DNA of 64,000 nt, taken from Kribbella solani. Its GTDB lineage: Bacteria; Actinomycetota; Actinomycetes; Propionibacteriales; Kribbellaceae. The notes under the pieces were generated by a model. That model worked only from the letters and a program-made list of their open reading frames with translations. It made no database searches and was not told where the DNA came from. Both the position numbers and the translations under genes were made by a program. The stretch is taken from positions 5,890,001 to 5,954,000 of the forward strand of contig NZ_JACHNF010000001.1 of NCBI RefSeq assembly GCF_014205295.1. The letters are read 5' to 3'. Numbering within the stretch: the stretch's first letter is position 1; each line of letters opens with the position of its first letter. Positions 1 to 64,000 of this stretch are shown one piece after another.

Positions 1-356
1 ACGACAACGACTACATCAAGCGGTATCACTTCCTCGAAGGACTGTCGGTGTACTGGCGTGGCCAGAAGCTGATGGAGAACACCAAGACGAAGAAGCTGGA
101 AAAGAAGTACACCCCGTTCTCTTACAAACGGACCATCGTCGACGCACTGAGTCGTACCTTCGAGCAATTCAAGGATTCGACGATCGTGCTGTCGTACTCG
201 TCGAACGCGATTCCCGACGCCGGGACCATCAAGGATCTGCTCGGAGCGGTAAAGTCCGACATCGAAGTGCGCGAAATCGACCACAAGTACTCCTTCGGTA
301 CGCACTCCACCGCGCAACGACGAGATGTGTCGGAGTACATTTTCATCGCCAGGTGA
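1..356 (+). CDS. D12-class DNA adenine methyltransferase, C-terminal part
   Basis: About 117 codons of an open frame enter from the left edge and stop at the TGA at 354-356. The protein would transfer a methyl group from SAM to adenine N6 in the recognition site of the adjacent restriction enzyme. The visible part has the late motifs of Dam/DpnM-type (D12, alpha-class) enzymes: a YKRT-like segment, then STIVLSYSSNAIP, and a C-terminal end with EYIFIAR. The catalytic DPPY and SAM-binding motifs would lie upstream and cannot be checked. A GTG at 48 is internal and probably not the start. The endonuclease frame opens 3 bp after the stop, so the two genes form a tight restriction-modification operon. 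Confidence 0.75.
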   Translation, partial: DNDYIKRYHFLEGLSVYWRGQKLMENTKTKKLEKKYTPFSYKRTIVDALSRTFEQFKDSTIVLSYSSNAIPDAGTIKDLLGAVKSDIEVREIDHKYSFGTHSTAQRRDVSEYIFIAR

Positions 357-359
357 GGT

Positions 360-1205
360 TTGTCCGTGCCCAACATTCCCACGTTCGAGGAGTACCTCGA
401 GACGCTCGGCCGCCTGACCGCCCATGTCGATCCGACGGCGGCGACACCGCATGCGGCGGAGCTGAAGGAAGCCGCGGCGAGCCTGGAGCAGATCTCCGGG
501 ATCACGCTCGATTCGCTGACGCGATGGGCGCATGATCATCCCGCTTGGGTGCCCGCCTTGGGTCTCGCGGTCGGGCTGTCGCAGGAGAAGCTGAAGAATT
601 CGCTCAAGGACAAGTTCGGTACGTCGTCGTGGAATCTGCTGGCGAAAGACCAGCCGCGCCGGCTGATCGAGATGATGGACCAGGAATTCGATCTGATCCG
701 GCTCGTCACGGTGCAGCGCGACAAGGTGTACGGCTTCGGCGACATCCTGGTCGCCAGAGCCGGTACGCGGGCGACCGCCGTTCGCGCCGGAGCCTCCGGC
801 CGCAAGGTGGAGGACGAAATCGAGGCGATCGCGCATGACATCGGCCTGGCCTGCGAAACCCGGACCAGATTCGTCGGCCGAAACAACCGCGATGCGCCGT
901 GTGACCTGGTGATCCCGGGGGCCGCCGATGCGGCAATCGTGGTCGCGGCCAAGGGTTTCGACTCCACCGGATCGAAACTCACCGACGCCGTCCGCGAAAT
1001 CGAAGAAATGGCCGACGTGCGGCTGCCTCATCAGTTCGTTTACGCGGTCATCGACGGCATCGGCTGGAAGAGCCGCCGCCGGGATCTGCAGCGAATCCAC
1101 AAACTGTGGGAAAGCCAGCAGATCAACGGCATGTACACCCTCGCCACGCTCGACCAGTTCCGCGCCGACGTCGAGGACGCCGCCCACATCCGCCGCCTGC
1201 TCTGA
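360..1205 (+). CDS. DpnII-like type II restriction endonuclease
   Basis: A 281-aa protein starting TTG at 360, with a GTG at 366 as alternative and an AGGTGAGG ribosome site across the end of the methylase gene. It is expected to cut unmethylated sites of the cognate methylase. The C-terminal half resembles DpnII-family nucleases: GRNNRDAPCDLVIP, KGFDSTGSKLTDAVREIEEM and VYAVIDGIGWK, then a DLQRI and YTLATLDQF end. The PD-(D/E)xK core would be D182 followed by residues 196-198, but these read A-A-K rather than E-x-K, so the second acidic ligand is missing or supplied from elsewhere. The partner methylase is of the matching D12 class. An IS30 element begins just after the stop. Sequence specificity cannot be read from here. 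Confidence 0.62.
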   Translation: MSVPNIPTFEEYLETLGRLTAHVDPTAATPHAAELKEAAASLEQISGITLDSLTRWAHDHPAWVPALGLAVGLSQEKLKNSLKDKFGTSSWNLLAKDQPRRLIEMMDQEFDLIRLVTVQRDKVYGFGDILVARAGTRATAVRAGASGRKVEDEIEAIAHDIGLACETRTRFVGRNNRDAPCDLVIPGAADAAIVVAAKGFDSTGSKLTDAVREIEEMADVRLPHQFVYAVIDGIGWKSRRRDLQRIHKLWESQQINGMYTLATLDQFRADVEDAAHIRRLL

Positions 1206-1208
1206 GCA

Positions 1209-2579
1209 GGTTCTCCACTCGTGTTGGGAGTTCTCCACCCGCACACCACTGGAGAACCCTGGCGGGGTCCAGTGGTCTAAGCAACGAGTAGTTCGGCCAG
1301 TGCTTGGGCTGGGGTTTTGAGGTTGAGTGTAGGGCGGGGTCGTTGGTTGAGGGTGGTGGCGATCTGGTCGAGGCTGGCGGCGGTGTGGGTGGACAGGTCT
1401 GTGCCTTTGGTGAGCCAGAACCGCAGGAGCCGGTTGGTGTTCTCGTTGGTGCCGCGTTGCCAGGGGGAGTGGGGGTCGCAGAAGTAGACAGGCATGTTCA
1501 GATCGAGCTGGATGCGCCGGTAGGCGGCTAGTTCGCGTCCGCGGTCCCAGGTCAGGGAGCGGCGCAGGTGGTCGGGCAGGGTGCGCATCTGGGTGATCAT
1601 GGTCTCGGCCACGGTGTCGGCGTCGTGCTGGCCGGGCAGGTGCAGCAAGATGGTGAACCGGGTGGTGCGCTCGACGAGTGTGCCGACCGCGGAGCGGTTG
1701 CCGGTGCCGATGATCAGGTCGCCTTCCCAATGTCCGGGCACGGCACGGTCGGTGGCCTCGGCGGGGCGCTGACTGATCGTGAACGCTTCCCGGTACGGGT
1801 TTCGGGCCTGGCGATGGTCGCCGCCGCGGGGTTTGCGGGCCGTGCGGCGCAGGCTCAACTGCCGGTGCAGGTCTTGTCGCAGCTGGCCGCGGGTCTGCAC
1901 ATACAGCGCTTGGTAGATGGTTTCGTGCGACACACGAGCCATCCTCTCCTGCGCGCTGTCGCCGGGGTGATCACGGCGCAGTACTGCCGCGATCAGGCCC
2001 GGGGACCAGCCGGTGTCCATCCAGCCGGTGATCCGGGCGCACAGCCCCGGATCGGCGGCCAGCTTGAACTCCTTGGGCCGGCGCCGCCGCTCATGAGCGG
2101 CACGGTGAGCCACCGGCGCCCAATAGGACCCGTCCCGGCCGCGATTGCGGGCCACCTCACGCCAGATCACCGACTTGTCCCGCCCGATCGCCTCACCGAT
2201 CCCGGCATACGACAACCCCTGCCGTAACAGCACAGCGATCACCGCCCGGTCCTCACTGGTCAACGGCCGCCGAGCTCGCGTCCCCGCGACCCCACCCGCG
2301 ACCCCACCCGGGACTGCTGCCGGCACGCTGCCCGGCAACCCACCAGCTCTGTTCTGCCGCAACGATGGCTCCACAAGCCCCGATGTTCGCCACCACAACG
2401 AACCCGTATCCCACGACACGCCGACCGCCGACGCCGCTGACTGCACCGACCACCCACCACCCACCAGCGCGAAAAACTCATCCCGCACTCCGTACGGATA
2501 CCTCATCGGCATACACAACACCTTCCATCAGGCGTTGCTTCGACCACTGGACCCCGCCCCTCAACGAGAGTGGAGAACC
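1209..2579. mobile_element. IS30-family insertion sequence
   Basis: The element is bounded by a 12-bp perfect terminal inverted repeat, GGTTCTCCACTC at 1209-1220 and its complement at 2568-2579, with weaker matching (GTTG.G) beyond. A second inner inverted pair, 1261-1285 against 2534-2558, matches at 24 of 25 bases. The left end holds about 31 extra bases between outer and inner repeats, including a second GTTCTCCAC. The transposase stop lies in the inner left repeat. I see no convincing 2-3 bp target duplication (GCA on the left, CCG on the right), so the exact ends are approximate. It lies 3 bp past the endonuclease stop. Confidence 0.8.
1277..2521 (-). CDS. IS30-family transposase
   Basis: A DDE transposase that cuts and joins the ends of the surrounding element. 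The 414-aa frame begins at GTG 2521; ATGs at 2512 and 2506 (MRYPYGVR) are equally possible. It has an N-terminal helix-turn-helix region, then a second one typical of IS30 (SYAGIGEAIGRDKSVIWREVARN). The catalytic triad reads D268 (GDLIIG), D326 (TWDRGRE) and E360 (NENTNRLLR), with the 33-residue D-to-E spacing of IS30. No frameshift or stop interrupts it, so it may be active. A Gly/Ala/Val-rich linker near residues 60-85 is longer than usual and is encoded by repetitive GC-rich DNA. Confidence 0.92.
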   Translation of the reverse strand: MLCMPMRYPYGVRDEFFALVGGGWSVQSAASAVGVSWDTGSLWWRTSGLVEPSLRQNRAGGLPGSVPAAVPGGVAGGVAGTRARRPLTSEDRAVIAVLLRQGLSYAGIGEAIGRDKSVIWREVARNRGRDGSYWAPVAHRAAHERRRRPKEFKLAADPGLCARITGWMDTGWSPGLIAAVLRRDHPGDSAQERMARVSHETIYQALYVQTRGQLRQDLHRQLSLRRTARKPRGGDHRQARNPYREAFTISQRPAEATDRAVPGHWEGDLIIGTGNRSAVGTLVERTTRFTILLHLPGQHDADTVAETMITQMRTLPDHLRRSLTWDRGRELAAYRRIQLDLNMPVYFCDPHSPWQRGTNENTNRLLRFWLTKGTDLSTHTAASLDQIATTLNQRPRPTLNLKTPAQALAELLVA

Positions 2580-2666
2580 CCGGCGCTGGTCATCCGGCGT
2601 TTCTGCTGACAAACTGCGGTTGGCTCGGCCTCACGCCCAGGAGGCCGGTTGTCACGGGGAGTCACG

Positions 2667-3908
2667 ATGGCTGCGTACGATGAGCTGACCGAACGGTTTC
2701 GCGCCAATCACGCGCTGCTGGTCGCGGCACGCGATCGGCTGCAGGCCGCGGTCAGCGCCGGTACCGCGACCGGCGAGCAACGGACCCGCCTCGACACCGT
2801 CAACGAACTGCTCACCCCGGTCACCGCCGCCGAAGTAGATGCCGAGGGCAACGTTGTCGAGGTGCGGCGGCCGCGGCAGTTCCTCAAGGTCGATCCCGAA
2901 GGACAAGGGCGCGCGGTCGAGGTACTGGGTGAGCTGCGGCAGGCGAAGAACGTCGCGGTCCTGGTACCGGGGATGGGCAACAGCCTGGACACGTTCCGCG
3001 GGCAGGCTGATCGCGGCGATCTGGTCCGCGCGGAGGCCGGCCCGGGTACGGCCGTGATCGTTTGGCTGGACTACGACTCGCCGCAGGGGCTGGCGCAGGC
3101 GGCGAGCAAGGACGCCGCGCTGGACGGCGGGCCGCGGCTGGCGGAGTTCCTGCACGAGGTCGACGAGCTGAAGGCGGCCGACGCCGAGGTCACGCTCGTC
3201 GCTCACTCGTACGGCACCGATGTGGCCGGCGAGGCGCTGATCAACGGCGCGCGGCCGGCCCGGGTGGTGATGACGGGGTCGCCGGGCATCCGCAAGTACA
3301 TCGATGAGGCAGCCGATTTCGTGCCGTCGCCGACGAGGTTGTACGTGGAGCGCGCGCCCGGGGATTACGTGGCGTACTCCGAATGGCATGGGCCCGATCC
3401 GGCGACGTTCCCGGATGCGGTACGGATGGCGACGAACGATCCACTCGCGAACGACGAAGCAGTGTCGGTGCACTGGCACAACGAGTACTACCGAACGAAC
3501 AGCGAGGCCCTGCGCAACATCGGCCGCGTCGTACGCGGCGACCTGCAGGCGATCACCACCACCGCCACAACCCGAACCACCGAAACCGAGCTCGCCCCAC
3601 TCACATCCTGGGGCACCCCCTTCAACCACCTAGCCAAGACAGCATCCGCGGTCTACAACGGCGTCGTAAACCTCACCCACCCCCACCGCCACCCCACAGC
3701 ACCCCCCAACACTCCGACGGCAGCCCCTGGCACTCCCGCAGCGCTTCCCGATGCTCCCGCCGTTCCCGTGCCGGACGACGGAGTGCGGCAGGCTGGCTGG
3801 AGTTCCGTCGAGCGGGTGCCGGGCGAGCGCGAATCCACCGCCCGCGGCGCCGGCGTGAGTCGTGGTGGTGCGCATCGGGATCATCAGACCGGAGGCCGAG
3901 GCCGATGA
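2667..3908 (+). CDS. DUF1023-type alpha/beta hydrolase, possibly 5'-truncated
   Basis: A 413-aa protein from ATG 2667, preceded by GGGGAG; GTG 2649 in the same frame is less likely. It has a helical N-terminus, then the DUF1023 hydrolase fold: VAVLVPGMGNSLDTF (oxyanion region), the nucleophile elbow VAHSYGTD with S181, and a late HWHNEYY segment that can hold the catalytic His. The last 100 residues are Pro/Thr/Ala-rich and look disordered. Family members often carry a longer N-terminal helical region of the type seen with WXG100/ESX proteins. The IS30 element ends only 87 bp upstream, so loss of the original 5' end is possible. Its stop overlaps the next ATG (ATGA), implying co-translation with the small protein downstream. 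Substrate is unknown. Confidence 0.75.
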   Translation: MAAYDELTERFRANHALLVAARDRLQAAVSAGTATGEQRTRLDTVNELLTPVTAAEVDAEGNVVEVRRPRQFLKVDPEGQGRAVEVLGELRQAKNVAVLVPGMGNSLDTFRGQADRGDLVRAEAGPGTAVIVWLDYDSPQGLAQAASKDAALDGGPRLAEFLHEVDELKAADAEVTLVAHSYGTDVAGEALINGARPARVVMTGSPGIRKYIDEAADFVPSPTRLYVERAPGDYVAYSEWHGPDPATFPDAVRMATNDPLANDEAVSVHWHNEYYRTNSEALRNIGRVVRGDLQAITTTATTRTTETELAPLTSWGTPFNHLAKTASAVYNGVVNLTHPHRHPTAPPNTPTAAPGTPAALPDAPAVPVPDDGVRQAGWSSVERVPGERESTARGAGVSRGGAHRDHQTGGRGR

Positions 3909-4360
3909 CAACCGCACGGGAATTCCTGCGAGCCGAACTGATCGCGCTCGCGGAGATCGTCGTACCTGGACAACAGCCGATCGTCACCCACGACCCGGGA
4001 CCGGTAAACCCAGGCGTACTCTTCGACGGCCGCGGTCCCGCAACCGTATGCCGAATCACCGTACAAACCGGCAATCCAACCTCCCCCGCCCCAACAACCG
4101 CCTCCCCCACCGCCCCAACAACCGACCCGACCACCGACCGAGCAACCGGCCCGACCACCGACCCAGCCGCCGCCGCGTCCGCCGCCGTGACCGCGGCGGC
4201 CGACGCACTCCGGGCGCGCGGATGGACCGTCGACCTGCAGCCGCCGGAGAACGGGCACTACCGCCTTTCTGCCAAACGCGACGGCTACGACCTCGCCGTA
4301 CACGCCTGGTCGACCGACTGGCGGATAACGTTCACCGGCGAGACCCCGCTGGTTTCTTGA
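3905..4360 (+). CDS. small protein of unknown function, paralogue of the next gene
   Basis: A 151-aa protein with ATG overlapping the previous stop by four bases. I do not recognise a family. It has an N-terminal helix (TAREFLRAELIALAEIVVP), a conserved middle with DPGP and a single Cys in ATVCRITVQTG, a low-complexity Thr/Pro/Ala linker at about 57-90, and a C-terminal alpha/beta piece ending SAKRDGYDLAVHAWSTDW. There is no signal peptide or membrane segment. The linker is absent from the paralogue at 4438, so it is an insertion by simple-sequence expansion. Co-translation with the DUF1023 hydrolase suggests a partner or immunity-like role, but this is only inference from position. Confidence 0.6.
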   Translation: MTTAREFLRAELIALAEIVVPGQQPIVTHDPGPVNPGVLFDGRGPATVCRITVQTGNPTSPAPTTASPTAPTTDPTTDRATGPTTDPAAAASAAVTAAADALRARGWTVDLQPPENGHYRLSAKRDGYDLAVHAWSTDWRITFTGETPLVS

Positions 4361-4437
4361 CCTGAGTACCCGGTTGCCAGGTAACGAATCGCTGCGTCGC
4401 CTCGCGAGTCCTTGGCCGGACGGTGTATCACGGAAGC

Positions 4438-4821
4438 GTGACGTTGACCGAAGCCCGTAACCACCTCCGCTCGGAGCTCCTCGCGGTGGCGGCAATCGTC
4501 GTACCCGACCAGACCCCGACGGTCACCCAGGACCCCGGCCCGACCGATCCCGGCGCCCTGTCCGGCGACCGCGGCCCCGAGGCCGTCTGCACGATCACCG
4601 TCGAGACCGGCGACCCCACCACCCCGGACCCCGAGGCCCAGCTCAGCTTCGCCGCCGACACCTTGGAGTCCCGCGGCTGGAAGGTCACCATCTCCGAAGC
4701 CACCGGCGACCACCACCACCTAACCGCCCGCCGCCAGGGCTACGACCTCACCGTAGAAGCCCAATCCACCGACTGGCGCCTGACCTTCACCGGCCAAACC
4801 CCCCACCCAGACGACCTCTAG
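4438..4821 (+). CDS. small protein of unknown function, tandem paralogue
   Basis: A 127-aa protein similar along its whole length to the preceding one: LTEARNHLRSELL against TTAREFLRAELI, IVVPDQTPTVTQDPGPTDPGAL against the same region, the single Cys in EAVCTITVETGDP, and the end RRQGYDLTVEAQSTDWRLTFTGQTP. GTG 4438 is chosen because it lines up with the paralogue's Met; GTG 4423 is possible. The 77-bp gap to the previous gene suggests the same transcript. The pair arose by tandem duplication and the first copy gained a linker. Function is unknown. Confidence 0.6.
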   Translation: MTLTEARNHLRSELLAVAAIVVPDQTPTVTQDPGPTDPGALSGDRGPEAVCTITVETGDPTTPDPEAQLSFAADTLESRGWKVTISEATGDHHHLTARRQGYDLTVEAQSTDWRLTFTGQTPHPDDL

Positions 4822-4840
4822 GCCCTGCGCCGCCGACGGC

Positions 4841-5512
4841 CTAGTCGTTGGAATCGGCGAACAGTTCGATGATCTGGGCCTGTGTGGCCGGCGGAATAAT
4901 CGTCGAGAACACGATCTGGCCGTAGGCGACTTCAACACCCATTGCCCCGCCCGGCTCGACCTGCCAGTCCGCGTGGGGTACGCCGGGTACGGCATCGAGG
5001 ATGATCGCGAGGACGGAGGGGTTGATGAATCCTTCCGCCGCGATTGCCAGATAGGCCTCTTCCCGCGCTCTGACGCAGGCCTTGAGGACATAGCTGGAGA
5101 ACTCCGCGGTGACGACCTTCCCGCTCGTCAAGGATTCGTAGATCAGCCGCCGAGTCAGATCCCTGATGGCAAGGCCGGCCTGGAGTGCGACCTCTGCGTC
5201 GAGCCTTTTGAAGTCAACCTCTCCGGGCAGGAGCTGATCGGTGCTGACCTGCCCGCTGCCAGTTCCCGCGCGAACGGCTTCAGCCTCGATGCTCTTGTAG
5301 AAGTCGGTGCGGCTGTCGGACTTCCGCTCGCCCGCCGCACAGATCCACCACCAGGTGTCGGTTGTCGTCAGTAGCTGCGCGCGATGACTCGCGTCGTCAG
5401 GGTTCAGCTTCGTTGCCGCGCCGCGGTGGTTGGTCACCTTGACTTTGAACCACACTCTGTCAGTCAGGGAGCGTACGCGTTCGGCGCCGCCGGCCTGCGC
5501 TTCGGCAGGCAA
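4841..5512 (-). CDS. protein of unknown function, 3' part of a frameshifted gene
   Basis: A 223-aa frame from TTG 5512 (GAAGG eight bases upstream) to 4841. No family is recognised. Features include a Trp-rich DTWWWICAAGERKSDS segment near residue 55 and a helical C-terminal half; no signal or membrane segment is seen. It lies downstream of a ribbon-helix-helix antitoxin on the same strand. Reading this frame upstream of the TTG gives sensible protein (DHPLIEKAQQL), while the natural ATG at 5631 lies in another frame that stops at 5530. Deleting two bases from the GAGAG run at 5543-5547 would fuse both into one protein of about 262 aa. The gene therefore looks broken, mis-sequenced or frameshift-controlled. 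A toxin role is suggested only by position. Confidence 0.5.
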   Translation of the reverse strand: MPAEAQAGGAERVRSLTDRVWFKVKVTNHRGAATKLNPDDASHRAQLLTTTDTWWWICAAGERKSDSRTDFYKSIEAEAVRAGTGSGQVSTDQLLPGEVDFKRLDAEVALQAGLAIRDLTRRLIYESLTSGKVVTAEFSSYVLKACVRAREEAYLAIAAEGFINPSVLAIILDAVPGVPHADWQVEPGGAMGVEVAYGQIVFSTIIPPATQAQIIELFADSND

Positions 5513-5529
5513 CTGCTGAGCCTTCTCTA

Positions 5530-5631
5530 TCAGCGGATGGTCGAGAGCGGTGTGTTGACTGAGGGGAACTTTCGGCCGAGGTCTGTCAGGCAGCGTTTGG
5601 TCGGCCGGACCCCGCCGTCGTTGGCGGTCAT
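5530..5631 (-). pseudogene. 5' fragment of the frameshifted antitoxin-partner gene
   Basis: A 33-codon frame from ATG 5631, which starts 7 bp after the antitoxin stop, to TGA 5530. It encodes a short basic peptide ending SVNTPLSTIR. After SVNTPL the reading continues naturally as DHPLIEKAQQL in the frame of the 4841-5512 gene if a CT dinucleotide (the GAGAG run at 5543-5547 on the plus strand) is removed. This is most simply the real N-terminus of that gene separated by a 2-bp slippage insertion. Confidence 0.5.
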
Positions 5632-5638
5632 GACTTCA

Positions 5639-5899
5639 CTACTTCGGCTCGTCGACCCCGCCGAGGTCGTCCAGCTCTGCTGGTGACAGCTTGGCCAGTA
5701 GCCGGACGGAGCCGGCTGCCGTGCCGTCCAGTTGACCGAGAGCCTCCAGGGCGCCGCGCTGGATCTGATCGCGGTGGTTCTCGATGTACTCACGCACGGC
5801 GTCGTCGACGACGTCCTTCTTGGAGGTCCCGAGGAAGTGCGCCGCGTGCGTGATGAGCTTGTCGGTCTGTGCGTCAACCTTGATCGGCGCGTTAGCCAT
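5639..5899 (-). CDS. ribbon-helix-helix antitoxin-like DNA-binding protein
   Basis: An 86-aa protein from ATG 5899 with a good GGGAGG site. The first 45 residues have the MetJ/Arc/CopG pattern: a short beta strand (APIKVDAQTDKLI), helix A, the turn GTSKKD, and helix B (VVDDAVREYIENH). The C-terminal 40 residues would wrap a partner. Such proteins bind DNA as dimers of dimers and usually repress their own operon while neutralising a toxin encoded downstream. The gene at 4841-5631 is in that position. Three half-sites with 8-bp spacing lie just upstream (5934-5953), as expected for ribbon-helix-helix operators. Confidence 0.7.
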   Translation of the reverse strand: MANAPIKVDAQTDKLITHAAHFLGTSKKDVVDDAVREYIENHRDQIQRGALEALGQLDGTAAGSVRLLAKLSPAELDDLGGVDEPK

Positions 5900-5933
5900 C
5901 AGGGCCTCCCTGTTGCGTAGCCAAGGTAGTCCA

Positions 5934-5953
5934 GTACCAAAGTACCCTAGTAT
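5934..5953. promoter_or_regulatory. putative antitoxin operator: three half-sites at 8-bp spacing
   Basis: GTAC at 5934, GTAC at 5942 and GTAT at 5950 recur every 8 bp, each followed by CC or CA, within the 40-55 bp upstream of the antitoxin start. Ribbon-helix-helix repressors bind such arrays cooperatively. GTAC is common in this genome, so the regular spacing is the main evidence. Confidence 0.35.
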
Positions 5954-5984
5954 CCGAGTTGCCGCCAGTTGGTTGCGCCGACGG

Positions 5985-6590
5985 TCACCCGGTCGGTTGT
6001 TTGTGGAAGTAGAGGCGGTCGGGGGTGGGGTTGGAGTGGGGGGTGAAGCCGGTGGTGGTGGCGGTTTGGGTGAGGGTGGTGGGGGTGTGGCGGTGGACGT
6101 GGATGTTCATGGGGTGGCCGCCGTAGCCGGTGGTTTTGTGGGTGGTGGTGGTGCCTACGTGGAAGCCGATCAGGAGTACGCCGCCGGGGGCCAGGACGCG
6201 GTGGAACTCGGCGAAGGCCTGCGGTACGACGTCGCGCGGTAGGTGGATGATCGACCACCAGGCGATCACGCCGCCGACGGAGGCGTCGGGCAGGTCCAGC
6301 GCGGTCATCGAACCGACCCGGAAGTCGACCTCGGGATGTGCGGCGCGGGCGACCTTGATCATGCCGGGGGAGAGGTCGATGCCGATCGCGGTCAGGCCGC
6401 GGGCGTGCAGCTGGGCGGTGACTCGGCCGGGTCCGCAGCCGGCGTCCAGGACGGGCAGCTCGCGGGACGGCAGGAGGCGGGTGAGGAGGTCGAGGTTGTC
6501 GGCCTCCTCCGGCGGGCCTTCCTGGACAAGCTCGGCGTAGGACGCCGCGACGTTGTCGTACGAACGACTGATCTCGCCCAGGAAGTCCAT
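5985..6590 (-). CDS. class I SAM-dependent methyltransferase
   Basis: A 201-aa protein from ATG 6590. Motif I is clear (VLDAGCGPGRV, residues 47-57), followed by an acidic ribose-binding end in IGIDLSPGM, motif II/III in MTALDLPDASVGGVIAWWSIIHL, and post-motif RVLAPGGVLLIGFH. This is the UbiE/COQ5-like Methyltransf_11/25 fold; the substrate cannot be deduced. The C-terminal 45 residues are His/Thr/Pro-rich and of low complexity. It lies alone between the antitoxin unit and the deoxy-sugar cluster, with 31 bp to the hydrolase stop on the same strand. Confidence 0.8.
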   Translation of the reverse strand: MDFLGEISRSYDNVAASYAELVQEGPPEEADNLDLLTRLLPSRELPVLDAGCGPGRVTAQLHARGLTAIGIDLSPGMIKVARAAHPEVDFRVGSMTALDLPDASVGGVIAWWSIIHLPRDVVPQAFAEFHRVLAPGGVLLIGFHVGTTTTHKTTGYGGHPMNIHVHRHTPTTLTQTATTTGFTPHSNPTPDRLYFHKQPTG

Positions 6591-6621
6591 GCCCGCGACC
6601 CTAAAGGGCCGCGCCGACAGT

Positions 6622-7473
6622 TCAGCTCTTGCCGAGTGCCTGCTTCTGGCGGCCCAACCCGTCGATCTCCAGCTCCATCTCGTCGCCCGGCGACAGATAC
6701 GGGAACCGCCCGGACAGCGCCACGCCTTCCGGCGTCCCGGTGTTCACGATGTCACCAGGGCTGAGCACCATGTACTGCGACAGGTCGCGAATCAACGCCG
6801 CGACCGAGAAGATCATGTCCTGCGTGTTCGAGTCCTGCCGTGGCTCACCGTTCACCCACGACCGCAACCGCAGGTTCTGTACGTCGGCAACCTCGTCGGC
6901 CGGTACGAGCGCGGGCCCCAGCGGGTTGAACGTCTCGCAGCACTTCCCCTTCGACCACTGCCCGCCGGACACCTCGATCTGGAAAGCGCGCTCGGACACG
7001 TCGTTCGACACCGCGTACCCGGCGATGCACGCGAGCGCGTCCGCGTCGGTCTCGACGTACCGCGCCTGCTTGCCGATCACGACCGCGAGCTCGACCTCCC
7101 AGTCCGTCTTGACCGACCCGCGCGGCACAAGCACCTCGTCGTACGCGCCGACGACCGTGTTGGGGTGCTTGAGGAAGACGATCGGCTGTTTCGGCGGCTC
7201 GGCGCCCGATTCGGCGGCGTGGGCCGCGTAGTTCTGGCCGATGCAAACCACCGCCCCGGGTCGCGCGATCGGCGCGCCGACGCGCAGGCCGGCGGTCTCG
7301 GCGACAGGCAGTGCGCCGGCTTCAAGAGCGGTTCGCGTACGCGCGATGCCGTCCGCGGCCAGAAATGCACCGTCGAGGTCGGCCGTGAGTGACGTCAGAT
7401 CGTGAACGGTGCCGTCAGCGGCGCGTACGTACGGGCGCTCTTCGCCGACCGCCCCGAGGCGGAGCAGTTCCAC
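6622..7473 (-). CDS. fumarylacetoacetate hydrolase-family enzyme, likely 2,4-diketo-3-deoxy-sugar-acid hydrolase
   Basis: A 283-aa protein. The start is GTG 7473, with AGGGAG at a good distance; the open frame continues upstream but without a coding pattern. The fold has the variable N-terminal domain and the FAH core: CIGQNYAAHAAESG, IVFLKHPNTVVG, WEVELAVVIGKQAR (metal-binding E.E region), the AVSNDVSERAFQ segment, and the C-terminal GDIVNTGTPEGVALSG. These match hydrolases cleaving 2,4-diketo-3-deoxy-L-fuconate or -rhamnonate, and acylpyruvases. Its partners (GntR, enolase-superfamily dehydratase, lactonase) support an oxidative deoxy-sugar pathway ending in pyruvate and a hydroxy acid. It lies 16 bp after the regulator gene, probably in the same transcript. 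Confidence 0.82.
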   Translation of the reverse strand: MELLRLGAVGEERPYVRAADGTVHDLTSLTADLDGAFLAADGIARTRTALEAGALPVAETAGLRVGAPIARPGAVVCIGQNYAAHAAESGAEPPKQPIVFLKHPNTVVGAYDEVLVPRGSVKTDWEVELAVVIGKQARYVETDADALACIAGYAVSNDVSERAFQIEVSGGQWSKGKCCETFNPLGPALVPADEVADVQNLRLRSWVNGEPRQDSNTQDMIFSVAALIRDLSQYMVLSPGDIVNTGTPEGVALSGRFPYLSPGDEMELEIDGLGRQKQALGKS

Positions 7474-7489
7474 GGATGTCTCCCTGGGT

Positions 7490-8185
7490 TCAGTCCTGAT
7501 CGAAAATTGGACGCAACCGGGAACGGGAGGCCTCGATGTGTGACCGCATCGCGGCGGCTGCTTCCTCCGGGTCGCCCTTGCGGACAGCGCTGACCACTGT
7601 CTTGTGCTCTCGCAACGCTTTCGTCGCGATGCCGCCACCGTAGTACAGCCGGAAGAGGTGCAGGTGGCAATGCGTCCGCTGGAAGGACAGCCGCGCTGTC
7701 TCGTTCCCGGCCAGTTCGAGTACGAGGTCGTGGAACCGCTGGTCGTGCGCGGCCATCGCCCGGTAGCTCTCGTACGACGGGCGGTCGGGTACATCGGTGT
7801 AACTCAGCATTTCGGCCTTCAGCCGGGCCAGGTCCTCGGCGCCGGAGCGCTCCGCGGCACGCGCGGCCGCCCACGGCTCGATGTGCAGCCGGAACTCGAA
7901 CAGGTCCTCGAACTCGGCGCGGGTCAGCCGCGAGGACACCCGGTACCCGCGGAGTGGCTCCTTGATCACCAGGCCGTCGGACTCGAGCCGGGCCAGCGAC
8001 TCGCGGATGGGGGTCTGGGAAATGCCCAGCTCGCGGGTCAGCGCGTCGATGTTCAGCCGGGTGCCCGGCTCGACCACGCTGTCCATGATCAGGCCCTTGA
8101 CCGTCTCGTAGACGTCGTCGCTCAGCACCTGTCGCTGGGGCAGGCGGCTGAGCTGCCCGGCCAGGCCCACATGTGCATCAGTCAC
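7490..8185 (-). CDS. GntR/FadR-family (FCD) transcriptional regulator of the deoxy-sugar cluster
   Basis: A 231-aa protein from GTG 8185, preceded by a strong AGGAGG eight bases away. The N-terminal winged helix reads LSDDVYETVKGLIMDSVVEPG, then LTRELGISQTPIRESLARLES, and the C-terminal FCD ligand domain has the expected acidic/His metal pocket (FRLHIEPWAAA, HDQRFHDLVLELAGN, REHKTVVSAV). Sugar-acid intermediates are usual ligands. It is divergent from the dehydratase gene and leads the hydrolase gene. The palindrome at 8275-8286 between the two promoters is its probable operator. Confidence 0.85.
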   Translation of the reverse strand: MTDAHVGLAGQLSRLPQRQVLSDDVYETVKGLIMDSVVEPGTRLNIDALTRELGISQTPIRESLARLESDGLVIKEPLRGYRVSSRLTRAEFEDLFEFRLHIEPWAAARAAERSGAEDLARLKAEMLSYTDVPDRPSYESYRAMAAHDQRFHDLVLELAGNETARLSFQRTHCHLHLFRLYYGGGIATKALREHKTVVSAVRKGDPEEAAAAMRSHIEASRSRLRPIFDQD

Positions 8186-8274
8186 CTGTCGCTCCTCCTG
8201 GGAACCCATTCTGCCCGACGCGCGGTCCGCCTTGACTGGTCCAGTGTGAAGCGGCAGCATCGAGTTTGCGCAAT

Positions 8275-8286
8275 ATCCTATAGGAT
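8275..8286. promoter_or_regulatory. palindromic operator ATCCTATAGGAT
   Basis: A perfect 12-bp palindrome in the divergent gap between the GntR gene (start 8185) and the dehydratase gene (start 8301). It is AT-rich in a GC-rich setting, sits just upstream of the dehydratase ribosome site (GGGAGGA at 8290-8296) and has the form of known FCD-type GntR sites. It probably blocks transcription of both units until the sugar-acid ligand binds. Confidence 0.65.
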
Positions 8287-8300
8287 CTTGGGAGGACTCT

Positions 8301-9392
8301 GTGGGTACGCCGATCGTCCGCGCCGAGGCCTGGCTGGTCGACCTCGAGGTGGAAACCGTCCGGACCGATGCCGTGCAGGCGTTCCTCAAGCAGGAGACCA
8401 TCTTCGTCGAGCTCGCGACCGCCGACGGGCTGACCGGCGTCGGCTACTCGTACACGATCGGCACCGGCGGCACCTCCGTACTCGCGCTGCTCCGCGATCA
8501 CCTGCTGCCACGACTGGTCGGTACGGATGCGCGCAACGTCGAGGCGCTGTGGTCGGACCTGTTCTGGTCGACGCACGCGACAACCGTGGGCGCGATCACC
8601 TCGCTGGCGCTGGCGGCCGTCGACACCGCGCTGTGGGACCTGCGTTGTCTGCGAGCGGACGAGCCGTTGTGGCGGCTGGCCGGCGGCTATCGGCAGCAGG
8701 TGCCGTTGTACGACACCGAAGGCGGCTGGTTGCAGCTGGCAACGGACGAGCTGGTCGCCGGTGCGCTCGCGTCGCAGCGGGCCGGCTGGTCAGGGGTGAA
8801 GCTCAAGGTCGGAAAACCCCACGTACACGAGGATCTGGAGCGGCTTCGCGCGGTTCGGGACGCGGTCGGTCCGGCGATGGACATCATGGTCGACGCCAAC
8901 CAGTCGATGACGTACGCCGAAGCGCGGCGGCGGGCGGCGGCGTACGAGACCGTGGACCTGACCTGGTTCGAGGAGCCGTTGCCGGCCGATGACGTGACCG
9001 GGCATGTCCGGCTGTCGGAGTCGACGTCGATTCCGATCGCGGTGGGGGAGTCGTTGTACTCGGTGTCGCAGTTCCGCGAGTACGTTGCCGCCGGAGGTGC
9101 CGGGATCGTCCAGGTCGATGTGGCGCGGATCGGTGGCATCACGCCGTGGTTGAAGGTGGCGCATCTGGCCGAGGCGTTCAATCTCGAGGTGTGTCCGCAT
9201 TTCCTGATGGAGTTGCATGTGAGCCTGACCGCTGCCGTACCCAACGGCCGGTACGTCGAGCACATTCCGCAGTTGCGGGCGATCACGTCGACCGAGCTGG
9301 CTATCGTCGACGGGCACGCGGTCGCACCGGACGTACCCGGTCTCGGTATCGACTGGAACCGGGACGCGATCGACGACCGCAGGGTCGGCTGA
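8301..9392 (+). CDS. mandelate racemase/muconate-lactonising (enolase superfamily) sugar-acid dehydratase
   Basis: A 363-aa protein, GTG 8301 with GGGAGGA upstream. It has the capping N-terminal domain and a TIM barrel with all enolase-superfamily landmarks: K167-x-K169 (VKLKVGK), metal ligands D198 (VDAN), E224 (FEEP) and E250 (VGES), and the D273/H300 dyad (QVDVARIGG, CPHFLMELH). These catalyse proton abstraction next to a carboxylate and dehydration to a 2-keto-3-deoxy acid. With the hydrolase and lactonase here, L-fuconate or L-rhamnonate is a likely substrate, but specificity is not decided by sequence. It is followed at 30 bp by the amidohydrolase. Confidence 0.82.
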   Translation: MGTPIVRAEAWLVDLEVETVRTDAVQAFLKQETIFVELATADGLTGVGYSYTIGTGGTSVLALLRDHLLPRLVGTDARNVEALWSDLFWSTHATTVGAITSLALAAVDTALWDLRCLRADEPLWRLAGGYRQQVPLYDTEGGWLQLATDELVAGALASQRAGWSGVKLKVGKPHVHEDLERLRAVRDAVGPAMDIMVDANQSMTYAEARRRAAAYETVDLTWFEEPLPADDVTGHVRLSESTSIPIAVGESLYSVSQFREYVAAGGAGIVQVDVARIGGITPWLKVAHLAEAFNLEVCPHFLMELHVSLTAAVPNGRYVEHIPQLRAITSTELAIVDGHAVAPDVPGLGIDWNRDAIDDRRVG

Positions 9393-9422
9393 GGTTCGGA
9401 TGAAGGTCGGATGAGGAGAGCC

Positions 9423-10262
9423 ATGGGCAGGGTTGACGCGCATCATCACATCTGGGATCTGACCGTCCGGGAGCAGTCCTGGATGGTCGGTCCGGAGCTG
9501 GATCCGATTCGCCGCAGCTTCTCGATCGACGATCTGGTACCACTGGCCGCGACCGCCGACGTCACGGCGACGGTGCTCGTACAGACGGTCAGCCTGCTTG
9601 ACGAGACCGTCGAACTCCTTGAGGTTGCTGCTGGCAACGAGTTGGTGGCGGGCGTGGTGGGCTGGGTCGATCTGACCGCCGACGATGTCGGTGAAGTGCT
9701 GGCTGGATTGCTGGCGCGTCCGGATGGCGTTTATTTGAAGGGCATTCGGCATCAGGTACACGACGAGCCGGATGACAACTGGCTGCTCCGCCCCGACGTA
9801 CGGCGCGGCCTCGCCGCGGTCGCCGACGCCGGTTTGGCGTACGACCTGCTGACCAAGCCACCACACTTGCCGGCCGCGATCGAAACCGTCCGCAACCTGC
9901 CACAACTCACCTTCGTCGTCGACCACATCTCCAAACCAAAAATCGGCGATCCGCTCGAACCATGGGCAACCCAGCTCCAAGAACTGGCCGCCCTCCCGAA
10001 CGTGACCTGCAAACTCTCCGGCATGGTCACCGAAGCCCCCTGGACCACCTGGAAACCCACAGACCTCCAGCCGTACGCCGACACCGTCCTGAACGCCTTC
10101 GGCCCGAACCGAGTCATGTTCGGCTCAGACTGGCCGGTCTGCCTACTAGCCGCGTCCTACAACCAGGTACTCGAAACCGCCGAAACCCTAACCACCACCC
10201 TGACCCCCACCGAACAACACTCCATCTTCAAAACCACCGCCACCGACACATACGGGCTGTAA
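9423..10262 (+). CDS. amidohydrolase-2 family lactonase (L-fuconolactonase-like)
   Basis: A 279-aa protein. ATG 9423 is chosen over ATG 9411 because GAGGAG precedes it at the right distance. The metal-binding start reads VDAHHHIWD, then GIRHQVHDE and VVDHISKPKI, and the late Asp is in MFGSDWPVC. This is the COG3618 family, which hydrolyses sugar lactones to the acids used by dehydratases such as the preceding gene. Codon use in the last third shifts to C-ending Thr/Pro/Asn codons with ACC runs, as in several gene ends here. The next gene starts directly at its stop. Confidence 0.8.
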   Translation: MGRVDAHHHIWDLTVREQSWMVGPELDPIRRSFSIDDLVPLAATADVTATVLVQTVSLLDETVELLEVAAGNELVAGVVGWVDLTADDVGEVLAGLLARPDGVYLKGIRHQVHDEPDDNWLLRPDVRRGLAAVADAGLAYDLLTKPPHLPAAIETVRNLPQLTFVVDHISKPKIGDPLEPWATQLQELAALPNVTCKLSGMVTEAPWTTWKPTDLQPYADTVLNAFGPNRVMFGSDWPVCLLAASYNQVLETAETLTTTLTPTEQHSIFKTTATDTYGL

Positions 10263-11240
10263 ATGGAACTCCGAGTCTCCGACCGCGATCCGGCCGCGTT
10301 CCAGCAGCCACTGACAGCTGAGGAGATCGAGGCGGTCTGCCAGCGCGCGTTCGGTCTTGAAGCGGTAGTTGCGGTCGAGCTGGGGTTCGGCGGGTACAAC
10401 TCCGTGTACCTGGTCGATCTGCGCGGACGGGACGAACCCGTGATCCTGAGGGCGGCGCCGGAGGAGGCGGTGCAGTACGGGTCCGAGCGGCGGCTGATGC
10501 GGAACGAGTATGCGACTGTTCCGTGGCTGGCGACGATCGCGCCGTTGATGCCGCGTGTGCTTGCGGTGGACTGGTCACATGAGGTGATCGATCGCGACTG
10601 GATGATCCAGACCCGCGTACCGGGCATCCCGGCACCGGAGCACCTCGGCACGTACCCGCGCTCCTGCCGTACGACGTTCTTCCGTCAGCTAGGCGCGATC
10701 ACCCGGGCAGTACACGACGTACGCGGCCCACACTTCGGCCGAGTCGACAGCACCGGGTACGACTCGTGGAGCGATGCCGTCGTCGCGTCCCTCGCACAAA
10801 TCGCCGACGATCTGGCGCGCCTGAATCTCGACGCCACAGACGTCCACCGGCTAACCGCCATCGCCCGGCAAAACCACGCGATCCTCGACGAAATCAAAGA
10901 ACCACGCCTACTCACCGGCGACCTCTGGACTGTCAACTGCCTACTCGTCGCGGACGCCCCCGAGCCACAAATCTCCGGCGTACTCGACTTCGACCGCACC
11001 GAATTCGGCGACCCGGCCGCCGACTGGACCATCCGCATGGCCCAGGCCAAACCCGACGAACGCACCTCCTTCTGGGACACGTACGGCACCCCGCCCGAGT
11101 CCCCGGCCACCTGGCGCTCCGCCCTCTACGAAGCCCGCCACCTGGCTACCCTCCGCCTGGAACGCCACCGCCTGGCCAACCCCCAAGCCGTCCAATCCAC
11201 CTACCCCGAAATTGCAAGACTGCTGACGGCGCTCAGCTGA
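10263..11240 (+). CDS. aminoglycoside-phosphotransferase-fold kinase
   Basis: A 325-aa protein starting ATG directly after the lactonase TAA. It has the APH/choline-kinase fold: a nucleotide-binding Gly stretch (ELGFGGYNSVYLVDL), the VILRA lysine-position strand (here Arg), the catalytic loop LLTGDLWTVNCLL and the metal-binding LDFDRTEFGDPAADW. The usual His of the HGD loop is Thr, but the catalytic Asp and downstream Asn are kept. Family members phosphorylate antibiotics, fructosamines, homoserine or sugars. Being the last gene of a sugar operon, it may act on a sugar or clear a by-product; resistance is only one possibility. Confidence 0.7.
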   Translation: MELRVSDRDPAAFQQPLTAEEIEAVCQRAFGLEAVVAVELGFGGYNSVYLVDLRGRDEPVILRAAPEEAVQYGSERRLMRNEYATVPWLATIAPLMPRVLAVDWSHEVIDRDWMIQTRVPGIPAPEHLGTYPRSCRTTFFRQLGAITRAVHDVRGPHFGRVDSTGYDSWSDAVVASLAQIADDLARLNLDATDVHRLTAIARQNHAILDEIKEPRLLTGDLWTVNCLLVADAPEPQISGVLDFDRTEFGDPAADWTIRMAQAKPDERTSFWDTYGTPPESPATWRSALYEARHLATLRLERHRLANPQAVQSTYPEIARLLTALS

Positions 11241-11244
11241 GTGG

Positions 11245-12444
11245 TCAGCCGCGGCGGCCGGTGCGGGTGGCGAAGTCGTCGAGGGCGGTGATGACCTCGC
11301 GCGCGATCCACGCGCGGTCCCGCTTGCCGGTCGAGATCTGCTTCAGGATCTCCGCCTCGACCAATTGATCGACCGCGCGCTGTGCAGCCGGCTGGGAGAC
11401 ATCCAGGTGCTGCTGTACGTGCTTGACGGTAACCGCCGGTTGGCTGAGCAGGTATGAAAGCAGACGACGCGCGGCGGAGCCCTGTCGCGATGGAAGGAGC
11501 TGTTGCCAGGTCGAGTAGATCTCACCCAGATCCCCGACCAACCGACGGCCGTTGCCGACAGCAGCGAACGACGCGCGGCTGAACTGCGTGATGATCGCGG
11601 TGGGGTCACCATCGCGGTACGAGCCGAGAGCCGCGAAGTACGCCGCGGTGTCGGTCAGAAGGCCGGCGGAAACGGGAACTGTCAGTCGGCGAGTCACGCC
11701 GGCCCGGCGCAGCATCGCGTGGACCAACGTCCGGCCGATCCGGCCGTTTCCGTCGTTGAACGGGTGAATCGTCTCGAACTGAGCGTGTGCGATCGAGACC
11801 TGGGTGAGAACCGGGATGTCCGTACGCAGGCAGAAGCTGACCAGGTCGTCCATCAACTCCGCGACGCGCTCCGGCCGGGGCGGGACGAAGGTCGCGGTGT
11901 GCGGCGTCGGGCCGCCGCCGATCCAGACCTGACCATCGCGAAGCTGACCAGGACGCGCGTACGCCTGGTCGTGCATCAGCGCGCGGTGTGCGGCCAGGAT
12001 CGAATCGGTGCTGAGATCATCGGCCAGGTCGATCGCCTTCTGCATCGAATCGACGTTCGCGGCGACCAGGCGCGCGTTCTGGCCTGCTGACTCGTTCAGC
12101 GCGGCGACGGCCAGTGCCTTCGCTCCGGCGGTGACACCCTCGATCTGCGATGACGATGCCGACTCGGTGCGGAGCAGCACGACGGCGAGCGGGGCGAGTT
12201 CGCCATCCGCGCGCGGAAGTGCCGCCGAGAGTTCGGCGTCGAAGCGGGAGATCTCGACCAGCGCGTCCTCGGCCGCGGCGGCGATCTCGCCGGGAATGTC
12301 GAAGGCCAGGTCGGTGATCGCCGGCGGGATCGAGGCCAGGTACTGACCCTTGGCCGCGGCGCGCTCACGCCGGGACATCGGCGCGTCCGGCCCGTCCCAA
12401 GGGCAGCGCTCCCAGCCGACCGACAGTTGGTTCACCTCAGACAC
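11245..12444 (-). CDS. Fic/DOC-family protein with N-terminal inhibitory motif and C-terminal winged helix
   Basis: A 399-aa class II Fic protein. The active-site loop HPFNDGNGRIGR is at 227-238, with the catalytic His and all phosphate-binding residues present, so AMP transfer to a Ser/Thr/Tyr hydroxyl is expected. The alpha-inhibitor S-S-Q-I-E-G (S98, E102, G103) precedes the Fic core, so it is self-inhibited and may also de-AMPylate. The C-terminus (SYLLSQPAVTVKHVQQHL, then DVSQPAAQRAVDQLVEAEIL) is a winged helix that could bind DNA. GTG 12444 is the only reasonable start and lies inside a 14-bp inverted repeat; with no Shine-Dalgarno sequence, translation is probably leaderless and autorepressed. 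It follows dinB on the same strand. Confidence 0.88.
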   Translation of the reverse strand: MSEVNQLSVGWERCPWDGPDAPMSRRERAAAKGQYLASIPPAITDLAFDIPGEIAAAAEDALVEISRFDAELSAALPRADGELAPLAVVLLRTESASSSQIEGVTAGAKALAVAALNESAGQNARLVAANVDSMQKAIDLADDLSTDSILAAHRALMHDQAYARPGQLRDGQVWIGGGPTPHTATFVPPRPERVAELMDDLVSFCLRTDIPVLTQVSIAHAQFETIHPFNDGNGRIGRTLVHAMLRRAGVTRRLTVPVSAGLLTDTAAYFAALGSYRDGDPTAIITQFSRASFAAVGNGRRLVGDLGEIYSTWQQLLPSRQGSAARRLLSYLLSQPAVTVKHVQQHLDVSQPAAQRAVDQLVEAEILKQISTGKRDRAWIAREVITALDDFATRTGRRG

Positions 12445-12477
12445 TATATAACTTTATCTACAGAAAGTTATATAGTG
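12442..12477. promoter_or_regulatory. perfect 14-bp inverted repeat over the fic start codon and dinB stop
   Basis: Arm CACTATATAACTTT (12442-12455), spacer ATCTACAG, arm AAAGTTATATAGTG (12464-12477). The arms are perfect complements and very AT-rich in 70% GC DNA. The repeat covers the fic GTG and the dinB TAA. It may be the operator of the Fic winged helix. A TAGATA in the spacer region could serve as the -10 of a leaderless promoter. Confidence 0.7.
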
Positions 12478-13631
12478 ATCGGTTCGTCGGGGGTGGGTGG
12501 GAGGAACTCGAGGCGGACGCCGAGGAGGCGGATGGGGCGGTGGAGGTCGAACTTTTCGAGGAGGGAGTGGGCGGTGGTGGCGATTGTTTCGGGGTCCTGG
12601 GTGGGGGACGGGAGTTTTCGGCTCTTGATGGGGGTGTAGAAGGTGGTGAAGCGGACCTTTACCCAGATGCGTTGGATGGTGCGGCCTTCGGCTACTACGT
12701 CGTTGGTTACCTGGATGGCGATGCGGCGTAGTTCGGCGGCGATGGTGGTGGGGTCGGTGAGATCCTCGGGGAAGGTTTCCTCGCGGCTGCGGGAGACCGG
12801 TTCGCGGGGGACGTCGGTGACCTGGGTGTCGCCGAGGCCGCGGCCGAGGGCGGCGTACCAGGCGCCCATTTTCGGGCCGAAGCGTTTCTTCAGGAGGTCG
12901 ACGTCGGCGGCGGCCAGGTCCGCGACGGTGCTGATGCCGAGTTCGTTCAGGTTGTGTTCCATCCGCGAGCCGACGCCCCACAGGTCGCGGACCGGGCGGT
13001 GGTCCATCACCTGGCGCCAGTTGGCCGCGGTCAGGCGGTAGATCCCGGCGGCAGTTCCACCGGCTGAGTCGGCTGTACGCGTGGTGGGGCCGGCGGCTTC
13101 CGACGGTCCGGTGGTTTCGGACGGTTCGGCGGGTTCGAAGGGTTCGGCGTGGGAGCGTTTGTGTTTGGCGAAGCCGGTGGCCAGTTTGGCGCGGGTTTTG
13201 TTGTCGCCGATGCCTACCGAGCAGGTGAGCGCGGTCCGGGCCTCGACGGCGGCGCGGAGTTCGGCGGCGAGGGCTTCGGGGTCGTCGGTCTCGGCGCCGA
13301 CGAAGCATTCGTCCCAGCCCCAGACCTCGACCACGACCGGAAACGAACGCAGCGTGTCCATCACCTCGGTCGACGCGGCCTCGTAGGTGGCCGGGTCGGA
13401 CGGCAGGAACACGGCCTGCGGGCACTTCTTGTACGCCGCCCGCACCGGCATCCCCGATCGCACACCGAAGGCCCGTGCTTCGTACGAGGCGGTGGCGACC
13501 ACCTGTCGCGGCTGGGTCGGGTCACCGGAGCCACCGACCACGACCGGGAGCCCGCGTAGTTCAGGCCGGCGCCTGATCTCGACGGCCGCGATGAACTGAT
13601 CCATGTCCACGTGCAGGAGCCACCAGCTCAT
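12468..13631 (-). CDS. dinB: DNA polymerase IV-like Y-family polymerase
   Basis: A 387-aa translesion polymerase from ATG 13631. The metal-binding start is LLHVDMDQFIAAVE, followed by the nucleotide-gripping region ATASYEARAFGVRSGMP and the second acidic motif VWGWDECFVG, with D and E kept though the usual SIDE context is changed. CSVGIGDNKTRAKLATGFAK starts the palm-to-thumb part, and helix-hairpin-helix residues follow (VRDLWGVGSRMEHNLNELGI). A 35-residue Ser/Glu/Pro/Thr/Gly-rich insertion after GFAKHKR is unusual. The little-finger domain ends at 387 without a clear beta-clamp motif. It acts on damaged DNA at stalled forks. No LexA-type box was seen upstream. Confidence 0.85.
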   Translation of the reverse strand: MSWWLLHVDMDQFIAAVEIRRRPELRGLPVVVGGSGDPTQPRQVVATASYEARAFGVRSGMPVRAAYKKCPQAVFLPSDPATYEAASTEVMDTLRSFPVVVEVWGWDECFVGAETDDPEALAAELRAAVEARTALTCSVGIGDNKTRAKLATGFAKHKRSHAEPFEPAEPSETTGPSEAAGPTTRTADSAGGTAAGIYRLTAANWRQVMDHRPVRDLWGVGSRMEHNLNELGISTVADLAAADVDLLKKRFGPKMGAWYAALGRGLGDTQVTDVPREPVSRSREETFPEDLTDPTTIAAELRRIAIQVTNDVVAEGRTIQRIWVKVRFTTFYTPIKSRKLPSPTQDPETIATTAHSLLEKFDLHRPIRLLGVRLEFLPPTPDEPITI

Positions 13632-13649
13632 ACCTCACAGGTAACCACA

Positions 13650-14492
13650 TCAGCTCGACGCGCTGGAGTACGTCAGCAACCCCCGCCGCCACAGCAAACG
13701 AACTAGTGTCAATGCAACTAGTGTCAATGCAACGCCCACGCCGACGGTCCGCCACCCGAGGTCGCCGGCCAACGCCCGTACCGGGAACGTGGTCGCGAAC
13801 GCCACCGGGAACGCGAACGTCAGGAACGTCCGCACCGCGACCGGGAAGAACACCAACGGATATCGACCCGCCTCCACCAGACTCAGGAACACGAAGCCGA
13901 TCGGGTTCACCGACTGCAGCCAGAACGCCAGGAACGACATCGCCGACCACACCGCCGTCAGCAACACCAGTCCGCACGCGGCCAGTACGACGGCCTGCAC
14001 CACCTGCACCGGACCGGGGGTCAGCCGCGACTGCACCAGTCCGATCGCCAGTACCGCGATGCCGCTGGCAACGTTCGTCAGTTCCGCGACGTTGATCCAC
14101 CGCAGTGTCAGATAGAACTGACTCGACACCGGCCGCAGCAGTACGACGTCCAGCTCGCCTTCGGTCAGGTACGTGGTCATCCGGTTCAGGTTCGGCGCGA
14201 CGAACGTCGCCATCAGCCCGGTGACGATCTGGAACACCCCGACGAGCGCGATCACCTCCGCCCGCGACCACCCGTGTACCTCCTGGGTGAACCCGAACAG
14301 CAGCAACGTCGGTACGATCCCGAGTCCCAACTGCACCAGACCCACGAGCAGCGTGGTCAGAAAGTGCGCCCGGTAGTGCGTCTCGCGAACCACCGCCTGC
14401 GCGAAGAACCGCCGCCACAACCGGAGATGCCGCAGCTGCTTGTGCCCCCAGCCCGAGTCAAGCGGCTCCCGTTCCTCCGCCCAAGTGCTCAT
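13650..14492 (-). CDS. ABC-2 type exporter permease (DUF990/COG3694-like)
   Basis: A 280-aa membrane protein from ATG 14492, which overlaps the preceding permease stop (ATGA). Six hydrophobic segments are seen, including FLTTLLVGLVQLGLGIVP, VVQAVVLAACGLVLLTAVW and the C-terminal VGVALTLVALTLV. With its sister permease and the ATPase it should form an exporter for an unknown substrate. Near the 3' end a perfect 15-bp tandem duplication (13707-13736) doubles the peptide VALTL inside the last membrane helix, a recent in-frame duplication. Confidence 0.8.
   Translation of the reverse strand: MSTWAEEREPLDSGWGHKQLRHLRLWRRFFAQAVVRETHYRAHFLTTLLVGLVQLGLGIVPTLLLFGFTQEVHGWSRAEVIALVGVFQIVTGLMATFVAPNLNRMTTYLTEGELDVVLLRPVSSQFYLTLRWINVAELTNVASGIAVLAIGLVQSRLTPGPVQVVQAVVLAACGLVLLTAVWSAMSFLAFWLQSVNPIGFVFLSLVEAGRYPLVFFPVAVRTFLTFAFPVAFATTFPVRALAGDLGWRTVGVGVALTLVALTLVRLLWRRGLLTYSSASS
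13707..13736. repeat. 15-bp perfect tandem duplication inside a permease gene
   Basis: The unit AACTAGTGTCAATGC occurs twice in a row. It keeps frame and adds five residues (VALTL) to the last transmembrane helix of the gene on the minus strand. The unit is AT-richer than its surroundings and contains the palindrome ACTAGT. Confidence 0.8.
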
Positions 14493-15301
14493 GCCCCCAC
14501 CGCCGAGTACGCGCGAAGACCAGCCGACCAGACGACGCGTGCGAGCGCCGCGAACACCACCACGTACCCGAGCTGAATCCCCAGCCCGGCCAGCAACTCG
14601 TGCCCGCTCAACTGACCGGCGACGATCTCGACCGGAAACGACACCGTGTACCGGAAGGGCTGATGGTCGACGAAACCGCGCGACCACGCAGGCATCAGCG
14701 CCAGCGGTACGACCGCGCCGGACAGTACGCTCGCGATGATCACCCGAGCCTGTACCAGCGCGGTCACGTCATCCATCCAGAACGCCAGCGACGCGATCAG
14801 GATGTCGATCGTGAACACCAGCACCGCGCCCAGCCCGATGCTGACCGCGAACAGCGCCCATCGGCCGACGCCGGACGGGAGGTTCATCGATGCGCGGAAG
14901 ATCCACCAGACGATGCCGATCATCGGCACCAGCGCGAACAGCTTGAGGAACTTCTCCGACAGGTTGTTCGCCACGAACTTGACCAGCAGCGACGCCGGCC
15001 GCACCATCCAGCTCGACAGTTTCCCGAGCCGGATGTCCTGCGCCAGGAACCCCGCCAGCCACGACGACGTCGCCATCGTGACGAACCCGAGCAGCACGAA
15101 GTACGTGGTCACGTACCGCTCGTCGACCGGCAACTTCGCGCCGTTCGCGAGCGCGGTACGCCAGATCAGCAGCGAGATGATCGGCGTACAGATGTTCGCC
15201 AGCATGAAGATGATCCACGCCCCGCGGTACACGGACTGCTGCGCGATGTCGGCCGCGGTCATCCGGCGTACGACGCGGAGGTTCCGCCGGATCGCGTTCA
15301 C
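14489..15301 (-). CDS. ABC-2 type exporter permease (COG4587-like)
   Basis: A 270-aa integral membrane protein from ATG 15301, overlapping the ATPase stop by four bases. About six membrane segments are visible (GAWIIFMLANICTPIISLLI, YFVLLGFVTMATSSWLAGFL, FALVPMIGIVWWIF, FAVSIGLGAVLVFTIDILIA and others). It is the second half of a heteromeric membrane part, consistent with the two different permeases in this operon. Similar three-gene sets export lipids, antibiotics or peptides; the substrate is not evident. Confidence 0.82.
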   Translation of the reverse strand: MNAIRRNLRVVRRMTAADIAQQSVYRGAWIIFMLANICTPIISLLIWRTALANGAKLPVDERYVTTYFVLLGFVTMATSSWLAGFLAQDIRLGKLSSWMVRPASLLVKFVANNLSEKFLKLFALVPMIGIVWWIFRASMNLPSGVGRWALFAVSIGLGAVLVFTIDILIASLAFWMDDVTALVQARVIIASVLSGAVVPLALMPAWSRGFVDHQPFRYTVSFPVEIVAGQLSGHELLAGLGIQLGYVVVFAALARVVWSAGLRAYSAVGA

Positions 15302-16320
15302 GACGCGTCACCGACCGTGCCGCGGCGCTGGAACAGGTCGCGCATGATGTCCTCGATGTCGGCGTCCGCGACGTCAAGATCGACCAGCGGACCGAGCCGC
15401 GTGAGCTGCTCCATCACCACGCCGGCCCGTTCGCGGTCAGCCTCCAGCTTCACCGTCTGGCCATCGACCGAGACCGCGCTGATCCCTTCCAGCCCGTCGA
15501 GCCGGGCGCCGTCGACCTCGGTCGCGTACGTGGCCCGGACCAGCTTTCGCGGTTGCGCCGTACGGACCAGCTCGTCCAGCGCGCCGTCGAACTGCAACCG
15601 CCCGTGATCGATGATCATCACCCGCGAACACAGCGCCTCGATGTCGTCCATGTCGTGGCTGGTGATCAGGATCGTCGTCCCGCGCAGCCGGTTCACGTCC
15701 GCGAGGAACGCCCGGACCCGCGCCTTCGCGACCACGTCCAGCCCGATCGTCGGCTCGTCCAGGAAGAGGATCTCCGGACCGTGTACGAGCGCGGCCATCA
15801 ACTCGAGCTTCATCCGCTCACCCAAAGAGGTCTTGCGTACCTGCACGTTCAGCAGGTGCTCCACTTCGAGCAACTCGGCCAGCTCGGCGACGTTGCGCTC
15901 GAACTCCTTGCTGGACAGGCCGTACATGTCCTTGTGCAGCAGCAGGCTCTCCATCGCCGGCACGTCCCACCACAGCATCGTCTTCTGGCCCATCACGAGC
16001 GCGATCCGGCGCAGGTAGTCGTGCTTGCGATCGGACGGCGTGTGGCCGAGTACCTCCAGGTCGCCGGACGTCGTGTAGAGCAGTCCGGACAGCATTTTCA
16101 GCGTCGTCGTTTTGCCGGCGCCGTTCGGGCCGAGCAGGCCGACGACTTCGCCACGGTGGATACCGAAGCTGATCCGGTCGACGGCGAGCCGCGTTTCGTA
16201 CTGGCGCCGGACCAGGCTCTTCAGCGCGCCGCCGAGCCCGGCGCGCTGCTGGTGAAAGGTGTACGTCTTCGTCAGATCATGAGCCGCGATGACCGGCGGC
16301 AAGGCGTCAGCAGGCGTCAC
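15298..16320 (-). CDS. ABC exporter ATPase
   Basis: A 340-aa ATPase from GTG 16320. Walker A is GLLGPNGAGKTTTLK, the Q-loop is in LVMGQKTMLWWD, the signature is TSLGERMKLELMAALVH (LGERMK instead of LSGGQ), Walker B is ILFLDEPTIGLD and the H-loop ILITSHDMDD. The degenerate signature and the long N-terminal loop (residues 22-45) are typical of the COG4586 subfamily paired with COG3694/COG4587 permeases, as found here. A C-terminal 80-residue domain follows. It energises the two downstream permeases and is the first gene of the operon, starting 123 bp from the divergent thioesterase. Confidence 0.88.
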   Translation of the reverse strand: MTPADALPPVIAAHDLTKTYTFHQQRAGLGGALKSLVRRQYETRLAVDRISFGIHRGEVVGLLGPNGAGKTTTLKMLSGLLYTTSGDLEVLGHTPSDRKHDYLRRIALVMGQKTMLWWDVPAMESLLLHKDMYGLSSKEFERNVAELAELLEVEHLLNVQVRKTSLGERMKLELMAALVHGPEILFLDEPTIGLDVVAKARVRAFLADVNRLRGTTILITSHDMDDIEALCSRVMIIDHGRLQFDGALDELVRTAQPRKLVRATYATEVDGARLDGLEGISAVSVDGQTVKLEADRERAGVVMEQLTRLGPLVDLDVADADIEDIMRDLFQRRGTVGDAS

Positions 16321-16442
16321 GGATGATGCACCGCTTTCGAGAGTCGGTTGACTTCGGACCGGGCAGCGTCACCGCGCCAACGGCCACGGTATGCCGGACG
16401 GAAAGCGTCGTCCACCGGATTCGAGGGCGGTATCGTGCGCGG

Positions 16443-16856
16443 GTGGCGGATTTGAGCTTGGAGATGGCGCGGAAGTTGCTCGCGGCGCAGCCGTTCAGCG
16501 TGTTGCTCGGGGCGCGGGTGACCGCGTTCGGGGACGGTGGCGCGACGCTGGAGCTCGACGTACGCGAGGAGCTGCGGCAGCAGAACGGTTTCCTGCACGG
16601 CGGCGTACTCAGCTACGCGGCCGACAACGCGCTCACCTTCGCGGGCGGGTCCGCGCTCGGCCCCGAGGTGCTGACCGGCGGCTTCACGATCAGCTACCTG
16701 CGGCCCGGGAAGGGTCAGCTGCTTCGCGCCGTGGCCAAGGTCGCGTACGCGGGCAGCCGGCAGGCGACCTGCACTTGCGAGCTGACCACGCTCGACGAGG
16801 CCGGCGACAGTACCCTGTGCGCGATCGCCCAGGGCACCATCATCGCTCGGCGTTGA
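16443..16856 (+). CDS. PaaI-like hotdog-fold thioesterase
   Basis: A 137-aa protein from GTG 16443; the frame is open upstream to 16323 but that part is basic and unlike the family. The hotdog core is clear: LRQQNGFLHGGVLSYAADNALTFAG carries the conserved Asn/His-Gly-Gly and Asp/Ala positions of PaaI/YiiD-type acyl-CoA thioesterases, followed by TGGFTISYLRPGKGQLLRA and CAIAQGTIIARR. It hydrolyses an acyl- or aryl-CoA. It is a single gene with no pathway partner nearby; the phenylacetate genes are 46 kb away. Confidence 0.8.
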   Translation: MADLSLEMARKLLAAQPFSVLLGARVTAFGDGGATLELDVREELRQQNGFLHGGVLSYAADNALTFAGGSALGPEVLTGGFTISYLRPGKGQLLRAVAKVAYAGSRQATCTCELTTLDEAGDSTLCAIAQGTIIARR

Positions 16857-16865
16857 AGGAGCAGC

Positions 16866-17198
16866 TCAGTCGAAGAGGTCGTCCAGAAAGGACTTCTTCC
16901 GCTTCTTCTGCTGGTACTGCTGATTGCCGTACCCATGGTTGTCGTACTTGCGATCGTCGTACTTGCGGTCGTCGTAGCGCCGGTCGTCACCGCGGCGCTC
17001 GTCGTACCGGCGGTCGTCGCCGCGCCGGTCGTCGTGCTGTTTCGGTGCGTTGTGCCGGAGCTCGGCGTCCACCAGGTGCTCGAGTTCACCCCGGTCGAGA
17101 AAGATGCCGCGGCAGTCACCGCACTGGTCGACGGTGACGCCGCTGCGTTCGTACGTTCGCATCAGTCCACGGCACTTGGGACAGGTCAGGCTTTCCAT
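16866..17198 (-). CDS. TFIIB-type zinc-ribbon protein with Asp/Arg repeat tail
   Basis: A 110-aa protein from ATG 17198. Residues 1-45 form a zinc ribbon: CPKC at 6-9 and CGDCRGIFLDRGELE near 26-40. From residue 55 there is a repetitive hydrophilic tail of DDRR/YDDRK units, then a Gln/Tyr stretch and a basic KKRKKSFLDDLFD end. Such proteins are widespread and uncharacterised. The repeats suggest a disordered or RNA/protein-binding tail. Its stop is 10 bp from the thioesterase stop (convergent). Confidence 0.75.
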   Translation of the reverse strand: MESLTCPKCRGLMRTYERSGVTVDQCGDCRGIFLDRGELEHLVDAELRHNAPKQHDDRRGDDRRYDERRGDDRRYDDRKYDDRKYDNHGYGNQQYQQKKRKKSFLDDLFD

Positions 17199-17262
17199 TC
17201 GACGACGGTAAGTGACGAATCCACCGTCATCGCTGGCTCTCAGTAAACTCTCAGCAAGTTCC

Positions 17263-17342
17263 TACTTGAACGCCGTGCTACCTGAACGCCGCCCTACCCG
17301 CGCGCCGTCCTACTTGAACGCCGTCCTACTTGAACGCGGCCA
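17263..17342. repeat. five 16-bp tandem units built on the 3' end of the penicillin-binding protein gene
   Basis: Units of 16 bp related to TACTTGAACGCCGTCC start at 17263, 17279, 17295, 17311 and 17327; the third is the most diverged. The last unit contains the stop codon and the final Ala-Phe-Lys codons of the minus-strand gene, so the array repeats the gene's own terminus downstream of the stop. Each copy supplies another stop. It looks like slippage expansion. Confidence 0.8.
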
Positions 17343-19224
17343 GGAACGGCTTCAGGATCGGGCCGGCCGTGTGCGAACCGGACTCGCCGCCCTCGACGAT
17401 CACCGCGAACGCGACATCGCCGCGGTAGCCCGCCATCCAGGCGTTGGTGGTGACCTTGCCGTTCACGACCACCTCGGCCGTACCGGTCTTCGCCGCGACC
17501 GTTCCGCTGCCGGCCAGCACCTTCCCCGTACCGCCGGTGACGGTGGTCCGCATGAACGTCCGCAGCGCCGCGACGGTTGCCGCAGGCAACGGGCTGGCGG
17601 CGGCACCGGCGGCGTCCTTGCCCGGTACCAGCACCGGCTTCATCGCGGTGCCGTGGTCGACCGTGGCGGCGACCAGCGCGATCGCCAGCGGGCTCGCGGT
17701 GACGGTGCCCTGGCCGATCATCGACGCGGCTTCCTCGACGTCGTCCTTCGGCATCGGCACCTGGCCACCGTACGCCGACAGGGACAGGCCCAGGTCGCGG
17801 CCGATGCCGAACATCGACGCGGCCTTGGTCATCCCGTCCTTCGGCAGCCGCCCGTGCTGCGAGATGAACGCCGTGTTGCAGGACTCGTTGAACGCCTTCT
17901 GCATGGTGCCGGCGCCGTACGCGGCCAGCGCGTCGTAGTTCTTGAAGGTCTTGCCGAACACGTTGATCGTGTCCGTACACGGCAACTGGGTGGTCGTGCT
18001 CTCACCACTACCGAGCAACGCCGCCGAGGTGACGATCTTGAACGTCGAACCCGGCGCGTACCGGCCTTGGAACGCGCGGTTGTAGCTCGTCGGGTCCGGG
18101 CCGTTCGCGGCGGCCAGGATCTGGCCGGTCGACGCCTGCACGGCAACCAGCGAGGCCGGCAGCTTGCTGGTCGCGAGCGCGGCCTCGGCGGCCTTCTGCA
18201 TGTTCGTGTCGATGGTGGTCTTCACCGGCTGCCCGGCGGTGCCCTTCTGGGTGAAGACGGTCTTGATCGTCAGCTTGGTCTTGCCGTCCCGGAGCGCGAC
18301 GGTGCCACCGGGCGTACCGGCGAGTTGCTGCTGGAACGAGTACTGCAGGCCCGTCGTCCCGACCTGGTCCTGGGCGGACGCGGTCGGGCCGGCGTTCTTG
18401 AGGGTGTCTTCGGTGGCGGTCTTCATGGTGCCGATCAGCGAGCGCGCGAAGTTCGCGGTCGGTGGCAGCGACTGCGTACCGCCCATCGTCAGCACGCCCG
18501 GGAGCTTGGTCATCGTCGGCCGGAGCGCCTCCCACTCCTCGGCCCGGATGGTGATCGCGTCGACGAACTCACCGGCCGGCGCGGCCTTCGCGCGGGCGGC
18601 CAGCTTCGCGGCGTCGACGTCCAGGTACTTCGCGAACGCCGCGTACGTCGCCGGGGTCGCCTTCGTACCCGACGCGACGCCGACGATCACGACCTGCCGG
18701 TTCGCGGTCAGGGCGACACCGTTGCGATCCAGGATCGACGCCCGGGCGGGCAGCGCGCGGACACGCTTGAGGTAGTTGTTGTCGCCGAGACCGGGGTAGA
18801 TGGTGTCGCCGGAGGCCTTCACCTTCCAGTTGTCGCCGGTCTTCACGGCGGCCGCCGTGCTGGTCCACTTCATCGTGCCGATGCCACGGAGCTGTGCCTC
18901 AACGGCCAGGTCCTGCGTGCAGTTGTTGTCGTCGCTGCACTTCGGGTCGCCCTGTGGCGTCACCGTCACCGTGCTGGTCACCAGCGCGCTGTCGACATCG
19001 TCGAGCCGCTTGGCGAACACGGTCGGGTTGTCGGTGAGCGCGCCGGCCGCGTCCGGTTTGCCGTTCGGCGCCCAGGCTTTCACCCAGGCGTCGGCGAACT
19101 GCTTGATCACGGCGCCGGACGCCTGCTGCTCGCTGTTCCCTGACTTCCCGCCGGATTTGCTGTCGGAACAACCGGCGGTGATCAGCAGGCTACTCAGGCA
19201 GACGATCGCAGTGGTTCGCTTCAC
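17326..19224 (-). CDS. penicillin-binding transpeptidase lipoprotein with NTF2-like (MecA_N) domain
   Basis: A 632-aa class B-type PBP. GTG 19224 gives a lipoprotein signal with lipobox LITAGC (Cys19). Residues 35-145 are an NTF2-like/MecA_N domain (AVIKQFADAWVKAW..., WKVKASGDTIYPGL), then a PBP dimerisation-like region beginning RASILDRNGVALT. The transpeptidase domain has STFK (S393, K396), SCN (448-450) and KTG (579-581), so all catalytic motifs are intact. It crosslinks peptidoglycan outside the membrane. PBPs of this architecture include low-beta-lactam-affinity types such as PBP2a; whether this one is resistant cannot be told. A longer start up to 19275 is possible. Its 3' end lies in a 16-bp repeat array. 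Confidence 0.9.
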   Translation of the reverse strand: MKRTTAIVCLSSLLITAGCSDSKSGGKSGNSEQQASGAVIKQFADAWVKAWAPNGKPDAAGALTDNPTVFAKRLDDVDSALVTSTVTVTPQGDPKCSDDNNCTQDLAVEAQLRGIGTMKWTSTAAAVKTGDNWKVKASGDTIYPGLGDNNYLKRVRALPARASILDRNGVALTANRQVVIVGVASGTKATPATYAAFAKYLDVDAAKLAARAKAAPAGEFVDAITIRAEEWEALRPTMTKLPGVLTMGGTQSLPPTANFARSLIGTMKTATEDTLKNAGPTASAQDQVGTTGLQYSFQQQLAGTPGGTVALRDGKTKLTIKTVFTQKGTAGQPVKTTIDTNMQKAAEAALATSKLPASLVAVQASTGQILAAANGPDPTSYNRAFQGRYAPGSTFKIVTSAALLGSGESTTTQLPCTDTINVFGKTFKNYDALAAYGAGTMQKAFNESCNTAFISQHGRLPKDGMTKAASMFGIGRDLGLSLSAYGGQVPMPKDDVEEAASMIGQGTVTASPLAIALVAATVDHGTAMKPVLVPGKDAAGAAASPLPAATVAALRTFMRTTVTGGTGKVLAGSGTVAAKTGTAEVVVNGKVTTNAWMAGYRGDVAFAVIVEGGESGSHTAGPILKPFLAAFK

Positions 19225-19444
19225 GTTCCCAACTCTCGCACGACGACGGATGGACACCTTGCACCTACTGGGCACAGTCTTCGGCGTGTGGCTACCTCAC
19301 CACGAGGGCGAAACTACTCAACCCGCCCAAGTGAGAGGGCGTCTGACACCCTCTTGGACGCCGCCGCCTGCTCAGGAGTTGCCTCGGAGCCGAAGCGTGA
19401 ATCGGGACCAAGACGTTCGGTGAATCGGCGTATTCTGCACGTTT

Positions 19445-19774
19445 GTGAACCGCCTTGCTCTGCACAGCCGCCTGATTCCCGGGACCGAAGAGGCCTACGA
19501 GATCGAGCACGCCCGTGTCTGGCCGGAACTCATCACCGCGATGAACACGGCCGGCATCAGCGACTGGTCGATCTGGCGCAGTGGCCGCGACCTCTTCCAC
19601 CTGGTCGTCACCGACGACTTCGAGGCCGCGCTCGCGTACCTGCGCGACGACCCGACCGACCAGCGCTGGCAGCAGCACATGAGCCAGTTCGTGGAAGGTT
19701 TCGCCGCGAACCCGGACGGCGTCGCGGGCCAGGCCCTCCGTCATGTCTGGACAATGAGCGAGCAGACCGACTAG
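19445..19774 (+). CDS. L-rhamnose mutarotase family protein (RhaM-like)
   Basis: A 109-aa protein of the dimeric ferredoxin-like RhaM family, which interconverts alpha and beta anomers of L-rhamnose or similar 6-deoxy sugars. Characteristic parts are ALHSRLIPGTEEAYEIEHA with the catalytic His region, WPELITAMNTAGISDWSIWR, and MSQFVEGF. GTG 19445 has no Shine-Dalgarno sequence, but TATTCT lies 8 bases upstream (19431-19436), so it is probably leaderless. It may serve the deoxy-sugar pathway at 6.6-10.3 kb, although it is not adjacent. Confidence 0.82.
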   Translation: MNRLALHSRLIPGTEEAYEIEHARVWPELITAMNTAGISDWSIWRSGRDLFHLVVTDDFEAALAYLRDDPTDQRWQQHMSQFVEGFAANPDGVAGQALRHVWTMSEQTD

Positions 19775-19804
19775 CACCCGGGCCCACTGGTCCCCCGGCC
19801 CCGG

Positions 19805-20503
19805 TCAGTACATCTCCCAGACCAGGACCTCGGCTCCGGCCGGGCCCGCGGTCACCCGCTCGCCGCCGGAGCCGGTGAGGCGTACGGCATCCGCCGCCGC
19901 GAGCTCGCCCGCGCCCTCGAGGACTGCCGTTCCGGCGGCCAGGAACAGGTGCAGATGCGGCGCACCCGGAAGCTCGATCGACTGACCTGGAGCGAGGCGC
20001 GCGACGGACAGCCCGGCGGCCGGCTGATTGAGCCGGATCGCCGCGGCCGACGCGTGCTTGGTCAGACCGGACGCGACCGGGATCAATTCACCGGTACTCA
20101 GATCCAGCTCGGCCTGCTCGTAGGACGGGGTCAGATCGAAACGGTCCGGGCGTACCCACATCTGGACGTAGTGCACCGGCTCCGCACCGTCGTTCCACTC
20201 GGAGTGGCGAATCCCGGAGCCGGCCGACATCCGCTGCGCGAGCCCCGGATGTACGACGCCACTGTTCCCCTCGGAATCCCGATGCGCCAGCGCACCGTCA
20301 AGCACCCAGGTCACGATCTCCAGGTCCTGATGCGGATGCGGTTCGAACCCCGTACCCGGTGCCACCGTCTCGTCGTTGTGCGCGACCAGGAAGCCGAACC
20401 CGACATTCGCCGGATCGTAGAACTCCCCGAACGAGAACGAATGCCACGAGTCCAGCCACTCACTCGCGGTCCGGAACCGCTCGTCCGCCCGGTGTATCTC
20501 CAC
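19805..20503 (-). CDS. pirin-family protein
   Basis: A 232-aa bicupin from ATG 20503. The N-terminal cupin has FGFLVAHNDETVAPGTGF, the metal-binding HPHQDLEIVTWVLDG (two His and a Glu) and QRMSAGSGIRHSEWN (third His), matching YhhW-type quercetin-dioxygenase-like pirins. The second cupin keeps the fold without metal ligands. Such proteins are metal-binding cytoplasmic oxidoreductase-like or regulatory factors. It lies downstream of the pepD terminator on the same strand and is probably transcribed alone. Confidence 0.85.
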   Translation of the reverse strand: MEIHRADERFRTASEWLDSWHSFSFGEFYDPANVGFGFLVAHNDETVAPGTGFEPHPHQDLEIVTWVLDGALAHRDSEGNSGVVHPGLAQRMSAGSGIRHSEWNDGAEPVHYVQMWVRPDRFDLTPSYEQAELDLSTGELIPVASGLTKHASAAAIRLNQPAAGLSVARLAPGQSIELPGAPHLHLFLAAGTAVLEGAGELAAADAVRLTGSGGERVTAGPAGAEVLVWEMY

Positions 20504-20524
20504 GAGGTACAGCCTACGAAAAAC

Positions 20525-20555
20525 GGACTGCGCCGCTCGGTGGGCGGCGCAGTCC
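20525..20555 (-). terminator. rho-independent terminator of pepD
   Basis: A perfect 12-bp stem (GGACTGCGCCGC at 20525-20536 and its complement at 20544-20555) with a 7-base loop. Read on the minus strand it follows the pepD stop by 22 bp and is followed by GTTTTTCG. It separates the mprA-mprB-pepD operon from pirin. Confidence 0.85.
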
Positions 20556-20577
20556 GGTCTATGGAGTGGACGTTTGA

Positions 20578-22083
20578 TCAGCCGGTCGGGTTCCCGTTGT
20601 CGGAGCCGAGGGTGGCGCTGATCGACTGCGACTTGCCGCCGCGGGTGACGGTGAGCTTCACCTGGTCGCCCGGGCGGTGCGAACGGACCGCGGCGACCAA
20701 CGCGTCCCCTGACGCGATCGCCTTGCCGTCGACGGCGGTGACCACATCACCTGACCGCAGACCGGCCTTGTCCGCCGCACCGCCGGACGTAACCTCGCCG
20801 AGGCGTGCTCCGTTGCTGAGCCCGTCGGAGGACTGCGCGTCGCCGACCTGTACGCCGAGCCGTGCATGCGTGGCCTTGCCCTTGGCCACCAGCTCGTCGA
20901 TGATCGGCTTGGCCTGGTCGATCGGAATCGCGAAACCCAGGCCGATGTTCCCGCCTTCGGATTGTCCCGATCCGCCGGCGGTTTTGATCGCGCTGTTGAT
21001 ACCGACCACCTGGCCGGCGAGGTCGATCAGGGCGCCGCCCGAGTTTCCGGGGTTGATCGCGGCGTCCGTCTGGATTGCTGGGAAGACCGTCGTGCTGTCC
21101 TGCTGCTGGTCGCCGGAGGTGACCGGGCGGTTCAGCGCCGAGACGATACCGCTGGTGACGGTCGCCTCCAGGCCGAACGGTGAACCGATCGCGACCACGC
21201 CCTGCCCGACCGCGAGCTGCCCGCTCTTGCCGAGCGTCGCCGGGGTCAGGTCCGTCGCCTGGGCCTGGATGACGGCCAGGTCGGTGAGCGGATCGGTGCC
21301 CTTGATCGTGGCCGGTACCGTCCGGCCGTCGTTCAGTATCACCGAGATGGTCGCGCCCTGGCCGGCACCCGCCACCACGTGGTTGTTGGTGACGATCAGG
21401 CCGTCCTTGCTGATCACGATGCCGGAGCCGGTGGCGGCGCCCTGGCTGGTGGCGACGGCGATCTTGACCACGCTCGGCAGTACCTTGGCCGCGGCGCTCT
21501 GCACCGAGCCGTCCGGAGCCGCGGCGGGTGCCGCCTGGTTGCCGTTCAGCGGGGCCGTCACCGACGGCGAGTTGGTCGAGGTGTCGTTGGTGGCGGAGTA
21601 CACCGCCGCGCCGCCGACGCCGCCGGCCGTACCGACCAGGAGCGCGGTCAGCGCGACCAGCGCCAGACCGGTCCGCCGCTTCGGCTTCTCCGCGGTCGCG
21701 GTGCCCGGTCCGCCTGGTCCACCCGGTCCGCCCGGCTGCTGTGGTCCGAGGGGCCAGCTCGGGCCCGGAGACGTCCCCTGATGCGTCCCCGGCGCGCCGA
21801 ACTGTGGGTACCCCCCGCCACCGGCGGGGGGTTGACCCGGCCGCTGCCCCAGCGGCTCCGAGTCCGGCCGCGGCTGCCCGTACCCGCCCTGCGGCGCGTA
21901 CTGCTGCTGCTGGTGCTGCCCATACACCGGCAACTGCTGCGTCCGCTCCGGCCCCTGCGGTCCCTGTGCATTCTGGCCGGGCTGGTTTGGCTGCTGCGGC
22001 TGGTTCTCGGTCATGACGAGTACTTTGTCGGCCGGACCTGAGAGCCCCCTGAAGATCCGCTCGGAGAGACCGAAGAACTCCAT
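20578..22083 (-). CDS. pepD: HtrA/PepD-like trypsin-fold serine protease with PDZ domain
   Basis: A 501-aa membrane-anchored HtrA. ATG 22083 has AGAGGA upstream; ATG 22014 (MTENQPQQ) lacks one. Residues 24-135 are a cytoplasmic Gln/Pro/Gly-rich low-complexity tail, 140-165 the single membrane segment, 195-390 the protease with H235 (NNHVV), D268 (TDLAV) and S348 (NPGNSGG), and 400-490 a PDZ domain. It degrades or refolds damaged proteins outside the membrane. The order response regulator, kinase, HtrA matches mprA-mprB-pepD of mycobacteria, where the protease is both a target and a feedback regulator of MprAB. Ends at a strong terminator. Confidence 0.9.
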   Translation of the reverse strand: MEFFGLSERIFRGLSGPADKVLVMTENQPQQPNQPGQNAQGPQGPERTQQLPVYGQHQQQQYAPQGGYGQPRPDSEPLGQRPGQPPAGGGGYPQFGAPGTHQGTSPGPSWPLGPQQPGGPGGPGGPGTATAEKPKRRTGLALVALTALLVGTAGGVGGAAVYSATNDTSTNSPSVTAPLNGNQAAPAAAPDGSVQSAAAKVLPSVVKIAVATSQGAATGSGIVISKDGLIVTNNHVVAGAGQGATISVILNDGRTVPATIKGTDPLTDLAVIQAQATDLTPATLGKSGQLAVGQGVVAIGSPFGLEATVTSGIVSALNRPVTSGDQQQDSTTVFPAIQTDAAINPGNSGGALIDLAGQVVGINSAIKTAGGSGQSEGGNIGLGFAIPIDQAKPIIDELVAKGKATHARLGVQVGDAQSSDGLSNGARLGEVTSGGAADKAGLRSGDVVTAVDGKAIASGDALVAAVRSHRPGDQVKLTVTRGGKSQSISATLGSDNGNPTG

Positions 22084-22131
22084 GAAGATCCTCTGAAGGA
22101 CCTGTCAGGTTCTCCTCAGCGAGTCAGCGAG

Positions 22132-23748
22132 TCAGCGGGTCTGGGTCGCCGCGTGCGGCAGCCACAGCGTGAACTGAGCTCCAGAGCCCGGGACGTTGCG
22201 GGCGTAGATCATGCCGCCGTGCTGTTCGGCGGCGTGTTTGACGATGGCCAGGCCCAGGCCGGAGCCGGGGAGGCCGCGGGCCTCGCTGGAGCGGTAGAAG
22301 CGCTCGAACACGTGTGGGAGGTCCGCCTCGGCGATGCCGGGGCCGGAGTCGGTCACCGTGAGTACGCCGTCCAGCAGGCGCACGGTGACGTGTCCGGCCG
22401 GCTGGTCGTCGGTGTGTTGGGCCGCACCCGCGGGGACGCTGTACTTCGCCGCGTTGTCCAGCAGGTTCGTGACGGCGCGTCCAAGCAGCCGCTCGTCACC
22501 CCAGACCGGGAACGGAGTGAGTTGCACGTCCCACTCCAGTCCGGGTGCACGGCGGCGTACCTTCATCACCGCGTCCTCGACCACGTTGGAAAGCTCGATC
22601 AGCTCCGCGTTGCGTACCTGCGGGGTGTCGCGCGCCAGCTCGGTCAGGTCGCCGATCAGCGTGGTCAACTCGTCCATCTGCGCGCGTACGTCGTCGAGCA
22701 GCTGCTGGCGATCCTCCGGCCGCAGTCCGCCGCGCTTGTCCGCCTGGGCGAGCAGGTCGAGGTTGGTACGGACACTGGTCAGCGGCGTACGCAGCTCGTG
22801 CCCGGCGTCGCCGACCAGCCGCCGCTGGCGGTCCCGGGACTGTGCGAGCGCCCCGAGCATCGCGTTGAACGCCATGGCCAGCCGGGAGATCTCATCGGTT
22901 CCACTGACCGGGATCGGTTTCAGGTCTTCGGTACGCGCGACGTGCTCGGCCGCACCGGTCAGCCGCGCCAACGGCCGCAGACCGGACCGCGCGACCGCGT
23001 TACCCGCCAGCGCCGCACCGATCACACCGATCAGCCCGAACGCCCACAGCACGATCCCCAGGTTGTGCAACGTCTTGTCAATCGGCCCGAGCGACTGCGC
23101 GACCACCAGGGCACCGGGCTGGAGATAGTTCTCCGGTTCCGCGTGGCAGGCCTCGCTCAGGGTCGGCGGACAGTACTTGGCCGGGACGGCGACGACGCGG
23201 AAGTGCGTGCCGGCGTTGCGCAGGCCGACGGTCCGCAGGCTTGCCTCGTTGCCCTGGGCTCTCGCGATCTGGAGCTCGTCGTCGCCCATCGGCGGCAGCA
23301 GACTCTTCGGCGGCCCGAACTTCTCGCCGTCCGCGCTGATCACGCCGACGCGGATGTCGCTCAGGCCGAGCGCGTCGGAAGGGACGCTCTGCAGGATCGT
23401 GAGGTCCGTCAGGACGCCCTTCTGCGCCGCCTGGACCGCGCGCTGGGTCAGGCTGTTGTCCAGGTTCTGGTACATCTGCTGGCGCACGGTGACGTACGCC
23501 GCGATGCTCACGATCGCCACCGCCAGGCCGACCGCGACGGCCGCGAGCAGCGTTACGCGGGCGTGCAGGCTCAGCTTGTGGAGGGTTTCGTTCCACCAGG
23601 TCTGGGTCCGGGCAGCCGTCGCCGCCACCCGGTTGCCGTTGCCGTTGCCGTTGGCAACAGGCTGCGCGGGCGGGGGTGATTGTTGCGGCTGTTGCGGTTT
23701 CGGCCCACCGGTGTACGACGGGAAGTCCTGCGGGTGCTGCTGACTCAC
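22132..23748 (-). CDS. mprB: MprB-like sensor histidine kinase
   Basis: A 538-aa kinase; its GTG 23748 overlaps the regulator stop (GTGA). Residues 1-50 form a Gln/Pro/Asn-rich cytoplasmic tail, then TM1 (about 66-88), an extracellular sensor of about 140 residues with two Cys (KYCPP, EACHA), TM2 (230-252), HAMP (253-305), HisKA with phospho-acceptor H317 ([10 protein letters not shown]), and HATPase with N-box [10 protein letters not shown]1 TDSGPGIAE and G2 GSGLGLAIV. It signals envelope stress to MprA. The acidic and Cys-bearing sensor differs in detail from mycobacterial forms. Downstream 48 bp separate it from pepD. Confidence 0.88.
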
Positions 23749-24437
23749 GGCGGCGTGTCCCTCAGCACGTACCCGATGCCGCGGACGGTGTGGATCAGCC
23801 GCGGCAGACCGTTCACCTCGGTCTTCCGGCGCAGGTAGCCGATGTACACCTCGAGTGAGTTCGCGGTGGTGGGGAAGTCGTAGCCCCAGACCGCATCCAG
23901 GATGACGGCACGCTCCAGCACGCGACGTGGGTTGCGGATCAACAGCTCCAGCAGAGAGAACTCAGTACGGGTCAGCTGGATCGCTATGTCGCCACGGTGC
24001 ACCTCATGCGCGTCCACGTCGACAACCAGGTCGGCGTACTGCAGTACCTCGCCGCGCTGGCCGCCCTCACCAGGAGCAGCGCTGCGGCGCAGCAGCGCGC
24101 GCAGGCGGGCCAGTAGCTCCTCCAGCGCGAACGGCTTGGTCAGGTAGTCGTCACCGCCGGCGTCCAGGCCGTCCACCCGGTCCGCCACCGCGTCGCGCGC
24201 GGTCAGTACCAGGATCGGCACATTGTTGCCCGCGGCCCGCAGCGCCTTGGTGGTCTCCAGACCGTCCAGACGCGGCATCATCACGTCCATCACCACAACG
24301 TCCGGCTCGACGTTGCCGATCACCGCGAGCGCCTCGGCGCCGTCGGACGCGGTCACCACCTCGAAGTCGTTGAACTCCAGCGAACGACGCAACGAGTCCC
24401 GGACCGCCCGGTCGTCGTCCACCACCAGTACCCGCAT
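23745..24437 (-). CDS. mprA: MprA-like OmpR-family response regulator
   Basis: A 230-aa regulator from ATG 24437. The receiver has the acidic pocket VVDDD, phospho-acceptor D51 (VVVMDVMMP), T79 and K101 (LTKPF). The winged helix covers about 130-225 ([34 protein letters not shown], then YLRRKTE). It activates or represses envelope-stress genes on phosphorylation by the adjacent kinase and is the first gene of the operon. A TGAGAA direct repeat with 11-bp period lies 52-68 bp upstream and may be its own binding site. Confidence 0.9.
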
Positions 24438-24488
24438 CGTCTGCCCCGCTCCGCTCGAAGTTCCGCCACCGAGCGTAGGGCGCTTCTG

Positions 24489-24505
24489 TGAGAATCGCCT
24501 GAGAA
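24489..24505 (-). promoter_or_regulatory. putative MprA autoregulatory direct repeat
   Basis: TGAGAA occurs at 24489-24494 and 24500-24505 on the plus strand (TTCTCA on the coding strand of mprA), one helical turn (11 bp) apart, 52-68 bp before the mprA ATG. OmpR-family regulators bind such direct repeats, and mycobacterial MprA is known to bind upstream of its own gene. It lies between mprA and the end of the DMT exporter gene. Confidence 0.45.
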
Positions 24506-24529
24506 CCCGCTGATGGCTCGCCCAACAGC

Positions 24530-25501
24530 CTATTGGGGCTTGCGGCGGGAGATCGCCACCCCGGCCAGACACAGCGCGCCGCCGGCCAGTGCCAGCGGAG
24601 CGGGCGCCTCGGACAGCAGTAACCAGGCGAGCAGGATCGCCACGACCGGTACGGCGTACACGGTGACGCCCATCCGGCCGGCGCTGGTACGGCGGAGTGC
24701 GAAGGCCCAGGTGGTGAAGCCGAGCGCGGTGGGGAACGCGGCCAAGTACACGATCCACCAGATGGTCGCTGTGCTTGCGGTACGGAGCTCAGTGATCAGT
24801 GTGGGTGCGAAGGGGAGACACAGGACCGCACCGATCGTGCAGGCGAGCCAGGTGACCTCAGCGGCGGGCAGGCGGCTGAGCAGTGGCTTCTGGCTGACCA
24901 CGCCGACCGCGTACGAGATCGCTGCGATGACACAGAGGATGACGCCCCACGTCTCGGCGCGGCCGCTGGAGGTCGACGTACCGATCACGACGACCCCGGC
25001 GAACGCGACCAGGCCGCCCAGTACCAGCTGCCGCGGGAAGCCCTCGCCCAGAGCGACGCCGGCGAGTACGGCGATCAGCAGGGGCGCGATGTGGACGAGC
25101 ATGGCGGCTGTACCGGCGTCCAGTCGGCGCTCGGCCTCGTTGAGCGTCACGTTGTACACGCCGAACCAGAGCACGCCGCAGGCGAGCAGCGGCAGCCAGT
25201 CACGCCCGACCGGCCAGCGCCGCGTCGCGGCCGGAGTGGGTTGACGCTGGGTCCGGGTAACCAGGCGCTGAGTGGCGAGGGCCCGAGTGAACAGGGACCG
25301 GGCGAACAGGGGGCGGATGAACAATAGGGCGCCGAGGAAGAGGCTGCCCAGTGCTAGCCGCGCCAGTGACAGCGGGCCGGCGGAGATCTCGGTGCCGAGG
25401 TGCCGGATGGCGACGAACGACGAGGCCCAGAGGACGACCGTGACGGCAGCGGCCGCGGTGGCGAGACCGGGCCGGGGCGGGGCTTCGGTGGAGGTTGTCA
25501 T
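24530..25501 (-). CDS. EamA/DMT-superfamily exporter
   Basis: A 323-aa membrane protein from ATG 25501 with GTGAGG upstream. Two EamA repeats give about ten helices, beginning [17 protein letters not shown] and ending [19 protein letters not shown] 30-residue basic loop after helix 2 ([18 protein letters not shown]) is an addition to the usual fold and is encoded by repetitive DNA. It is divergent from an Lrp-type regulator 88 bp away. This arrangement suggests amino-acid export controlled by an amino-acid-responsive regulator, but the substrate is unknown. Confidence 0.82.
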
Positions 25502-25588
25502 CCTCACTACAGTAGAAATGCTGACAGCAGATCTCCATGGCGATCCGGAGCCTGGGATCGGGTTTTGCTTACCGAAACGAGAAATCAA

Positions 25589-26053
25589 GTGCTGGATGAC
25601 CTCAATACTCGAATCCTCGAAGAGCTGACCGCCGATCCCCGGCTACGAACCACCGAGCTGGCCCGGCGGCTCGGGGTCTCCACCCCGACGGTGCGCGAGC
25701 GGGTCGCGAAGCTGGAGGAGTCCGGGGTGATCCGCGGGTACCGGCTCGACATCGACCCGGCCGCGCTCGGCCGTCCGGTCGCGGCCTGGGTCCGGTTGCA
25801 GCCGGGTCCGGGTCAGGTGAGCCGGATCGCGGAGCTGGCCCGGAGGACTCCCGAGGTGGTCGAGTGCCACCGGATCTCCGGCGAGGACTGCTTCCTGATG
25901 CGTGTCCAGGTCGCCGAGATCGCCGCCCTGGAAAGCGTCCTCGACAAGTTCCTGCCGCACGGCCGGACCACCAGCTCGTTCGTCGTCTCCACCCCGGTGC
26001 CGCCGCGACCGGTGCCACTACGCGGACCTGAGGCACTCACCAACACCGCGTAG
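25589..26053 (+). CDS. Lrp/AsnC-family transcriptional regulator
   Basis: A 154-aa regulator. GTG 25589 gives the standard start LDDLNTRILEELTADPRLRTTELARRLGVSTPTVRERVAKLEESGVI (helix-turn-helix within the first 60 residues); TTG 25565 is an alternative. The C-terminal RAM domain (VAAWVRLQPGPG, VVECHRISGEDCFLMRVQV) forms effector-binding octamers. It is divergent from the EamA exporter, which it probably controls in response to an amino acid. Confidence 0.85.
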   Translation: MLDDLNTRILEELTADPRLRTTELARRLGVSTPTVRERVAKLEESGVIRGYRLDIDPAALGRPVAAWVRLQPGPGQVSRIAELARRTPEVVECHRISGEDCFLMRVQVAEIAALESVLDKFLPHGRTTSSFVVSTPVPPRPVPLRGPEALTNTA

Positions 26054-26196
26054 CCCGGCGGTTCGCCGCCTGGCGCTGGGGCGGGCGGCGCGGGGTGGGG
26101 GACTTGGTGAGTGGTGGGGGTCCGCACCTGACCACCACCTGAAGTGGTCCACATCACTACTCTGGTGGCGATAGTGACGTTTCCGGAAGGACCACC

Positions 26197-27396
26197 ATGG
26201 CTGTCCGCAGAGTTGCCCTGCTCACCGCCGGCGGGCTCGCGCCCTGCCTGTCGTCCGCCGTCGGCGGACTGATCGAGCGCTACACCGAAGTCGCGCCCGA
26301 CGTGGAGATCATCGCCTACCTGAACGGGTACCACGGCCTGCTCAGCGGCCGGTTCCTGGAAGTGACGCCGGAGGTACGGGAGCAGGCGTCCCTGCTGCAC
26401 AAGTTCGGCGGCAGCCCGATCGGCAACAGCCGGGTGAAGCTGACCAACACCGCCGACCTGGTCAAGCGCGGCCTGATCCAGGACGGCCAGAACGCGCTCC
26501 AGGTCGCCGCCGAGCGGCTGGTCGCGGACGGTGTCGACGTCCTGCACACCATCGGCGGTGACGACACCAACACCACCGCCGCCGACCTGGCCGCGTACCT
26601 GCAGGAGCACGACTACGACCTGACCGTGGTCGGCCTGCCGAAGACCATCGACAACGACGTGGTCCCGATCCGGCAGAGCCTGGGTGCCTGGACCGCCGCC
26701 GAGCAGGGCGCGATCTTCGCCCGCAACATCATCGCCGAGCACAGCTCGAACCCGCGGATGCTGATCGTGCACGAGGTGATGGGCCGCAACTGTGGCTGGT
26801 TGACCGCCGCCACCGCGCAGGCGTACCAGCAGTGGGTCGACGAGCAGGAATGGAACCCGGGCATCGGCCTGAGCAAGGGCGGCTGGTCGGTGCACGCCGT
26901 GTACGTGCCGGAGGCAACGATCGACCTGGACGCCGAGGCGGAGCGGTTGCGCAAGGTGATGGACACCGAGGACTGCGTCAACATCTTCCTGTCCGAGGGC
27001 GCGGGCGTGCCGTCGATCGTGGCCGAGCTGGAGGCCCGCGGCGAGGAGGTCGGCCGGGACCCGTTCGGGCACGTCAAGCTGGACACGATCAACCCGGGCG
27101 CCTGGTTCGCGAAGCAGTTCGCGGAGCGGATCGGCGCGGAGAAGACGATGGTGCAGAAGAGCGGGTACTTCAGCCGCTCCGCCGCTGCCAACGACCGGGA
27201 TCTCGCGCTGATCAAGGAGTGCACCGACTACGCCGTCGACGCCGCGTTGCGCGCCGAGTCCGGCGTGGTCGGCCACGACGAGGAGCGTGGCGACGAGCTG
27301 CGGGCGATCGAGTTCCCGCGGATCGCCGGCGGCAAGGAGTTCGACCCGACCGTCGACTGGTTCGTGACGCTGAAGTCGCAGCTCGGCCAGGCCTAA
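26197..27396 (+). CDS. pfp: PPi-type 6-phosphofructokinase
   Basis: A 399-aa phosphofructokinase from ATG 26197 with GGAAGGA upstream. The active site carries the pyrophosphate-type signatures GGDDTN (120-125), where ATP enzymes have GGDGS, and PKTIDND (148-154), with the Lys that blocks ATP. It interconverts fructose 6-phosphate and fructose 1,6-bisphosphate using PPi, reversibly. VMGRNCGW and the late GYFSRS substrate-binding regions are present. Length fits the actinobacterial monofunctional family. It stands alone between an Lrp regulator and a pair of hairpins that should end its transcript. Confidence 0.9.
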   Translation: MAVRRVALLTAGGLAPCLSSAVGGLIERYTEVAPDVEIIAYLNGYHGLLSGRFLEVTPEVREQASLLHKFGGSPIGNSRVKLTNTADLVKRGLIQDGQNALQVAAERLVADGVDVLHTIGGDDTNTTAADLAAYLQEHDYDLTVVGLPKTIDNDVVPIRQSLGAWTAAEQGAIFARNIIAEHSSNPRMLIVHEVMGRNCGWLTAATAQAYQQWVDEQEWNPGIGLSKGGWSVHAVYVPEATIDLDAEAERLRKVMDTEDCVNIFLSEGAGVPSIVAELEARGEEVGRDPFGHVKLDTINPGAWFAKQFAERIGAEKTMVQKSGYFSRSAAANDRDLALIKECTDYAVDAALRAESGVVGHDEERGDELRAIEFPRIAGGKEFDPTVDWFVTLKSQLGQA

Positions 27397-27426
27397 CCGC
27401 CCAGAACTAACCGCCCAGCCCCCTGC

Positions 27427-27490
27427 GTGCATTTGAGAGGCGAACCTCTCAAATGCACCCTTCACCACCCGGATGCGGGTGGTGAAGGGT
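27427..27490. terminator. two overlapping perfect 14-bp hairpins after the phosphofructokinase gene
   Basis: Hairpin 1: GTGCATTTGAGAGG (27427-27440), loop CGAA, and its exact complement (27445-27458). Hairpin 2: ACCCTTCACCACCC (27457-27470), loop GGATGC, and its complement (27477-27490). They share two bases. A third, imperfect stem follows to about 27520. There is no long T-run, so they may be intrinsic terminators of the actinobacterial kind or transcript-end protectors. They lie between convergent genes. Confidence 0.7.
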
Positions 27491-27562
27491 CCATCGCAGG
27501 GGTTCACCCCTGAAATGGCGGTGGGTGGCAGCGGGGTGGGAGTGCTGCCGTGGGGGCGGGGG

Positions 27563-27949
27563 TCAGTGCAGCTCGGCCTTCTCCGGGAGGATGGCGTTGA
27601 TGATCATGCCGACAACGCTGATGATCAGGGCGCCCCAGAGGGCCGGCCAGAAGCCGGCGACGTGGAACTGGACGTCCAGCTTGCCGGTGATCCAGGACGT
27701 CAGCCAGAGCATCACCGCGTTGATCACGAAGGTCAGCAGACCCAGGGTGAGGATCAGCAGCGGGAAGGACAGCACCTTCACCACCGGCTTCACGATAGCG
27801 TTCACGACGCCGAAGATCGCGGCCACGATCAGCAGCGTCAGCACCCGGCGGCCGGTGGTCGCGCCTTCCAGGGTGATACCGGACACCAGCCAGCTCGCCA
27901 CGGCCAGCGCGACCGCGTTCGCCAGCAACCTGATGATCAAGTTCTTCAT
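27563..27949 (-). CDS. phage-holin-4-superfamily (YvlD-like) small membrane protein
   Basis: A 128-aa protein from ATG 27949 (MKNLIIRLL). Four hydrophobic segments alternate with short loops: NLIIRLLANAVALAVASWL, VLTLLIVAAIFGVVNAIV, LLILTLGLLTFVINAVMLWL and WPALWGALIISVVGMIINAI, with the conserved Lys-Pro in VKPVVKVLSFP. This matches the PF04020 family, which despite its name is chromosomal and of unknown role in envelope homeostasis. It is transcribed alone, convergent with pfp. Confidence 0.8.
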   Translation of the reverse strand: MKNLIIRLLANAVALAVASWLVSGITLEGATTGRRVLTLLIVAAIFGVVNAIVKPVVKVLSFPLLILTLGLLTFVINAVMLWLTSWITGKLDVQFHVAGFWPALWGALIISVVGMIINAILPEKAELH

Positions 27950-28077
27950 ACTCTCGATCCTCCCACTTGAGCGGTAGTACCACTCTCCGTACACACCCTG
28001 GTGCGACCCTTACTACCCTCCCTCTCCGTCACTTTCGGTAATAACAAAGACACGGAAAGAGGGGTAGGGGAGAAAGT

Positions 28078-28113
28078 CTTGACACCTAAAATGACCAAGT
28101 GATCTGATCACTT
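28078..28113 (+). promoter_or_regulatory. promoter and FadR-type operator of the sugar-acid cluster
   Basis: TTGACA (28079-28084) and TAAAAT (28087-28092) are promoter-like elements in an AT-rich patch. AAGTGATC-T-GATCACTT (28097-28113) is a perfect odd palindrome ending 2 bp before the first ATG. Its core TGATCTGATCA is of the TG.TC.GA.CA type bound by FCD-class GntR proteins. One is encoded second in the same operon (29228), so autorepression is likely. The palindrome occupies the place of a Shine-Dalgarno sequence. Confidence 0.65.
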
Positions 28114-28115
28114 TC

Positions 28116-29231
28116 ATGAAACGGCCACTGGTTGCGGTTGTCGCGTTGTCTCTTACGGCAGCGGGTCTCGCTGTCCCCGCCGCGTCCGCGGCGCCGGCGA
28201 GCCCGGCGAGCTGTGCCGCGGTGCAGACGAACTGGACCGCGAAGACCACCCCGCACGCCGCGCCCGAGGGGTTGCTGAACTCCTACAGCAACACCGGGAA
28301 GGGCTGGACCGGCGCGGACAGCACGTACTCCGTCCCGCTCTCCGGCGGTCGGACGGCGTGGATCTTCTCCGACACTTTCCTCGGCCCGGTGAACGCGGAC
28401 GGCACCCGTCCCAAGACCGCGCCGTTCGTCAACAACTCCTTCGTCATCCAGCGCGGTACCCAGCTGAGGACGGTCACCGGCGGTACGGCGAGCAACCCCA
28501 CCGCACTGGTGCCGCCGCCCAGCAACGGCTGGTACTGGTTCGGCGCCGCGCAGACGAGCAAGGCCGGCAAGAACCTCGATGTGGTCGCGCTGCGGTTCGA
28601 GAAGACCGGCACCGGTCAGTGGGACTGGCGCTGGGCCAGCAACTACCTGGCCCGGTTCGACAGCAAGACGTTCAAGCTGAAGAGCCTCACCCCGCTCCCG
28701 TCCGCTGCGAACGTGCAGTGGTCCGGCTGGCTGCTGCGCGACCGCGGCTACACCTACGTGTACGGCGTGGAGGACCTCGGCGCATCGAAGTACCAGCACG
28801 TGGCCCGCGTACGCGGTGACGACCTGTCCGCGAAGCAGTGGGAGTACTGGACGGGCTCCGGCTGGTCCGCCGACGAGGCCGCGTCCGCTCGAGTGACCGA
28901 CGGTGTCGCCAACGAGCACAGTGTCACTCGCTGGGGCGACGGCTACCTGATGGTCACGCACAACACCAAGGAGCTCTTCAGCAAGAGCGTTCTCGGGTAC
29001 TTCTCCTGCTCGCCGACCGGCCCGTGGGTGAAGCCGGTGGAGCTGTACCAGACCCCTGAGACCGGCGGGAACATCATCACCTACAACTCACACGAGCACC
29101 CGGACCTGCGGCGCGGCAACTCGCTGCTGGTGAGCTACAACGTCAACAGCCTGGTCAGCGACGAGCTGTACGGCGACGTGAGCATCTACCGCCCGCGGTT
29201 CATCTCGGTGTCACTGGTCGCGGCCAAGTGA
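28116..29231 (+). CDS. secreted beta-propeller-like protein (DUF4185/DUF5005 type), possible glycoside hydrolase
   Basis: A 371-aa protein starting ATG 28116. A Sec signal peptide covers residues 1-26, cleaved after ASA-A. The mature part has repeated blade-like strands, for example GRTAWIFSDTFLG, NGWYWFGAAQT, WSGWLLRDRGYTYVYGVED and NEHSVTRWGDGYLMVTHNT, as in GH43/DUF4185-type propellers; catalytic residues cannot be assigned. As the first gene of an uptake and catabolism operon it probably acts outside the cell on the polymer or glycoside whose products the transporter imports. Its stop overlaps the regulator GTG. Confidence 0.68.
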   Translation: MKRPLVAVVALSLTAAGLAVPAASAAPASPASCAAVQTNWTAKTTPHAAPEGLLNSYSNTGKGWTGADSTYSVPLSGGRTAWIFSDTFLGPVNADGTRPKTAPFVNNSFVIQRGTQLRTVTGGTASNPTALVPPPSNGWYWFGAAQTSKAGKNLDVVALRFEKTGTGQWDWRWASNYLARFDSKTFKLKSLTPLPSAANVQWSGWLLRDRGYTYVYGVEDLGASKYQHVARVRGDDLSAKQWEYWTGSGWSADEAASARVTDGVANEHSVTRWGDGYLMVTHNTKELFSKSVLGYFSCSPTGPWVKPVELYQTPETGGNIITYNSHEHPDLRRGNSLLVSYNVNSLVSDELYGDVSIYRPRFISVSLVAAK

Positions 29232-29935
29232 ACGCGTCGGGAGGCGTCGTACGCCGGAGTCTGCTGGATGATCTGGCGACGTCCATGCTCACTCTGATCG
29301 CGGAGCGGAAGCTGTCGCCCGGTGACCAGTTCGAGGCGGTGCGGTCGCTGGCGGAGCGGTTCAAGGTCGCCGTACCGACGGTCCGGGAGGCACTCCGCCG
29401 GCTGGAGGCGACCGGTGCGGTGGAGCTCCGGCACGGCTCCGGTGTGTACGTCGGACCGAACGTCGGCCGGCTTGTACTGGCCAACCCGCTCGCGCTGGAA
29501 CCCAGTGCGGACCGTCTGGTCGAGCTGCTCCAGGCACGTGCGCTGATCGAGCCACCGGTGGCCGCACTGGCCGCCAAGACGCGCGGCGAGGCGGCGCTGG
29601 AACAGATGGCAACGGACCTCGCCACGGCGGCCGAGCTGATCGCATCCGGCGACCACGCGGAGCTGGCCGAGGTGAACATGGACTTCCACCGCTCACTGGC
29701 CCTGGCGTCCGGCAACGCGACTCTGGCCGAGGTGGTCGAGTCCGTGACTGTCGTGAACGCCCGGGAACAGCTGGAGATCCTGCACATCCACGGCGACCGC
29801 CAGGCAGACCTGGACGAGCACCACGCGATCTACGAGGCGATCCGGTCCGGCGACGCCGACCTGGCCGAGCTACTCACCCGCGAGCACCTGGACGGCGTAC
29901 TGGCCGTCATCAACGACCGATTTCAGCACCCCTGA
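29228..29935 (+). CDS. FadR-type GntR regulator of the sugar-acid cluster
   Basis: A 235-aa regulator with GTG 29228 overlapping the upstream stop (GTGA). The winged helix reads LLDDLATSMLTLIAERKLSPGDQF and LAERFKVAVPTVREALRRLEATGAVELRHGSG; the FCD domain has the metal-binding pattern (MDFHRSLALASGN, DEHHAIYEAIRSGD, REHLDGVL). It lies between the secreted protein and the transporter genes and likely represses the whole operon through the palindrome at 28097-28113. The inducer is probably a sugar acid or uronide. Confidence 0.85.
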   Translation: MNASGGVVRRSLLDDLATSMLTLIAERKLSPGDQFEAVRSLAERFKVAVPTVREALRRLEATGAVELRHGSGVYVGPNVGRLVLANPLALEPSADRLVELLQARALIEPPVAALAAKTRGEAALEQMATDLATAAELIASGDHAELAEVNMDFHRSLALASGNATLAEVVESVTVVNAREQLEILHIHGDRQADLDEHHAIYEAIRSGDADLAELLTREHLDGVLAVINDRFQHP

Positions 29936-29953
29936 GCTGGAAGGACGCAACAC

Positions 29954-31234
29954 ATGCAACGCATCTCCAAAGGCAAGGCGTTCACCGCGCTCGCGGTGGT
30001 CGGAGCCCTCGCGCTGTCGGCCTGTGGTGGCGGCGCCAAACCCGGCAAGGCCACCGAGGACAAGCCGGTCGACTCGCTGAAGTTCTACAACGACAAGGGT
30101 GGCTGGAAGGACGCGTTCACCCAGGTCGGGGCGGCCAGCAAGAAGGACATCGGCGTCGGCATGGAACCGGTCGGGTACTCGGACGCGAACACGTACACCG
30201 CGTTCATCCGGTCCTCGTTCCGGACCAAGGAGAAGGCCGACCTGTTCAGCTGGCACACCGGCAAGGAGCTTCAGGATCTGGTGGACCAGAAGCTCGTCGC
30301 CGAGACCACCGACCAGTGGACGAAGGCGGTTGCTGACGGCAACGTACCGGAGCAGCTGAAGCAGTACTTCACCTTCGACGGCAAGCAGTACTGCGTACCG
30401 CTGAACGCCGGGTACTGGGTGATGTACTACAACAAGGCGGTCTTCAAGAAGGCCGGGATCACCGAGACGCCGAAGAGCTGGGCCGAGCTGACCCAGGTGG
30501 CGGACAAGGTGAAGGCGACCGGCGTGAAGCCGTTCTACCAGACCAACATCCTGTTCTCGTTCGTCTGGTTCGAGACGCTGCTGGCCGGCAAGGACCCGGA
30601 CCTGTACGACCAGCTGGCGGCCGGCAAGGCGAAGTGGACCGACCCGGGCGTGGTCGAGGTGATGAACGAGTGGAAGAAGATGATCGACGCCGGGTACTTC
30701 AGTGACCCGGGCGCGAAGACCGAGCCGCAGGCGCAGCTGAAGAACGGCGACGTCGCGATGATCAACTTCGGTACCTGGTTCAGCGGCAACCTGAACACGC
30801 TGAAGATGAAGCCCGGCACCGACTACGACTTCTTCGTCATCCCGAACGTCAACCCGGCGCTGCCGAAGACGTCGATGATCTTCGAGACCGGTCCGGTCTG
30901 TTCGGCCGCGGCCAGTGACCACGCGTCCACCGTGAAGAAGTGGACCGACTGGTGGCTCACCCCGCAGGCGCAGACCGCCTGGGCGAACTCGCGCGGCGAC
31001 CTGTCGTTCAACCCGAAGGCGGAGGTCAAGGACCCGGGCCTGTCGAAGCTGAACAAGGACGTCGGCGGTGACGGGTACCGGCTGATCAACCGCTGGTTCG
31101 AGGCGACGCCGGTACCGGTCGCGACCAAGGCGCTGGAGGTGTTCGGCGCGTTCGTGACCAAGCCGGGTGACCCGATGCCGGGCCTGCAGAAGATCCAGGC
31201 CGAGGCGGACGCGTACTGGGCCAAGCAGAAGTGA
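29954..31234 (+). CDS. sugar ABC transporter substrate-binding lipoprotein (family 1)
   Basis: A 426-aa protein, ATG 29954 with GGAAGGA upstream. Lipoprotein signal with LSAC box (Cys24). The mature part is a family 1 extracellular solute-binding protein: KQYCVPLNAGYWVMYYNKAVFKKAGI, TPKSWAEL, NGDVAMINFGTWFSGN and a C-terminal NRWFEATP segment; aromatic residues that could stack on sugar rings are abundant. It catches the sugar outside the membrane and hands it to the two permeases that follow, overlapping the first by 4 bp. Confidence 0.88.
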   Translation: MQRISKGKAFTALAVVGALALSACGGGAKPGKATEDKPVDSLKFYNDKGGWKDAFTQVGAASKKDIGVGMEPVGYSDANTYTAFIRSSFRTKEKADLFSWHTGKELQDLVDQKLVAETTDQWTKAVADGNVPEQLKQYFTFDGKQYCVPLNAGYWVMYYNKAVFKKAGITETPKSWAELTQVADKVKATGVKPFYQTNILFSFVWFETLLAGKDPDLYDQLAAGKAKWTDPGVVEVMNEWKKMIDAGYFSDPGAKTEPQAQLKNGDVAMINFGTWFSGNLNTLKMKPGTDYDFFVIPNVNPALPKTSMIFETGPVCSAAASDHASTVKKWTDWWLTPQAQTAWANSRGDLSFNPKAEVKDPGLSKLNKDVGGDGYRLINRWFEATPVPVATKALEVFGAFVTKPGDPMPGLQKIQAEADAYWAKQK

Positions 31235-32118
31235 GAAACCGAGCAGCAGACCGCACCGGCGCCCGTTTGGCGCCGGTGTTCGGCCTGCCCGCGGCAGCGG
31301 TCGTGGCCGTGCTGCTGTACATCCCGTTCCTGTGGACGACGTACATCAGCTTCACCAACTACGACGGGCTCGCCTCACCTGTCTGGGCCGGGCTGGCCAA
31401 CTACAAGGCGATGTTCAGCGACCCGGACCTGACCGGTGCGCTGCTGAACACCCTGCTGTGGGTGGTCGGTCTGGTCACGCTGCCGGTGGCTCTCGGCCTG
31501 CTGGTCGCCGTGCTGACCTACGGACACAAGTGGGGTACGTGGCTGCGGCTGCCGTTCCTGCTGCCGTACGCGATCTCCGGTGTAGCGGTTGGTGTCATCT
31601 GGGGCTTCGTACTGCAACCGGATGGTGCACTGGGTCAGGTACTGGGATTCTTCGGGCTACCGGGGGCACATGCCGGCTGGCTGCAGGCAGGTCCTGGCAA
31701 CACGCTGATGATGATCGTCGCGGTCACCTGGCAGGCAGCCGGAGTGAACGCGTTGCTGTTCGTCGTGGGCCTGCAGTCCATCCCCGGCGAACCGCTGGAA
31801 GCCGCACGGCTGGACGGCGCGGAGGGGTTCAGCCTGTTCCGGTACCACCTCTGGCCGCAGCTCCGGCCGATCACCACCGTGGTCATCGGGTTGTCCATCG
31901 TGGCAAGTCTCAAGACGTTCGATGTCGTCTGGGTGATGACCCAGGGCGGTCCGGGTACGTCGTCGGAGACGCTGGCGTTGTCGATGTACAAGGAGACGTT
32001 CGTGCTGAACGACTACGGTCAGGGCGCGGCGATCGCGCTGTTCCTCAGCGTGGTCACGTTCGCGGCGTCGATCCTCTACCTGCGCTACCAGTTGGGGGAC
32101 TCGCGTGAGCAAGGTTAA
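31231..32118 (+). CDS. sugar ABC transporter permease (MalF-type)
   Basis: A 295-aa permease; GTG 31231 overlaps the binding-protein stop. Six membrane segments are seen (for example VFGLPAAAVVAVLLYIPFLW and LNTLLWVVGLVTLPVALGL), with the EAA loop EAARLDGAEGFSLFRYHLWPQLRP that docks the ATPase. It pairs with the next permease to form the channel. No ATPase gene is present in the cluster, so a shared MsiK-like ATPase elsewhere is expected, as is usual in actinomycetes. Confidence 0.88.
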   Translation: MRNRAADRTGARLAPVFGLPAAAVVAVLLYIPFLWTTYISFTNYDGLASPVWAGLANYKAMFSDPDLTGALLNTLLWVVGLVTLPVALGLLVAVLTYGHKWGTWLRLPFLLPYAISGVAVGVIWGFVLQPDGALGQVLGFFGLPGAHAGWLQAGPGNTLMMIVAVTWQAAGVNALLFVVGLQSIPGEPLEAARLDGAEGFSLFRYHLWPQLRPITTVVIGLSIVASLKTFDVVWVMTQGGPGTSSETLALSMYKETFVLNDYGQGAAIALFLSVVTFAASILYLRYQLGDSREQG

Positions 32119-32914
32119 GACAGGCGTACTGCTCGTCCTCGGGCTGATCTGGCTGGCGCCGATCTACCTGCTGCTGGTGAACGCGTCGAAGAGCATCGAC
32201 GGGTACGACGCCAAGACGGTGTGGAAACCTGGCGGGTTCTCGCTGTTCACCAACTTCGGCGACGCGTGGAACAAGGCCGCGCTCGGCGAAACCCTGGTCG
32301 CGACGACGATGTACAGCGTGATCGCTCCGGTGCTCGCGGTGCTGATCGGCGCGGCGGTCGGGTACGCGATCGTCGTACTCCGGCTGAAGCACGGCTTCCT
32401 GTGGTTCGTGTTCATCTTCGGTGGCACGATCTTTCCGCTGCAGATGGTGCTGATGCCGCTGTTCACCGGGTACGCCGACACCGGGCTGTACGACACCCGG
32501 GTCGGCATGATCATCGTGTACACCGCGATCAGCGTGCCGTTCTCCGCGTTCGTGATGCGCAACTTCTTCACCGGGATCGCGCGCAGTGTGTTCGAGGCGG
32601 CGATCGTGGACGGCGGTGGGCTGTTCCGGATCTTCCGCAGCATCTACCTGCCGATGGCGGGCTCCGCGCTGGCCGCGATCTTCATCCTGCAGGCGACGTT
32701 CATCTGGAACGACCTGCTGCTCGGCCTGACCTTGAGCCAGTCCGACTCGGTCCGTCCGATCATGCCGGCGCTGACCGGTCTGCAGAGTACGTACGGTGGC
32801 GCGGCGCTGCCGACCGTACTGGCCGGTGGACTGCTGGTCTCGCTACCTACCGTGATCCTTTTCCTTGCCGCCCAACGCTTTTTCTCCCGGGGCCTCGCCC
32901 TGGGCCAGTTCTGA
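32105..32914 (+). CDS. sugar ABC transporter permease (MalG-type)
   Basis: A 269-aa permease from GTG 32105, overlapping the previous gene by 14 bp. Six membrane segments start with VLLVLGLIWLAPIYLLLVNA; the coupling loop reads EAAIVDGGGLFRIFRSIYLPMAGSALA. It ends with the basic-aromatic AAQRFFSRGLALGQF typical of CUT1-family MalG proteins, where it contacts the ATPase. It forms the second half of the importer. Confidence 0.88.
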   Translation: MSKVKTGVLLVLGLIWLAPIYLLLVNASKSIDGYDAKTVWKPGGFSLFTNFGDAWNKAALGETLVATTMYSVIAPVLAVLIGAAVGYAIVVLRLKHGFLWFVFIFGGTIFPLQMVLMPLFTGYADTGLYDTRVGMIIVYTAISVPFSAFVMRNFFTGIARSVFEAAIVDGGGLFRIFRSIYLPMAGSALAAIFILQATFIWNDLLLGLTLSQSDSVRPIMPALTGLQSTYGGAALPTVLAGGLLVSLPTVILFLAAQRFFSRGLALGQF

Positions 32915-32924
32915 GAGGACGTGT

Positions 32925-33680
32925 ATGAGTAGCCGCACAGTCGTGGTCACCGGTGGTGCTGCCGGGATCGGACGGGGTGCTGTGGAACGGTTCGTTGCCG
33001 CTGGTGACAAGGTGTTCGCGCTGGATCGCGACGCCGACGCGCTGGCCGCCCTGGGCGACCAGGTGACCGGTGTGACCGTGGACGTGGCGGACCGGGCTGC
33101 CCTGGCCGCCGCGGCCGAGCAGATCGGGCCGATCGACGCCCTGGTCTGTGCCGCGGGCGTCCAGCGCTACGGAACCGTGGTGGACACACCGAGCGCCGTG
33201 TACGACGAGGTGATGGCGGTGAACGTCGGTGGGGTGTTCTTCGCCTGCCAGGCATTCGTACCGAAACTGCCACGAGGCGGGAGCGTTGTAGTAGTGGCAT
33301 CCGTGCAGGCGTACGCGGCGCAGACCGGCGTCGCGGCGTACTCGATGGGCAAGGGCGCACTGCTCAGCCTCGTACGGGCAATGGCTGTTGACCACGCCGC
33401 CGACGGGATTCGCGTCAACGCGGTCTGCCCGGGTTCGGTGGACACGCCGATGTTGCGGACGTCCGCGGCGCAGTTCGCCGGTGACCGTACGACCGACGAG
33501 GTGGTCGCGGAGTGGGGCCGGTCGCATCCGCTCGGCCGCGTGGCCACACCGGAAGAAGTTGCCGAGGTCATCCATTTCCTGTCCTCGCCGGCGGCGTCGT
33601 TCGTCACCGGTGCTGACGTGAAGGTGGACGGCGGTCTGACCGCCGGCCTGCCTGTAGTACTGCCGGAGGACGCGAAGTGA
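32925..33680 (+). CDS. short-chain dehydrogenase/reductase of the sugar-acid cluster
   Basis: A 251-aa SDR from ATG 32925, preceded by GAGAGGA. NAD(P) motif TGGAAGIG at 9-16, the Asp at the end of beta-2 (FALDRD) favouring NAD, NVGG at 100-103 in place of NNAG, catalytic S126, Y139 and K143. It ends with the usual [19 protein letters not shown]. In this operon it probably oxidises a sugar or sugar acid, or reduces a keto-sugar, next to the dehydratase that overlaps its stop. Confidence 0.85.
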
Positions 33681-34891
33681 AGATCGTCGACATCCGCGCC
33701 ACCACGGTGACGATGCCGTTGGAGGCGCCGCTGCGGCACAGTAACGGGGCGCACTGGGGACGCTTCGTACGGACCGTGGTGGAAGTAGAGGCCGACAACG
33801 GGCTGATCGGCCTGGGCGAGATGGGTGGTGGCGGCCAGAGCGCGGAGGCCGCGGTCACGGGCCTGAAGCCGTACCTGCTGGGGCATGACCCGGCTCGTAC
33901 CGAGGCACTGCGCTGGATGCTCGCCAACCCGACCGCCAGCCTGTACAACAACCGTACGCAGCTGCTGGCCGCGATCGAGTTCGCGTGCCTGGACCTGCAG
34001 GGGCGCGAGCTTGGTGTACCGGTGCATGAGCTGCTCGGCGGCAAGGTACGGGACAAGGTGCCGTTCGCGAGCTACCTGTTCTTCCGGCACCCGAACGAGG
34101 ACGGCACCGGGGAGATCCGGACAGCCGAGCAGTTGGTGGCGCATGCGCGCGAGCTGGTCGATCAGCACGGTTTCAGCGTGCACAAGCTCAAGGGCGGGGT
34201 GTTTCCGCCGGACTACGAGCGGGAGTGCTTCCGCGCGCTCGCGGAGGCGTTTCCCGGTCACCGGGTGCGGTTCGACCCGAACGGCGCGTTCAGCGTCGAG
34301 GAGGCGATCCGGTTCGCCCGGGGGATCGAGGACCTCGACAACGACTACCTGGAGGACCCGACCTGGGGCCTGAACGGGATGCGCCGGGTCCGCGAGAACA
34401 CGCCGATCCCGCTCGCTACGAACACCGTGGTGGTGAACTTCGAGCAGCTCGCGGCCAACGTACGCGACCCGGCCGTCGACGTGATCCTGCTGGACACCAC
34501 GTTCTGGGGCGGTATCCGGCCGTGCATCAAGGCGGCCGGCGTCTGCGAGACGTTCCAGCTGGGCGTCGCGGTGCACTCGTCCGGCGAGCTCGGCATCCAG
34601 CTGGCGACGATGCTGCACCTGGGCGCCGTCGTACCGAACCTTTCCTTCGCCGCGGACGCGCACTACCACCACTTGCGCGACGACCTGATCGTCGGCGGCA
34701 AGCTGCCGTACGTCGACGGGGCGATCGCGGTACCTGAGGCACCGGGCCTCGGTGTCGAGCTGGATCGCGACAAGCTGGCCGAGTACGCCGAGCTGTTCCG
34801 CGAGCTCGGCCCGTACCCGTACGACCGCGACCCGGCCCGCCCGGACTGGTACCCCCTGCTCCCGAACACCGATTGGGCCGATCCGTCATGA
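33677..34891 (+). CDS. glucarate-dehydratase-like enolase-superfamily enzyme
   Basis: A 404-aa protein with GTG or ATG overlap to the SDR (start 33677). The barrel carries K170-x-K172 (VHKLKGG), metal ligands D200 (FDPNGA), E226 (YLEDP) and N249 (LATNT), and H300 (AVHSSGELG). Asn as the third metal ligand and the KLKGG and HSSGE motifs mark the glucarate dehydratase subgroup, which removes water from aldaric acids such as D-glucarate. The N-terminal [13 protein letters not shown] loop, which sets specificity, should be compared with true GlucD. It makes a 5-keto-4-deoxy acid, but no downstream aldolase is in the cluster. Confidence 0.82.
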
Positions 34892-36921
34892 CCATCCCGA
34901 CCAGCGCCGACCTGGCCAGCGACGTTCTCACCCATACGTACGACGACATGTTCAACCCGCCCGGGCTGACGAACTTCCTGGGTACGGCGCAGGTCGACCA
35001 TGACGTGATGGCGATCCGCAGTGTGAACTTCCCGCCGTACTCGCACGGCGACACCATCACCGGTCAGCTGTACGTCGACGGACGGCTCGCCCGCTCGTAC
35101 GGCGGCACGGTGGAGGTGGTGTGGCGACCGGACTGCGTCATCCGGAGCACGACCGTCGACGGACTGGACCTGCGGACGACCACTGCGTGCGCACCTGGCC
35201 GCCCTGCCGTCGTTGTCGAGCTGGAGGTCACTGGCGCACCAGGGCGTACTGTCCAGCTGGGTTTCGCGCTTGAGAGCACCGCGACTCGCTCGGACAGCGG
35301 CTGGTTGCGTCCGGAGCCGCCGTCCGAACCGAACACGCTGTCCGCGCAGGGCGAGCGTGTAGTGGGCACAGGTGCTTCCGGGTCCGCTGTCAGCCTGCAG
35401 GGCTTGGACGTGGCGGCGACGGTTGACCGGTCGATGCTGGAGACGACAGTCGAGCTGGATGAGTCCGGCAAAGGGCAGTTGTCGTACGTACACGTGCTGT
35501 CCGGCTCGCTGGAGGAGGCGACCGAGCACTTCGACGTATGCGTTGCCGACGTACCCGCCGTGATCACCGTGGCCGAGGGCGTGTGGGACATGGCACTCGC
35601 CGACGCGTTCGACCCGGACGGTGACGGGTTCAGCGGTTCGCTACCGGTGCTGGAGACCTCCAACGAGGCGCTGCAGAAGCTGTACTGGTGGGGCGTGCTC
35701 GGTGTCATCTGGTTCCGCCGGGACAACCCGGCCAGCGTGCTGGGGCGTACGTACGACACGCTGATGCCGCGGTACTGGCAGACGACCACGTTCATCTGGG
35801 ACTACAGCCTGTCCGCGCTGACCCATGCACTGCTCGACCCGGAGCCGATGCGGAAGCACATCGAGCACTGGATCGACCTGGACATCCACAAGCACTTCGG
35901 TACCGAGTGGCTCACCGGTGGACCGGTCGGCTACTGGTACTCGGTCAACGACTTCGCCATGACCCGGCTGGTACGGGACTACGTGCGCTTCACCGGCGAT
36001 GAGTCGTTCCTGGACACTACGGTCGGCCCGAAGGCGGTCGGCGACCACGTACACGACTGGGCGACCGCGTGGCGCGGTCTGCGTGGTGAGCACGCGCTGG
36101 CCGACTACGGCGACATCGACAACTTGCTGGAGTGCGTCAGCAGCTACGTACACGAGGTGGCGAGCTTCAATGCTGCCAACGTGTGGTGCATGCGTGTGGC
36201 CGCGGAGCTCGCGGACCGCTCCGGTGACTCGGACCGGGCCGCACAGCTCCGCAAGGAGGCCTCCGAGCAGGCAGGTCATGTCAACGAGCTGTACGTCGAG
36301 GGCAAGGGCTTCTGGCATGCAAGGCAACCGGACGGCACGCTCGTACCGGTCCGGCACTGCTACGACTTCAACCTCATCGGTACGACCATTCCGGACGACC
36401 TGTCCGAGTCGCAGTGCGCGGAGATGGTGTCGTTCTTCCAGGCCGAGTTGCAGACGCCGACCTGGATGCGCGCACTGTCGCCGTACGACGCCAACGCCGG
36501 CTTCAGCGTCCGCCCCGACCACCAGTGGAACGGCGCGTACCCGGCGTGGCCGGCTGACGCGGCGCGTGCACTCTTCGCACTCGGCCGTGGTGACGTGGCA
36601 CTCGACTGGCTGCCCGGTCTGGCCAAAACCGCCAACCAGGGACCCTGTGGCCAAGCACACTTCGTCGAAGAGGCACAGCCGGCAATGGCCGGTGGTGCAC
36701 AGAAATCGCCGCCACAGTTCCCGTACCTGATCGACTGGTCCTGCTCGTCGTCCGGCGCCTGGGTCAGCCTCGTACTGGAAGGCATCTTTGGCATCGAGGT
36801 AGCCCTGGACGGCACCGTCACCGCGAACCCACAGGTAGCGGCCCTCGACCCCAACGCCCGCCTAACCGGCCTCCGCGTCGGCGACTCCACCTACACCGTC
36901 ACCGCCACCGGCCTCGCCTGA
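34888..36921 (+). CDS. cytoplasmic alpha/alpha-barrel glycosidase-like protein (MGH1/GH63-like)
   Basis: A 677-aa protein from ATG 34888, overlapping the dehydratase stop (ATGA). It has no signal peptide. Residues 1-240 form a beta-rich N-terminal domain, and 250-650 an (alpha/alpha)6 barrel with [69 protein letters not shown] and [25 protein letters not shown], like glycosidases of clans GH-G/GH-L. Candidate acids are the Asp in IWDYS and the Glu in HFVEEAQ. It may split an imported oligosaccharide so that its uronic or aldonic unit enters the SDR/dehydratase route. It is the last gene before a long hairpin. Confidence 0.7.
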
Positions 36922-36956
36922 CAAACCCTCCACCCGCGGGGGCATCCCCTCAACTA

Positions 36957-36992
36957 CAGGGTTGCCCCTCGAAATTCGAGGGGGCAACCCTG
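36957..36992. terminator. 17-bp palindromic hairpin, copy B of a repeated palindrome
   Basis: CAGGGTTGCCCCTCGAA at 36957-36973 pairs with TTCGAG to CCCTG at 36975-36992 with one bulged G. It follows the glycosidase stop by 35 bp and precedes the stop of a convergent regulator gene by 16 bp, so it can end both transcripts. The same core is found at 56290-56338. Confidence 0.7.
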
Positions 36993-37008
36993 CGGTTCAG
37001 GGGGCGAG

Positions 37009-37674
37009 TCAACTCGGGTATGCGATGGCCTCAAGTAACGATTCCTCAGCGCCGGCCAGGTGACGACGGAGCTCGGCCACGCACTCGTCCAATTCGCCGC
37101 GTTCCAGCAACCGGATGAGCTTGCGGTGCGACGCGACCTGCTGGCGGGCGTCCTGGCGGAGCGCGTCCACCCGGGCGAGCGCCAGCCGGGCCTCGCCGGT
37201 GACCGCGTCGGCGGTGGCGATCAGCCGCTCGCTGCCGGTCAGCGCGACCAGGCTGCGGTGGATGGCGAGGTGGGTCTCGGTCATCGCCTCCGGGTCGGCG
37301 CCGTCCTTGGCGGTCGCGGCGAACACCCGCATCGCCTCTCGTACCCGTTCCCGGGCGGCCTCATCGGCGTCGAACCAGGCCCGGATACCCGCTGACTCCA
37401 GCACCATCCGGGCCCGGCAGATGTCCGCCACCGCGGCCGGGTGCAGGATCGCGACGCTGACGCCCTTGTTCGGCTCCCGGACCGCGAGGCCCTCGGTGAC
37501 CAGCATGGTCATCGCCTCCCGGATCGTGCTCCGGGCGACCCCGAGCGCCTCGGCCAGCGGCTGCTCACGCAACGGCGTACCAGGCTCCAGGTCACCGGCG
37601 AACAGGGCAGCGCGGAGCGCGTCGACCACCCGGTCCACCGTGGTCGAGCGGTCCACCCGCAGCCGTTCGTACAT
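37009..37674 (-). CDS. FadR-type GntR transcriptional regulator
   Basis: A 221-aa regulator from ATG 37674. The winged helix (DRVVDALRAALFAGDLEPG, LAEALGVARSTIREAMTMLVTEGLAVREPNKG) is followed by an FCD domain with ETHLAIHRSLVALTGSERL and SHRKLIRLLERGELDE. The frame stays open far upstream, but coding sense and the family start both support ATG 37674. It is convergent with the sugar-acid cluster and divergent from the cell-wall hydrolase gene, so either could be its target. Confidence 0.82.
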   Translation of the reverse strand: MYERLRVDRSTTVDRVVDALRAALFAGDLEPGTPLREQPLAEALGVARSTIREAMTMLVTEGLAVREPNKGVSVAILHPAAVADICRARMVLESAGIRAWFDADEAARERVREAMRVFAATAKDGADPEAMTETHLAIHRSLVALTGSERLIATADAVTGEARLALARVDALRQDARQQVASHRKLIRLLERGELDECVAELRRHLAGAEESLLEAIAYPS

Positions 37675-37857
37675 GGGGTGATTCTCGTCCAGACCCGGCC
37701 GGATGTCGCGTCCGACCCTCCTCCGGAGGCACCCCGGCGGCCCGGCCTGTGGACAACTCCCGGCATGATGACCCGGTTTTCGGGCAGCATTTTGCCTGGT
37801 GGCCGCCCCTCTCCGCGGATCGGCGCGGGGAGCCACCCGAGCGAGCGAGGAGCAGAC

Positions 37858-39459
37858 GTGGCCGACACCAAGGGTCCGCAGATGATCGGTGGCTGCCTGG
37901 TGGTCCTCGCGCTGCCGCTGATCGTCGTGATCGTGATGATCCTCGGCATACTCGGCAACTGGAACGCGTCGGCGGCCAGCTGCGAGACCAGCGACGCCGG
38001 TGATCAGCCCGCGTTCGCCTGGCCGACGGAGAAGAAGGAAGTCTCCAAGGAGTGGTCCGACAAGGACTCGAACGGGGACAGCCACCCGGGTTACGACTTC
38101 GACGTCAAGGAAGGCAGCAAGGTCTTCGCGGCCGGCGACGGCAAGGTCGTCTCGATCGACAACAACGAGATCCAGCTCGAGCACGGCGAAGGCATCCAGA
38201 CCCGGTACAAGTACCTGAAGTCGATCTCGGTCACCGTCGGTAAGGACGTCAAGCGCGGGGACCAGATCGGTACCTCCGGTTCGCACGACGAGGACTCGCC
38301 CGGGATGACCGGCGCCCACCTGCACTTCGAGCTCTGGGTCAAGCAGGACGACGGGAAGCTCGGCCCCGTCAAGGTCCCGGACAACCCGTTCGGCGACGCG
38401 AAGCCGGCCAGCTCCGGCTGCGGCTGCGGCAACCAGGACCTCACCGGGGCCAACAACCAGCAGCAGGCGTTCAACTACCTGGTCCAGAACGGCTACAGCA
38501 AGGAGCAGGCGGCCGGGATCGTCGGCAACATGATCGCCGAGTCCCAGGTCCAGCCGACCCTGCTGAACGACGGCACCGCGACCGGAACGCTGACCAGCCC
38601 GGCCGACGCCGTCAACACCGGTCGCGCCTGGGGGCTCGTGCAGTGGTACCCGGCGAGCAAGATGATCAACGCCGCCCGGAGCGCCAACGTCGACGACAAA
38701 ACCATCGGTTCGCTGGCGTTCCAGCTCGACTTCGTCCGCAAACAGCTGATCGGCGAAGGACCGCTCCCGGAGAAGGAGGCCGGTGACCAGGTCAAGGCGA
38801 CCAAGACCCCGGGCGACGCGGCGTACGCCTTCGGGCGGTACTTCGAACGGTTCAGCCTCGATCCGAACGCGGCCGAGTACGACAACCGGCGGGCGAACGC
38901 CAAGCGGGTGTTCGACACCTTCGCCGGTTCGGCTCCGGCGAGCGGGTCGGGCGGCGGTGGCGGCTGTGGCGCCGGCAGCGGGAACATCGCCGAGGTCGCG
39001 AAGAACCTGGCCTGGCCGCAGGACGGTCACAACGGCGTCGCGGCCAGCATCGCGAAGCCGGAGTACGTGGCGGCAATGGAGAAGTACAACGACGGCTCCA
39101 GCGGCATCGACCCGTACAGCGACTGCGGCCGTTTCGTCGCGACCGTGATGCACATGAGCGGCGCGGACCCCGACTATCCGAACGTGTCGACCGATACACA
39201 GCGGATCTATCTGGAAAGTTCGGGGAAGTACCTCTCGTGGCACGGGGAGCCGCAGGGCGGCATGCAGCCGGGTGACATCCTGAACGGGCCGGGTCACACC
39301 TACCTGTACGTCGGGCCGTGGGGCGACGGCAACGGCTACAACGCGGCGGCTGCTTCGTTGCACGGACATGTGCCGGAGGCGGACCACCTGTACGGCGTCG
39401 GCGGACAGTTCACCGTGTACCGGCTGAAGAGCGCGTGGACCCCGTCCAAGCCGAAGTGA
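37858..39459 (+). CDS. membrane-anchored peptidoglycan hydrolase with M23, lysozyme-like and NlpC/P60-like domains
   Basis: A 533-aa protein, GTG 37858 with GAGGAG upstream. One membrane segment (about 12-33), then an M23/LytM domain with H76-x3-D80 and HLH at 154-156 (zinc site), then a phage-tail-tip lysozyme-like domain (200-355; QQAFNYLVQNGYSKEQAAGIV, E228 as the likely acid, AWGLVQWYP). After a Gly/Ser linker comes a C-terminal NlpC/P60- or CHAP-like domain with C423 (SDCGRFV) and H480 (GPGHTYLYVG). Together it could cut crosslinks, glycan strands and stem peptides. VirB1-like proteins of conjugation and phage lysins have such mixes, yet no transfer genes lie nearby. It is followed by a PEGA protein. 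Confidence 0.8.
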   Translation: MADTKGPQMIGGCLVVLALPLIVVIVMILGILGNWNASAASCETSDAGDQPAFAWPTEKKEVSKEWSDKDSNGDSHPGYDFDVKEGSKVFAAGDGKVVSIDNNEIQLEHGEGIQTRYKYLKSISVTVGKDVKRGDQIGTSGSHDEDSPGMTGAHLHFELWVKQDDGKLGPVKVPDNPFGDAKPASSGCGCGNQDLTGANNQQQAFNYLVQNGYSKEQAAGIVGNMIAESQVQPTLLNDGTATGTLTSPADAVNTGRAWGLVQWYPASKMINAARSANVDDKTIGSLAFQLDFVRKQLIGEGPLPEKEAGDQVKATKTPGDAAYAFGRYFERFSLDPNAAEYDNRRANAKRVFDTFAGSAPASGSGGGGGCGAGSGNIAEVAKNLAWPQDGHNGVAASIAKPEYVAAMEKYNDGSSGIDPYSDCGRFVATVMHMSGADPDYPNVSTDTQRIYLESSGKYLSWHGEPQGGMQPGDILNGPGHTYLYVGPWGDGNGYNAAAASLHGHVPEADHLYGVGGQFTVYRLKSAWTPSKPK

Positions 39460-39495
39460 TGCCCAAGCCGAACTGACGAAGGGACAGGTGCAGCC

Positions 39496-40116
39496 ATGCC
39501 GTACGAGAGCCGGCGGCCGTTGATGATCGCCGCCACGGTCGTGGTGGTGCTGGCCGTGCTGATCGGTGGGTTCCTGCTGCTCCGCGGCGGCTCGGACGCC
39601 AAGCTCGCCGTGCAGTCGATCCCGAACGACCTGACCCTGACCGTCGACGGTCACCAGGTCGCGGCCAACGGCGACGTGAAGATCAAGCCGGGTACGCACA
39701 CCGTGGTCGGTGAGCGGCGCGGTTTTCAGAGCTACACGACCACGATCACCGCGCGCAGCGGCGACAACCTGAGCCTCAAGATGTACCTGTACGCGAACAG
39801 CTCCGAGGGCCGGGAGTGGGCCAAGAAGAACCCGTCGCAGGAGCTGGAGCTCGAGGCCGAGGCGGGGCGGCAGTTCGACCAGATCCAGGCGCGGCTGAAG
39901 CAGAAGTACCCGATCATGGCGCAGCTGCCGTACATCGGGCCGGGCTTCGAGGCCAACTACACGAGCTCGAAGACCGACCCGAAGAACCCGGAGGCGATCT
40001 CGGTCACGATCGACGTCTTCGGCCCCAATGGCCGGACCAAGGCCCTGCAGTGGCTTCAGTTCAACGGCTGGGATCCGGCCGGCCTCGACATCATCTGGTC
40101 CACCAGCAAGCCCTGA
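39496..40116 (+). CDS. PEGA-domain single-pass membrane protein
   Basis: A 206-aa protein, ATG 39496 with AAGGGACAG upstream, 36 bp after the hydrolase gene. One membrane segment (about 8-28), then a PEGA-like domain (SIPNDLTLTVDGHQVAANGDVKIKPGTHTVVGERRGF, about 38-75), then a 120-residue C-terminal part with a helical GREWAKKNPSQELELEAEAGRQF region and an alpha/beta end. The C-terminal part resembles no family I can name. It is probably exported and works with the hydrolase, for example as a surface anchor or regulator. Confidence 0.65.
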   Translation: MPYESRRPLMIAATVVVVLAVLIGGFLLLRGGSDAKLAVQSIPNDLTLTVDGHQVAANGDVKIKPGTHTVVGERRGFQSYTTTITARSGDNLSLKMYLYANSSEGREWAKKNPSQELELEAEAGRQFDQIQARLKQKYPIMAQLPYIGPGFEANYTSSKTDPKNPEAISVTIDVFGPNGRTKALQWLQFNGWDPAGLDIIWSTSKP

Positions 40117-40139
40117 GGTCCTGATTCCGGTGCGGGACC

Positions 40140-41012
40140 TCAGAGCGGGAGGATCAGTTCACCGCCCTGGGTGGTGACCGGGGCGAGTGGGAAGTCCAGC
40201 GGGTTGGTCAGGCATCGGGCCGAGCCGCCACCCTTGTGGAACTCGGTCAGATCCAGCACGACGACGCGCAGGCCGAGGCCGGTGAAGACGTCGTGCAGGC
40301 GGTCCGAGCAGGCCGGCATGATGATCGTCTCGCCAACCACCAGCGAGTTCGCGGTGAACGCGAACGCCTCCTCGTCGGTCAGCACGATCGGGTCGGGCAC
40401 GATCCCGGCCAGCTCGGCCTGGCTCGCGGCGTCGAAGGCCGGCGGGTAGATCATCGCGTGCGTGCTGTCCACCGGGCAGAACGGCAGGTCGAGGTGGTAC
40501 ATCCCCTCGTGCGCGATCCGTAGCCCGCGGACCCGGACGTTCCACTCGGTCGCCAGGTGCTTGAGCGCCTCGGCCTCGGTCCGCGGGCCGTACCCGACGA
40601 CCAGGCTGTCGCCGAACACGAACGCGTCCCCGGACTCGAAGTGCGGCCCGATCCCGTCACCGCCGGTGCGGTCCAGCGCGAACCCGTGCCCGGTGAACCA
40701 CTCGGCGGCGCTCAGTGACTCCTTCCGGCGCGGCTCGAACCGCATGTGCGAAAGCATCGCGCGCCCGTCCGCGGCGGCCAGCCCGAGGTTCATCGCGTAC
40801 ACCATGTCCGGCGAGTCCGGGCGCTGGTCGAGCACCTCGACCGAGCCGCCGGCGTCCACGATCGCCTGGCGCAGCGACTCCCACTGCTTGAGTGCCAGCG
40901 CCGGGTCCGGCTGGTCCTGGGTGGACATGTACGGGTTGATCACGTAGTCGATCCGGAAGTGGTCCGGGCGGACCATCAGATACCGGCGACCCCACTCCAG
41001 CGGCTGACCCAT
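40140..41012 (-). CDS. dimethylarginine dimethylaminohydrolase-like amidinohydrolase
   Basis: A 290-aa protein from ATG 41012 with GGGAGGG upstream. It has the five-bladed alpha/beta propeller of the guanidino-group-modifying superfamily: FESGD (E126), HEGMYHLD (H173) and the catalytic C267 in HKGGGSARCLTNPL. Members hydrolyse N-methylated arginines to citrulline and methylamines, or act as arginine deiminases; size and motifs favour the DDAH type. A GntR-type palindrome lies 41 bp upstream. Divergent from a HisC-like aminotransferase gene. Confidence 0.8.
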   Translation of the reverse strand: MGQPLEWGRRYLMVRPDHFRIDYVINPYMSTQDQPDPALALKQWESLRQAIVDAGGSVEVLDQRPDSPDMVYAMNLGLAAADGRAMLSHMRFEPRRKESLSAAEWFTGHGFALDRTGGDGIGPHFESGDAFVFGDSLVVGYGPRTEAEALKHLATEWNVRVRGLRIAHEGMYHLDLPFCPVDSTHAMIYPPAFDAASQAELAGIVPDPIVLTDEEAFAFTANSLVVGETIIMPACSDRLHDVFTGLGLRVVVLDLTEFHKGGGSARCLTNPLDFPLAPVTTQGGELILPL

Positions 41013-41052
41013 GCGTACCCTCCCTGACCGTTGAGATCGGCTGTCCGATCCC

Positions 41053-41071
41053 CTGATTGTCCGACAATCAG
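41053..41071. promoter_or_regulatory. palindromic operator upstream of the DDAH-like gene
   Basis: CTGATTGTC-C-GACAATCAG is a perfect odd palindrome (9-bp arms). The core TTGTCCGACAA fits FCD-type GntR sites. It is 41 bp before the DDAH-like start and 100 bp before the divergent aminotransferase. Regulators at 37009 or 52317 are candidates to bind it. Confidence 0.55.
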
Positions 41072-41170
41072 TCAGTTTGAGGCCAGGGGTATCCGGAGTC
41101 AAACCCTGCTCTGGGCCGGGCCGTTGGGTCAGGACTGACCAGGCCGTCCGGTAAGGACTAATCTGCGGGC

Positions 41171-42250
41171 ATGACCCCTGACGACGAGGTTCGGTTCCGC
41201 GCGTGCCTGGACGATGTGCCGGCTTACAAGCCGGGCCGTCCGCCCGAGCGGTCCGACGGCCGGCCGACGTACAAGTTGTCCAGCAACGAGAACCCGTACC
41301 CGCCGCTGCCCGGCGTGCTGGCCGCCGCCACCGAGGCCGCCGCGCAGATGAACCGATACCCGGACATGGGTGCGGTCGAGTTGCTCGAGGCGCTGTCGGC
41401 GCGGTTCGGCGTACCCGTCAGCGATCTCGCGGTCGGGACCGGATCGGTCGCGCTGCTGTACCACCTGCTGCAGGCGACAGTCACCGAAGGTGACGAGGTG
41501 GTGTACGCGTGGCGCTCGTTCGAGGCGTACCCGATCGCGGTCCAGCTGACCGGCGCGACCTCCGTCCAGGTGCCGCTGACCGCGGAGGCCCGGCACGACT
41601 TCAAGGCAATGGAAGCCGCGATCACGGACCGGACGAAGGTGGTCCTGGTCTGTACGCCGAACAACCCCACCGGCCCGGTCGTCCGCCGGGACGAGCTGAT
41701 CGCGTTCCTGGCCGCCGTCCCGCCGAACGTGCTGGTCGTGGTGGACGAGGCGTACCGCGAGTTCGTCCGTGAAACCGACGTCGTGGACGGCGTCGAGCTG
41801 TACCGCGACCGGCCGAACGTGCTGGTGCTGCGGACCTTCTCGAAGGCGTACGGGCTGGCCGGTTTCCGGGTCGGGTACGCGATCGGGCACCCGCCGGTGG
41901 TCGCGGCGATCCGGAAGTGCGCGCTGCCGTTCGGGGTCAGCTACGTCGCGCAGGCGGCGGCGATCGCGTCCCTAGGCGTCGAGGACGAACTGTTCGCACG
42001 GGTCGACGCGCTGGTCGAGGAACGGCGGCGGGTCGTCGGCGCGCTGACCGACGCCGGGTGGCAGGTGCCGGAGTCGGAGACCAACTTCGTCTGGCTCGAG
42101 CTCGGCGAGGACACGGTGGAGTTCGCGGCGGCGGTCCAGGCGGAGGGCGTGTCGGTGCGCCCGTTCCCCGGCGACGGCGTCCGCGTCACGATCGGCGAAC
42201 CCGAAGCCAACAACCTGTTCCTCGACGTAGCCCGCAACTGGCGGAAGTAG
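41171..42250 (+). CDS. HisC-like (histidinol-phosphate or aromatic) aminotransferase
   Basis: A 359-aa fold-type I PLP enzyme. The Schiff-base Lys is K225 in [24 protein letters not shown] (161-168), VVDEAYREF (190-198) and the N-terminal KLSSNENPY are present. Enzymes of this group act on histidinol phosphate or aromatic amino acids; without other his genes it may be a Pat-type aromatic aminotransferase. ATG 41171 has no Shine-Dalgarno sequence, and TAATCT lies 6 bases upstream, so translation may be leaderless. It ends at a 19-bp hairpin. Confidence 0.85.
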
Positions 42251-42262
42251 CCCCCACCAACT

Positions 42263-42323
42263 CACTTTGAGAAGCCACCGCTCGTTTCCGCGGCCGAAAA
42301 GTGCGCGGTGGCTTCTCAAAGTG
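42263..42323. terminator. 19-bp perfect hairpin between aminotransferase and SDR genes
   Basis: Arm CACTTTGAGAAGCCACCGC (42263-42281) and its exact complement (42305-42323), with a 23-base loop containing GCGGCCG. It starts 13 bp after the aminotransferase stop and ends 50 bp before the SDR start. No T-run follows. Confidence 0.65.
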
Positions 42324-42372
42324 GGACGGACCGGCCGGTGGTGCGCGGAGGTGGGCGTGGGAGGCTCGGGGG

Positions 42373-43083
42373 ATGGGTACGGTGGTTTGGGTTTCTGGGG
42401 GGTCGGCCGGGATCGGGGCGGCGTTGGTGGCGGGGGTGCCGTTTCCGGGGGCGCGGGTGGTGGACATCTCGCGTGGTGGGGGTACGGCGGAGCACTTCCG
42501 GGCCGATCTCTCCGCGCCGGCTGACTGGGCCCGGGTAGCTGATCACTTCACCGCCGAGCTGGCCGCGTACGCGGGGGAGCGGGTGATCTTCATCCACAAC
42601 GCCGGCACGGTGACGCCGATCGGCTCGGCGGCCGGCGCGGATCCGGATGCGTACGCGCGGGCCGTACTGCTCAACTCGGCCGCGCCGCAGGCGCTCGGGG
42701 CGGCGTTCCTGCGCGCGTCCGCTCACCTCACGTGCGAGCGGCACCTGATCATGCTGTCGTCCGGTGCGGCGAAGACGGCGTACGCGGGGTGGTCGTCGTA
42801 CAACGCGGGCAAGGCGGCCGTCGAGCACTGGGTCCGTACGGTCGGCCAGGAACAGCCGGCGGACGGGTGCCGAGTGATCGCCGTCGCGCCAGGTGTGGTC
42901 GACACCGCGATGCAGTCGGCGATCCGGGCCACGGACGAGACCGACTTCCCGTCGGTGTCGCGCTTCCACAACCTCAAACGCACCGGCGCGCTGACCACCC
43001 CCGAGGCCGCGGCGGCCGGCATCTGGTCCCTCGTCGACCGGGACCTCGCCAACGGCGCGACCGTCGATCTCCGCGATCTCTGA
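42373..43083 (+). CDS. short-chain dehydrogenase/reductase (sepiapterin-reductase-like)
   Basis: A 236-aa SDR from ATG 42373, preceded by GGGGG. NAD(P) motif SGGSAGIG (8-15), NAG at 76-78, catalytic S130, Y143 and K147 (SSYNAGKAAVEHW). The short N-terminus, the HNAG motif and the overall length resemble the sepiapterin-reductase-like/YueD group rather than sugar dehydrogenases. Substrate unknown. It is a single gene between two hairpins. Confidence 0.82.
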   Translation: MGTVVWVSGGSAGIGAALVAGVPFPGARVVDISRGGGTAEHFRADLSAPADWARVADHFTAELAAYAGERVIFIHNAGTVTPIGSAAGADPDAYARAVLLNSAAPQALGAAFLRASAHLTCERHLIMLSSGAAKTAYAGWSSYNAGKAAVEHWVRTVGQEQPADGCRVIAVAPGVVDTAMQSAIRATDETDFPSVSRFHNLKRTGALTTPEAAAAGIWSLVDRDLANGATVDLRDL

Positions 43084-43126
43084 CCCGACCACACAAAGAA
43101 GTAGGGAGAGGGTCGCGCGCAAAGAA

Positions 43127-43163
43127 GCGGCGCCGGGAGAGTGAGGCTTTCTCCCGGCGCCGC
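43127..43163 (-). terminator. 14-bp GC-rich terminator of the rodlin-like gene
   Basis: GCGGCGCCGGGAGA (43127-43140) and its complement (43150-43163) with a 9-base loop. On the minus strand it follows the rodlin-like stop by about 80 bp and is followed by TTCTTT. It also separates the convergent SDR gene. Confidence 0.75.
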
Positions 43164-43244
43164 CGTGTTACTGGTGTTGCTCCGAATCAGTCACCCCACC
43201 GAGGTGACTCTTTCGGGTCCTGCATCATCACTGACCAGGGAGGG

Positions 43245-43838
43245 TCAGTTGTTCTGCTCGGAGTCCTGCTCGCAGGTCTTCAGCGTGTCGACGGAGTTGC
43301 CGTCGTTGCCCAGACCGAGGACACCGGACAGGTTGGTCAGCGGGACGTTGCCGCCGATACCGGTCGCGGACAGCTCGTTGTGGCAAGCCTGGAACGGACC
43401 GACGTTGTTGCGGGAGACCGACAGAACGCCGTGGCCGTCAGCCTTGTACCACTTGCGGTTGTTCTGCTCGTTGCCCTGCTCACAGGTCTTGACCGCGGTC
43501 ACCGAGTTGCCGTTGTTGAAGAAGCCGACAACGCCGACCACGTCGTTCGCCGGCACGTTGCCGCCGATGCCGGTGCCGGAGCCGAACAGGTGGCAGGCCT
43601 GGAACGGGCCGATGTTGTTGTCGTCGATCGCAACCAGGTCGCCGTTCTTCTTCACGCCGTACCAGCCGTGGTTGCCGCCGTAGGCCTTGCTGGCCGCCGA
43701 CGCCGCGTCCGCCAGGCCCATGTCCTGAGCCTTCTTCTGGGTGTCGTCGAGAACGTTGGCGCTCACGACGGTGGCCAGACCAAGGGTGGCGACGGTCGCC
43801 ACTGCCGCGGCCGCGACGATCTTGCGAGTTACCTGCAT
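43245..43838 (-). CDS. secreted two-repeat Cys protein, rodlin/chaplin-like
   Basis: A 197-aa protein from ATG 43838 with AAAGGAAA upstream. A signal peptide covers about 1-27 (VVSA-N). Two repeats of about 54 residues follow a short Trp/Gly-rich part: each has N-x-GPFQACH, TGIGGNVP, a GVVG/GVLG hydrophobic strand, NxGNSV, and TCEQ..EQNN. Two Cys per repeat suggest one disulfide each. Order and spacing recall the rodlins and chaplins that coat aerial hyphae and spores of Streptomyces, but it is not a typical chaplin, and the assignment is by pattern only. A long AT-richer 5' region precedes it. Confidence 0.5.
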   Translation of the reverse strand: MQVTRKIVAAAAVATVATLGLATVVSANVLDDTQKKAQDMGLADAASAASKAYGGNHGWYGVKKNGDLVAIDDNNIGPFQACHLFGSGTGIGGNVPANDVVGVVGFFNNGNSVTAVKTCEQGNEQNNRKWYKADGHGVLSVSRNNVGPFQACHNELSATGIGGNVPLTNLSGVLGLGNDGNSVDTLKTCEQDSEQNN

Positions 43839-44342
43839 TATGCCAGGTTTCCTTTCGGGTTTGACGGATTCGTCTTAGTGCTAACGACACCTGGCAGAGC
43901 TGGTTACAAACTTTTTGGTGACTTTTTCCGGGCCGGAATCCGCACATAGCCGACCGGTGATGAGTTGCCTGACGGAGCAATCAAACCCGTGCTGACCAGG
44001 TAACTTACCAGCAACGGTACGCTCGGTGGAGCGAGCGGAAGTTGAGATGAAATCACCCGTAACCGACCGATCCGTACGTCGTTGAGTCAGCGCGGGTGAC
44101 GGATACCCGGTGAATCGGAGGATTGTTTCGGTGGGCTCGGTGGCCGCCGAATTGGCAATAGCACGATTCGTCGGAATATGTTGGAACCATTGCCGGAGTT
44201 TCGCGCCGTGTTTTTTCGGGGCAGGGCGCGACCGGCGGCCAGACCCGCTGCCGCGCGCATCGGCAGCGGTGGGAGACCCGGGCCCTTCGTGGGTCCGGGT
44301 CTTTCCTTTTGCCGGCGACTTCGCGGCGGCTTCCCGGCGACG
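43839..44342. other. 500-bp gene-free region upstream of the rodlin-like gene
   Basis: No credible gene on either strand. The first 200 bp are AT-richer than average (for example ACAAACTTTTTGGTGACTTT at 43904-43923) and probably hold the promoter of the secreted protein. GGTAACTTACC (43999-44009) is an 11-bp odd palindrome. The far end carries the hairpin at 44274-44302 and the 3' end of the exporter gene. Confidence 0.5.
44274..44302 (+). terminator. 12-bp hairpin near the end of the DMT exporter gene
   Basis: AGACCCGGGCCC (44274-44285), loop TTCGT, GGGTCCGGGTCT (44291-44302); one G-T pair. It is followed on the plus strand by TTCCTTTT, yet the nearest gene ending here is on the minus strand (stop 44343). 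It may work in both directions. Confidence 0.5.
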
Positions 44343-45284
44343 CTACTGGCCGCGGCGGCGCTCCGACGTGACCACCAGTGCGACCCCGACGATGATCACC
44401 GCGCCGCCGAGCAGGATCTGCCAGGTCAGGCTCTCGTTCAGGATCAGCCACCCGAGCAGTACCGCGACCGCCGGGTTCACGTACGCGTACGTCCCGATCA
44501 GTGAGATCGGTGCGTTCGCCAAGAGATACGAGTACGCGGTGTACGCCAGCAGCGACCCGAACACCACCAGGTACGCGAGGCCGAACCACCCCGATTGGTC
44601 TATTTGGCCGAAGTGCAGTCGTCCCGGTTCGCCGCGGAGTACGCCGAGCAGGATCATCGCCGCGCCGCCGAACAGCATCTCGTACAGCGCCGTCACCAGT
44701 GGGTCGCGCGGCAGCCCGAGCCGGGGCGCGAACCGGGAGCCGGTCGCCCAGCAGATCGTGCCGGCCACCAGGATCGCCACCGACAGCGGCTTCGCGCTCG
44801 TGTTGCCGCCTGACAACGCCAGCAGCGCGGCGCCGCCGAAGCCGATCAGTACGCCGCCCCAGGTCATCGCCCGCGGCCGCTCGCCGCCGCCGACGCGGAG
44901 CAGCATCAGCCACAACGGGATCGCGGCGACCAGGAGAGCGGCCAGGCCGGACGGAACGGTCTGCTCCGCGACCGCCACCGCGCCGTTGCCGAAAGCAAGC
45001 AGGAGTACGCCGACGGTAGCCGCGCCGATCGCCTCCCGCCGGGTGATCCGCAGTCGGCGCCACCCGGACTTCAGCGCCAGCCCGGTGGCCAGCAGGATGC
45101 CGGCGGTCAGGAACCGGCCGGCCATCCCGAGCATCGGCGGGATGTGCGCCTCCACCACCACCCGGATTGCCAGGTAGGTCGATCCCCAGACGATGTACAC
45201 GACCACGAGCGCGGTCCAGATCATCGCCCCGGAACCCGCCCGGGAGCCGGGTCCGGCCACTTGGGCCGGTGCGGACGCGGCCAT
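44343..45284 (-). CDS. EamA/DMT-superfamily exporter
   Basis: A 313-aa membrane protein. ATG 45284 is chosen because GAGGAGG precedes it at the right distance; the frame continues to 45320. Ten membrane helices in two EamA repeats (WTALVVVYIVWGSTYLAIRV, AYVNPAVAVLLGWLILNE, GGAVIIVGVALVVTSERRR). YedA/RhaT-like members export amino acids or other metabolites; the substrate is unknown. Confidence 0.84.
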   Translation of the reverse strand: MAASAPAQVAGPGSRAGSGAMIWTALVVVYIVWGSTYLAIRVVVEAHIPPMLGMAGRFLTAGILLATGLALKSGWRRLRITRREAIGAATVGVLLLAFGNGAVAVAEQTVPSGLAALLVAAIPLWLMLLRVGGGERPRAMTWGGVLIGFGGAALLALSGGNTSAKPLSVAILVAGTICWATGSRFAPRLGLPRDPLVTALYEMLFGGAAMILLGVLRGEPGRLHFGQIDQSGWFGLAYLVVFGSLLAYTAYSYLLANAPISLIGTYAYVNPAVAVLLGWLILNESLTWQILLGGAVIIVGVALVVTSERRRGQ

Positions 45285-45703
45285 CAGTACCTCCTCGATC
45301 GCGTCAGGGGTGTCTTGCACGAACGATGCTTACATTAGGTCCCGCTCGATCCAGGGCGCAAGACCAGGCCGATCGAGACCCATTTGTGACACATCTCGTC
45401 GATGTGCTGGATTTGTGTCACACGAGCGCGATGATGGGACCAGTGGATGGACTGGTGTCTCATGCTGAGACCGGTTTCGGTACCCGCGTACCCACCAAAG
45501 TCCTGACAGTTAGCGGATCAGGCACCTGGTATGTACGGTGTCCGGCAAGATGGGAGTGAGACCAGTGAGGGGTCCACTGCCAGCAGTGCATCAACCCCTG
45601 GATCCACGAGGACCTGCCTGCATAAGCCTGACCCGGCTGAAGGGCCGGCCCCCGTGCAACGTTGCGGTCGCGGCGATCCCGCGCTCGAACCCGAGGAGTG
45701 CAT
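45285..45703. other. 420-bp regulatory region before the 2-oxoacid dehydrogenase operon
   Basis: No gene is supported here. It holds divergent control signals for the exporter (minus) and the dehydrogenase operon (plus). The clearest element is the spaced inverted repeat at 45385-45422. GAGGAG at 45693-45698 is the ribosome site of the E1 alpha gene. I cannot place a promoter with confidence. Confidence 0.45.
45385..45422. promoter_or_regulatory. spaced inverted repeat TGTGACACA...TGTGTCACA
   Basis: TGTGACACA (45385-45393) and its exact complement TGTGTCACA (45414-45422), 20 bp apart, so the centres are about three helical turns from each other. Each 9-mer is itself near-palindromic (TGTGACACA, TGTGTCACA), as for two dimer sites of one regulator, such as a CRP/FNR-like or GntR/HutC protein. 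It lies about 280 bp before the E1 alpha start. Confidence 0.5.
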
Positions 45704-46867
45704 GTGAGTGAGACGGTGCCGGGCCCTGCCCCGGAAGTGTTCGCGCCACACAAGGCGCCGGTCAGTCCGCCCCAGGCCTCCGAGGAGGTCGAGTTCGTCC
45801 AGCTGCTGACGCCCGAAGGCGAGCGCGTCGAGCACCCGGACTACACGTTCGACCTGGACGACGAGGCGATCAAGGGCTTCTACCGGGACATGGTCCTGGT
45901 CCGCCGGATCGACGCCGAGGCGACCGCCCTGCAACGCCAGGGTGAGCTCGGCCTGTGGGCGTCGCTGCTCGGTCAGGAGGCCGCGCAGATCGGCTCCGGC
46001 CGGGCGCTGAACCGCAAGGACATGGTCTTCCCGACGTACCGGGAACACGGCGTCGCGTGGTGCCAGGGGGTCAACCCGCTGAACCTGCTCGGCCTGTTCC
46101 GCGGCGTCGACCAGGGCGCCTGGGACCCGAAGGACAACAACTTCCACCTGTACACGATCGTGATCGGCGCCCAGACGCTGCACGCGACCGGGTACGCGAT
46201 GGGTCAGCAGCGCGACCACGCGATCGGCGACGCCGAGAGCGGCGAGGCCACGATCGCGTACTTCGGCGACGGCGCCAGCAGCCAGGGCGACGTGAACGAG
46301 GCGTTCATCTGGGCCTCGGTGTTCAACGCGCCGGTGGTGTTCTTCTGCCAGAACAACCAGTGGGCGATCTCGGAGCCGATCGACCGGCAGACCCGGATCC
46401 CGCTGTACCAGCGCGCGGCCGGCTTCGGCTTCCCGGGCGTACGCGTCGACGGCAACGACGTGCTCGCGACGTACGCCGTCACCCAGCAGGCACTGAAGCG
46501 CGCTCGCGAGGGCAGCGGGCCGTCGCTGATCGAGGCGTACACGTACCGGATGGGCGCGCACACCACCTCCGACGACCCGACCAAGTACCGGCTGAACGAG
46601 GACCTGGAGCACTGGAAGCTCAAGGACCCGATCGAGCGCGTACACGCGTACCTGACCCGGCATGCGGGCGTCGACCACGACTACTTCGAGGAGCTCGACG
46701 CCGAGGCGGACAAGATCGCCGCCGAGCTGCGGGCCGGCTGCCTGGGGCTGCCGGACCCGGTGCTGACCGACTTCTTCCAGAACGTCTACGTCGATGAGAC
46801 GCCGCAACTGGCCGAACAGCGCGCGCAGTTCGCCGCCTACGCCGCGTCGTTCGAAGGCGAGGGCTGA
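45704..46867 (+). CDS. 2-oxoacid dehydrogenase E1 alpha subunit
   Basis: A 387-aa thiamin-diphosphate enzyme subunit. GTG 45704 has GAGGAG six bases upstream. The TPP/Mg motif reads IAYFGDGASSQGDVNEAFIWASVFNAPVVFFCQNN, and the phosphorylation-loop region is YRMGAHTTSDDPTKYR, as in branched-chain (BkdA1) and actinobacterial pyruvate (PdhA) E1 alpha. With E1 beta it decarboxylates a 2-oxoacid and acylates the E2 lipoyl arm. Separate alpha and beta chains plus an E2 with one lipoyl domain fit branched-chain keto acids, which also supply starter units for fatty acids; pyruvate remains possible. Three bp precede E1 beta. Confidence 0.88.
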   Translation: MSETVPGPAPEVFAPHKAPVSPPQASEEVEFVQLLTPEGERVEHPDYTFDLDDEAIKGFYRDMVLVRRIDAEATALQRQGELGLWASLLGQEAAQIGSGRALNRKDMVFPTYREHGVAWCQGVNPLNLLGLFRGVDQGAWDPKDNNFHLYTIVIGAQTLHATGYAMGQQRDHAIGDAESGEATIAYFGDGASSQGDVNEAFIWASVFNAPVVFFCQNNQWAISEPIDRQTRIPLYQRAAGFGFPGVRVDGNDVLATYAVTQQALKRAREGSGPSLIEAYTYRMGAHTTSDDPTKYRLNEDLEHWKLKDPIERVHAYLTRHAGVDHDYFEELDAEADKIAAELRAGCLGLPDPVLTDFFQNVYVDETPQLAEQRAQFAAYAASFEGEG

Positions 46868-46870
46868 GCG

Positions 46871-47848
46871 ATGACGAAGATCACTCTCGGCAAGGCCATC
46901 AACGCCGGCCTGCGGGCCGCGATGGAGAACGACCCGAAGGTGCTCGTGATGGGCGAGGACATCGGCAAGCTCGGCGGTGTCTTCCGGGTCACCGAAGGGC
47001 TGCAGAAGGACTTCGGCGAGGACCGGGTGATCGACACCCCGCTGGCCGAGTCCGGCATCATCGGCACCGCGGTCGGCCTCGCGCTGCGCGGGTACCGGCC
47101 GGTGTGCGAGATCCAGTTCGACGGGTTCGTGTTCCCGGCGTACGACCAGATCATCAGCCAGGTCGCGAAGATGCACTACCGGTCGATGGGCCGGCTCCGG
47201 ATGCCGATCGTCATCCGGATTCCGTACGGCGGCGGGATCGGCGCGGTCGAGCATCACTCCGAGTCGCCGGAGACGCTGTTCGCGCACGTCGCCGGGCTCA
47301 AGGTGGTCTCCTGCGGCGACCCGGTGGACGCGTACTGGATGATCCAGCAGGCGATCTCCTCAGACGATCCGGTGATCTTCTTCGAGCCCAAGCGGCGGTA
47401 CCACGAGAAGGCCGAGCTGGACGAGGCCACGCCGCCGGCGCGGCCGCTGCACCAGGCGAAGGTCGTGCGCGAAGGCACCGATGCGACGCTGTTCTGTTAC
47501 GGCCCGATGGTGAAGACCTGCCTGCAGGCCGCCGAAGCAGCGGTCGAGGACGGACGGAACCTGGAGGTCGTGGACCTGCGGACGATCTCGCCGCTGGACC
47601 TGGCGACGATCTTCGCGTCGGTGAAGAAGACGCGGCGGGCGCTGGTCGTACACGAGGCGCCGCTGTCGCTCGGTACCGGATCGGAGATCGCGGCGCGGGT
47701 GACCGAGGAGTGCTTCTACCACCTCGAGGCGCCGGTGCTGCGGGTGACCGGGTACGACACTCCGTACCCGCCGTCGCGGATGGAGGACGACTACCTTCCG
47801 GACCTGGACCGGGTACTGGACGGCGTCGACCGGGTGATGGGGTACTGA
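46871..47848 (+). CDS. 2-oxoacid dehydrogenase E1 beta subunit
   Basis: A 325-aa subunit from ATG 46871. The pyrimidine-binding domain has VLVMGEDIGKLGGVFRVTEGL with the catalytic Glu in DTPLAESGIIGTAVGLALRG, then QFDGFVFPAYDQIISQ, and the C-terminal transketolase domain (LEVVDLRTISPLDLATI). It dimerises with E1 alpha into an alpha2beta2 enzyme. Its TGA shares one base with the E2 ATG (TGATG). Confidence 0.9.
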   Translation: MTKITLGKAINAGLRAAMENDPKVLVMGEDIGKLGGVFRVTEGLQKDFGEDRVIDTPLAESGIIGTAVGLALRGYRPVCEIQFDGFVFPAYDQIISQVAKMHYRSMGRLRMPIVIRIPYGGGIGAVEHHSESPETLFAHVAGLKVVSCGDPVDAYWMIQQAISSDDPVIFFEPKRRYHEKAELDEATPPARPLHQAKVVREGTDATLFCYGPMVKTCLQAAEAAVEDGRNLEVVDLRTISPLDLATIFASVKKTRRALVVHEAPLSLGTGSEIAARVTEECFYHLEAPVLRVTGYDTPYPPSRMEDDYLPDLDRVLDGVDRVMGY

Positions 47849-49182
47849 TGGGCGTGCAGCAGTTCCGGCTCCCCGACGTCGGGGAGGGCCTGGTCGAGGC
47901 CGAGATCGTCAGCTGGAAGGTCAAGCCCGGCGACACGGTGAAGCTCAACGACACCGTGGTCGAGATCGAAACCGCGAAGTCGCTGGTCGAGCTTCCGGTG
48001 CCGTTCGCGGGCGTGATCACCGAGCTGTTGGTGCCGGAGGGCGAGACGGTTCCGGTCGGTACGCCGATCATCTCCGTGCAGACCGACTCGGCCGGCGCGG
48101 AACCACCCGCCGACGACATGGTCCCCACCATCCCCGAACCCGACAACGGCGGCCGCACCGCCGTCCTGGTCGGCTACGGCCCCAAAACCACGGAAGCCAA
48201 ACGCCGCCCCCGCAAACCGGCTGATGCGGTTCCGGTTTCGGTAGCCGCGGCGCCGGCGGTAGTACCGGAGGTTGTTGTTGCTAAGAGCAACGAACCGGCC
48301 GGTTCCGCGCGGGTGCTGGCGAAGCCGCCGGTGCGGAAGTTGGCTAAGGATCTGGGGATTGATCTTGGGGTGGTGACCGCGACCGGGCCGGGTGGGGTGA
48401 TCACCCGCGCGGACGTCGAGTCACATGTGACGGCTCCGGCCGAAGCGGCTCCTGCGTACGAGGCGGCGCCGGTGGTGAGTGGGCTGGGTGACACTCGGGT
48501 GCCGGTCAAGGGTGTGCAGAAGGTGATGGCGCAGGCGATGGTTGCCAGTGCGTTCAGCGCGCCGCATGTGACCGAGTGGATCACCGTCGACGTCAGCGCC
48601 ACCATGGAGCTGGTCGAGCGGTTGAAGAACGACAAGGCGTTCCGCGACCTGCGCGTTTCGCCGTTGCTGATCGTCGCGAAGGCGGTCACGCTGGCGGCGC
48701 GGCGTACGCCGATCGTGAACGCGGCCTGGGACGAACAGGCGCAGGAGATCGTGTACAAGGGCGCGGTGAACCTCGGTATCGCCGCGGCCACCCCGCGCGG
48801 ACTGATCGTCCCGAACATCAAGGGCGCCGACTCGCGCACCCTGCCGGATCTGTGCCGCGCGCTGAACGAGCTGGTCGCGACCGCCCGCGAAGGCAAGACC
48901 CAGCCGGCCGATCAGGCGGGTGGTTCGTTCACGATCACCAACGTCGGCGTCTTCGGCGTCGACGCGGGTACGCCGATCATCAACCCGGGTGAGGCCGCGA
49001 TCCTCGCGTTCGGCGCGGTCCGGAAGCAGCCGTGGGTGGTGGACGACGAGATCGTTCCGCGCTGGATCACCACGCTGGCGCTGTCCTTCGACCACCGCCT
49101 GATCGACGGCGAGAAGGGCTCCACGTTCCTCGCCGACGTCGCGAGCATCCTCGAGGATCCCGCCCGCGCCCTGATGTTCTGA
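47848..49182 (+). CDS. dihydrolipoamide acyltransferase E2
   Basis: A 444-aa protein from ATG 47848. Lipoyl domain at 1-80 with modified K44 (EIETAKSLVELP), a Pro/Ala/Val linker, a peripheral-subunit-binding domain near 155-195 (AKPPVRKLAKDLGIDLGVVTATGPGGVITRADV), another linker, and the catalytic CAT domain from about 215, ending with the active site SFDHRLIDGEKG. It moves the acyl group from lipoamide to CoA and forms the core of the complex. E3 (lipoamide dehydrogenase) is not in the window. A strong terminator follows. Confidence 0.9.
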   Translation: MGVQQFRLPDVGEGLVEAEIVSWKVKPGDTVKLNDTVVEIETAKSLVELPVPFAGVITELLVPEGETVPVGTPIISVQTDSAGAEPPADDMVPTIPEPDNGGRTAVLVGYGPKTTEAKRRPRKPADAVPVSVAAAPAVVPEVVVAKSNEPAGSARVLAKPPVRKLAKDLGIDLGVVTATGPGGVITRADVESHVTAPAEAAPAYEAAPVVSGLGDTRVPVKGVQKVMAQAMVASAFSAPHVTEWITVDVSATMELVERLKNDKAFRDLRVSPLLIVAKAVTLAARRTPIVNAAWDEQAQEIVYKGAVNLGIAAATPRGLIVPNIKGADSRTLPDLCRALNELVATAREGKTQPADQAGGSFTITNVGVFGVDAGTPIINPGEAAILAFGAVRKQPWVVDDEIVPRWITTLALSFDHRLIDGEKGSTFLADVASILEDPARALMF

Positions 49183-49210
49183 GGCACCCTGAGGTTCTGA
49201 GCACACCAGC

Positions 49211-49241
49211 CGAAGGCCGGGGGCACCGCCCCCGGCCTTCG
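49211..49241 (+). terminator. rho-independent terminator of the 2-oxoacid dehydrogenase operon
   Basis: A perfect 14-bp stem (CGAAGGCCGGGGGC, 49211-49224, and its complement, 49228-49241) with a 3-base loop, followed by GGTTTTC. It begins 28 bp after the E2 stop. Confidence 0.88.
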
Positions 49242-49274
49242 GGTTTTCACACCGCCTGGTGAGAAGGTGTTGGG

Positions 49275-50105
49275 GTGCTCGTCATCTTTGTGGTGCTCGG
49301 GGCGGCGGTTCTGCATGCGACGTGGAACGCGATGGCGCACGGGGCACCGGACCGGGTCGCCGGGCTGGCGTTGTTCGAGCTGTCGGCCGGCGTGATCGGC
49401 CTGATCGCAGTGCTCTTCATGGGGCTGCCACCAGCCGGTACGTGGTGGTACATCATCGCGTCGGCGATACTGCATGTCGCGTACCTGGGCGGGCTGCTCG
49501 CCTCGTACCAGCTGGGTCAGTTCAGCCAGATGTACCCGCTGGCACGCGGTACGTCGCCGTGGGTGGTCGCCGTGGTGTCGATCGTGATCCTGAACCAGCA
49601 GTTGGCGCTGATCGAGCTGGCCGGCGTACTGCTGATCTCCGGTGGGCTGATCGGTCTCGTCTTCATCGGCCGCCCTGGACGCCGTCAGGCGCCGGCGTTG
49701 CTCGCGGCATTCGGTACCGGGCTGATGATCGCTTCGTACACCGTGGTCGACGGCGTGGCGGTGCACAAGATGCCGGTCGCGACGTACATGGGCTGGGTCT
49801 TCATGCTCCAGGGATTCGCGGTCCCGATCGCGGTGCTGTGCTGGCGCGGACCGCGATCGTTCAACCTGCCGCGCCCGGCGATCCTCTCCGGCCTGGCCGG
49901 CGGCGTCGTGTCGATGGCGGCCTACGGTCTCGTGCTCTGGGCCCAGACCCGCGGCACGCTCGCCGCCATCGCCGCCCTGCGTGAAACCAGCATCATCTTC
50001 GGCGCGATCATCGGCGCCCTGTTCTTCCACGAACGCTTCGGCCCCAAACGCGCCGCCGCCGCGCTCGTCGTGGTCGCCGGCATAGTCCTGATCACCCTGG
50101 GCTGA
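49275..50105 (+). CDS. EamA/DMT-superfamily exporter
   Basis: A 276-aa membrane protein from GTG 49275 with GAGAAGG upstream. About nine to ten helices in two halves (VIFVVLGAAVLHATWNAMAH, LISGGLIGLVFIGRPGRR, ILSGLAGGVVSMAAYGLVLW, ALVVVAGIVLITLG). The short first helix and the HATWNA motif match the smaller DMT subgroup. It is the third exporter of this fold in the window and appears to be transcribed alone. Confidence 0.83.
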   Translation: MLVIFVVLGAAVLHATWNAMAHGAPDRVAGLALFELSAGVIGLIAVLFMGLPPAGTWWYIIASAILHVAYLGGLLASYQLGQFSQMYPLARGTSPWVVAVVSIVILNQQLALIELAGVLLISGGLIGLVFIGRPGRRQAPALLAAFGTGLMIASYTVVDGVAVHKMPVATYMGWVFMLQGFAVPIAVLCWRGPRSFNLPRPAILSGLAGGVVSMAAYGLVLWAQTRGTLAAIAALRETSIIFGAIIGALFFHERFGPKRAAAALVVVAGIVLITLG

Positions 50106-50175
50106 AGCAGTACCGCGCCGACCCGGACTGCTTGGCATCGCCGAGCAGCAGGTTGTATCGCCGATCGCCACAGGT

Positions 50176-50265
50176 CCATTTGGGTGGTTAACCCGCAGGT
50201 GTGCCCCTTCACAAGCTGCATCCCACCCGTGAACGGGCAGACCCGCGGGTTAACCACCCAAATGG
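50176..50265. repeat. 21-bp perfect inverted repeat with a nested inner stem
   Basis: Outer arms 50176-50196 (CCATTTGGGTGGTTAACCCG...) and 50245-50265 are perfect complements. Inside the 48-base loop TGCCCCTTCAC pairs with GTGAACGGGCA with one mismatch, giving a long two-part hairpin. The outer arm contains the HpaI-like palindrome GTTAAC. It lies 70 bp past the exporter stop. It may be a terminator, a small non-autonomous element or a structured transcript end. Confidence 0.7.
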
Positions 50266-50437
50266 CGCCGGGCCGGCCGGATGTGCTGCTGACGGGATTG
50301 GTGCGGGTTGGATTGCTCACGGGCAGTGGGATTGCGCGCGTCGCGCGGCAAGCGCGAGCTGTGCGGCGATAGCCCGGAAGGGACGCACCGGCGCTGAGCC
50401 GGGGTGGGCGGGAGCACGCGGAGCGGGCGCGGGAGGA

Positions 50438-50543
50438 GCGGAGCGACGGAGTGCCCGTGGAGCATGCGTGGGGGCGTACGCGCGGGTGATGCGGAGCGAC
50501 GGAGTGCCCGTGGAGCATGCGTGGGGGCGTACGCGCGGGTGAT
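50438..50543. repeat. 53-bp perfect tandem duplication
   Basis: The unit 50438-50490 (starting GCGGAGCGACGGAGTGCCCG) is repeated exactly at 50491-50543. It contains GGAGCATGCGTG and GCGTACGCG palindromes. No frame across it looks coding. Perfect identity means a recent duplication. Confidence 0.9.
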
Positions 50544-50614
50544 GTGGTTGAGGGGGACGAGTGGAGGCCCGGGCGGCGGACCCCCACTCGGTCTGGGGTA
50601 TTCGGTGTTGGGGG

Positions 50615-52033
50615 TCAGCGCTGGACGGCGTCCAGCGCGTCGGCGATGCCTTCGCCGAAGAAGGAGTTGTTGGCGGTGCTGCCGGTGCAGCGGGCGTCGG
50701 GCGTGGTCGGGCAGGCGGTGTCGTCGGCCTCGCGCTGCAGGGCGCGCTCCAGCTCACGCGGGCCCCACCACGGGTGCGTGGACTTCATCAGGGCGGCGAT
50801 GCCGGTGACGTGCGGTGACGCCATCGAGGTGCCGCTCATCAGGCCGTACCGGCCGCCGGGGAGCGTGGAGAGGATCGAGCTGCCGGGAGCGGCGACGTCG
50901 ATCTTGTGCAGGCCGAAGTTGGAGAAGCTGCTCTTCGCGACGGCGCGCGTGGTGCTGGCGACGGTGATCACGCCGGGGAGCTCGGTCGGCATGTCGAGGC
51001 AGTCGTTGTTGATCGTCCGCGGCACCGCGGTGGAGTCGTTCGGGCTGTTGTTGTCGGTGGTCTTGTTGGCCAGGTCGTAGTTCGAGTTGCCGGCCGCCGC
51101 GACCGAGAGCGTGCCCTGGTCGGTGGCCCAGGCGTACGCCCGGCGCACCGCTTCCTGCACCGCGCCCTGGTCGCCGTTGTCCTTGCACCAGAACTCGAAC
51201 GGGTCGATGAAGTAACTGTGGTTCGTCACCGCCATCTTGTGCTCGGCCGCCCACACGATCCCGCAGATCGAGTACTCCGGGTAGATGAAGCCGGCGTCGT
51301 TCACGACCTTCACCGACGCGATGCGTACGCCGGGCGCGACGCCGACGATGCCGACCCCGTTGCGCGCGGCGGCGACCGTACCGGCGACGTGCGTACCGTG
51401 CGAGCTGGTCGTTGGCCGCCACGCACCGGCAGTCGTGTCCGGTACGCCGTTGTTCACGCAGCTGACCGAGTCGCGGGCGTCGAAGTTCGGCGCGAGGTCC
51501 GGATGGGTGTCGTCGACACCGCTGTCGTTGATGCCGACCAGGACGTTCCGGGAGCCGTCGGTCACCTGATGTGCCTGGTCAGCCTTGATCTGGACCATGT
51601 CCCACTGCTCGCCCTCGCGCGGGTCCAGCACCGGGGTGGCCTGGGTGTCATCGGTCGCGCCGGCCGTGTTCAGGCCGCCGGCGCCTTCGCTGACCGCGGC
51701 GGTCCGGGTGGCGCCGACCGACTGCACCTCGCGGCCGTTCTTCCCGGCGCGGACCTCGGTACGGAAGGCCGGGTTCGTCGACTGGGCGATGATCACGCCG
51801 AACTGTTTGTACGACGTGAGGACGGTGCCGCCGGCGTCGCGGACCGCGTCCTCGGCCTTGCGGACGTGGCCGGGGGTCGCCTTCGCGTTGACCACGTAGT
51901 TCATCAGTGGGCCCGCGGCCGGCTCGGCGGCCGGCCCGGCGTGCGCGCTGGTCGCGGCGCCGAGGGACATGCTCACGAGCGCGGCGGCGGAGAGGCCTGC
52001 CGCCAGCCGGCGGGGACGGGAGAATCGGGACAC
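50615..52033 (-). CDS. secreted subtilisin-family (S8) serine protease
   Basis: A 472-aa protein from GTG 52033. A Sec signal peptide ends near residue 32 (SAHA-G). An inhibitor-I9-like propeptide (NYVVNAKATPGHVRKAEDAV) leads to the catalytic domain with D170 (INDSGVDDTHPD), H212 (SHGTHVAG), the oxyanion Asn in AAAGNSNYD, and S403 (GTSMASPH). Domain limits fit a minimal S8A protease without C-terminal extras. It is exported, self-activated and degrades protein outside the cell. It is a single gene; the DnaA-box cluster lies in its upstream gap. Confidence 0.9.
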   Translation of the reverse strand: MSRFSRPRRLAAGLSAAALVSMSLGAATSAHAGPAAEPAAGPLMNYVVNAKATPGHVRKAEDAVRDAGGTVLTSYKQFGVIIAQSTNPAFRTEVRAGKNGREVQSVGATRTAAVSEGAGGLNTAGATDDTQATPVLDPREGEQWDMVQIKADQAHQVTDGSRNVLVGINDSGVDDTHPDLAPNFDARDSVSCVNNGVPDTTAGAWRPTTSSHGTHVAGTVAAARNGVGIVGVAPGVRIASVKVVNDAGFIYPEYSICGIVWAAEHKMAVTNHSYFIDPFEFWCKDNGDQGAVQEAVRRAYAWATDQGTLSVAAAGNSNYDLANKTTDNNSPNDSTAVPRTINNDCLDMPTELPGVITVASTTRAVAKSSFSNFGLHKIDVAAPGSSILSTLPGGRYGLMSGTSMASPHVTGIAALMKSTHPWWGPRELERALQREADDTACPTTPDARCTGSTANNSFFGEGIADALDAVQR

Positions 52034-52120
52034 GCTGCCTCCTCAGGGGCTGGGCCGGGGCGGACGGGCCCGGGCCGGTAACCGGAGACTCTAGAACCGA
52101 TTCCGGAGCGCTGGAGTTCT

Positions 52121-52228
52121 TTGTCCACAACGCAGGGGAAACCCTGCGTTTGTCACTACCTAGCGTCCGGCAGCTCACGCTCAGTTACCCACATGCTGTG
52201 GATCTACCTGTGGATAACTCGTGGACAA
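52121..52228. promoter_or_regulatory. cluster of five DnaA-box-like 9-mers
   Basis: TTGTCCACA (52121-52129, +), TTACCCACA (52185-52193, +), TGTGGATCT (52197-52205, -), TGTGGATAA (52209-52217, - ; TTATCCACA) and CGTGGACAA (52220-52228, - ; TTGTCCACG). The first and fourth are exact consensus boxes (actinobacterial and E. coli forms), the others differ by one or two bases. The last three repeat every 11-12 bp on one strand. The gap has no dnaA or dnaN neighbour, so it is not the usual oriC. Confidence 0.55.
52129..52150. terminator. 9-bp hairpin with GAAA loop
   Basis: AACGCAGGG, loop GAAA, CCCTGCGTT. It overlaps the first DnaA-box-like site by one base. It lies between the starts of two divergent genes, so termination is not its obvious role; it may be a structural or protein-binding element. 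Confidence 0.4.
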
Positions 52229-52289
52229 GCTGGGGAATACTTCCGCTGAGCGGTGGATTGTCTGTGTGTGTAAGATAGATACAACAAAG

Positions 52290-52302
52290 ATACGAGTCGT
52301 AT
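52290..52302. promoter_or_regulatory. palindrome ATACGA-G-TCGTAT before the FadR gene
   Basis: A perfect 13-bp odd palindrome in an AT-rich patch, 15 bp before the GTG of the FadR-type gene and just upstream of its GGGGAG site. A related GATAC half-site lies 15 bp further upstream. It is probably the autoregulatory site of this regulator. Confidence 0.45.
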
Positions 52303-52316
52303 GGGTGGGGAGTTCA

Positions 52317-53051
52317 GTGGTAGGCGGGGAGCCGGGCGGTCCGGCAGATGACGCGTTGGTGCTCGGCGAACAGACCGCGGAGATCGCCCGGGTGGTGGTC
52401 GAGGCAGCGCCTGAGGCCGAGAAGATTCCGGCAGCGGAGCGGGTCTACGCGTACGTGAAGGCAGCGATCCTGGACCGGGCGTACCCGGGCGGCGAGCTGC
52501 TCACCGAGGGTGAACTCGCGACGGCGGTCGGGGTTTCGCGGACGCCGGTCCGGGAGGCGCTGCTCCGGCTGGAGGAATCCGGTCTGGTCAAGCTGTACCC
52601 GAAGAAGGGTGCGCTCGTCCTGCCGGTGCTGCCGCAGGAGATCGACGACGTGCTGGAGGCTCGCGAGCTGATCGAGACGCATGCCGCCGCGCAGGTCTGG
52701 CCGCGCCGCAAGCAGCTGATTGAGACCCTGACCGCGCGCGTCGACGCGATGCGCGCGTGCCGCCGGGACGGCGACGCGAAGAGCTTCCTGGAGGCCGACC
52801 GGGCCTTCCACGAGGCGATCGTCGATGCCGCCGGCAACCAAATCCTGGCCAAGCTGTACAACAGCCTGCGGGACCGGCAGGTCCGGATGGGCGTGCCCGG
52901 GATCGAGGTGCAGCCGGCCCGGATGGACAAGTCCATCACCGCGCACCAGGAGATGATCGACGCGCTCGGTGGGAACAGCGTCAAGCGGTTCCGCGAGCTC
53001 GTCGTCATGCACATCGCCGAAGCCGCTACTGACCTGCGGGGGACCCGGTGA
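52317..53051 (+). CDS. FadR-type GntR regulator of an MFS transporter
   Basis: A 244-aa regulator. GTG 52317 is preceded by GGGGAG; the frame is open earlier without family support. An acidic 40-residue N-terminal extension precedes the winged helix (AERVYAYVKAAILDRAYPGGELLTE, LATAVGVSRTPVREALLRLEESGLV). The FCD domain has ARELIETHAAAQVWP, ADRAFHEAIVDAAGNQI and TAHQEMIDALGG. Its stop overlaps the transporter GTG (GTGA), so it likely controls uptake or efflux by that MFS protein in response to its substrate. Confidence 0.84.
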   Translation: MVGGEPGGPADDALVLGEQTAEIARVVVEAAPEAEKIPAAERVYAYVKAAILDRAYPGGELLTEGELATAVGVSRTPVREALLRLEESGLVKLYPKKGALVLPVLPQEIDDVLEARELIETHAAAQVWPRRKQLIETLTARVDAMRACRRDGDAKSFLEADRAFHEAIVDAAGNQILAKLYNSLRDRQVRMGVPGIEVQPARMDKSITAHQEMIDALGGNSVKRFRELVVMHIAEAATDLRGTR

Positions 53052-54358
53052 CCGACTTCCCCCTGGGCGGTCGGCGTGCCTGGGTGGTCTGGACTACCGC
53101 TGTCCTGACGTACCTCGTCACTGTTCTGCACCGCGGATCGATGAGCGTGGCCGGCCTGCAGGCCGCGGAGCGTTTCCACATCTCCGCGTCCGCACTGGCC
53201 AGCTTCACGGTCGTACAGCTCACTGTGTACGCCGCCATGCAGGTGCCTGTTGGCGTACTACTCGATCGCTACGGTTCCAAGCGGCTGTTGCTCGCAGCGT
53301 CCGGTCTGCTCTTCGTAGCGCAGTCGGCGTTCAGCATGGTCGATTCGTACCCTGCAGCACTCGCCGCCCGGGCAGTACTAGGTGTTGGCGACGCGCTGGT
53401 GTTCATCAGCGTGCTACGAGTCGTCATGTCCTGGTTCCCCGCGCTACGACAGCCGGTGATGTCTCAGGCGACCGGCATGCTCGGTGGTCTCGGAGCGATC
53501 ATGTCGACGGTACCGATGGCTGCTGCGTTCCACGCGTTCGGCTGGACGCCTACCTTCGCCACAGCGAGCGTACTGAGCCTGATGACCGGTGTACTCGTCC
53601 TGTTCCTGATCAAGGACACCCCGTACGACGAACCGGTCCGCCGGGCGAAGCAGCCGCTCAGTGAGGTACGGAAGAACCTGCGCCGTGCTTGGAAAGAGCC
53701 GGGCACCCGCCTGGGCCTGTGGACGCACTTCACCACCAGCTTCTCGGGTAGTACGTTCGGACTGCTGTGGGGCTTCCCGTTCCTCGTACAGGGACAGGGG
53801 GTCGCGCCAACGACCGCTGCGGCGATGCTGATCATCCCTGTCCTCGCTGGACTCTGCTACGGACCACTGGTCGGCCGGTACGCGGCCAGGTTCCCGTTCT
53901 ACCGGTCCTGGATCGTACTGGCAGTCATCGCCGGCTCAGTGACGATGTGGACAGTCGTACTGCTCTGGCCAGGTCGTGCACCGATGCCAGTGCTACTGGT
54001 GCTGATCGTCGTACAGGCCGCTGGTGGACCTGGTTCGATGCTCGGACTGGACTATGCGCGGACGTTCAACCCCACCACTCGGTTCGGCGCCGCCAACGGC
54101 ATGGTCAACACCGGTGGGTTCATCGCGACCCTGTTGTGCATCGGCATGGTCGGCGTACTGCTCGACGCGTCGTCCGGCGGCGCACCGCAGGCGATCGGCG
54201 ACTTCAAGTTCGCGCTGGCGTTCCAGTACGTGCTCTGGGCGATCGGTACGCGCCAGATCATCAAGTACCGGCGAAAGGCCCGCGGCAACCTGGCGCGGTA
54301 CAACCCGGAGGCGTACCAGGCACTACTCGCGAACCGGATCGTGCCGCTGGAGGCTTAG
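53048..54358 (+). CDS. major facilitator superfamily transporter
   Basis: A 436-aa membrane protein, GTG 53048. Twelve helices are visible; the loop between helices 2 and 3 reads VPVGVLLDRYGSKRLL, matching the MFS signature G-x3-D-R-x-G-x-R/K. The HRGSMSVAGLQAAERFHIS start and RVVMSWFPALRQPVMSQATGMLGGLGAI segment are like the sugar-phosphate/anion-cation symporter groups. A 60-residue hydrophilic C-terminus is basic. Co-translated with the FadR regulator. Confidence 0.85.
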   Translation: MTDFPLGGRRAWVVWTTAVLTYLVTVLHRGSMSVAGLQAAERFHISASALASFTVVQLTVYAAMQVPVGVLLDRYGSKRLLLAASGLLFVAQSAFSMVDSYPAALAARAVLGVGDALVFISVLRVVMSWFPALRQPVMSQATGMLGGLGAIMSTVPMAAAFHAFGWTPTFATASVLSLMTGVLVLFLIKDTPYDEPVRRAKQPLSEVRKNLRRAWKEPGTRLGLWTHFTTSFSGSTFGLLWGFPFLVQGQGVAPTTAAAMLIIPVLAGLCYGPLVGRYAARFPFYRSWIVLAVIAGSVTMWTVVLLWPGRAPMPVLLVLIVVQAAGGPGSMLGLDYARTFNPTTRFGAANGMVNTGGFIATLLCIGMVGVLLDASSGGAPQAIGDFKFALAFQYVLWAIGTRQIIKYRRKARGNLARYNPEAYQALLANRIVPLEA

Positions 54359-54377
54359 AGGGCGTCTGAGACAGCGC

Positions 54378-54396
54378 GCTGACATGGCCTGTCAGC
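54378..54396. promoter_or_regulatory. GCTGACA-TGGCC-TGTCAGC inverted repeat
   Basis: 7-bp perfect arms with a 5-base spacer, 72 bp before the DrrA-like ATG. An 11-bp tandem pair (GTGCCAGGGCG twice, from 54400) follows it directly. Both are in the promoter region of the exporter operon. Confidence 0.4.
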
Positions 54397-54435
54397 CGAG
54401 TGCCAGGGCGGTGCCAGGGCGGGGCGGCACGGTAG

Positions 54436-54459
54436 TCCCAGTGCAGTAATCCACTGGGA
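54436..54459. promoter_or_regulatory. TCCCAGTG...CACTGGGA operator over the DrrA-like ribosome site
   Basis: 8-bp perfect arms (54436-54443 and 54452-54459) with an 8-base spacer, ending in the GGGAGGA Shine-Dalgarno sequence of the ATPase gene. Spacing and position suggest a TetR- or MarR-type repressor. No such regulator is adjacent; the TetR at 61142 is one candidate. Confidence 0.45.
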
Positions 54460-54467
54460 GGAACCCG

Positions 54468-55457
54468 ATGACCACAACGAACCAGGTCGCCATCGAGGCG
54501 GTCGGCTTGGTCAAGAAATATGGCAGTACCACCGCGCTTGCCGGCGTCGACCTGAGCGTGCCGACCGGTACGGTCCTCGGCGTCCTCGGGCCGAACGGCG
54601 CCGGCAAGACGACGGCGGTCCGGATTCTCGGCACGCTGGTCCGCCCGGACGCCGGTCACGCCACCGTTGGCGGGTACGACGTCGTCCGCGAGGCCGGCAA
54701 GGTCCGAAGCACGATCGGCCTGACCGGGCAGTACGCGTCGGTCGACGAGGACATGTCCGGGCGCCGGAACCTGATCATGATCGGCCGTCTGCTCGGCTAC
54801 TCGCGGCCGCAGGCCCGGGCCAAGGCGGACGAGCTGCTGGAGCGGTTCGAGCTGACCGACGCGGGTGAGCGGATCGCCAAGACCTACTCAGGCGGTATGC
54901 GCCGCCGGCTCGACCTGGCCGCCAGCCTGGTCGGCAACCCGAGCATCCTGTACCTGGACGAGCCCACCACCGGCCTGGACCCGCACGCCCGCAACGGCGT
55001 CTGGGAGACGGTCCGGAACCTGGTGCTCGACGGGACCACGGTCCTGCTCACCACGCAGTACCTGGAGGAGGCCGATGCGCTGGCCGACTCGATCGTGGTG
55101 TTCGACAAGGGCTCGGTGGTCGCCTCCGGCCGTCCGGCCGAGCTGAAAGCACAGGCGGGCAAGCAGTCGCTGGACGTCCGCCCGGCCGAGCCGTCACACC
55201 TCGAACGGGTGGCCGCCATCGTGGCCGAGTCGGTCGGCGTACGCCCGACGGTCGACGTGGTGAACGCGTTGGTCAGCGTGCCGGTCACGGACGGTTCGTC
55301 GATGCCGGTGGTCGTACGCCGGCTGGACGAGGAAGGCATCGCGGTCACCGAACTGGCGCTGCGGCTGCCCAGCCTGGACGAGGTGTTCCTGGCGCTGACC
55401 GGGCACACCGCCGAGCAGAAGAAGTCCGAGAACGTTCTGGAAGGAGTGGGCCGATGA
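54468..55457 (+). CDS. DrrA-like ABC exporter ATPase
   Basis: A 329-aa ATPase from ATG 54468 with GGGAGGA. Walker A GPNGAGKTTAVR, Q-loop region LTGQYASVDEDMSGRRNL, signature TYSGGMRRRLDLAASLV, Walker B ILYLDEPTTGLDP and H-loop position in VLLTTQYLEEADAL (Gln in place of His, as in DrrA). The C-terminal domain (about 235-325) ends with LPSLDEVFLALTGHTAE, the DrrA family CREEM-like tail. It drives export of a hydrophobic drug or lipid through the permease that overlaps its stop. Confidence 0.88.
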   Translation: MTTTNQVAIEAVGLVKKYGSTTALAGVDLSVPTGTVLGVLGPNGAGKTTAVRILGTLVRPDAGHATVGGYDVVREAGKVRSTIGLTGQYASVDEDMSGRRNLIMIGRLLGYSRPQARAKADELLERFELTDAGERIAKTYSGGMRRRLDLAASLVGNPSILYLDEPTTGLDPHARNGVWETVRNLVLDGTTVLLTTQYLEEADALADSIVVFDKGSVVASGRPAELKAQAGKQSLDVRPAEPSHLERVAAIVAESVGVRPTVDVVNALVSVPVTDGSSMPVVVRRLDEEGIAVTELALRLPSLDEVFLALTGHTAEQKKSENVLEGVGR

Positions 55458-56272
55458 GTGCGGCAACAACTCTCGAAGTACCGGCCCACGCGGGTCACCG
55501 GAGCCGGCCGTTCGCCTGGGTGCAGCAGAGTCTGACGCTGGCCTGGCGGAACATCATCCGAATCCGGCAGAACCCGGAAGCCCTGGCGGACGTGACGTTC
55601 CAGCCGATCATCTTCCTGGTGCTGTTCCTGTTCGTGTTCGGCGGGGCGATCGCGCAGGGCGCCGGCTGGCGCGACTACCTGCCGTTCCTGCTGCCCGGTC
55701 TGCTGGTGCAGACGGTCGTGTTCTCCACGATGGGCACCGGAGTCGCGCTGAACGACGACTTCGCGAAGGGCGTGTTCGACCGCTTCCGTTCGCTGCCGAT
55801 CGCGAGGATCGCGCCACTGGTCGGCGCGGTCCTCGGCGACGCGGTCCGGTACTCGCTGTCGATCGTGATCCTGATGGGCACCGGCTTCGCGCTGGGCTTC
55901 CGCTTCGGCAACGGTGTCGGGTACGGCTTGCTGGCGCTGGTGATCGTGCTGGCGTTCGCGCTGTCGATGTGCTGGATCTGGGTCTGGCTCGGCCTGTCCC
56001 TGAAGACCGCCCAAGGCGTCCAGGGCATCGCCTTCCTGGTGATGTTCCCACTCACCTTCGGCAGCAACGTCTTCGTGAAGACCGACACCCTCCCCGGCTT
56101 CCTCCAGGCCTTCGTCAAGGTCAACCCGGTCAAGTACCTGGTGGACACCATGCGCGGCCTGATGCTGGGCGGCCCGATCCAGAAGCCACTCCTGATCACC
56201 CTCGTCTGGATGATCGGCCTGGTAGCCGTCTTCGCCCCCCTCGCCATCCGCGCCTACCGCCGCCGAACCTGA
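55454..56272 (+). CDS. DrrB-like ABC-2 exporter permease
   Basis: A 272-aa membrane protein; ATG 55454 overlaps the ATPase stop. An N-terminal cytoplasmic helix (VQQSLTLAWRNIIRIRQNPEALADVTFQPIIFLVLFLFVFGG) leads to six membrane segments, with the ABC-2 family GAVLGDAVRYSLSIVILMGTGFALGF and the F-V-P-like YLVDTMRGLMLGG segment. It forms the channel with the DrrA-like ATPase. Self-resistance to a polyketide or general drug or lipid efflux are both possible. Confidence 0.86.
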   Translation: MSAATTLEVPAHAGHRSRPFAWVQQSLTLAWRNIIRIRQNPEALADVTFQPIIFLVLFLFVFGGAIAQGAGWRDYLPFLLPGLLVQTVVFSTMGTGVALNDDFAKGVFDRFRSLPIARIAPLVGAVLGDAVRYSLSIVILMGTGFALGFRFGNGVGYGLLALVIVLAFALSMCWIWVWLGLSLKTAQGVQGIAFLVMFPLTFGSNVFVKTDTLPGFLQAFVKVNPVKYLVDTMRGLMLGGPIQKPLLITLVWMIGLVAVFAPLAIRAYRRRT

Positions 56273-56289
56273 CCACCAGCTTGCCTGGT

Positions 56290-56338
56290 CAACTACAGGG
56301 TTGCCCCCTCGAGTTTCGAGGGGGCAACCCTGTAGTTG
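56290..56338. terminator. 23-bp perfect hairpin, copy A of a repeated palindrome
   Basis: Arms 56290-56312 (CAACTACAGGGTTGCCCCCT...) and 56316-56338 are perfect complements around a 3-base loop. It starts 18 bp after the permease stop, between convergent genes. The core matches the hairpin at 36957-36992, including the CAACTACAGGGTTGCCCC left flank. Confidence 0.75.
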
Positions 56339-56415
56339 CGGGGTCACCCCCTGAGGTGGAGGGTTTGCAGTTGTTGCCGGGCTGAGGGGGCAGGCGTTCG
56401 GGTCAGGCGCTCGGG

Positions 56416-57768
56416 TCAGGCGTTGTTCAGGTCGGCGAAGGCGAGGGGCTGGCGGGTGCAGAGGTAGGTTGCCCAGTGCAACTTTGTGGGGTGACCGGCG
56501 GGGTCTCGGGTGATGCGGAGGAGTTCGCCGGTTTCGCGGCCGGAGACGGTGCGGTAGGTGTCTTCGGAGAGGCGTTCGAAGACGGCGGGGGACTGGTGTT
56601 CGGCCGCCGCGGGGGACTTGGCCTGGAGGACGCCGGAGCTGACCGTGAAGGTGAACGGGCTGCCTTCGGAGTACCAGGTGCCGAGGACGCCGGTGAGTTC
56701 GGCGGGGACCTCGGTGCCGGGGAGCCATGGGTCGGCGGGGAGTGGGTCGTCCTCGAGGACCTTGATCACCAGGTCGGTGGCCAGCGCGCTCGGTGCCGGG
56801 GAGGACGTGGAACCGAACAGCGCGATCCCGGCCGTACCGGACTCGCGGTGGACGAAGGTGGAGGTGATGTGGCCGGGCATGCCGCCGTCGTGGCCGACGA
56901 ACAGCCGGTCGCCGCGGCGCAGCAGCATGAAACCGAGCCCGAAGGCCAGTTGCCAGCGGTCCGTGTCGGCCATGATCTGGACCTGGCACATCTCGTCCAG
57001 GGTGTCCTTCGACAGCACCTCGTCGACCGGGTTCGCGACGAACATCGCCCACTTGGCCAGGTCCTCGGCGGTCGAGGCGAGCCCGCCGCAGGCGTCCATC
57101 GCGCCGATGTCGAGCAGCGGCTCCCGGACCGGTACGTCGGTCCACGGCGGCACGTAGTACCCGGTCTGGTTCGGTCCGCCGTCCATTCCGACCGTGGTCC
57201 GGCGCATCTCGAGTGGGTCCAGGATGCGGGCCTTCACCGACTCGTACCAGGACCGGCCCTCGATCCGCGCGACGATCTCGCCGAGCAGGGCGAAGACCAG
57301 GTTGGAGTAGTGGAACCGGTGGTGTGGCTTGCCGATCCGCTCGGCGTCGTTCCAGCCGGCCACCAGGTCGTCGCGGGACGGGAACTTCATCAGGTCCCAG
57401 ACGTCGCCGACCGGCTCACGCTGCATGCCGCTGGCGTGGCTGAGCATCTGGCGTACGGTGACGCCGGCGTGCTTGGTCTCCGGGATCAGCTGGTCGACGG
57501 TGTCGTCCAGGCTGAGTTTGCCCTCGTCGCGCAGCGCCATGATCGTGACCGCGGTCAGCGTCTTGCTCTGCGACGCGATCAGGAACTGCGAGTCGGCGGT
57601 CGGCGGCGTACCGGGACTGTCCAGGTCGGCGGAACCGGCCCCGGCCGACCAGGCCAGCTTCCCGGCCCGGGCGACGGCCCCGACCACGCCAGGTACCCGG
57701 CCCTTGGATTGACGTTCGGCGACGAGACGCGTCAGCCCGTTCTGAGTCTGCTCGGCAATTTCGGTCAC
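56416..57768 (-). CDS. serine beta-lactamase-fold hydrolase (class C/esterase-like)
   Basis: A 450-aa protein from GTG 57768. The catalytic S66-x-x-K69 is in IASQSKTLT, the second motif Y154-x-N156 in FHYSNLVFALLGEI, and the third HxG in LFVGHDGGMPGH. No signal peptide is visible, so it acts in the cytoplasm, unlike true AmpC. A C-terminal extension of about 110 residues (from VPAELTGVLGTWYSEG) is a lipocalin-like beta domain found in esterase/D-aminopeptidase relatives. Divergent from the SARP-type regulator, 111 bp apart, with a direct repeat between them. Confidence 0.83.
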   Translation of the reverse strand: MTEIAEQTQNGLTRLVAERQSKGRVPGVVGAVARAGKLAWSAGAGSADLDSPGTPPTADSQFLIASQSKTLTAVTIMALRDEGKLSLDDTVDQLIPETKHAGVTVRQMLSHASGMQREPVGDVWDLMKFPSRDDLVAGWNDAERIGKPHHRFHYSNLVFALLGEIVARIEGRSWYESVKARILDPLEMRRTTVGMDGGPNQTGYYVPPWTDVPVREPLLDIGAMDACGGLASTAEDLAKWAMFVANPVDEVLSKDTLDEMCQVQIMADTDRWQLAFGLGFMLLRRGDRLFVGHDGGMPGHITSTFVHRESGTAGIALFGSTSSPAPSALATDLVIKVLEDDPLPADPWLPGTEVPAELTGVLGTWYSEGSPFTFTVSSGVLQAKSPAAAEHQSPAVFERLSEDTYRTVSGRETGELLRITRDPAGHPTKLHWATYLCTRQPLAFADLNNA

Positions 57769-57793
57769 GGCCTCTGACCTTAAGACAACTTGA

Positions 57794-57854
57794 TGACAAT
57801 AGGCAGGGGGCGGTTGGGCGAGGTGGTGAGTGACAAAAGGCAGGGGCGGTTGGG
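57794..57854. repeat. 24/25-bp direct repeat between the hydrolase and SARP genes
   Basis: TGACAA-T/A-AGGCAGGGG(G)CGGTTGGG occurs at 57794-57818 and 57831-57854, offset by 37 bp, with one substitution and one inserted G. It lies in the divergent promoter region. SARP regulators bind direct repeats, so this may be the site of the adjacent regulator. Confidence 0.5.
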
Positions 57855-57879
57855 TGGGTGGATGTGCGAGGCTGGTGGG

Positions 57880-60800
57880 GTGCGCATAGCGGTGCTTGGG
57901 CCTCTCGCGATGTGGGCGGCCGACGGGAGTCCGCTCGACATCCGTGGTGTCCGGCTGCGTGGACTGCTGGCGCGGCTCGCGTTGAGTGCCGGGAAGCCGG
58001 TCTCCGTCGAGACGCTGGTCGACGGGTTGTGGGGCAGTGAGGCACCGAGTGCGAACGCTCTGCAGTCGCTGGTGTCGCGGTTGCGGGCGAGTCTGCCGGC
58101 GACCGAGTCGAGCATCTCGGTCCAGTCCGGCCCGGCCGGGTACACGCTGACCATCGGCCCGGACTGCGTCGACGCCCTCCAGTTCGAGGAGCTGGTACGC
58201 CGTGGCCGCGCGCTGCTGACCGCTGACCCGCAGCAGGCACACGCCCTGCTCGCCCAGGCCGACAAGCTGTGGCGTGGTGAAGCGCTGACCGACCTGCGGG
58301 ACCTCCCGTTCGCCGCTGTCGAAGCCGACCGCCTGGCCGAGCTGCGCCTGGCCGCCGCGGAGGACCTGGCAGAGGCCGCGGTGAGCTGCGGTCACGCCCG
58401 CGACCTGATCACTGACCTGGAGCAGCTCGCAGTCACCCATCCGCTCCGCGAGCGCGTCCACGAGCTACTCATCCGCGCCTTGTACGCCGACGGACGCCAA
58501 GCCGAGGCACTAGCAGCGTACGAACGGGTGAGAACCACACTTGCCGAAGAGCTCGGTGCCGACCCGGGCAGCCGCCTCCGCGAGCTACACGTGTCAGTGC
58601 TGCGCGGCGATGCGGTGGACCCAGCGGCCAAGAGCTCCGTCGTAGCGGCACCTGCTCCGTCGAAACCGCGCAGCAACCTGCGCGCGCCGTTGACCAGCTT
58701 CGTCGGCCGTCAGGAGGACGTAGCCGAGCTGACCCGGCTACTGAGCAACGGCACCCGCCTGGTGACCATGGTCGGTCCGGGCGGCGCCGGCAAGACCAGG
58801 CTGGCCAACGAGACCAGCAGGAGCCTGGTTGACCAGAGCGGTGACGGCATCTGGTTCGTGGAGCTCGCACCGCTCGGCGATGCGGCCGATGTAGCTCCGG
58901 CGGTCCTGTCAGCACTCGGTGCGAGTGAGTACGTCGACATGCCCGCCGCGTCGTTCACCACAAAGCACATCCCGACCATCCGGGCCGCGACACAGCGACT
59001 TGTCGAGGTCATCGGTGACCGGCGCATCCTCCTCGTACTGGACAACTGCGAGCACCTCGTACTGGAGGTAGCCGGCCTGGTTGACTCGCTGCTGGCCTCC
59101 TGTCCGCGGCTGCGTGTACTGACCACGAGCCGTGAACCGCTGAGTATCCCGGGTGAGCACCTGCATCCGGTCGGGTCGCTCGGACTACCGCCGGAGGATG
59201 TGGTCAACAGCACGGACTCCTACCCGGCGATGCAGTTGTTCGTCGACCGGGCCCGCGCCGTACGCCCCGACTTCGAGTTGATTGATGCGAACCGGGATGC
59301 GGTCGCGGAGATCTGCCGACGGCTGGACGGCATGCCACTGGCGATCGAGCTGGCCGCAGCGCGGCTGCGAGCGCTCACGCCGCCACAGATCGTGGACCGG
59401 CTGACCGACCGGTTCCGGCTGCTGACCAGTGGTTCGCGGACCGCTCTGCCGAGGCACCAGACGCTACGTGCGGTCGTGGAGTGGAGCTGGGAGCTGCTCG
59501 ATCCGGACGAGCAGGCGGTGGCCAGGCGGCTCTCGCTGTTCTCCGGTGGCGCGACGCTGGATGCGGCCGAGCAGATCTGCAGTGACGAGAGCATCCCACC
59601 GGAGTCGGTGCTCGGCGTGCTGGCGTCCCTTGTGGACAAGTCACTCGTCGAAGCGGCGGCGGACGAGCGGTCCGTGCGCTACCGGATGCTGGAGACGGTC
59701 CGCGCGTACGGGGCCGAGCAGCTGAAGGCATCGGGTGAGTACGACCGCTTCCGCCGCGCCCACACCGCGTACTTCAGCCGCCTGCTCCGCAAGGCCCGGC
59801 CGAAGATGCGGACCGCCGAGCAGGTGCAGTGGATCGCCCGGCTCACTGCCGACAACGAGAACCTGCTCGACGCCCTCCGGAACGCGATCGACACCGGCTC
59901 GGCCCGGGTCTCCGTGCAGATGGTCGCGGTGCTGGGTGAGTACTGGACGATGAGTGGCCGCCCGGCCGAGGCGGTGAACTGGATGCAGGCCGCGCTCGCC
60001 GTACCGGGCCGGAGCGTGCCGCTGGACCGGGCCGAGGCGCTGTACGTGCTCGCGATGGGCCGGATGTCCAGCGAAGAGGACCCGGTCAGGGCGTTCCAGC
60101 AGGTGATCCGTGGGCTGGCCACGGTGCGCTGGCTGACCCGGCGGCACACGCAGCTGGTCGAGGCCGGGATCGGCCTGTTCACGAACGCGATCTGGGCGGC
60201 GATCCGGAGGGACAAGGCGACCTGCTTCGAGCAACTGGAGATCGCCGGGCGGCACCGGGACCCGTGGATTCGGAACATGGGCATCATGGCCGGCGCGATG
60301 TTCCGCGAGAACGACGGCGACACCGGCGAGATGGTGGCCAACCTGACCATCGCGCTGGACGGCTTCCGCCGGCTCGGCGACCGGTTCGGTACGTCGATGG
60401 CGCTCCGCGGTCTGGCCGGCTATCACTCCGGTCAGGGCGAGCACGCCAAGGCGCTGGAGTTGCTGACCGAGGCGCTCCGGCTGATCGAGGAGCTCGGTAC
60501 GACCGACGGCGTCGCGCAGTTGCTCGGCGGCATCGCGATGAACAGGATCGAGCTCGGCGAGTACGACGATGCCCGCGCCGAGCTGGAGCGGGCCATGCGG
60601 CTGTCCGAGGAGACCGGGTCGCGCGGCGGTCAGGCGATGGCGAACATGGGCCTGGCCAAGCTGGCGCACCGGACCGGTCATTTCGACGAAGCGAAACAGC
60701 TCGCCGAGCGCGGGTACGCGATGCTCGACCTGAACGCGGAGCGGATGGCACCGCACGGGCAGTCGTCGCTGCTCGGCCACCTCAGCCGGATGTACGCCGC

Positions 60801-61152
60801 CGCCGGCGACGTCGAGGACGCGAAGCGGTGCGGCCGGCAGGCGATCGAGCTGGCGCTCACCACCGAGGACATGCCGGTCGTGGCCGGGGTGCTCGAGACC
60901 ACGGTGGACGCGATGCTGCTGACCGAGGACGCCGAGCAGACCGCGCGTACGCTCGGGCTGGCGGCCGCGATCAAGGGCAACCGCGCGATCCCGGACGCCG
61001 ACCTGCGGCGCGTCGTCCAGCAGCTCCGCGATGCCCTGGGCAACGAAGCGTACGAGGTGGCGTACGAGGCCGGTGCCGTACTGACCAGGGAGGAAGCGAT
61101 CGCCGAGCTGCGAAAGCGCTACAGCCCGGCGGACGAACCGGCTATGCCGTGA
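57880..61152 (+). CDS. SARP-type (BTAD) regulator with NB-ARC ATPase and TPR domains
   Basis: A 1090-aa regulator of the AfsR class. GTG 57880 begins the usual RIAVLGPLAMW; ATG 57862 is also possible. Winged helix at 1-95 (VSVETLVDGLWGSEAPSANALQSLVSRLRASL), BTAD at 100-245, then an ATPase with Walker A GPGGAGKTRLANE near 305 and Walker B RILLVLDNCEHLVLE near 385. Plant-R-like RNBS motifs follow (LRVLTTSREPL, RLDGMPLAIELAA), then about 400 residues of TPR-like helices. It should switch with ATP and an unknown signal. Targets may be the divergent hydrolase and DrrAB-like genes. It overlaps the TetR gene by 11 bp at its 3' end. Confidence 0.88.
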   Translation: MRIAVLGPLAMWAADGSPLDIRGVRLRGLLARLALSAGKPVSVETLVDGLWGSEAPSANALQSLVSRLRASLPATESSISVQSGPAGYTLTIGPDCVDALQFEELVRRGRALLTADPQQAHALLAQADKLWRGEALTDLRDLPFAAVEADRLAELRLAAAEDLAEAAVSCGHARDLITDLEQLAVTHPLRERVHELLIRALYADGRQAEALAAYERVRTTLAEELGADPGSRLRELHVSVLRGDAVDPAAKSSVVAAPAPSKPRSNLRAPLTSFVGRQEDVAELTRLLSNGTRLVTMVGPGGAGKTRLANETSRSLVDQSGDGIWFVELAPLGDAADVAPAVLSALGASEYVDMPAASFTTKHIPTIRAATQRLVEVIGDRRILLVLDNCEHLVLEVAGLVDSLLASCPRLRVLTTSREPLSIPGEHLHPVGSLGLPPEDVVNSTDSYPAMQLFVDRARAVRPDFELIDANRDAVAEICRRLDGMPLAIELAAARLRALTPPQIVDRLTDRFRLLTSGSRTALPRHQTLRAVVEWSWELLDPDEQAVARRLSLFSGGATLDAAEQICSDESIPPESVLGVLASLVDKSLVEAAADERSVRYRMLETVRAYGAEQLKASGEYDRFRRAHTAYFSRLLRKARPKMRTAEQVQWIARLTADNENLLDALRNAIDTGSARVSVQMVAVLGEYWTMSGRPAEAVNWMQAALAVPGRSVPLDRAEALYVLAMGRMSSEEDPVRAFQQVIRGLATVRWLTRRHTQLVEAGIGLFTNAIWAAIRRDKATCFEQLEIAGRHRDPWIRNMGIMAGAMFRENDGDTGEMVANLTIALDGFRRLGDRFGTSMALRGLAGYHSGQGEHAKALELLTEALRLIEELGTTDGVAQLLGGIAMNRIELGEYDDARAELERAMRLSEETGSRGGQAMANMGLAKLAHRTGHFDEAKQLAERGYAMLDLNAERMAPHGQSSLLGHLSRMYAAAGDVEDAKRCGRQAIELALTTEDMPVVAGVLETTVDAMLLTEDAEQTARTLGLAAAIKGNRAIPDADLRRVVQQLRDALGNEAYEVAYEAGAVLTREEAIAELRKRYSPADEPAMP

Positions 61153-61768
61153 GCAACTGGACGGCCAGCTCACGCAGTGACTTCTGTACTTTCTGCTCCG
61201 GCGGCCGCGGCTCGGCCAGCATCCAGTCGTAGACGACGGTGTTCACCGCGCCGAGGAACGCCAGCGCCAGAAAGCGAAAGTCCTTCCGCTTGATCTCGCC
61301 GCGTTCGACCGCGGTGTCGCCGACGTCCCGCAGGTTGCCGATCAGCAACTCCCGGAACGCGATCCGCTGTTCCTCGACCGCCGGGCTGGTGCCGACCACC
61401 TCTACGAACGAGATCCGGGCCCGGCGCAGGTCGGCCATGATGGTCCGCAGGTACGAGTCGACGGCCGCGGCGATCCGCTCCCCGACCGGCCGGTCGGCGG
61501 TCCGGCGGAGCGCGTCGCCGGTGTTCCGGACCGCCAGCTCGATCACCTGCGCGTGTACCGCGAGCAGCACGGCTTCCTTGTTCTGGAACTCGTGGTAGAA
61601 GTGCCGGGTGGACACTTTCGCCTGTGTGCACAGGCGTTCCACGGATGTCGCCGGATATCCATCGGTCCCGAAGAGTTCGAGCGCGGCGGCCAGCAGCCGT
61701 TCCCGGCGCGCGGCCTTCCACTCCTCGACTGACCGCCCGGAATAACGGCGTACGGAGGGTTCCCTCAT
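61142..61768 (-). CDS. TetR-family transcriptional regulator
   Basis: A 208-aa regulator from ATG 61768 with AGAGG upstream. The helix-turn-helix is at about 20-65 (RRERLLAAALELFGTDGYPATSVERLCTQAKVSTRHFYHEFQNKEAVLLA). The C-terminal ligand domain is helical (RIAAAVDSYLRTIMADLRRARISFVEVVG...). It is convergent with the SARP gene and overlaps its end by 11 bp. Its target may be its own unit or the exporter at 54.5 kb. Confidence 0.86.
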   Translation of the reverse strand: MREPSVRRYSGRSVEEWKAARRERLLAAALELFGTDGYPATSVERLCTQAKVSTRHFYHEFQNKEAVLLAVHAQVIELAVRNTGDALRRTADRPVGERIAAAVDSYLRTIMADLRRARISFVEVVGTSPAVEEQRIAFRELLIGNLRDVGDTAVERGEIKRKDFRFLALAFLGAVNTVVYDWMLAEPRPPEQKVQKSLRELAVQLLTA

Positions 61769-61859
61769 CACACCTCTTGTCGCTACCCCGTGCCAGATGC
61801 CGGACATCCTATCCACCCCTCGGTGCGGGTGGTACCTCAGTCCGGCCGGGGCGCGGCCG

Positions 61860-62381
61860 TCAGTCCGGTTTGGTGTACCCGGTGCTGCCGTCCAGCAGTT
61901 CGCGGATGATGTCCAGGTGGCCGACGTGCCGCGCGGTCTCCTCGATCATGTGGCACAGCACATACCGCAGCGATGCCGCCTTCTCGGCCGGCTGGCCCAG
62001 CTCGACGTGTTCCAGCGGCAGGTCCGCGATCGTCGCGTTGGACTGCCGGCACTCCGCGTCGTACTCGTCCAGCAGCTGGTCCAGCGGCACGTCGTCGACG
62101 AACATCTCGGCGTCGACATGCCCGCCTTCGACCCACGGCGTCTGGCCGGTGTCGGGCACACCCGCCACACCCTGCTGGAACCACGAGTACTCGACCCAGC
62201 GCAGGTGGGCGACCAGCCCGGCCGGGGTCATCAGTGGTGAGGTCGGGACCACCTTGCGGTGGGCATCTTCCGCGCTCAGTCCCAGACACTTCATCCGGAC
62301 GAACGAGCGTTGCAGGTCGAGCCATCCGATCAACTGATCGCGCTCACCGGCCGTCAGAGCCGGACGTTGTACTTCGGTCAT
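61860..62381 (-). CDS. DinB/DUF664-family protein
   Basis: A 173-aa protein from ATG 62381 with AGAGGTGC. It forms a four-helix bundle with the metal-binding His pattern of DinB-like enzymes: HLRWVEYSWFQQGV (first His), then HMIEETARHVGHLDIIRELLDG with two late His. Relatives include mycothiol- or bacillithiol-dependent transferases, frequent in actinobacteria. The substrate is unknown. It lies upstream of and on the same strand as the TetR gene. Confidence 0.8.
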   Translation of the reverse strand: MTEVQRPALTAGERDQLIGWLDLQRSFVRMKCLGLSAEDAHRKVVPTSPLMTPAGLVAHLRWVEYSWFQQGVAGVPDTGQTPWVEGGHVDAEMFVDDVPLDQLLDEYDAECRQSNATIADLPLEHVELGQPAEKAASLRYVLCHMIEETARHVGHLDIIRELLDGSTGYTKPD

Positions 62382-62486
62382 TGCACCTCTTCGCAGTGGG
62401 GGAACAGCACCGTACCGACCACCGTACGCACCCAACCAGCCAATTTCGGGCGGTGAACGCGTCACACCTACAACGGGTGCTGACGG

Positions 62487-63782
62487 CTAGCGGTTGTCCT
62501 TGATGCGCTTGGCTTTGCCGAGCGAGCGTTCGAGGGCGTGCGGCGTCACGATTTCCACGGAGATCGTGACGCCGACGCGTTCCTTGACGCGGTGGATCAG
62601 CTGAGCGGCGGCGGTCCGGGGATCGGTGAGGCCGGGGGTGGCTTCTACCTGGACGGTCAGTTCGTCCAGGCGGTTCGGGCGGGTGAGGATGCAGAGGTAG
62701 TGCGGGGTGAGACCCTCGATCAGGAGGATCTGTTCTTCTATTTGGGTGGGGAAGACGTTGACGCCGCGGACGATCATCATGTCGTCGGTGCGGCCGGTGA
62801 TCTTTTGCATGCGGCGGTGGCCGGGCCGGGCGGTGCCGGGGAGGAGGCGGGTCAGGTCGCGGGTGCGGTAGCGGAGGACCGGGAAGGCCTCTTTGGTCAG
62901 CGTGGTGAAGACGAGCTCACCCTCGGCACCGTCGGGCAGTACCTCACCCGTGACGGGATCGATGATCTCCGGGTAGAAGTGGTCCTCCCAGATGTGCAGG
63001 CCGTCCTTGGTTTCGACGCACTCCTGCGCCACTCCCGGACCCATCACCTCGGACAGGCCGTAGATGTCGACCGCGTGGATTCCGCTCCGCTCCTCGACCT
63101 CCGTCCGCAGCTGCTCGGTCCACGGTTCCGCGCCGAAGATCCCGATCCGCAGCGCGGTGTCCCGAGGGTCCAGGCCGCGGCGTTCCATCTCGTCCACGAT
63201 CGCGAGGAAGTACGACGGGGTGACCATGATGATCCGCGCGCCGAAGTCCCGGATCAGGTCCACCTGGCGCTCGGTCATCCCGCCGGACACCGGTACGACC
63301 GTGCAACCGAGCCGCTCCGCGCCGTAATGCGCGCCCAGCCCACCGGTGAACAGACCGTAGCCGTAGGCAACATGGCAGACGTCACCGGCGCGTCCACCGG
63401 CGGCCCGGATCGACCGTGCCATCAGGTCGGCCCAGTTGTCCAGATCGCGTTGCGTGTACCCGACAACGGTCGGCCGCCCGGTCGTCCCGGACGATGCATG
63501 CACCCGCGCCACCTCGGTCCGCGGTACGGCGAACATCCCGAACGGATAGTTGTCCCGCAGCTCCTTCTTCGTGGTGAACGGCAGTCGCCGAAGGTCGGAC
63601 AGCTCGCGTAGCTCGTCCGGGGCGAACCCGATCGCGTCGAGGGCGGCCCGGTAGTGCGGTACGTTCGCGTACGCCCGGCGTACGGTTGCCTGCAGCAACG
63701 ACAGCTGACGGGACCGGAGTTCGTCGACGGACAGCCGTTCGCCGGCGTCTTGCAACTCCGTCGGGCAAGCCTCACCGAGCAT
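62487..63782 (-). CDS. paaK: phenylacetate-CoA ligase
   Basis: A 431-aa AMP-forming ligase. ATG 63782 has GAGGAG upstream; the frame continues to 63857. The P-loop is ARVHASSGTTGRPTVVGYT, followed by FGAEPWTEQLR, the adenine-binding DIYGLSEVMGPGVAQEC, and the hinge and C-terminal domain ITGRTDDMMIVRGVNVFPTQIEEQIL, with the catalytic Lys in SLGKAKRIKDNR. It activates phenylacetate with CoA and ATP for the aerobic hybrid pathway. A thiolase gene ends 27 bp upstream on the same strand, which fits the last step of that pathway. The epoxidase genes are not in the window. Confidence 0.9.
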   Translation of the reverse strand: MLGEACPTELQDAGERLSVDELRSRQLSLLQATVRRAYANVPHYRAALDAIGFAPDELRELSDLRRLPFTTKKELRDNYPFGMFAVPRTEVARVHASSGTTGRPTVVGYTQRDLDNWADLMARSIRAAGGRAGDVCHVAYGYGLFTGGLGAHYGAERLGCTVVPVSGGMTERQVDLIRDFGARIIMVTPSYFLAIVDEMERRGLDPRDTALRIGIFGAEPWTEQLRTEVEERSGIHAVDIYGLSEVMGPGVAQECVETKDGLHIWEDHFYPEIIDPVTGEVLPDGAEGELVFTTLTKEAFPVLRYRTRDLTRLLPGTARPGHRRMQKITGRTDDMMIVRGVNVFPTQIEEQILLIEGLTPHYLCILTRPNRLDELTVQVEATPGLTDPRTAAAQLIHRVKERVGVTISVEIVTPHALERSLGKAKRIKDNR

Positions 63783-63808
63783 GGAATCTCCTCGTACCAA
63801 GAGGGCGT

Positions 63809-64000
63809 CTAAGGACGGGCGAACAGCGTCGCGATGCCCTGGCCGACGCCGATGCACATGGTGGCCAGCGCGTACTGGGCGTCGCGGTGCCGCAGCTCCA
63901 GCGCGGCGGTGAGCGCGAGCCGCGCGCCGGACATCCCGAGTGGATGACCGAGGGCGATCGCGCCGCCGTTCGGGTTCACGTGTTCGGCCTCGTCGGGCAG
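63809..64000 (-). CDS. thiolase (acetyl-CoA acetyltransferase), C-terminal part
   Basis: The last 63 residues of a thiolase run in from the right edge to the TAG at 63809-63811. Visible motifs are [21 protein letters not shown] with the catalytic His, and the active-site Cys in MCIGVGQG. It would split a 3-oxoacyl-CoA such as 3-oxoadipyl-CoA. Being directly upstream of paaK it is probably the PaaJ/PcaF-type enzyme of phenylacetate degradation, but the start and N-terminus are outside the window. Confidence 0.85.

Follow-up and report, generated by a model that had tools for sequence, protein, structure and literature searches.

A conserved eight-gene Kribbella operon proposed to take up and degrade a D-mannose-containing glycan

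Which sugar is consumed by a bacterium that encodes, side by side, a secreted propeller-like protein, an importer, a dehydrogenase, a dehydratase and a cytoplasmic glycosidase-like enzyme? The question is raised by an operon of Kribbella solani at 28116–36921 of the window (the whole 64,000-nucleotide stretch of DNA that was analysed), whose eight plus-strand open reading frames are called A to H here (Table 1). A sequence-only reading of this DNA knew of no named pathway with exactly this gene set, and likewise no description of the set, or of the H enzyme, was found in the literature searched. We put the probability at about two in three that the operon serves to take up and burn a glycan containing D-mannose.

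Table 1. Features of the operon, in window coordinates
Feature	Position	Strand	Assignment
TTGACA hexamer	28079..28084	+	possible -35 element; read by eye, weak
Operator AAGTGATCTGATCACTT	28097..28113		palindrome; presumably the binding site of the B product
A	28116..29231	+	predicted secreted propeller-type glycosidase, DUF4185 (GH183) superfamily
B	29228..29935	+	GntR/FCD (FadR-type) regulator; GntR 54.6 bits, FCD 84.8 bits (Pfam)
C	29954..31234	+	CUT1-type ABC sugar-binding protein; SBP_bac_8 105 bits, SBP_bac_1 93 bits (Pfam)
D	31231..32118	+	importer permease 1; BPD_transp_1 54.9 bits (Pfam)
E	32105..32914	+	importer permease 2; BPD_transp_1 38.5 bits (Pfam)
F	32925..33680	+	SDR aldose dehydrogenase, proposed D-mannose dehydrogenase
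G	33677..34891	+	enolase-superfamily dehydratase, glucarate-dehydratase subgroup; proposed D-mannonate dehydratase
H	34888..36921	+	cytoplasmic beta-sandwich + (alpha/alpha)6 enzyme (structure model); proposed exo-glycosidase or phosphorylase
Hairpin between convergent genes	36957..36992		probable shared terminator without T-run

The view that these genes form a single co-directional operon stands: the A/B, C/D, F/G and G/H junctions overlap by 4 bp each and D/E by 14 bp, the gaps at B/C and E/F are 18 and 10 bp, and the set is framed by one operator and a terminal hairpin (the starts of F and H fall within longer listed reading frames). The search for conserved neighbourhoods that had been proposed found the A to H order kept in 25 of 26 other loci of the genus, the remaining one being truncated by a contig edge. 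A FadR-type regulator with a palindrome at the front had also been recognised, and the Pfam matches of B and a probable operator agree with this. At ≤1 mismatch, the 7.85 Mb genome contains a single copy of AAGTGATCTGATCACTT (reversed-pattern control, 0), and its core TGATCnGATCA precedes A in 25/25 other same-genus loci examined; it was not found before A in Tessaracoccus L065. In the same-genus comparison the flanks are far less alike (41% across 60 bp upstream, 62% across 60 bp downstream) than the 17-bp operator, whose 93% arises partly by construction, the segments having been anchored on the motif. GTGATNNNATCAC (≤1 mismatch) precedes the operon in all 11 Salinispora and Jiangellaceae loci and occurs nowhere else within them. 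The B product would repress the operon through the single palindrome until an inducer is present. No full sigma-70-type site emerged from a consensus promoter scan. Downstream of H, the stretch 36925–37010 (86 nt) has a minimum free energy of -52.3 kcal/mol, against -34.3 +/- 3.3 when shuffled (z = -5.42), and its hairpin is absent from the list of a terminator scan that requires a T-run.

From what was computed, namely the operon, its gene families, the fold of H, the conservation and a module swap described below, we infer the following activities. Secreted A would cut the polymer outside the cell, C, D and E would import oligosaccharides with an ATPase from elsewhere, and cytoplasmic H would free the monosaccharide. 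F would then oxidise D-mannose to mannonolactone, which would open spontaneously or via another enzyme, and G would dehydrate D-mannonate to 2-keto-3-deoxygluconate (KDG), from which a KDG kinase and a KDPG aldolase encoded elsewhere would yield pyruvate and glyceraldehyde-3-phosphate. This sequence of cutting outside, importing, cutting inside, oxidising and dehydrating was already part of the sequence-only reading, and the gene families, the fold of H and the neighbourhoods fit it. Context gives good support to D-mannose as the sugar; for the nature of the polymer the support is weak.

No ATPase, aldolase or kinase gene lies inside the operon. The importer, whose binding protein C belongs to family 1/8 in the family search, is thus indeed a CUT1 system that must borrow its ATPase, and a MalK-type gene is present elsewhere in the genome, as are KDG-kinase-like and KDPG-aldolase genes; the kinases near KDPG aldolase score under the KDG-kinase cut-offs. 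The lack of aldolase and kinase noticed earlier is therefore true locally, and the missing genes are explained by these other Kribbella sites and by a Salinispora operon.

The choice of sugar is best followed through the relatives of the operon. Across 80 relative loci, the F+G pair is found in 27 without M (a ManA-like protein, mostly with a ROK kinase nearby), and M in 45 without the pair; one locus (L139) has both, and seven, all close to contig ends, have neither. Among the 60 loci with at least 8 kb on either side of H, 23 carry F+G and 37 carry M, with none having both or neither, counts that do not represent independent events, as just two changes of the F+G label suffice on the H tree. 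It is the pair that is strictly swapped, not F: L121 and L125 carry an F-like SDR along with M. The profile of M matches mannose-6-phosphate isomerase 1qwr (4.9e-13). Because kinase plus ManA-like protein and dehydrogenase plus dehydratase replace each other, one common aldose, mannose, would be handled by both. Such an exchange of oxidative and phosphorylative modules, with depolymerase and importer unchanged, would clearly exemplify cassette exchange in catabolic operons.

D-mannonate is proposed as the substrate of G because of this swap and of three kinds of neighbourhood. One is a hexuronate contig (L159) encoding UxaE (461 bits), UxaC (504 bits, above 387), an SDR mannonate oxidoreductase (375 bits, above 281), a KDG-kinase-like pfkB protein and a DapA-like protein, on which no dehydratase was recognised apart from a G orthologue (67%); the cluster needs a mannonate dehydratase, and its gene content points to the G orthologue as that enzyme. 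In Salinispora L086, a KDPG aldolase (PF01081, 110 bits) and a pfkB kinase (161 bits) stand between G and H. In Tessaracoccus L121 and L176, an F-like SDR (47% identical to F, 34% to the L159 mannonate oxidoreductase) lies immediately 5′ of UxuA (PF03786, 264 bits), amid ROK, M, LacI, A, C, D, E, H and a true ManA (166 bits, above 116). UxuA is a mannonate dehydratase unrelated to G. Other contexts of G are mixed, with a lactonase (L157), a DUF4432 protein (L155) or an HpaI-like aldolase under cut-off (L158); by eye, L156 resembles L155. Esterase genes, of which the Kribbella operon has none, lie close to several relatives and suggest that the polymer is acylated.

F scores best among NCBIfam models with the aldose dehydrogenase NF005007, at 206.9 bits under a cut-off of 341. 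It is 61%, 60% and 46% identical to the G-adjacent SDRs of L086, L089 and L139, and 33–35% to the L159 mannonate oxidoreductase. Its best solved relatives are 3vtz (5.8e-51) and 2dtd/2dte/2dtx (1.5e-41), named glucose 1-dehydrogenase and related; 2dtd and 2dtx we take to be AldT of Thermoplasma acidophilum. In the accessible text on that organism, AldT oxidises mannose and its gene adjoins a mannonate dehydratase gene (PMC6901390).

G has both MR_MLE domains (MR_MLE_C, 200 bits in Pfam) and scores 167.2 bits with the glucarate dehydratase model TIGR03247 (cut-off 828.7) and 90.4 with the ManD model NF043051 (cut-off 550); as a mannonate dehydratase, it would be one by function, outside the NF043051 family. 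Residues K170, K172, D200, N202, E226, N249, D273 and H300 align with K205, K207, D235, N237, E260, N289, D313 and H339 of GudD and are identical in 9/9 aligned sequences, the window included. The KxK, Asp/Glu/Asn and Asp-His set is thus present, with K170/K172 presumably as the KxK pair, D200/E226/N249 as metal ligands and D273/H300 as the dyad. The sequence-only reading had stressed an Asn-liganded enzyme; N249 is there, but is not unusual, as E. coli glucarate dehydratase has N289, presumably also a metal ligand, at that place. H32, Y150 and H368 in the GudD comparison are retained, and N27, T103 and R422, which we take to be the distal-end residues of GudD, with R422 holding the distal carboxylate, correspond to H21, L89 and Y382 in an alignment that is uncertain at the C-terminus. 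The names of solved enolase-superfamily relatives are tentative (4it1, ‘putative’; 3vdg, ‘probable glucarate dehydratase’; 3vc5, ‘mandelate racemase/muconate lactonizing protein’), and the proposal for G offers a substrate prediction for the relatives of such proteins.

A matches Pfam DUF4185 at 44 bits (gathering cut-off 39.5), the best stretch covering only profile positions 156–287 of 309, and DUF5005 under cut-off; its profile matches 4hbs (2e-27) and EndoMA1 8hhv (9.6e-16). With an N-terminus that by eye resembles a signal peptide, these matches argue for the secreted propeller seen earlier. D68 and D86, 18 apart, and E267 are invariant in 12 sequences. The catalytic set of EndoMA1 is D33, D51 and E243; E267 aligns with E243, and the Asp pair, outside the 8hhv alignment, is placed by spacing and by profile alignment with Ignavibacteria DUF4185 proteins. 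A may be dispensable, since it was not found in the fetched flanks of ten Jiangellaceae loci and one Kribbella strain (L055 = L143) has it split over two frames. The GH183/DUF4185 superfamily, known for endo-D-arabinanases in the literature searched, may also contain enzymes for another glycan.

At E ≤ 0.001, H falls into none of the Pfam or NCBIfam families, GH94 (PF17167) included; up to E 10, Pfam gives only a weak TPR_4 match (0.33). A single-sequence search found no PDB sequence at E ≤ 1, and an H profile gave E values of 0.3 or worse throughout. The structure model (pLDDT 90.3, pTM 0.92) has an N-terminal beta-sandwich and an (alpha/alpha)6 barrel, as expected of the cytoplasmic (alpha/alpha)6 enzyme proposed earlier and of that glycosidase superfamily. 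VIA-align places it at Z 30.6 to rhamnosidase Rha-2 (rmsd 2.7, 395 aligned) and 30.1 to chitobiose/cellobiose phosphorylase (rmsd 4.1–4.5, 611–615 aligned). Z is about 25–31 to phosphorylase, rhamnosidase, GH116 and GH63 structures. GH94, GH78, GH116 and GH63 (family numbers that we presume for some of the compared chains) share the two domains, but identity in the structural alignments is 8–16% and H is about equidistant from several of them. We propose from the model that H is an exo-glycosidase or phosphorylase of an undescribed family, which would provide a function that can be tested for glycosidase-like proteins of a family outside Pfam and NCBIfam coverage.

That H is a phosphorylase, releasing mannose-1-phosphate and a shorter chain, seems rather unlikely. 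Over its full length, its fold is best matched by cellobiose/chitobiose phosphorylases (Foldseek, cellobiose phosphorylase 2e-21, TM 0.70, rmsd 7.4; about 615 residues), and the sole glycan-enzyme match of its profile in PDB sequences is beta-glycan phosphorylase 4zle, at a non-significant 0.75; against this, the scores of rhamnosidases and of GH116 and GH63 hydrolases are only slightly lower, no GH94 match appears in Pfam, and the operon has no sugar-1-phosphate mutase gene. Another reading is a D-arabinan system that feeds on mycobacterial or related cell-wall arabinan: A would act as an endo-D-arabinofuranase and H as an exo-D-arabinofuranosidase, and F and G would be the dehydrogenase of D-arabinose and the dehydratase of D-arabinonate. 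H lies near exo-beta-D-arabinofuranosidase ExoMA2 (Z 24.9, rmsd 6.9, 578 residues), A has the catalytic spacing of EndoMA1, and in the accessible texts the characterised DUF4185/GH183 enzymes cut D-arabinan, not mannan (PMC10115798, PMC10509167), and the Microbacterium D-arabinan cluster is laid out in the same general way (PMC10509167). We nevertheless think it improbable: both DUF2961 (GH172) genes of the Kribbella genome lie at 2.67 and 3.87 Mb, away from the operon, the alternative module is ROK kinase plus ManA-like protein rather than the D-arabinose isomerase plus kinase described in that text (PMC10509167), and the neighbouring KDPG aldolase and UxuA act on six-carbon acids. For the sugar-holding Arg198 of EndoMA1, no Arg of A lines up clearly, but the position falls beside an alignment gap, and conserved K225 and R231 are close by.

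The same operon logic might instead serve D-glucose, through a dehydratase for gluconate, or one of the rarer aldoses, for example allose or talose. Two of three tested ROK kinases score best, under cut-off, with the glucokinase family model, gluconate also gives KDG, and the solved relatives of F are named glucose dehydrogenases; but glucose does not need a ManA-like isomerase, and UxuA and the hexuronate cluster specify mannonate, which makes this quite improbable. Least credible is the uronic or aldaric unit of the sequence-only reading, with F as the oxidising enzyme for a uronic acid and G as the dehydratase for the aldaric acid. Glucarate dehydratase is the top NCBIfam model for G and the catalytic positions match GudD, but the score is far under the cut-off, the L086 aldolase and kinase do not suit an aldarate product, and the neighbourhoods favour D-mannonate. 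In G, the GudD positions N27, T103 and R422 are also changed. The mannose reading remains our preferred one. Its broadest form joins several claims: that H founds a new mannoside-specific glycosidase/phosphorylase family, that A-type DUF4185 proteins are mannan-cutting relatives of endo-D-arabinanases, that the two define a glycan-utilisation system, found across Actinomycetota, Ignavibacteriota, Balneolota and Bacteroidota, whose oxidative and phosphorylative mannose modules are exchanged as cassettes, and that G represents a previously unrecognised class of D-mannonate dehydratase. We hold this combination tentatively, at somewhat less than even odds.

Three known systems invite comparison. 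As far as the accessible text describes it, the D-arabinan locus of Microbacterium arabinogalactanolyticum shares with the Kribbella operon a secreted DUF4185 enzyme, an SBP_bac_8-type importer, neighbouring catabolic genes and a cytoplasmic exo-enzyme with a beta-sandwich + (alpha/alpha)6 fold; it has GH183, GH172 and GH116, whereas the operon has no GH172 or GH116 and its H is of a different sequence family, and it has isomerase plus kinase where SDR plus dehydratase or ROK plus ManA-like protein are found here (PMC10509167). For beta-mannan degradation in the haloarchaeon Natronoglomus, the accessible text predicts the same path from mannan through mannose, mannonate and KDG to KDPG; it relies on GH5/GH26/GH2 enzymes and on genes whose annotation is mannonate dehydratase (PMC10963439); Pfam finds no GH5, GH26 or GH2 among the Kribbella operon genes. 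Closest to the oxidative part is the mannose route proposed for T. acidophilum, in which AldT and ManD lead to KDG: in the accessible text it likewise has adjacent SDR and mannonate dehydratase genes with mannonate and KDG as products (PMC6901390). F appears related to AldT through its 2dtd matches, and G is set apart, through the ManD model rather than the Thermoplasma enzyme, by its place by score in the glucarate-dehydratase subgroup (90 against 550 bits). Unlike the Thermoplasma route as described there, the SDR–dehydratase pair is here built into a glycan-utilisation operon with an importer and a depolymerase (PMC6901390).

The eight genes make up a real, conserved operon for glycan utilisation under local regulation; the best explanation is that it serves a D-mannose-containing glycan through an oxidative mannose route. 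The arrangement put forward in the sequence-only reading was borne out by the ORF listing of the window (5890001-5954000 of contig C1 in a 7.85-Mb genome): all genes lie on one strand, four pairs overlap by 4 bp and one by 14 bp, the palindrome stands at the front and a strong hairpin follows the last gene.

Features of the operon and its surroundings in the window, with family calls
Feature	Position	Strand	Assignment or location	Basis
Operon, genes A to H	28116-36921	+	eight genes	ORF listing
A, predicted propeller-type glycosidase		+	DUF4185	Pfam/NCBIfam scan
B, regulator		+	GntR/FCD	Pfam/NCBIfam scan
C		+	family-1/8 binding protein	Pfam/NCBIfam scan
D and E		+	ABC permeases	Pfam/NCBIfam scan
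F		+	SDR	Pfam/NCBIfam scan
G, predicted dehydratase		+	MR_MLE	Pfam/NCBIfam scan
H		+	no family match	Pfam and NCBIfam scans
Palindrome (17 bp)	28097-28113		directly 5' of the A start codon	
Hairpin, strong	36957-36992		behind the operon	
Second GntR-type regulator gene	37012-37674	-	convergent with H	called by eye
Second enolase-superfamily stretch	8403-9371		outside the operon; 34% identical to G over residues 34-367	

The conserved-neighbourhood search proposed for the cluster came out in its favour, as all eight genes, in the same order and mostly with the same flanking neighbours, were present in 25 of the 26 other same-genus loci fetched; the remaining locus, L063, starts at H, where its contig ends. 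One of these loci, L055, comes from the same strain of Kribbella pittospori as L143. Gene A is split into two frames in this strain (L055 2080-3191, equivalent to L143 3084-4195), whereas matches to the remaining seven genes are almost full-length.

At up to one mismatch the palindrome occurs once in the genome. Each of the 25 further same-genus loci examined carries its core before A, while the 60 bp on either side, compared as segments anchored on the motif, are only 41% and 62% identical to the window. The palindrome very probably serves B as its operator. The sequence GTGATNNNATCAC stands before the operon in all 11 Salinispora and Jiangellaceae loci (exactly in six, with one mismatch in five) and was found nowhere else in them, and the exact core was absent from 36 and present in two of the 38 loci L097-L134, which mostly carry the ManA-like protein M discussed below. 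With few exceptions, such as L060, where the distance is 4 kb, the Kribbella loci have the second GntR-type gene next to H; none was found beside H in the other genera compared, except for a 30% match on an Embleya plasmid, and it was therefore set aside as a neighbour.

The sequence-only reading had proposed a uronic or aldaric unit as the substrate and had singled out the Asn ligand of G. This ligand is present (N249), but it is ordinary for the glucarate-dehydratase subgroup, since it aligns with N289 of E. coli GudD. Indeed, G keeps the whole catalytic set of GudD, with K205, K207, D235, N237, E260, N289, D313 and H339 corresponding to K170, K172, D200, N202, E226, N249, D273 and H300. On the other hand, the alignment replaces the distal-end residues N27, T103 and R422 of GudD with H21, L89 and Y382, so that G probably lacks some of the GlucD specificity residues. 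G scores 167 bits against the glucarate dehydratase cut-off of 828.7; a glucarate or aldarate dehydratase was set aside for G, and the uronic or aldaric unit is not supported.

D-mannose is instead indicated by four contexts. On the 16-kb contig L159, from an actinobacterial genome, a G orthologue (67%) is accompanied by UxaE tagaturonate epimerase (461 bits), UxaC glucuronate isomerase (504 > 387 bits), an SDR D-mannonate oxidoreductase (375 > 281 bits), a KDG-kinase-like protein and a DapA-like protein. Because this hexuronate route requires a mannonate dehydratase and the G orthologue is the sole dehydratase recognised there (ORFs outside the Pfam scan being judged by eye), the contig points to mannonate. 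The Salinispora fenicalii locus L086 has, between G and H and on the same strand, genes for an AXE1 esterase, a KDPG aldolase (PF01081, 110 bits) and a pfkB kinase (161 bits); given this aldolase and kinase, G probably yields KDG. Tessaracoccus (L121/L176) shows UxuA (264 bits), an unrelated mannonate dehydratase, directly preceded by an F-like SDR that is 47% identical to F and 34% to the L159 mannonate oxidoreductase; beside them lie genes for ROK, M, LacI, A, C, D, E, H and a true ManA. Finally, among proteins of solved structure F comes nearest to 3vtz and to 2dtd/2dte/2dtx, presumably Thermoplasma enzymes, the latter three presumably AldT. AldT is reported to oxidise mannose, and its gene adjoins a mannonate dehydratase gene (PMC6901390). 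Other contexts of G are mixed: L157 has a lactonase, L155 a DUF4432 protein (L156 looks alike by eye), and in L158 a G relative occurs with an HpaI-like aldolase below its cut-off.

The operon itself holds no aldolase, kinase or transporter ATPase, as the sequence-only reading observed, but the pathway may be complete all the same, since such genes lie elsewhere in the genome. Two PF01081 aldolase genes, the first above the Eda cut-off and the second just below it, are found at ~6.72 and 7.59 Mb, each near a KDG-kinase-like gene that falls below the KDG-kinase cut-offs; a galactonate dehydratase gene lies close to the second pair. MalK-type ATPase genes are likewise encoded elsewhere.

D-arabinan was the first idea for the food source, prompted by the DUF4185 match of A, and is kept as a rival. 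Profile searches match A to the GH183 endo-D-arabinanase EndoMA1 (8hhv, 9.6e-16) and to 4hbs (2e-27), and D68, D86 and E267, invariant among 12 aligned sequences, correspond by spacing or alignment to EndoMA1 D33, D51 and E243, which are essential according to PMC10509167. However, the GH172 genes of the genome are far from the operon, and the catabolic neighbour genes do not fit D-arabinan. In Ignavibacteria, an intracellular-looking DUF4185 relative (108 bits; profile-profile probability 99.9 with A) lies directly 5' of H. A second and much stronger DUF4185 protein (272.6 bits) is encoded at 12881-13984 of L169 (C1 1748000-1767900), beside two ORFs that look by eye like a binding protein and a permease, and a dehydratase that scores best with the ManD model of NCBIfam (374 bits, cut-off 550); judged by these matches, L169 is another DUF4185-dehydratase association in the same genome.

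The D-mannose reading also touches on two modules that appear to be interchangeable. Near H, and mostly with A and C to E, lies either the F+G pair or M, usually with a ROK kinase. M has ~620 residues and matches mannose-6-phosphate isomerase by profile (1qwr, 4.9e-13), one member matching the ManA model below threshold; a search of the window's own genome gave no match to M, an empty answer that alone is not proof of absence. The 80 loci compared, from the best 80 of 116 H relatives, comprise 27 with F+G only, 45 with M without the pair, one with both and seven with neither, all seven close to contig ends; among the 60 in which H is flanked by 8 kb or more in both directions, 23 have F+G, 37 have M and none has both or neither. 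A gene was scored as present when tblastn coverage reached 30%, and for D, E, F, G and a further query gene, N, identity also had to reach 40%. In L121 this comparison does not show the ROK gene, because its ORF overlaps M; other locus comparisons do. Since the esterase matches share a label with permease E and the query from L122 was in a wrong frame, an esterase is mentioned here only if a Pfam scan or inspection revealed it (L086, L101, L139; L122 by eye). An F-like SDR coexists with M in L121 and L125, an exception to F/M exclusivity. The loci do not count as independent events: two changes of the F+G label suffice on a tree of 46 H sequences, in which the deep branches are long and the root is uncertain. 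Most simply, both modules would consume one and the same sugar. An Ignavibacteriales contig from a MAG (L139 1261-18156) carries both, with two DUF4185 proteins, H, an esterase, ROK, M, an SDR and G; although it belongs to another phylum, its G is 67% identical to that of the window, a hint of horizontal transfer.

For H, a model from 46 sequences (pLDDT 90.3, pTM 0.92), superseding one from 10 close sequences (pLDDT 63.9) also in the fold searches, predicts an N-terminal beta-sandwich and bears out the (alpha/alpha)6 barrel. The best fold matches are cellobiose/chitobiose phosphorylases (~615 residues, TM 0.70) and fungal rhamnosidases (395 residues, 2.7 A, Z 30.6, VIA-align), followed by GH116 and GH63 structures, with identities of 8-16% across the structural matches; that a family does not appear in the VIA-align list is no evidence against it. 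Membership of GH94 was rejected as a sequence match is absent; a PF17167 search of the genome found nothing, which says nothing about H. The acidic residues D305, D317, D332, D406, E415, D493, D534 and D544 are invariant in a 50-sequence alignment. We read H, on its predicted fold, as a separate family within the (alpha/alpha)6 superfamily.

Of 196 genomes sampled from the order, 31 contain H, two of them as weak matches (E 1.7e-5 and 2.8e-4); the 31 include 27 of the 38 same-genus genomes among those listed, its own included. A scan with an H alignment over 84,980 species, each represented by a single genome, confirmed 116 relatives; the best 80 fall in Kribbella, Salinispora, Jiangellaceae, Microbacteriaceae, Glycomycetaceae, Propionibacteriaceae and other Actinomycetota, and in Ignavibacteriota, Balneolota and Bacteroidota MAGs. 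A plasmid search gave five records with relatives, 31-34% identical among the matches listed. One is a 5.7 Mb linear plasmid record of Embleya (L067 7932-15267), where genes for an F-like SDR (52%), an SMP-30 lactonase and a DUF4432 protein precede that for a distant relative of H (34%). Jiangellaceae operons (L087-L095, L136) carry B to H, with A not found within the fetched flanks; their depolymerase is missing, different or encoded elsewhere. No recurrent glycosidase family was found among the 25 of 112 Pfam families displayed, from 93 of 150 neighbour proteins scanned, the other 57 being omitted partly as less informative.

No published description of the operon or of H was found in the open-licence literature searched. 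The general layout of the operon is already known; within that literature, what is new is the assignment of H to a separate enzyme family and that of G as a mannonate dehydratase, a candidate activity.
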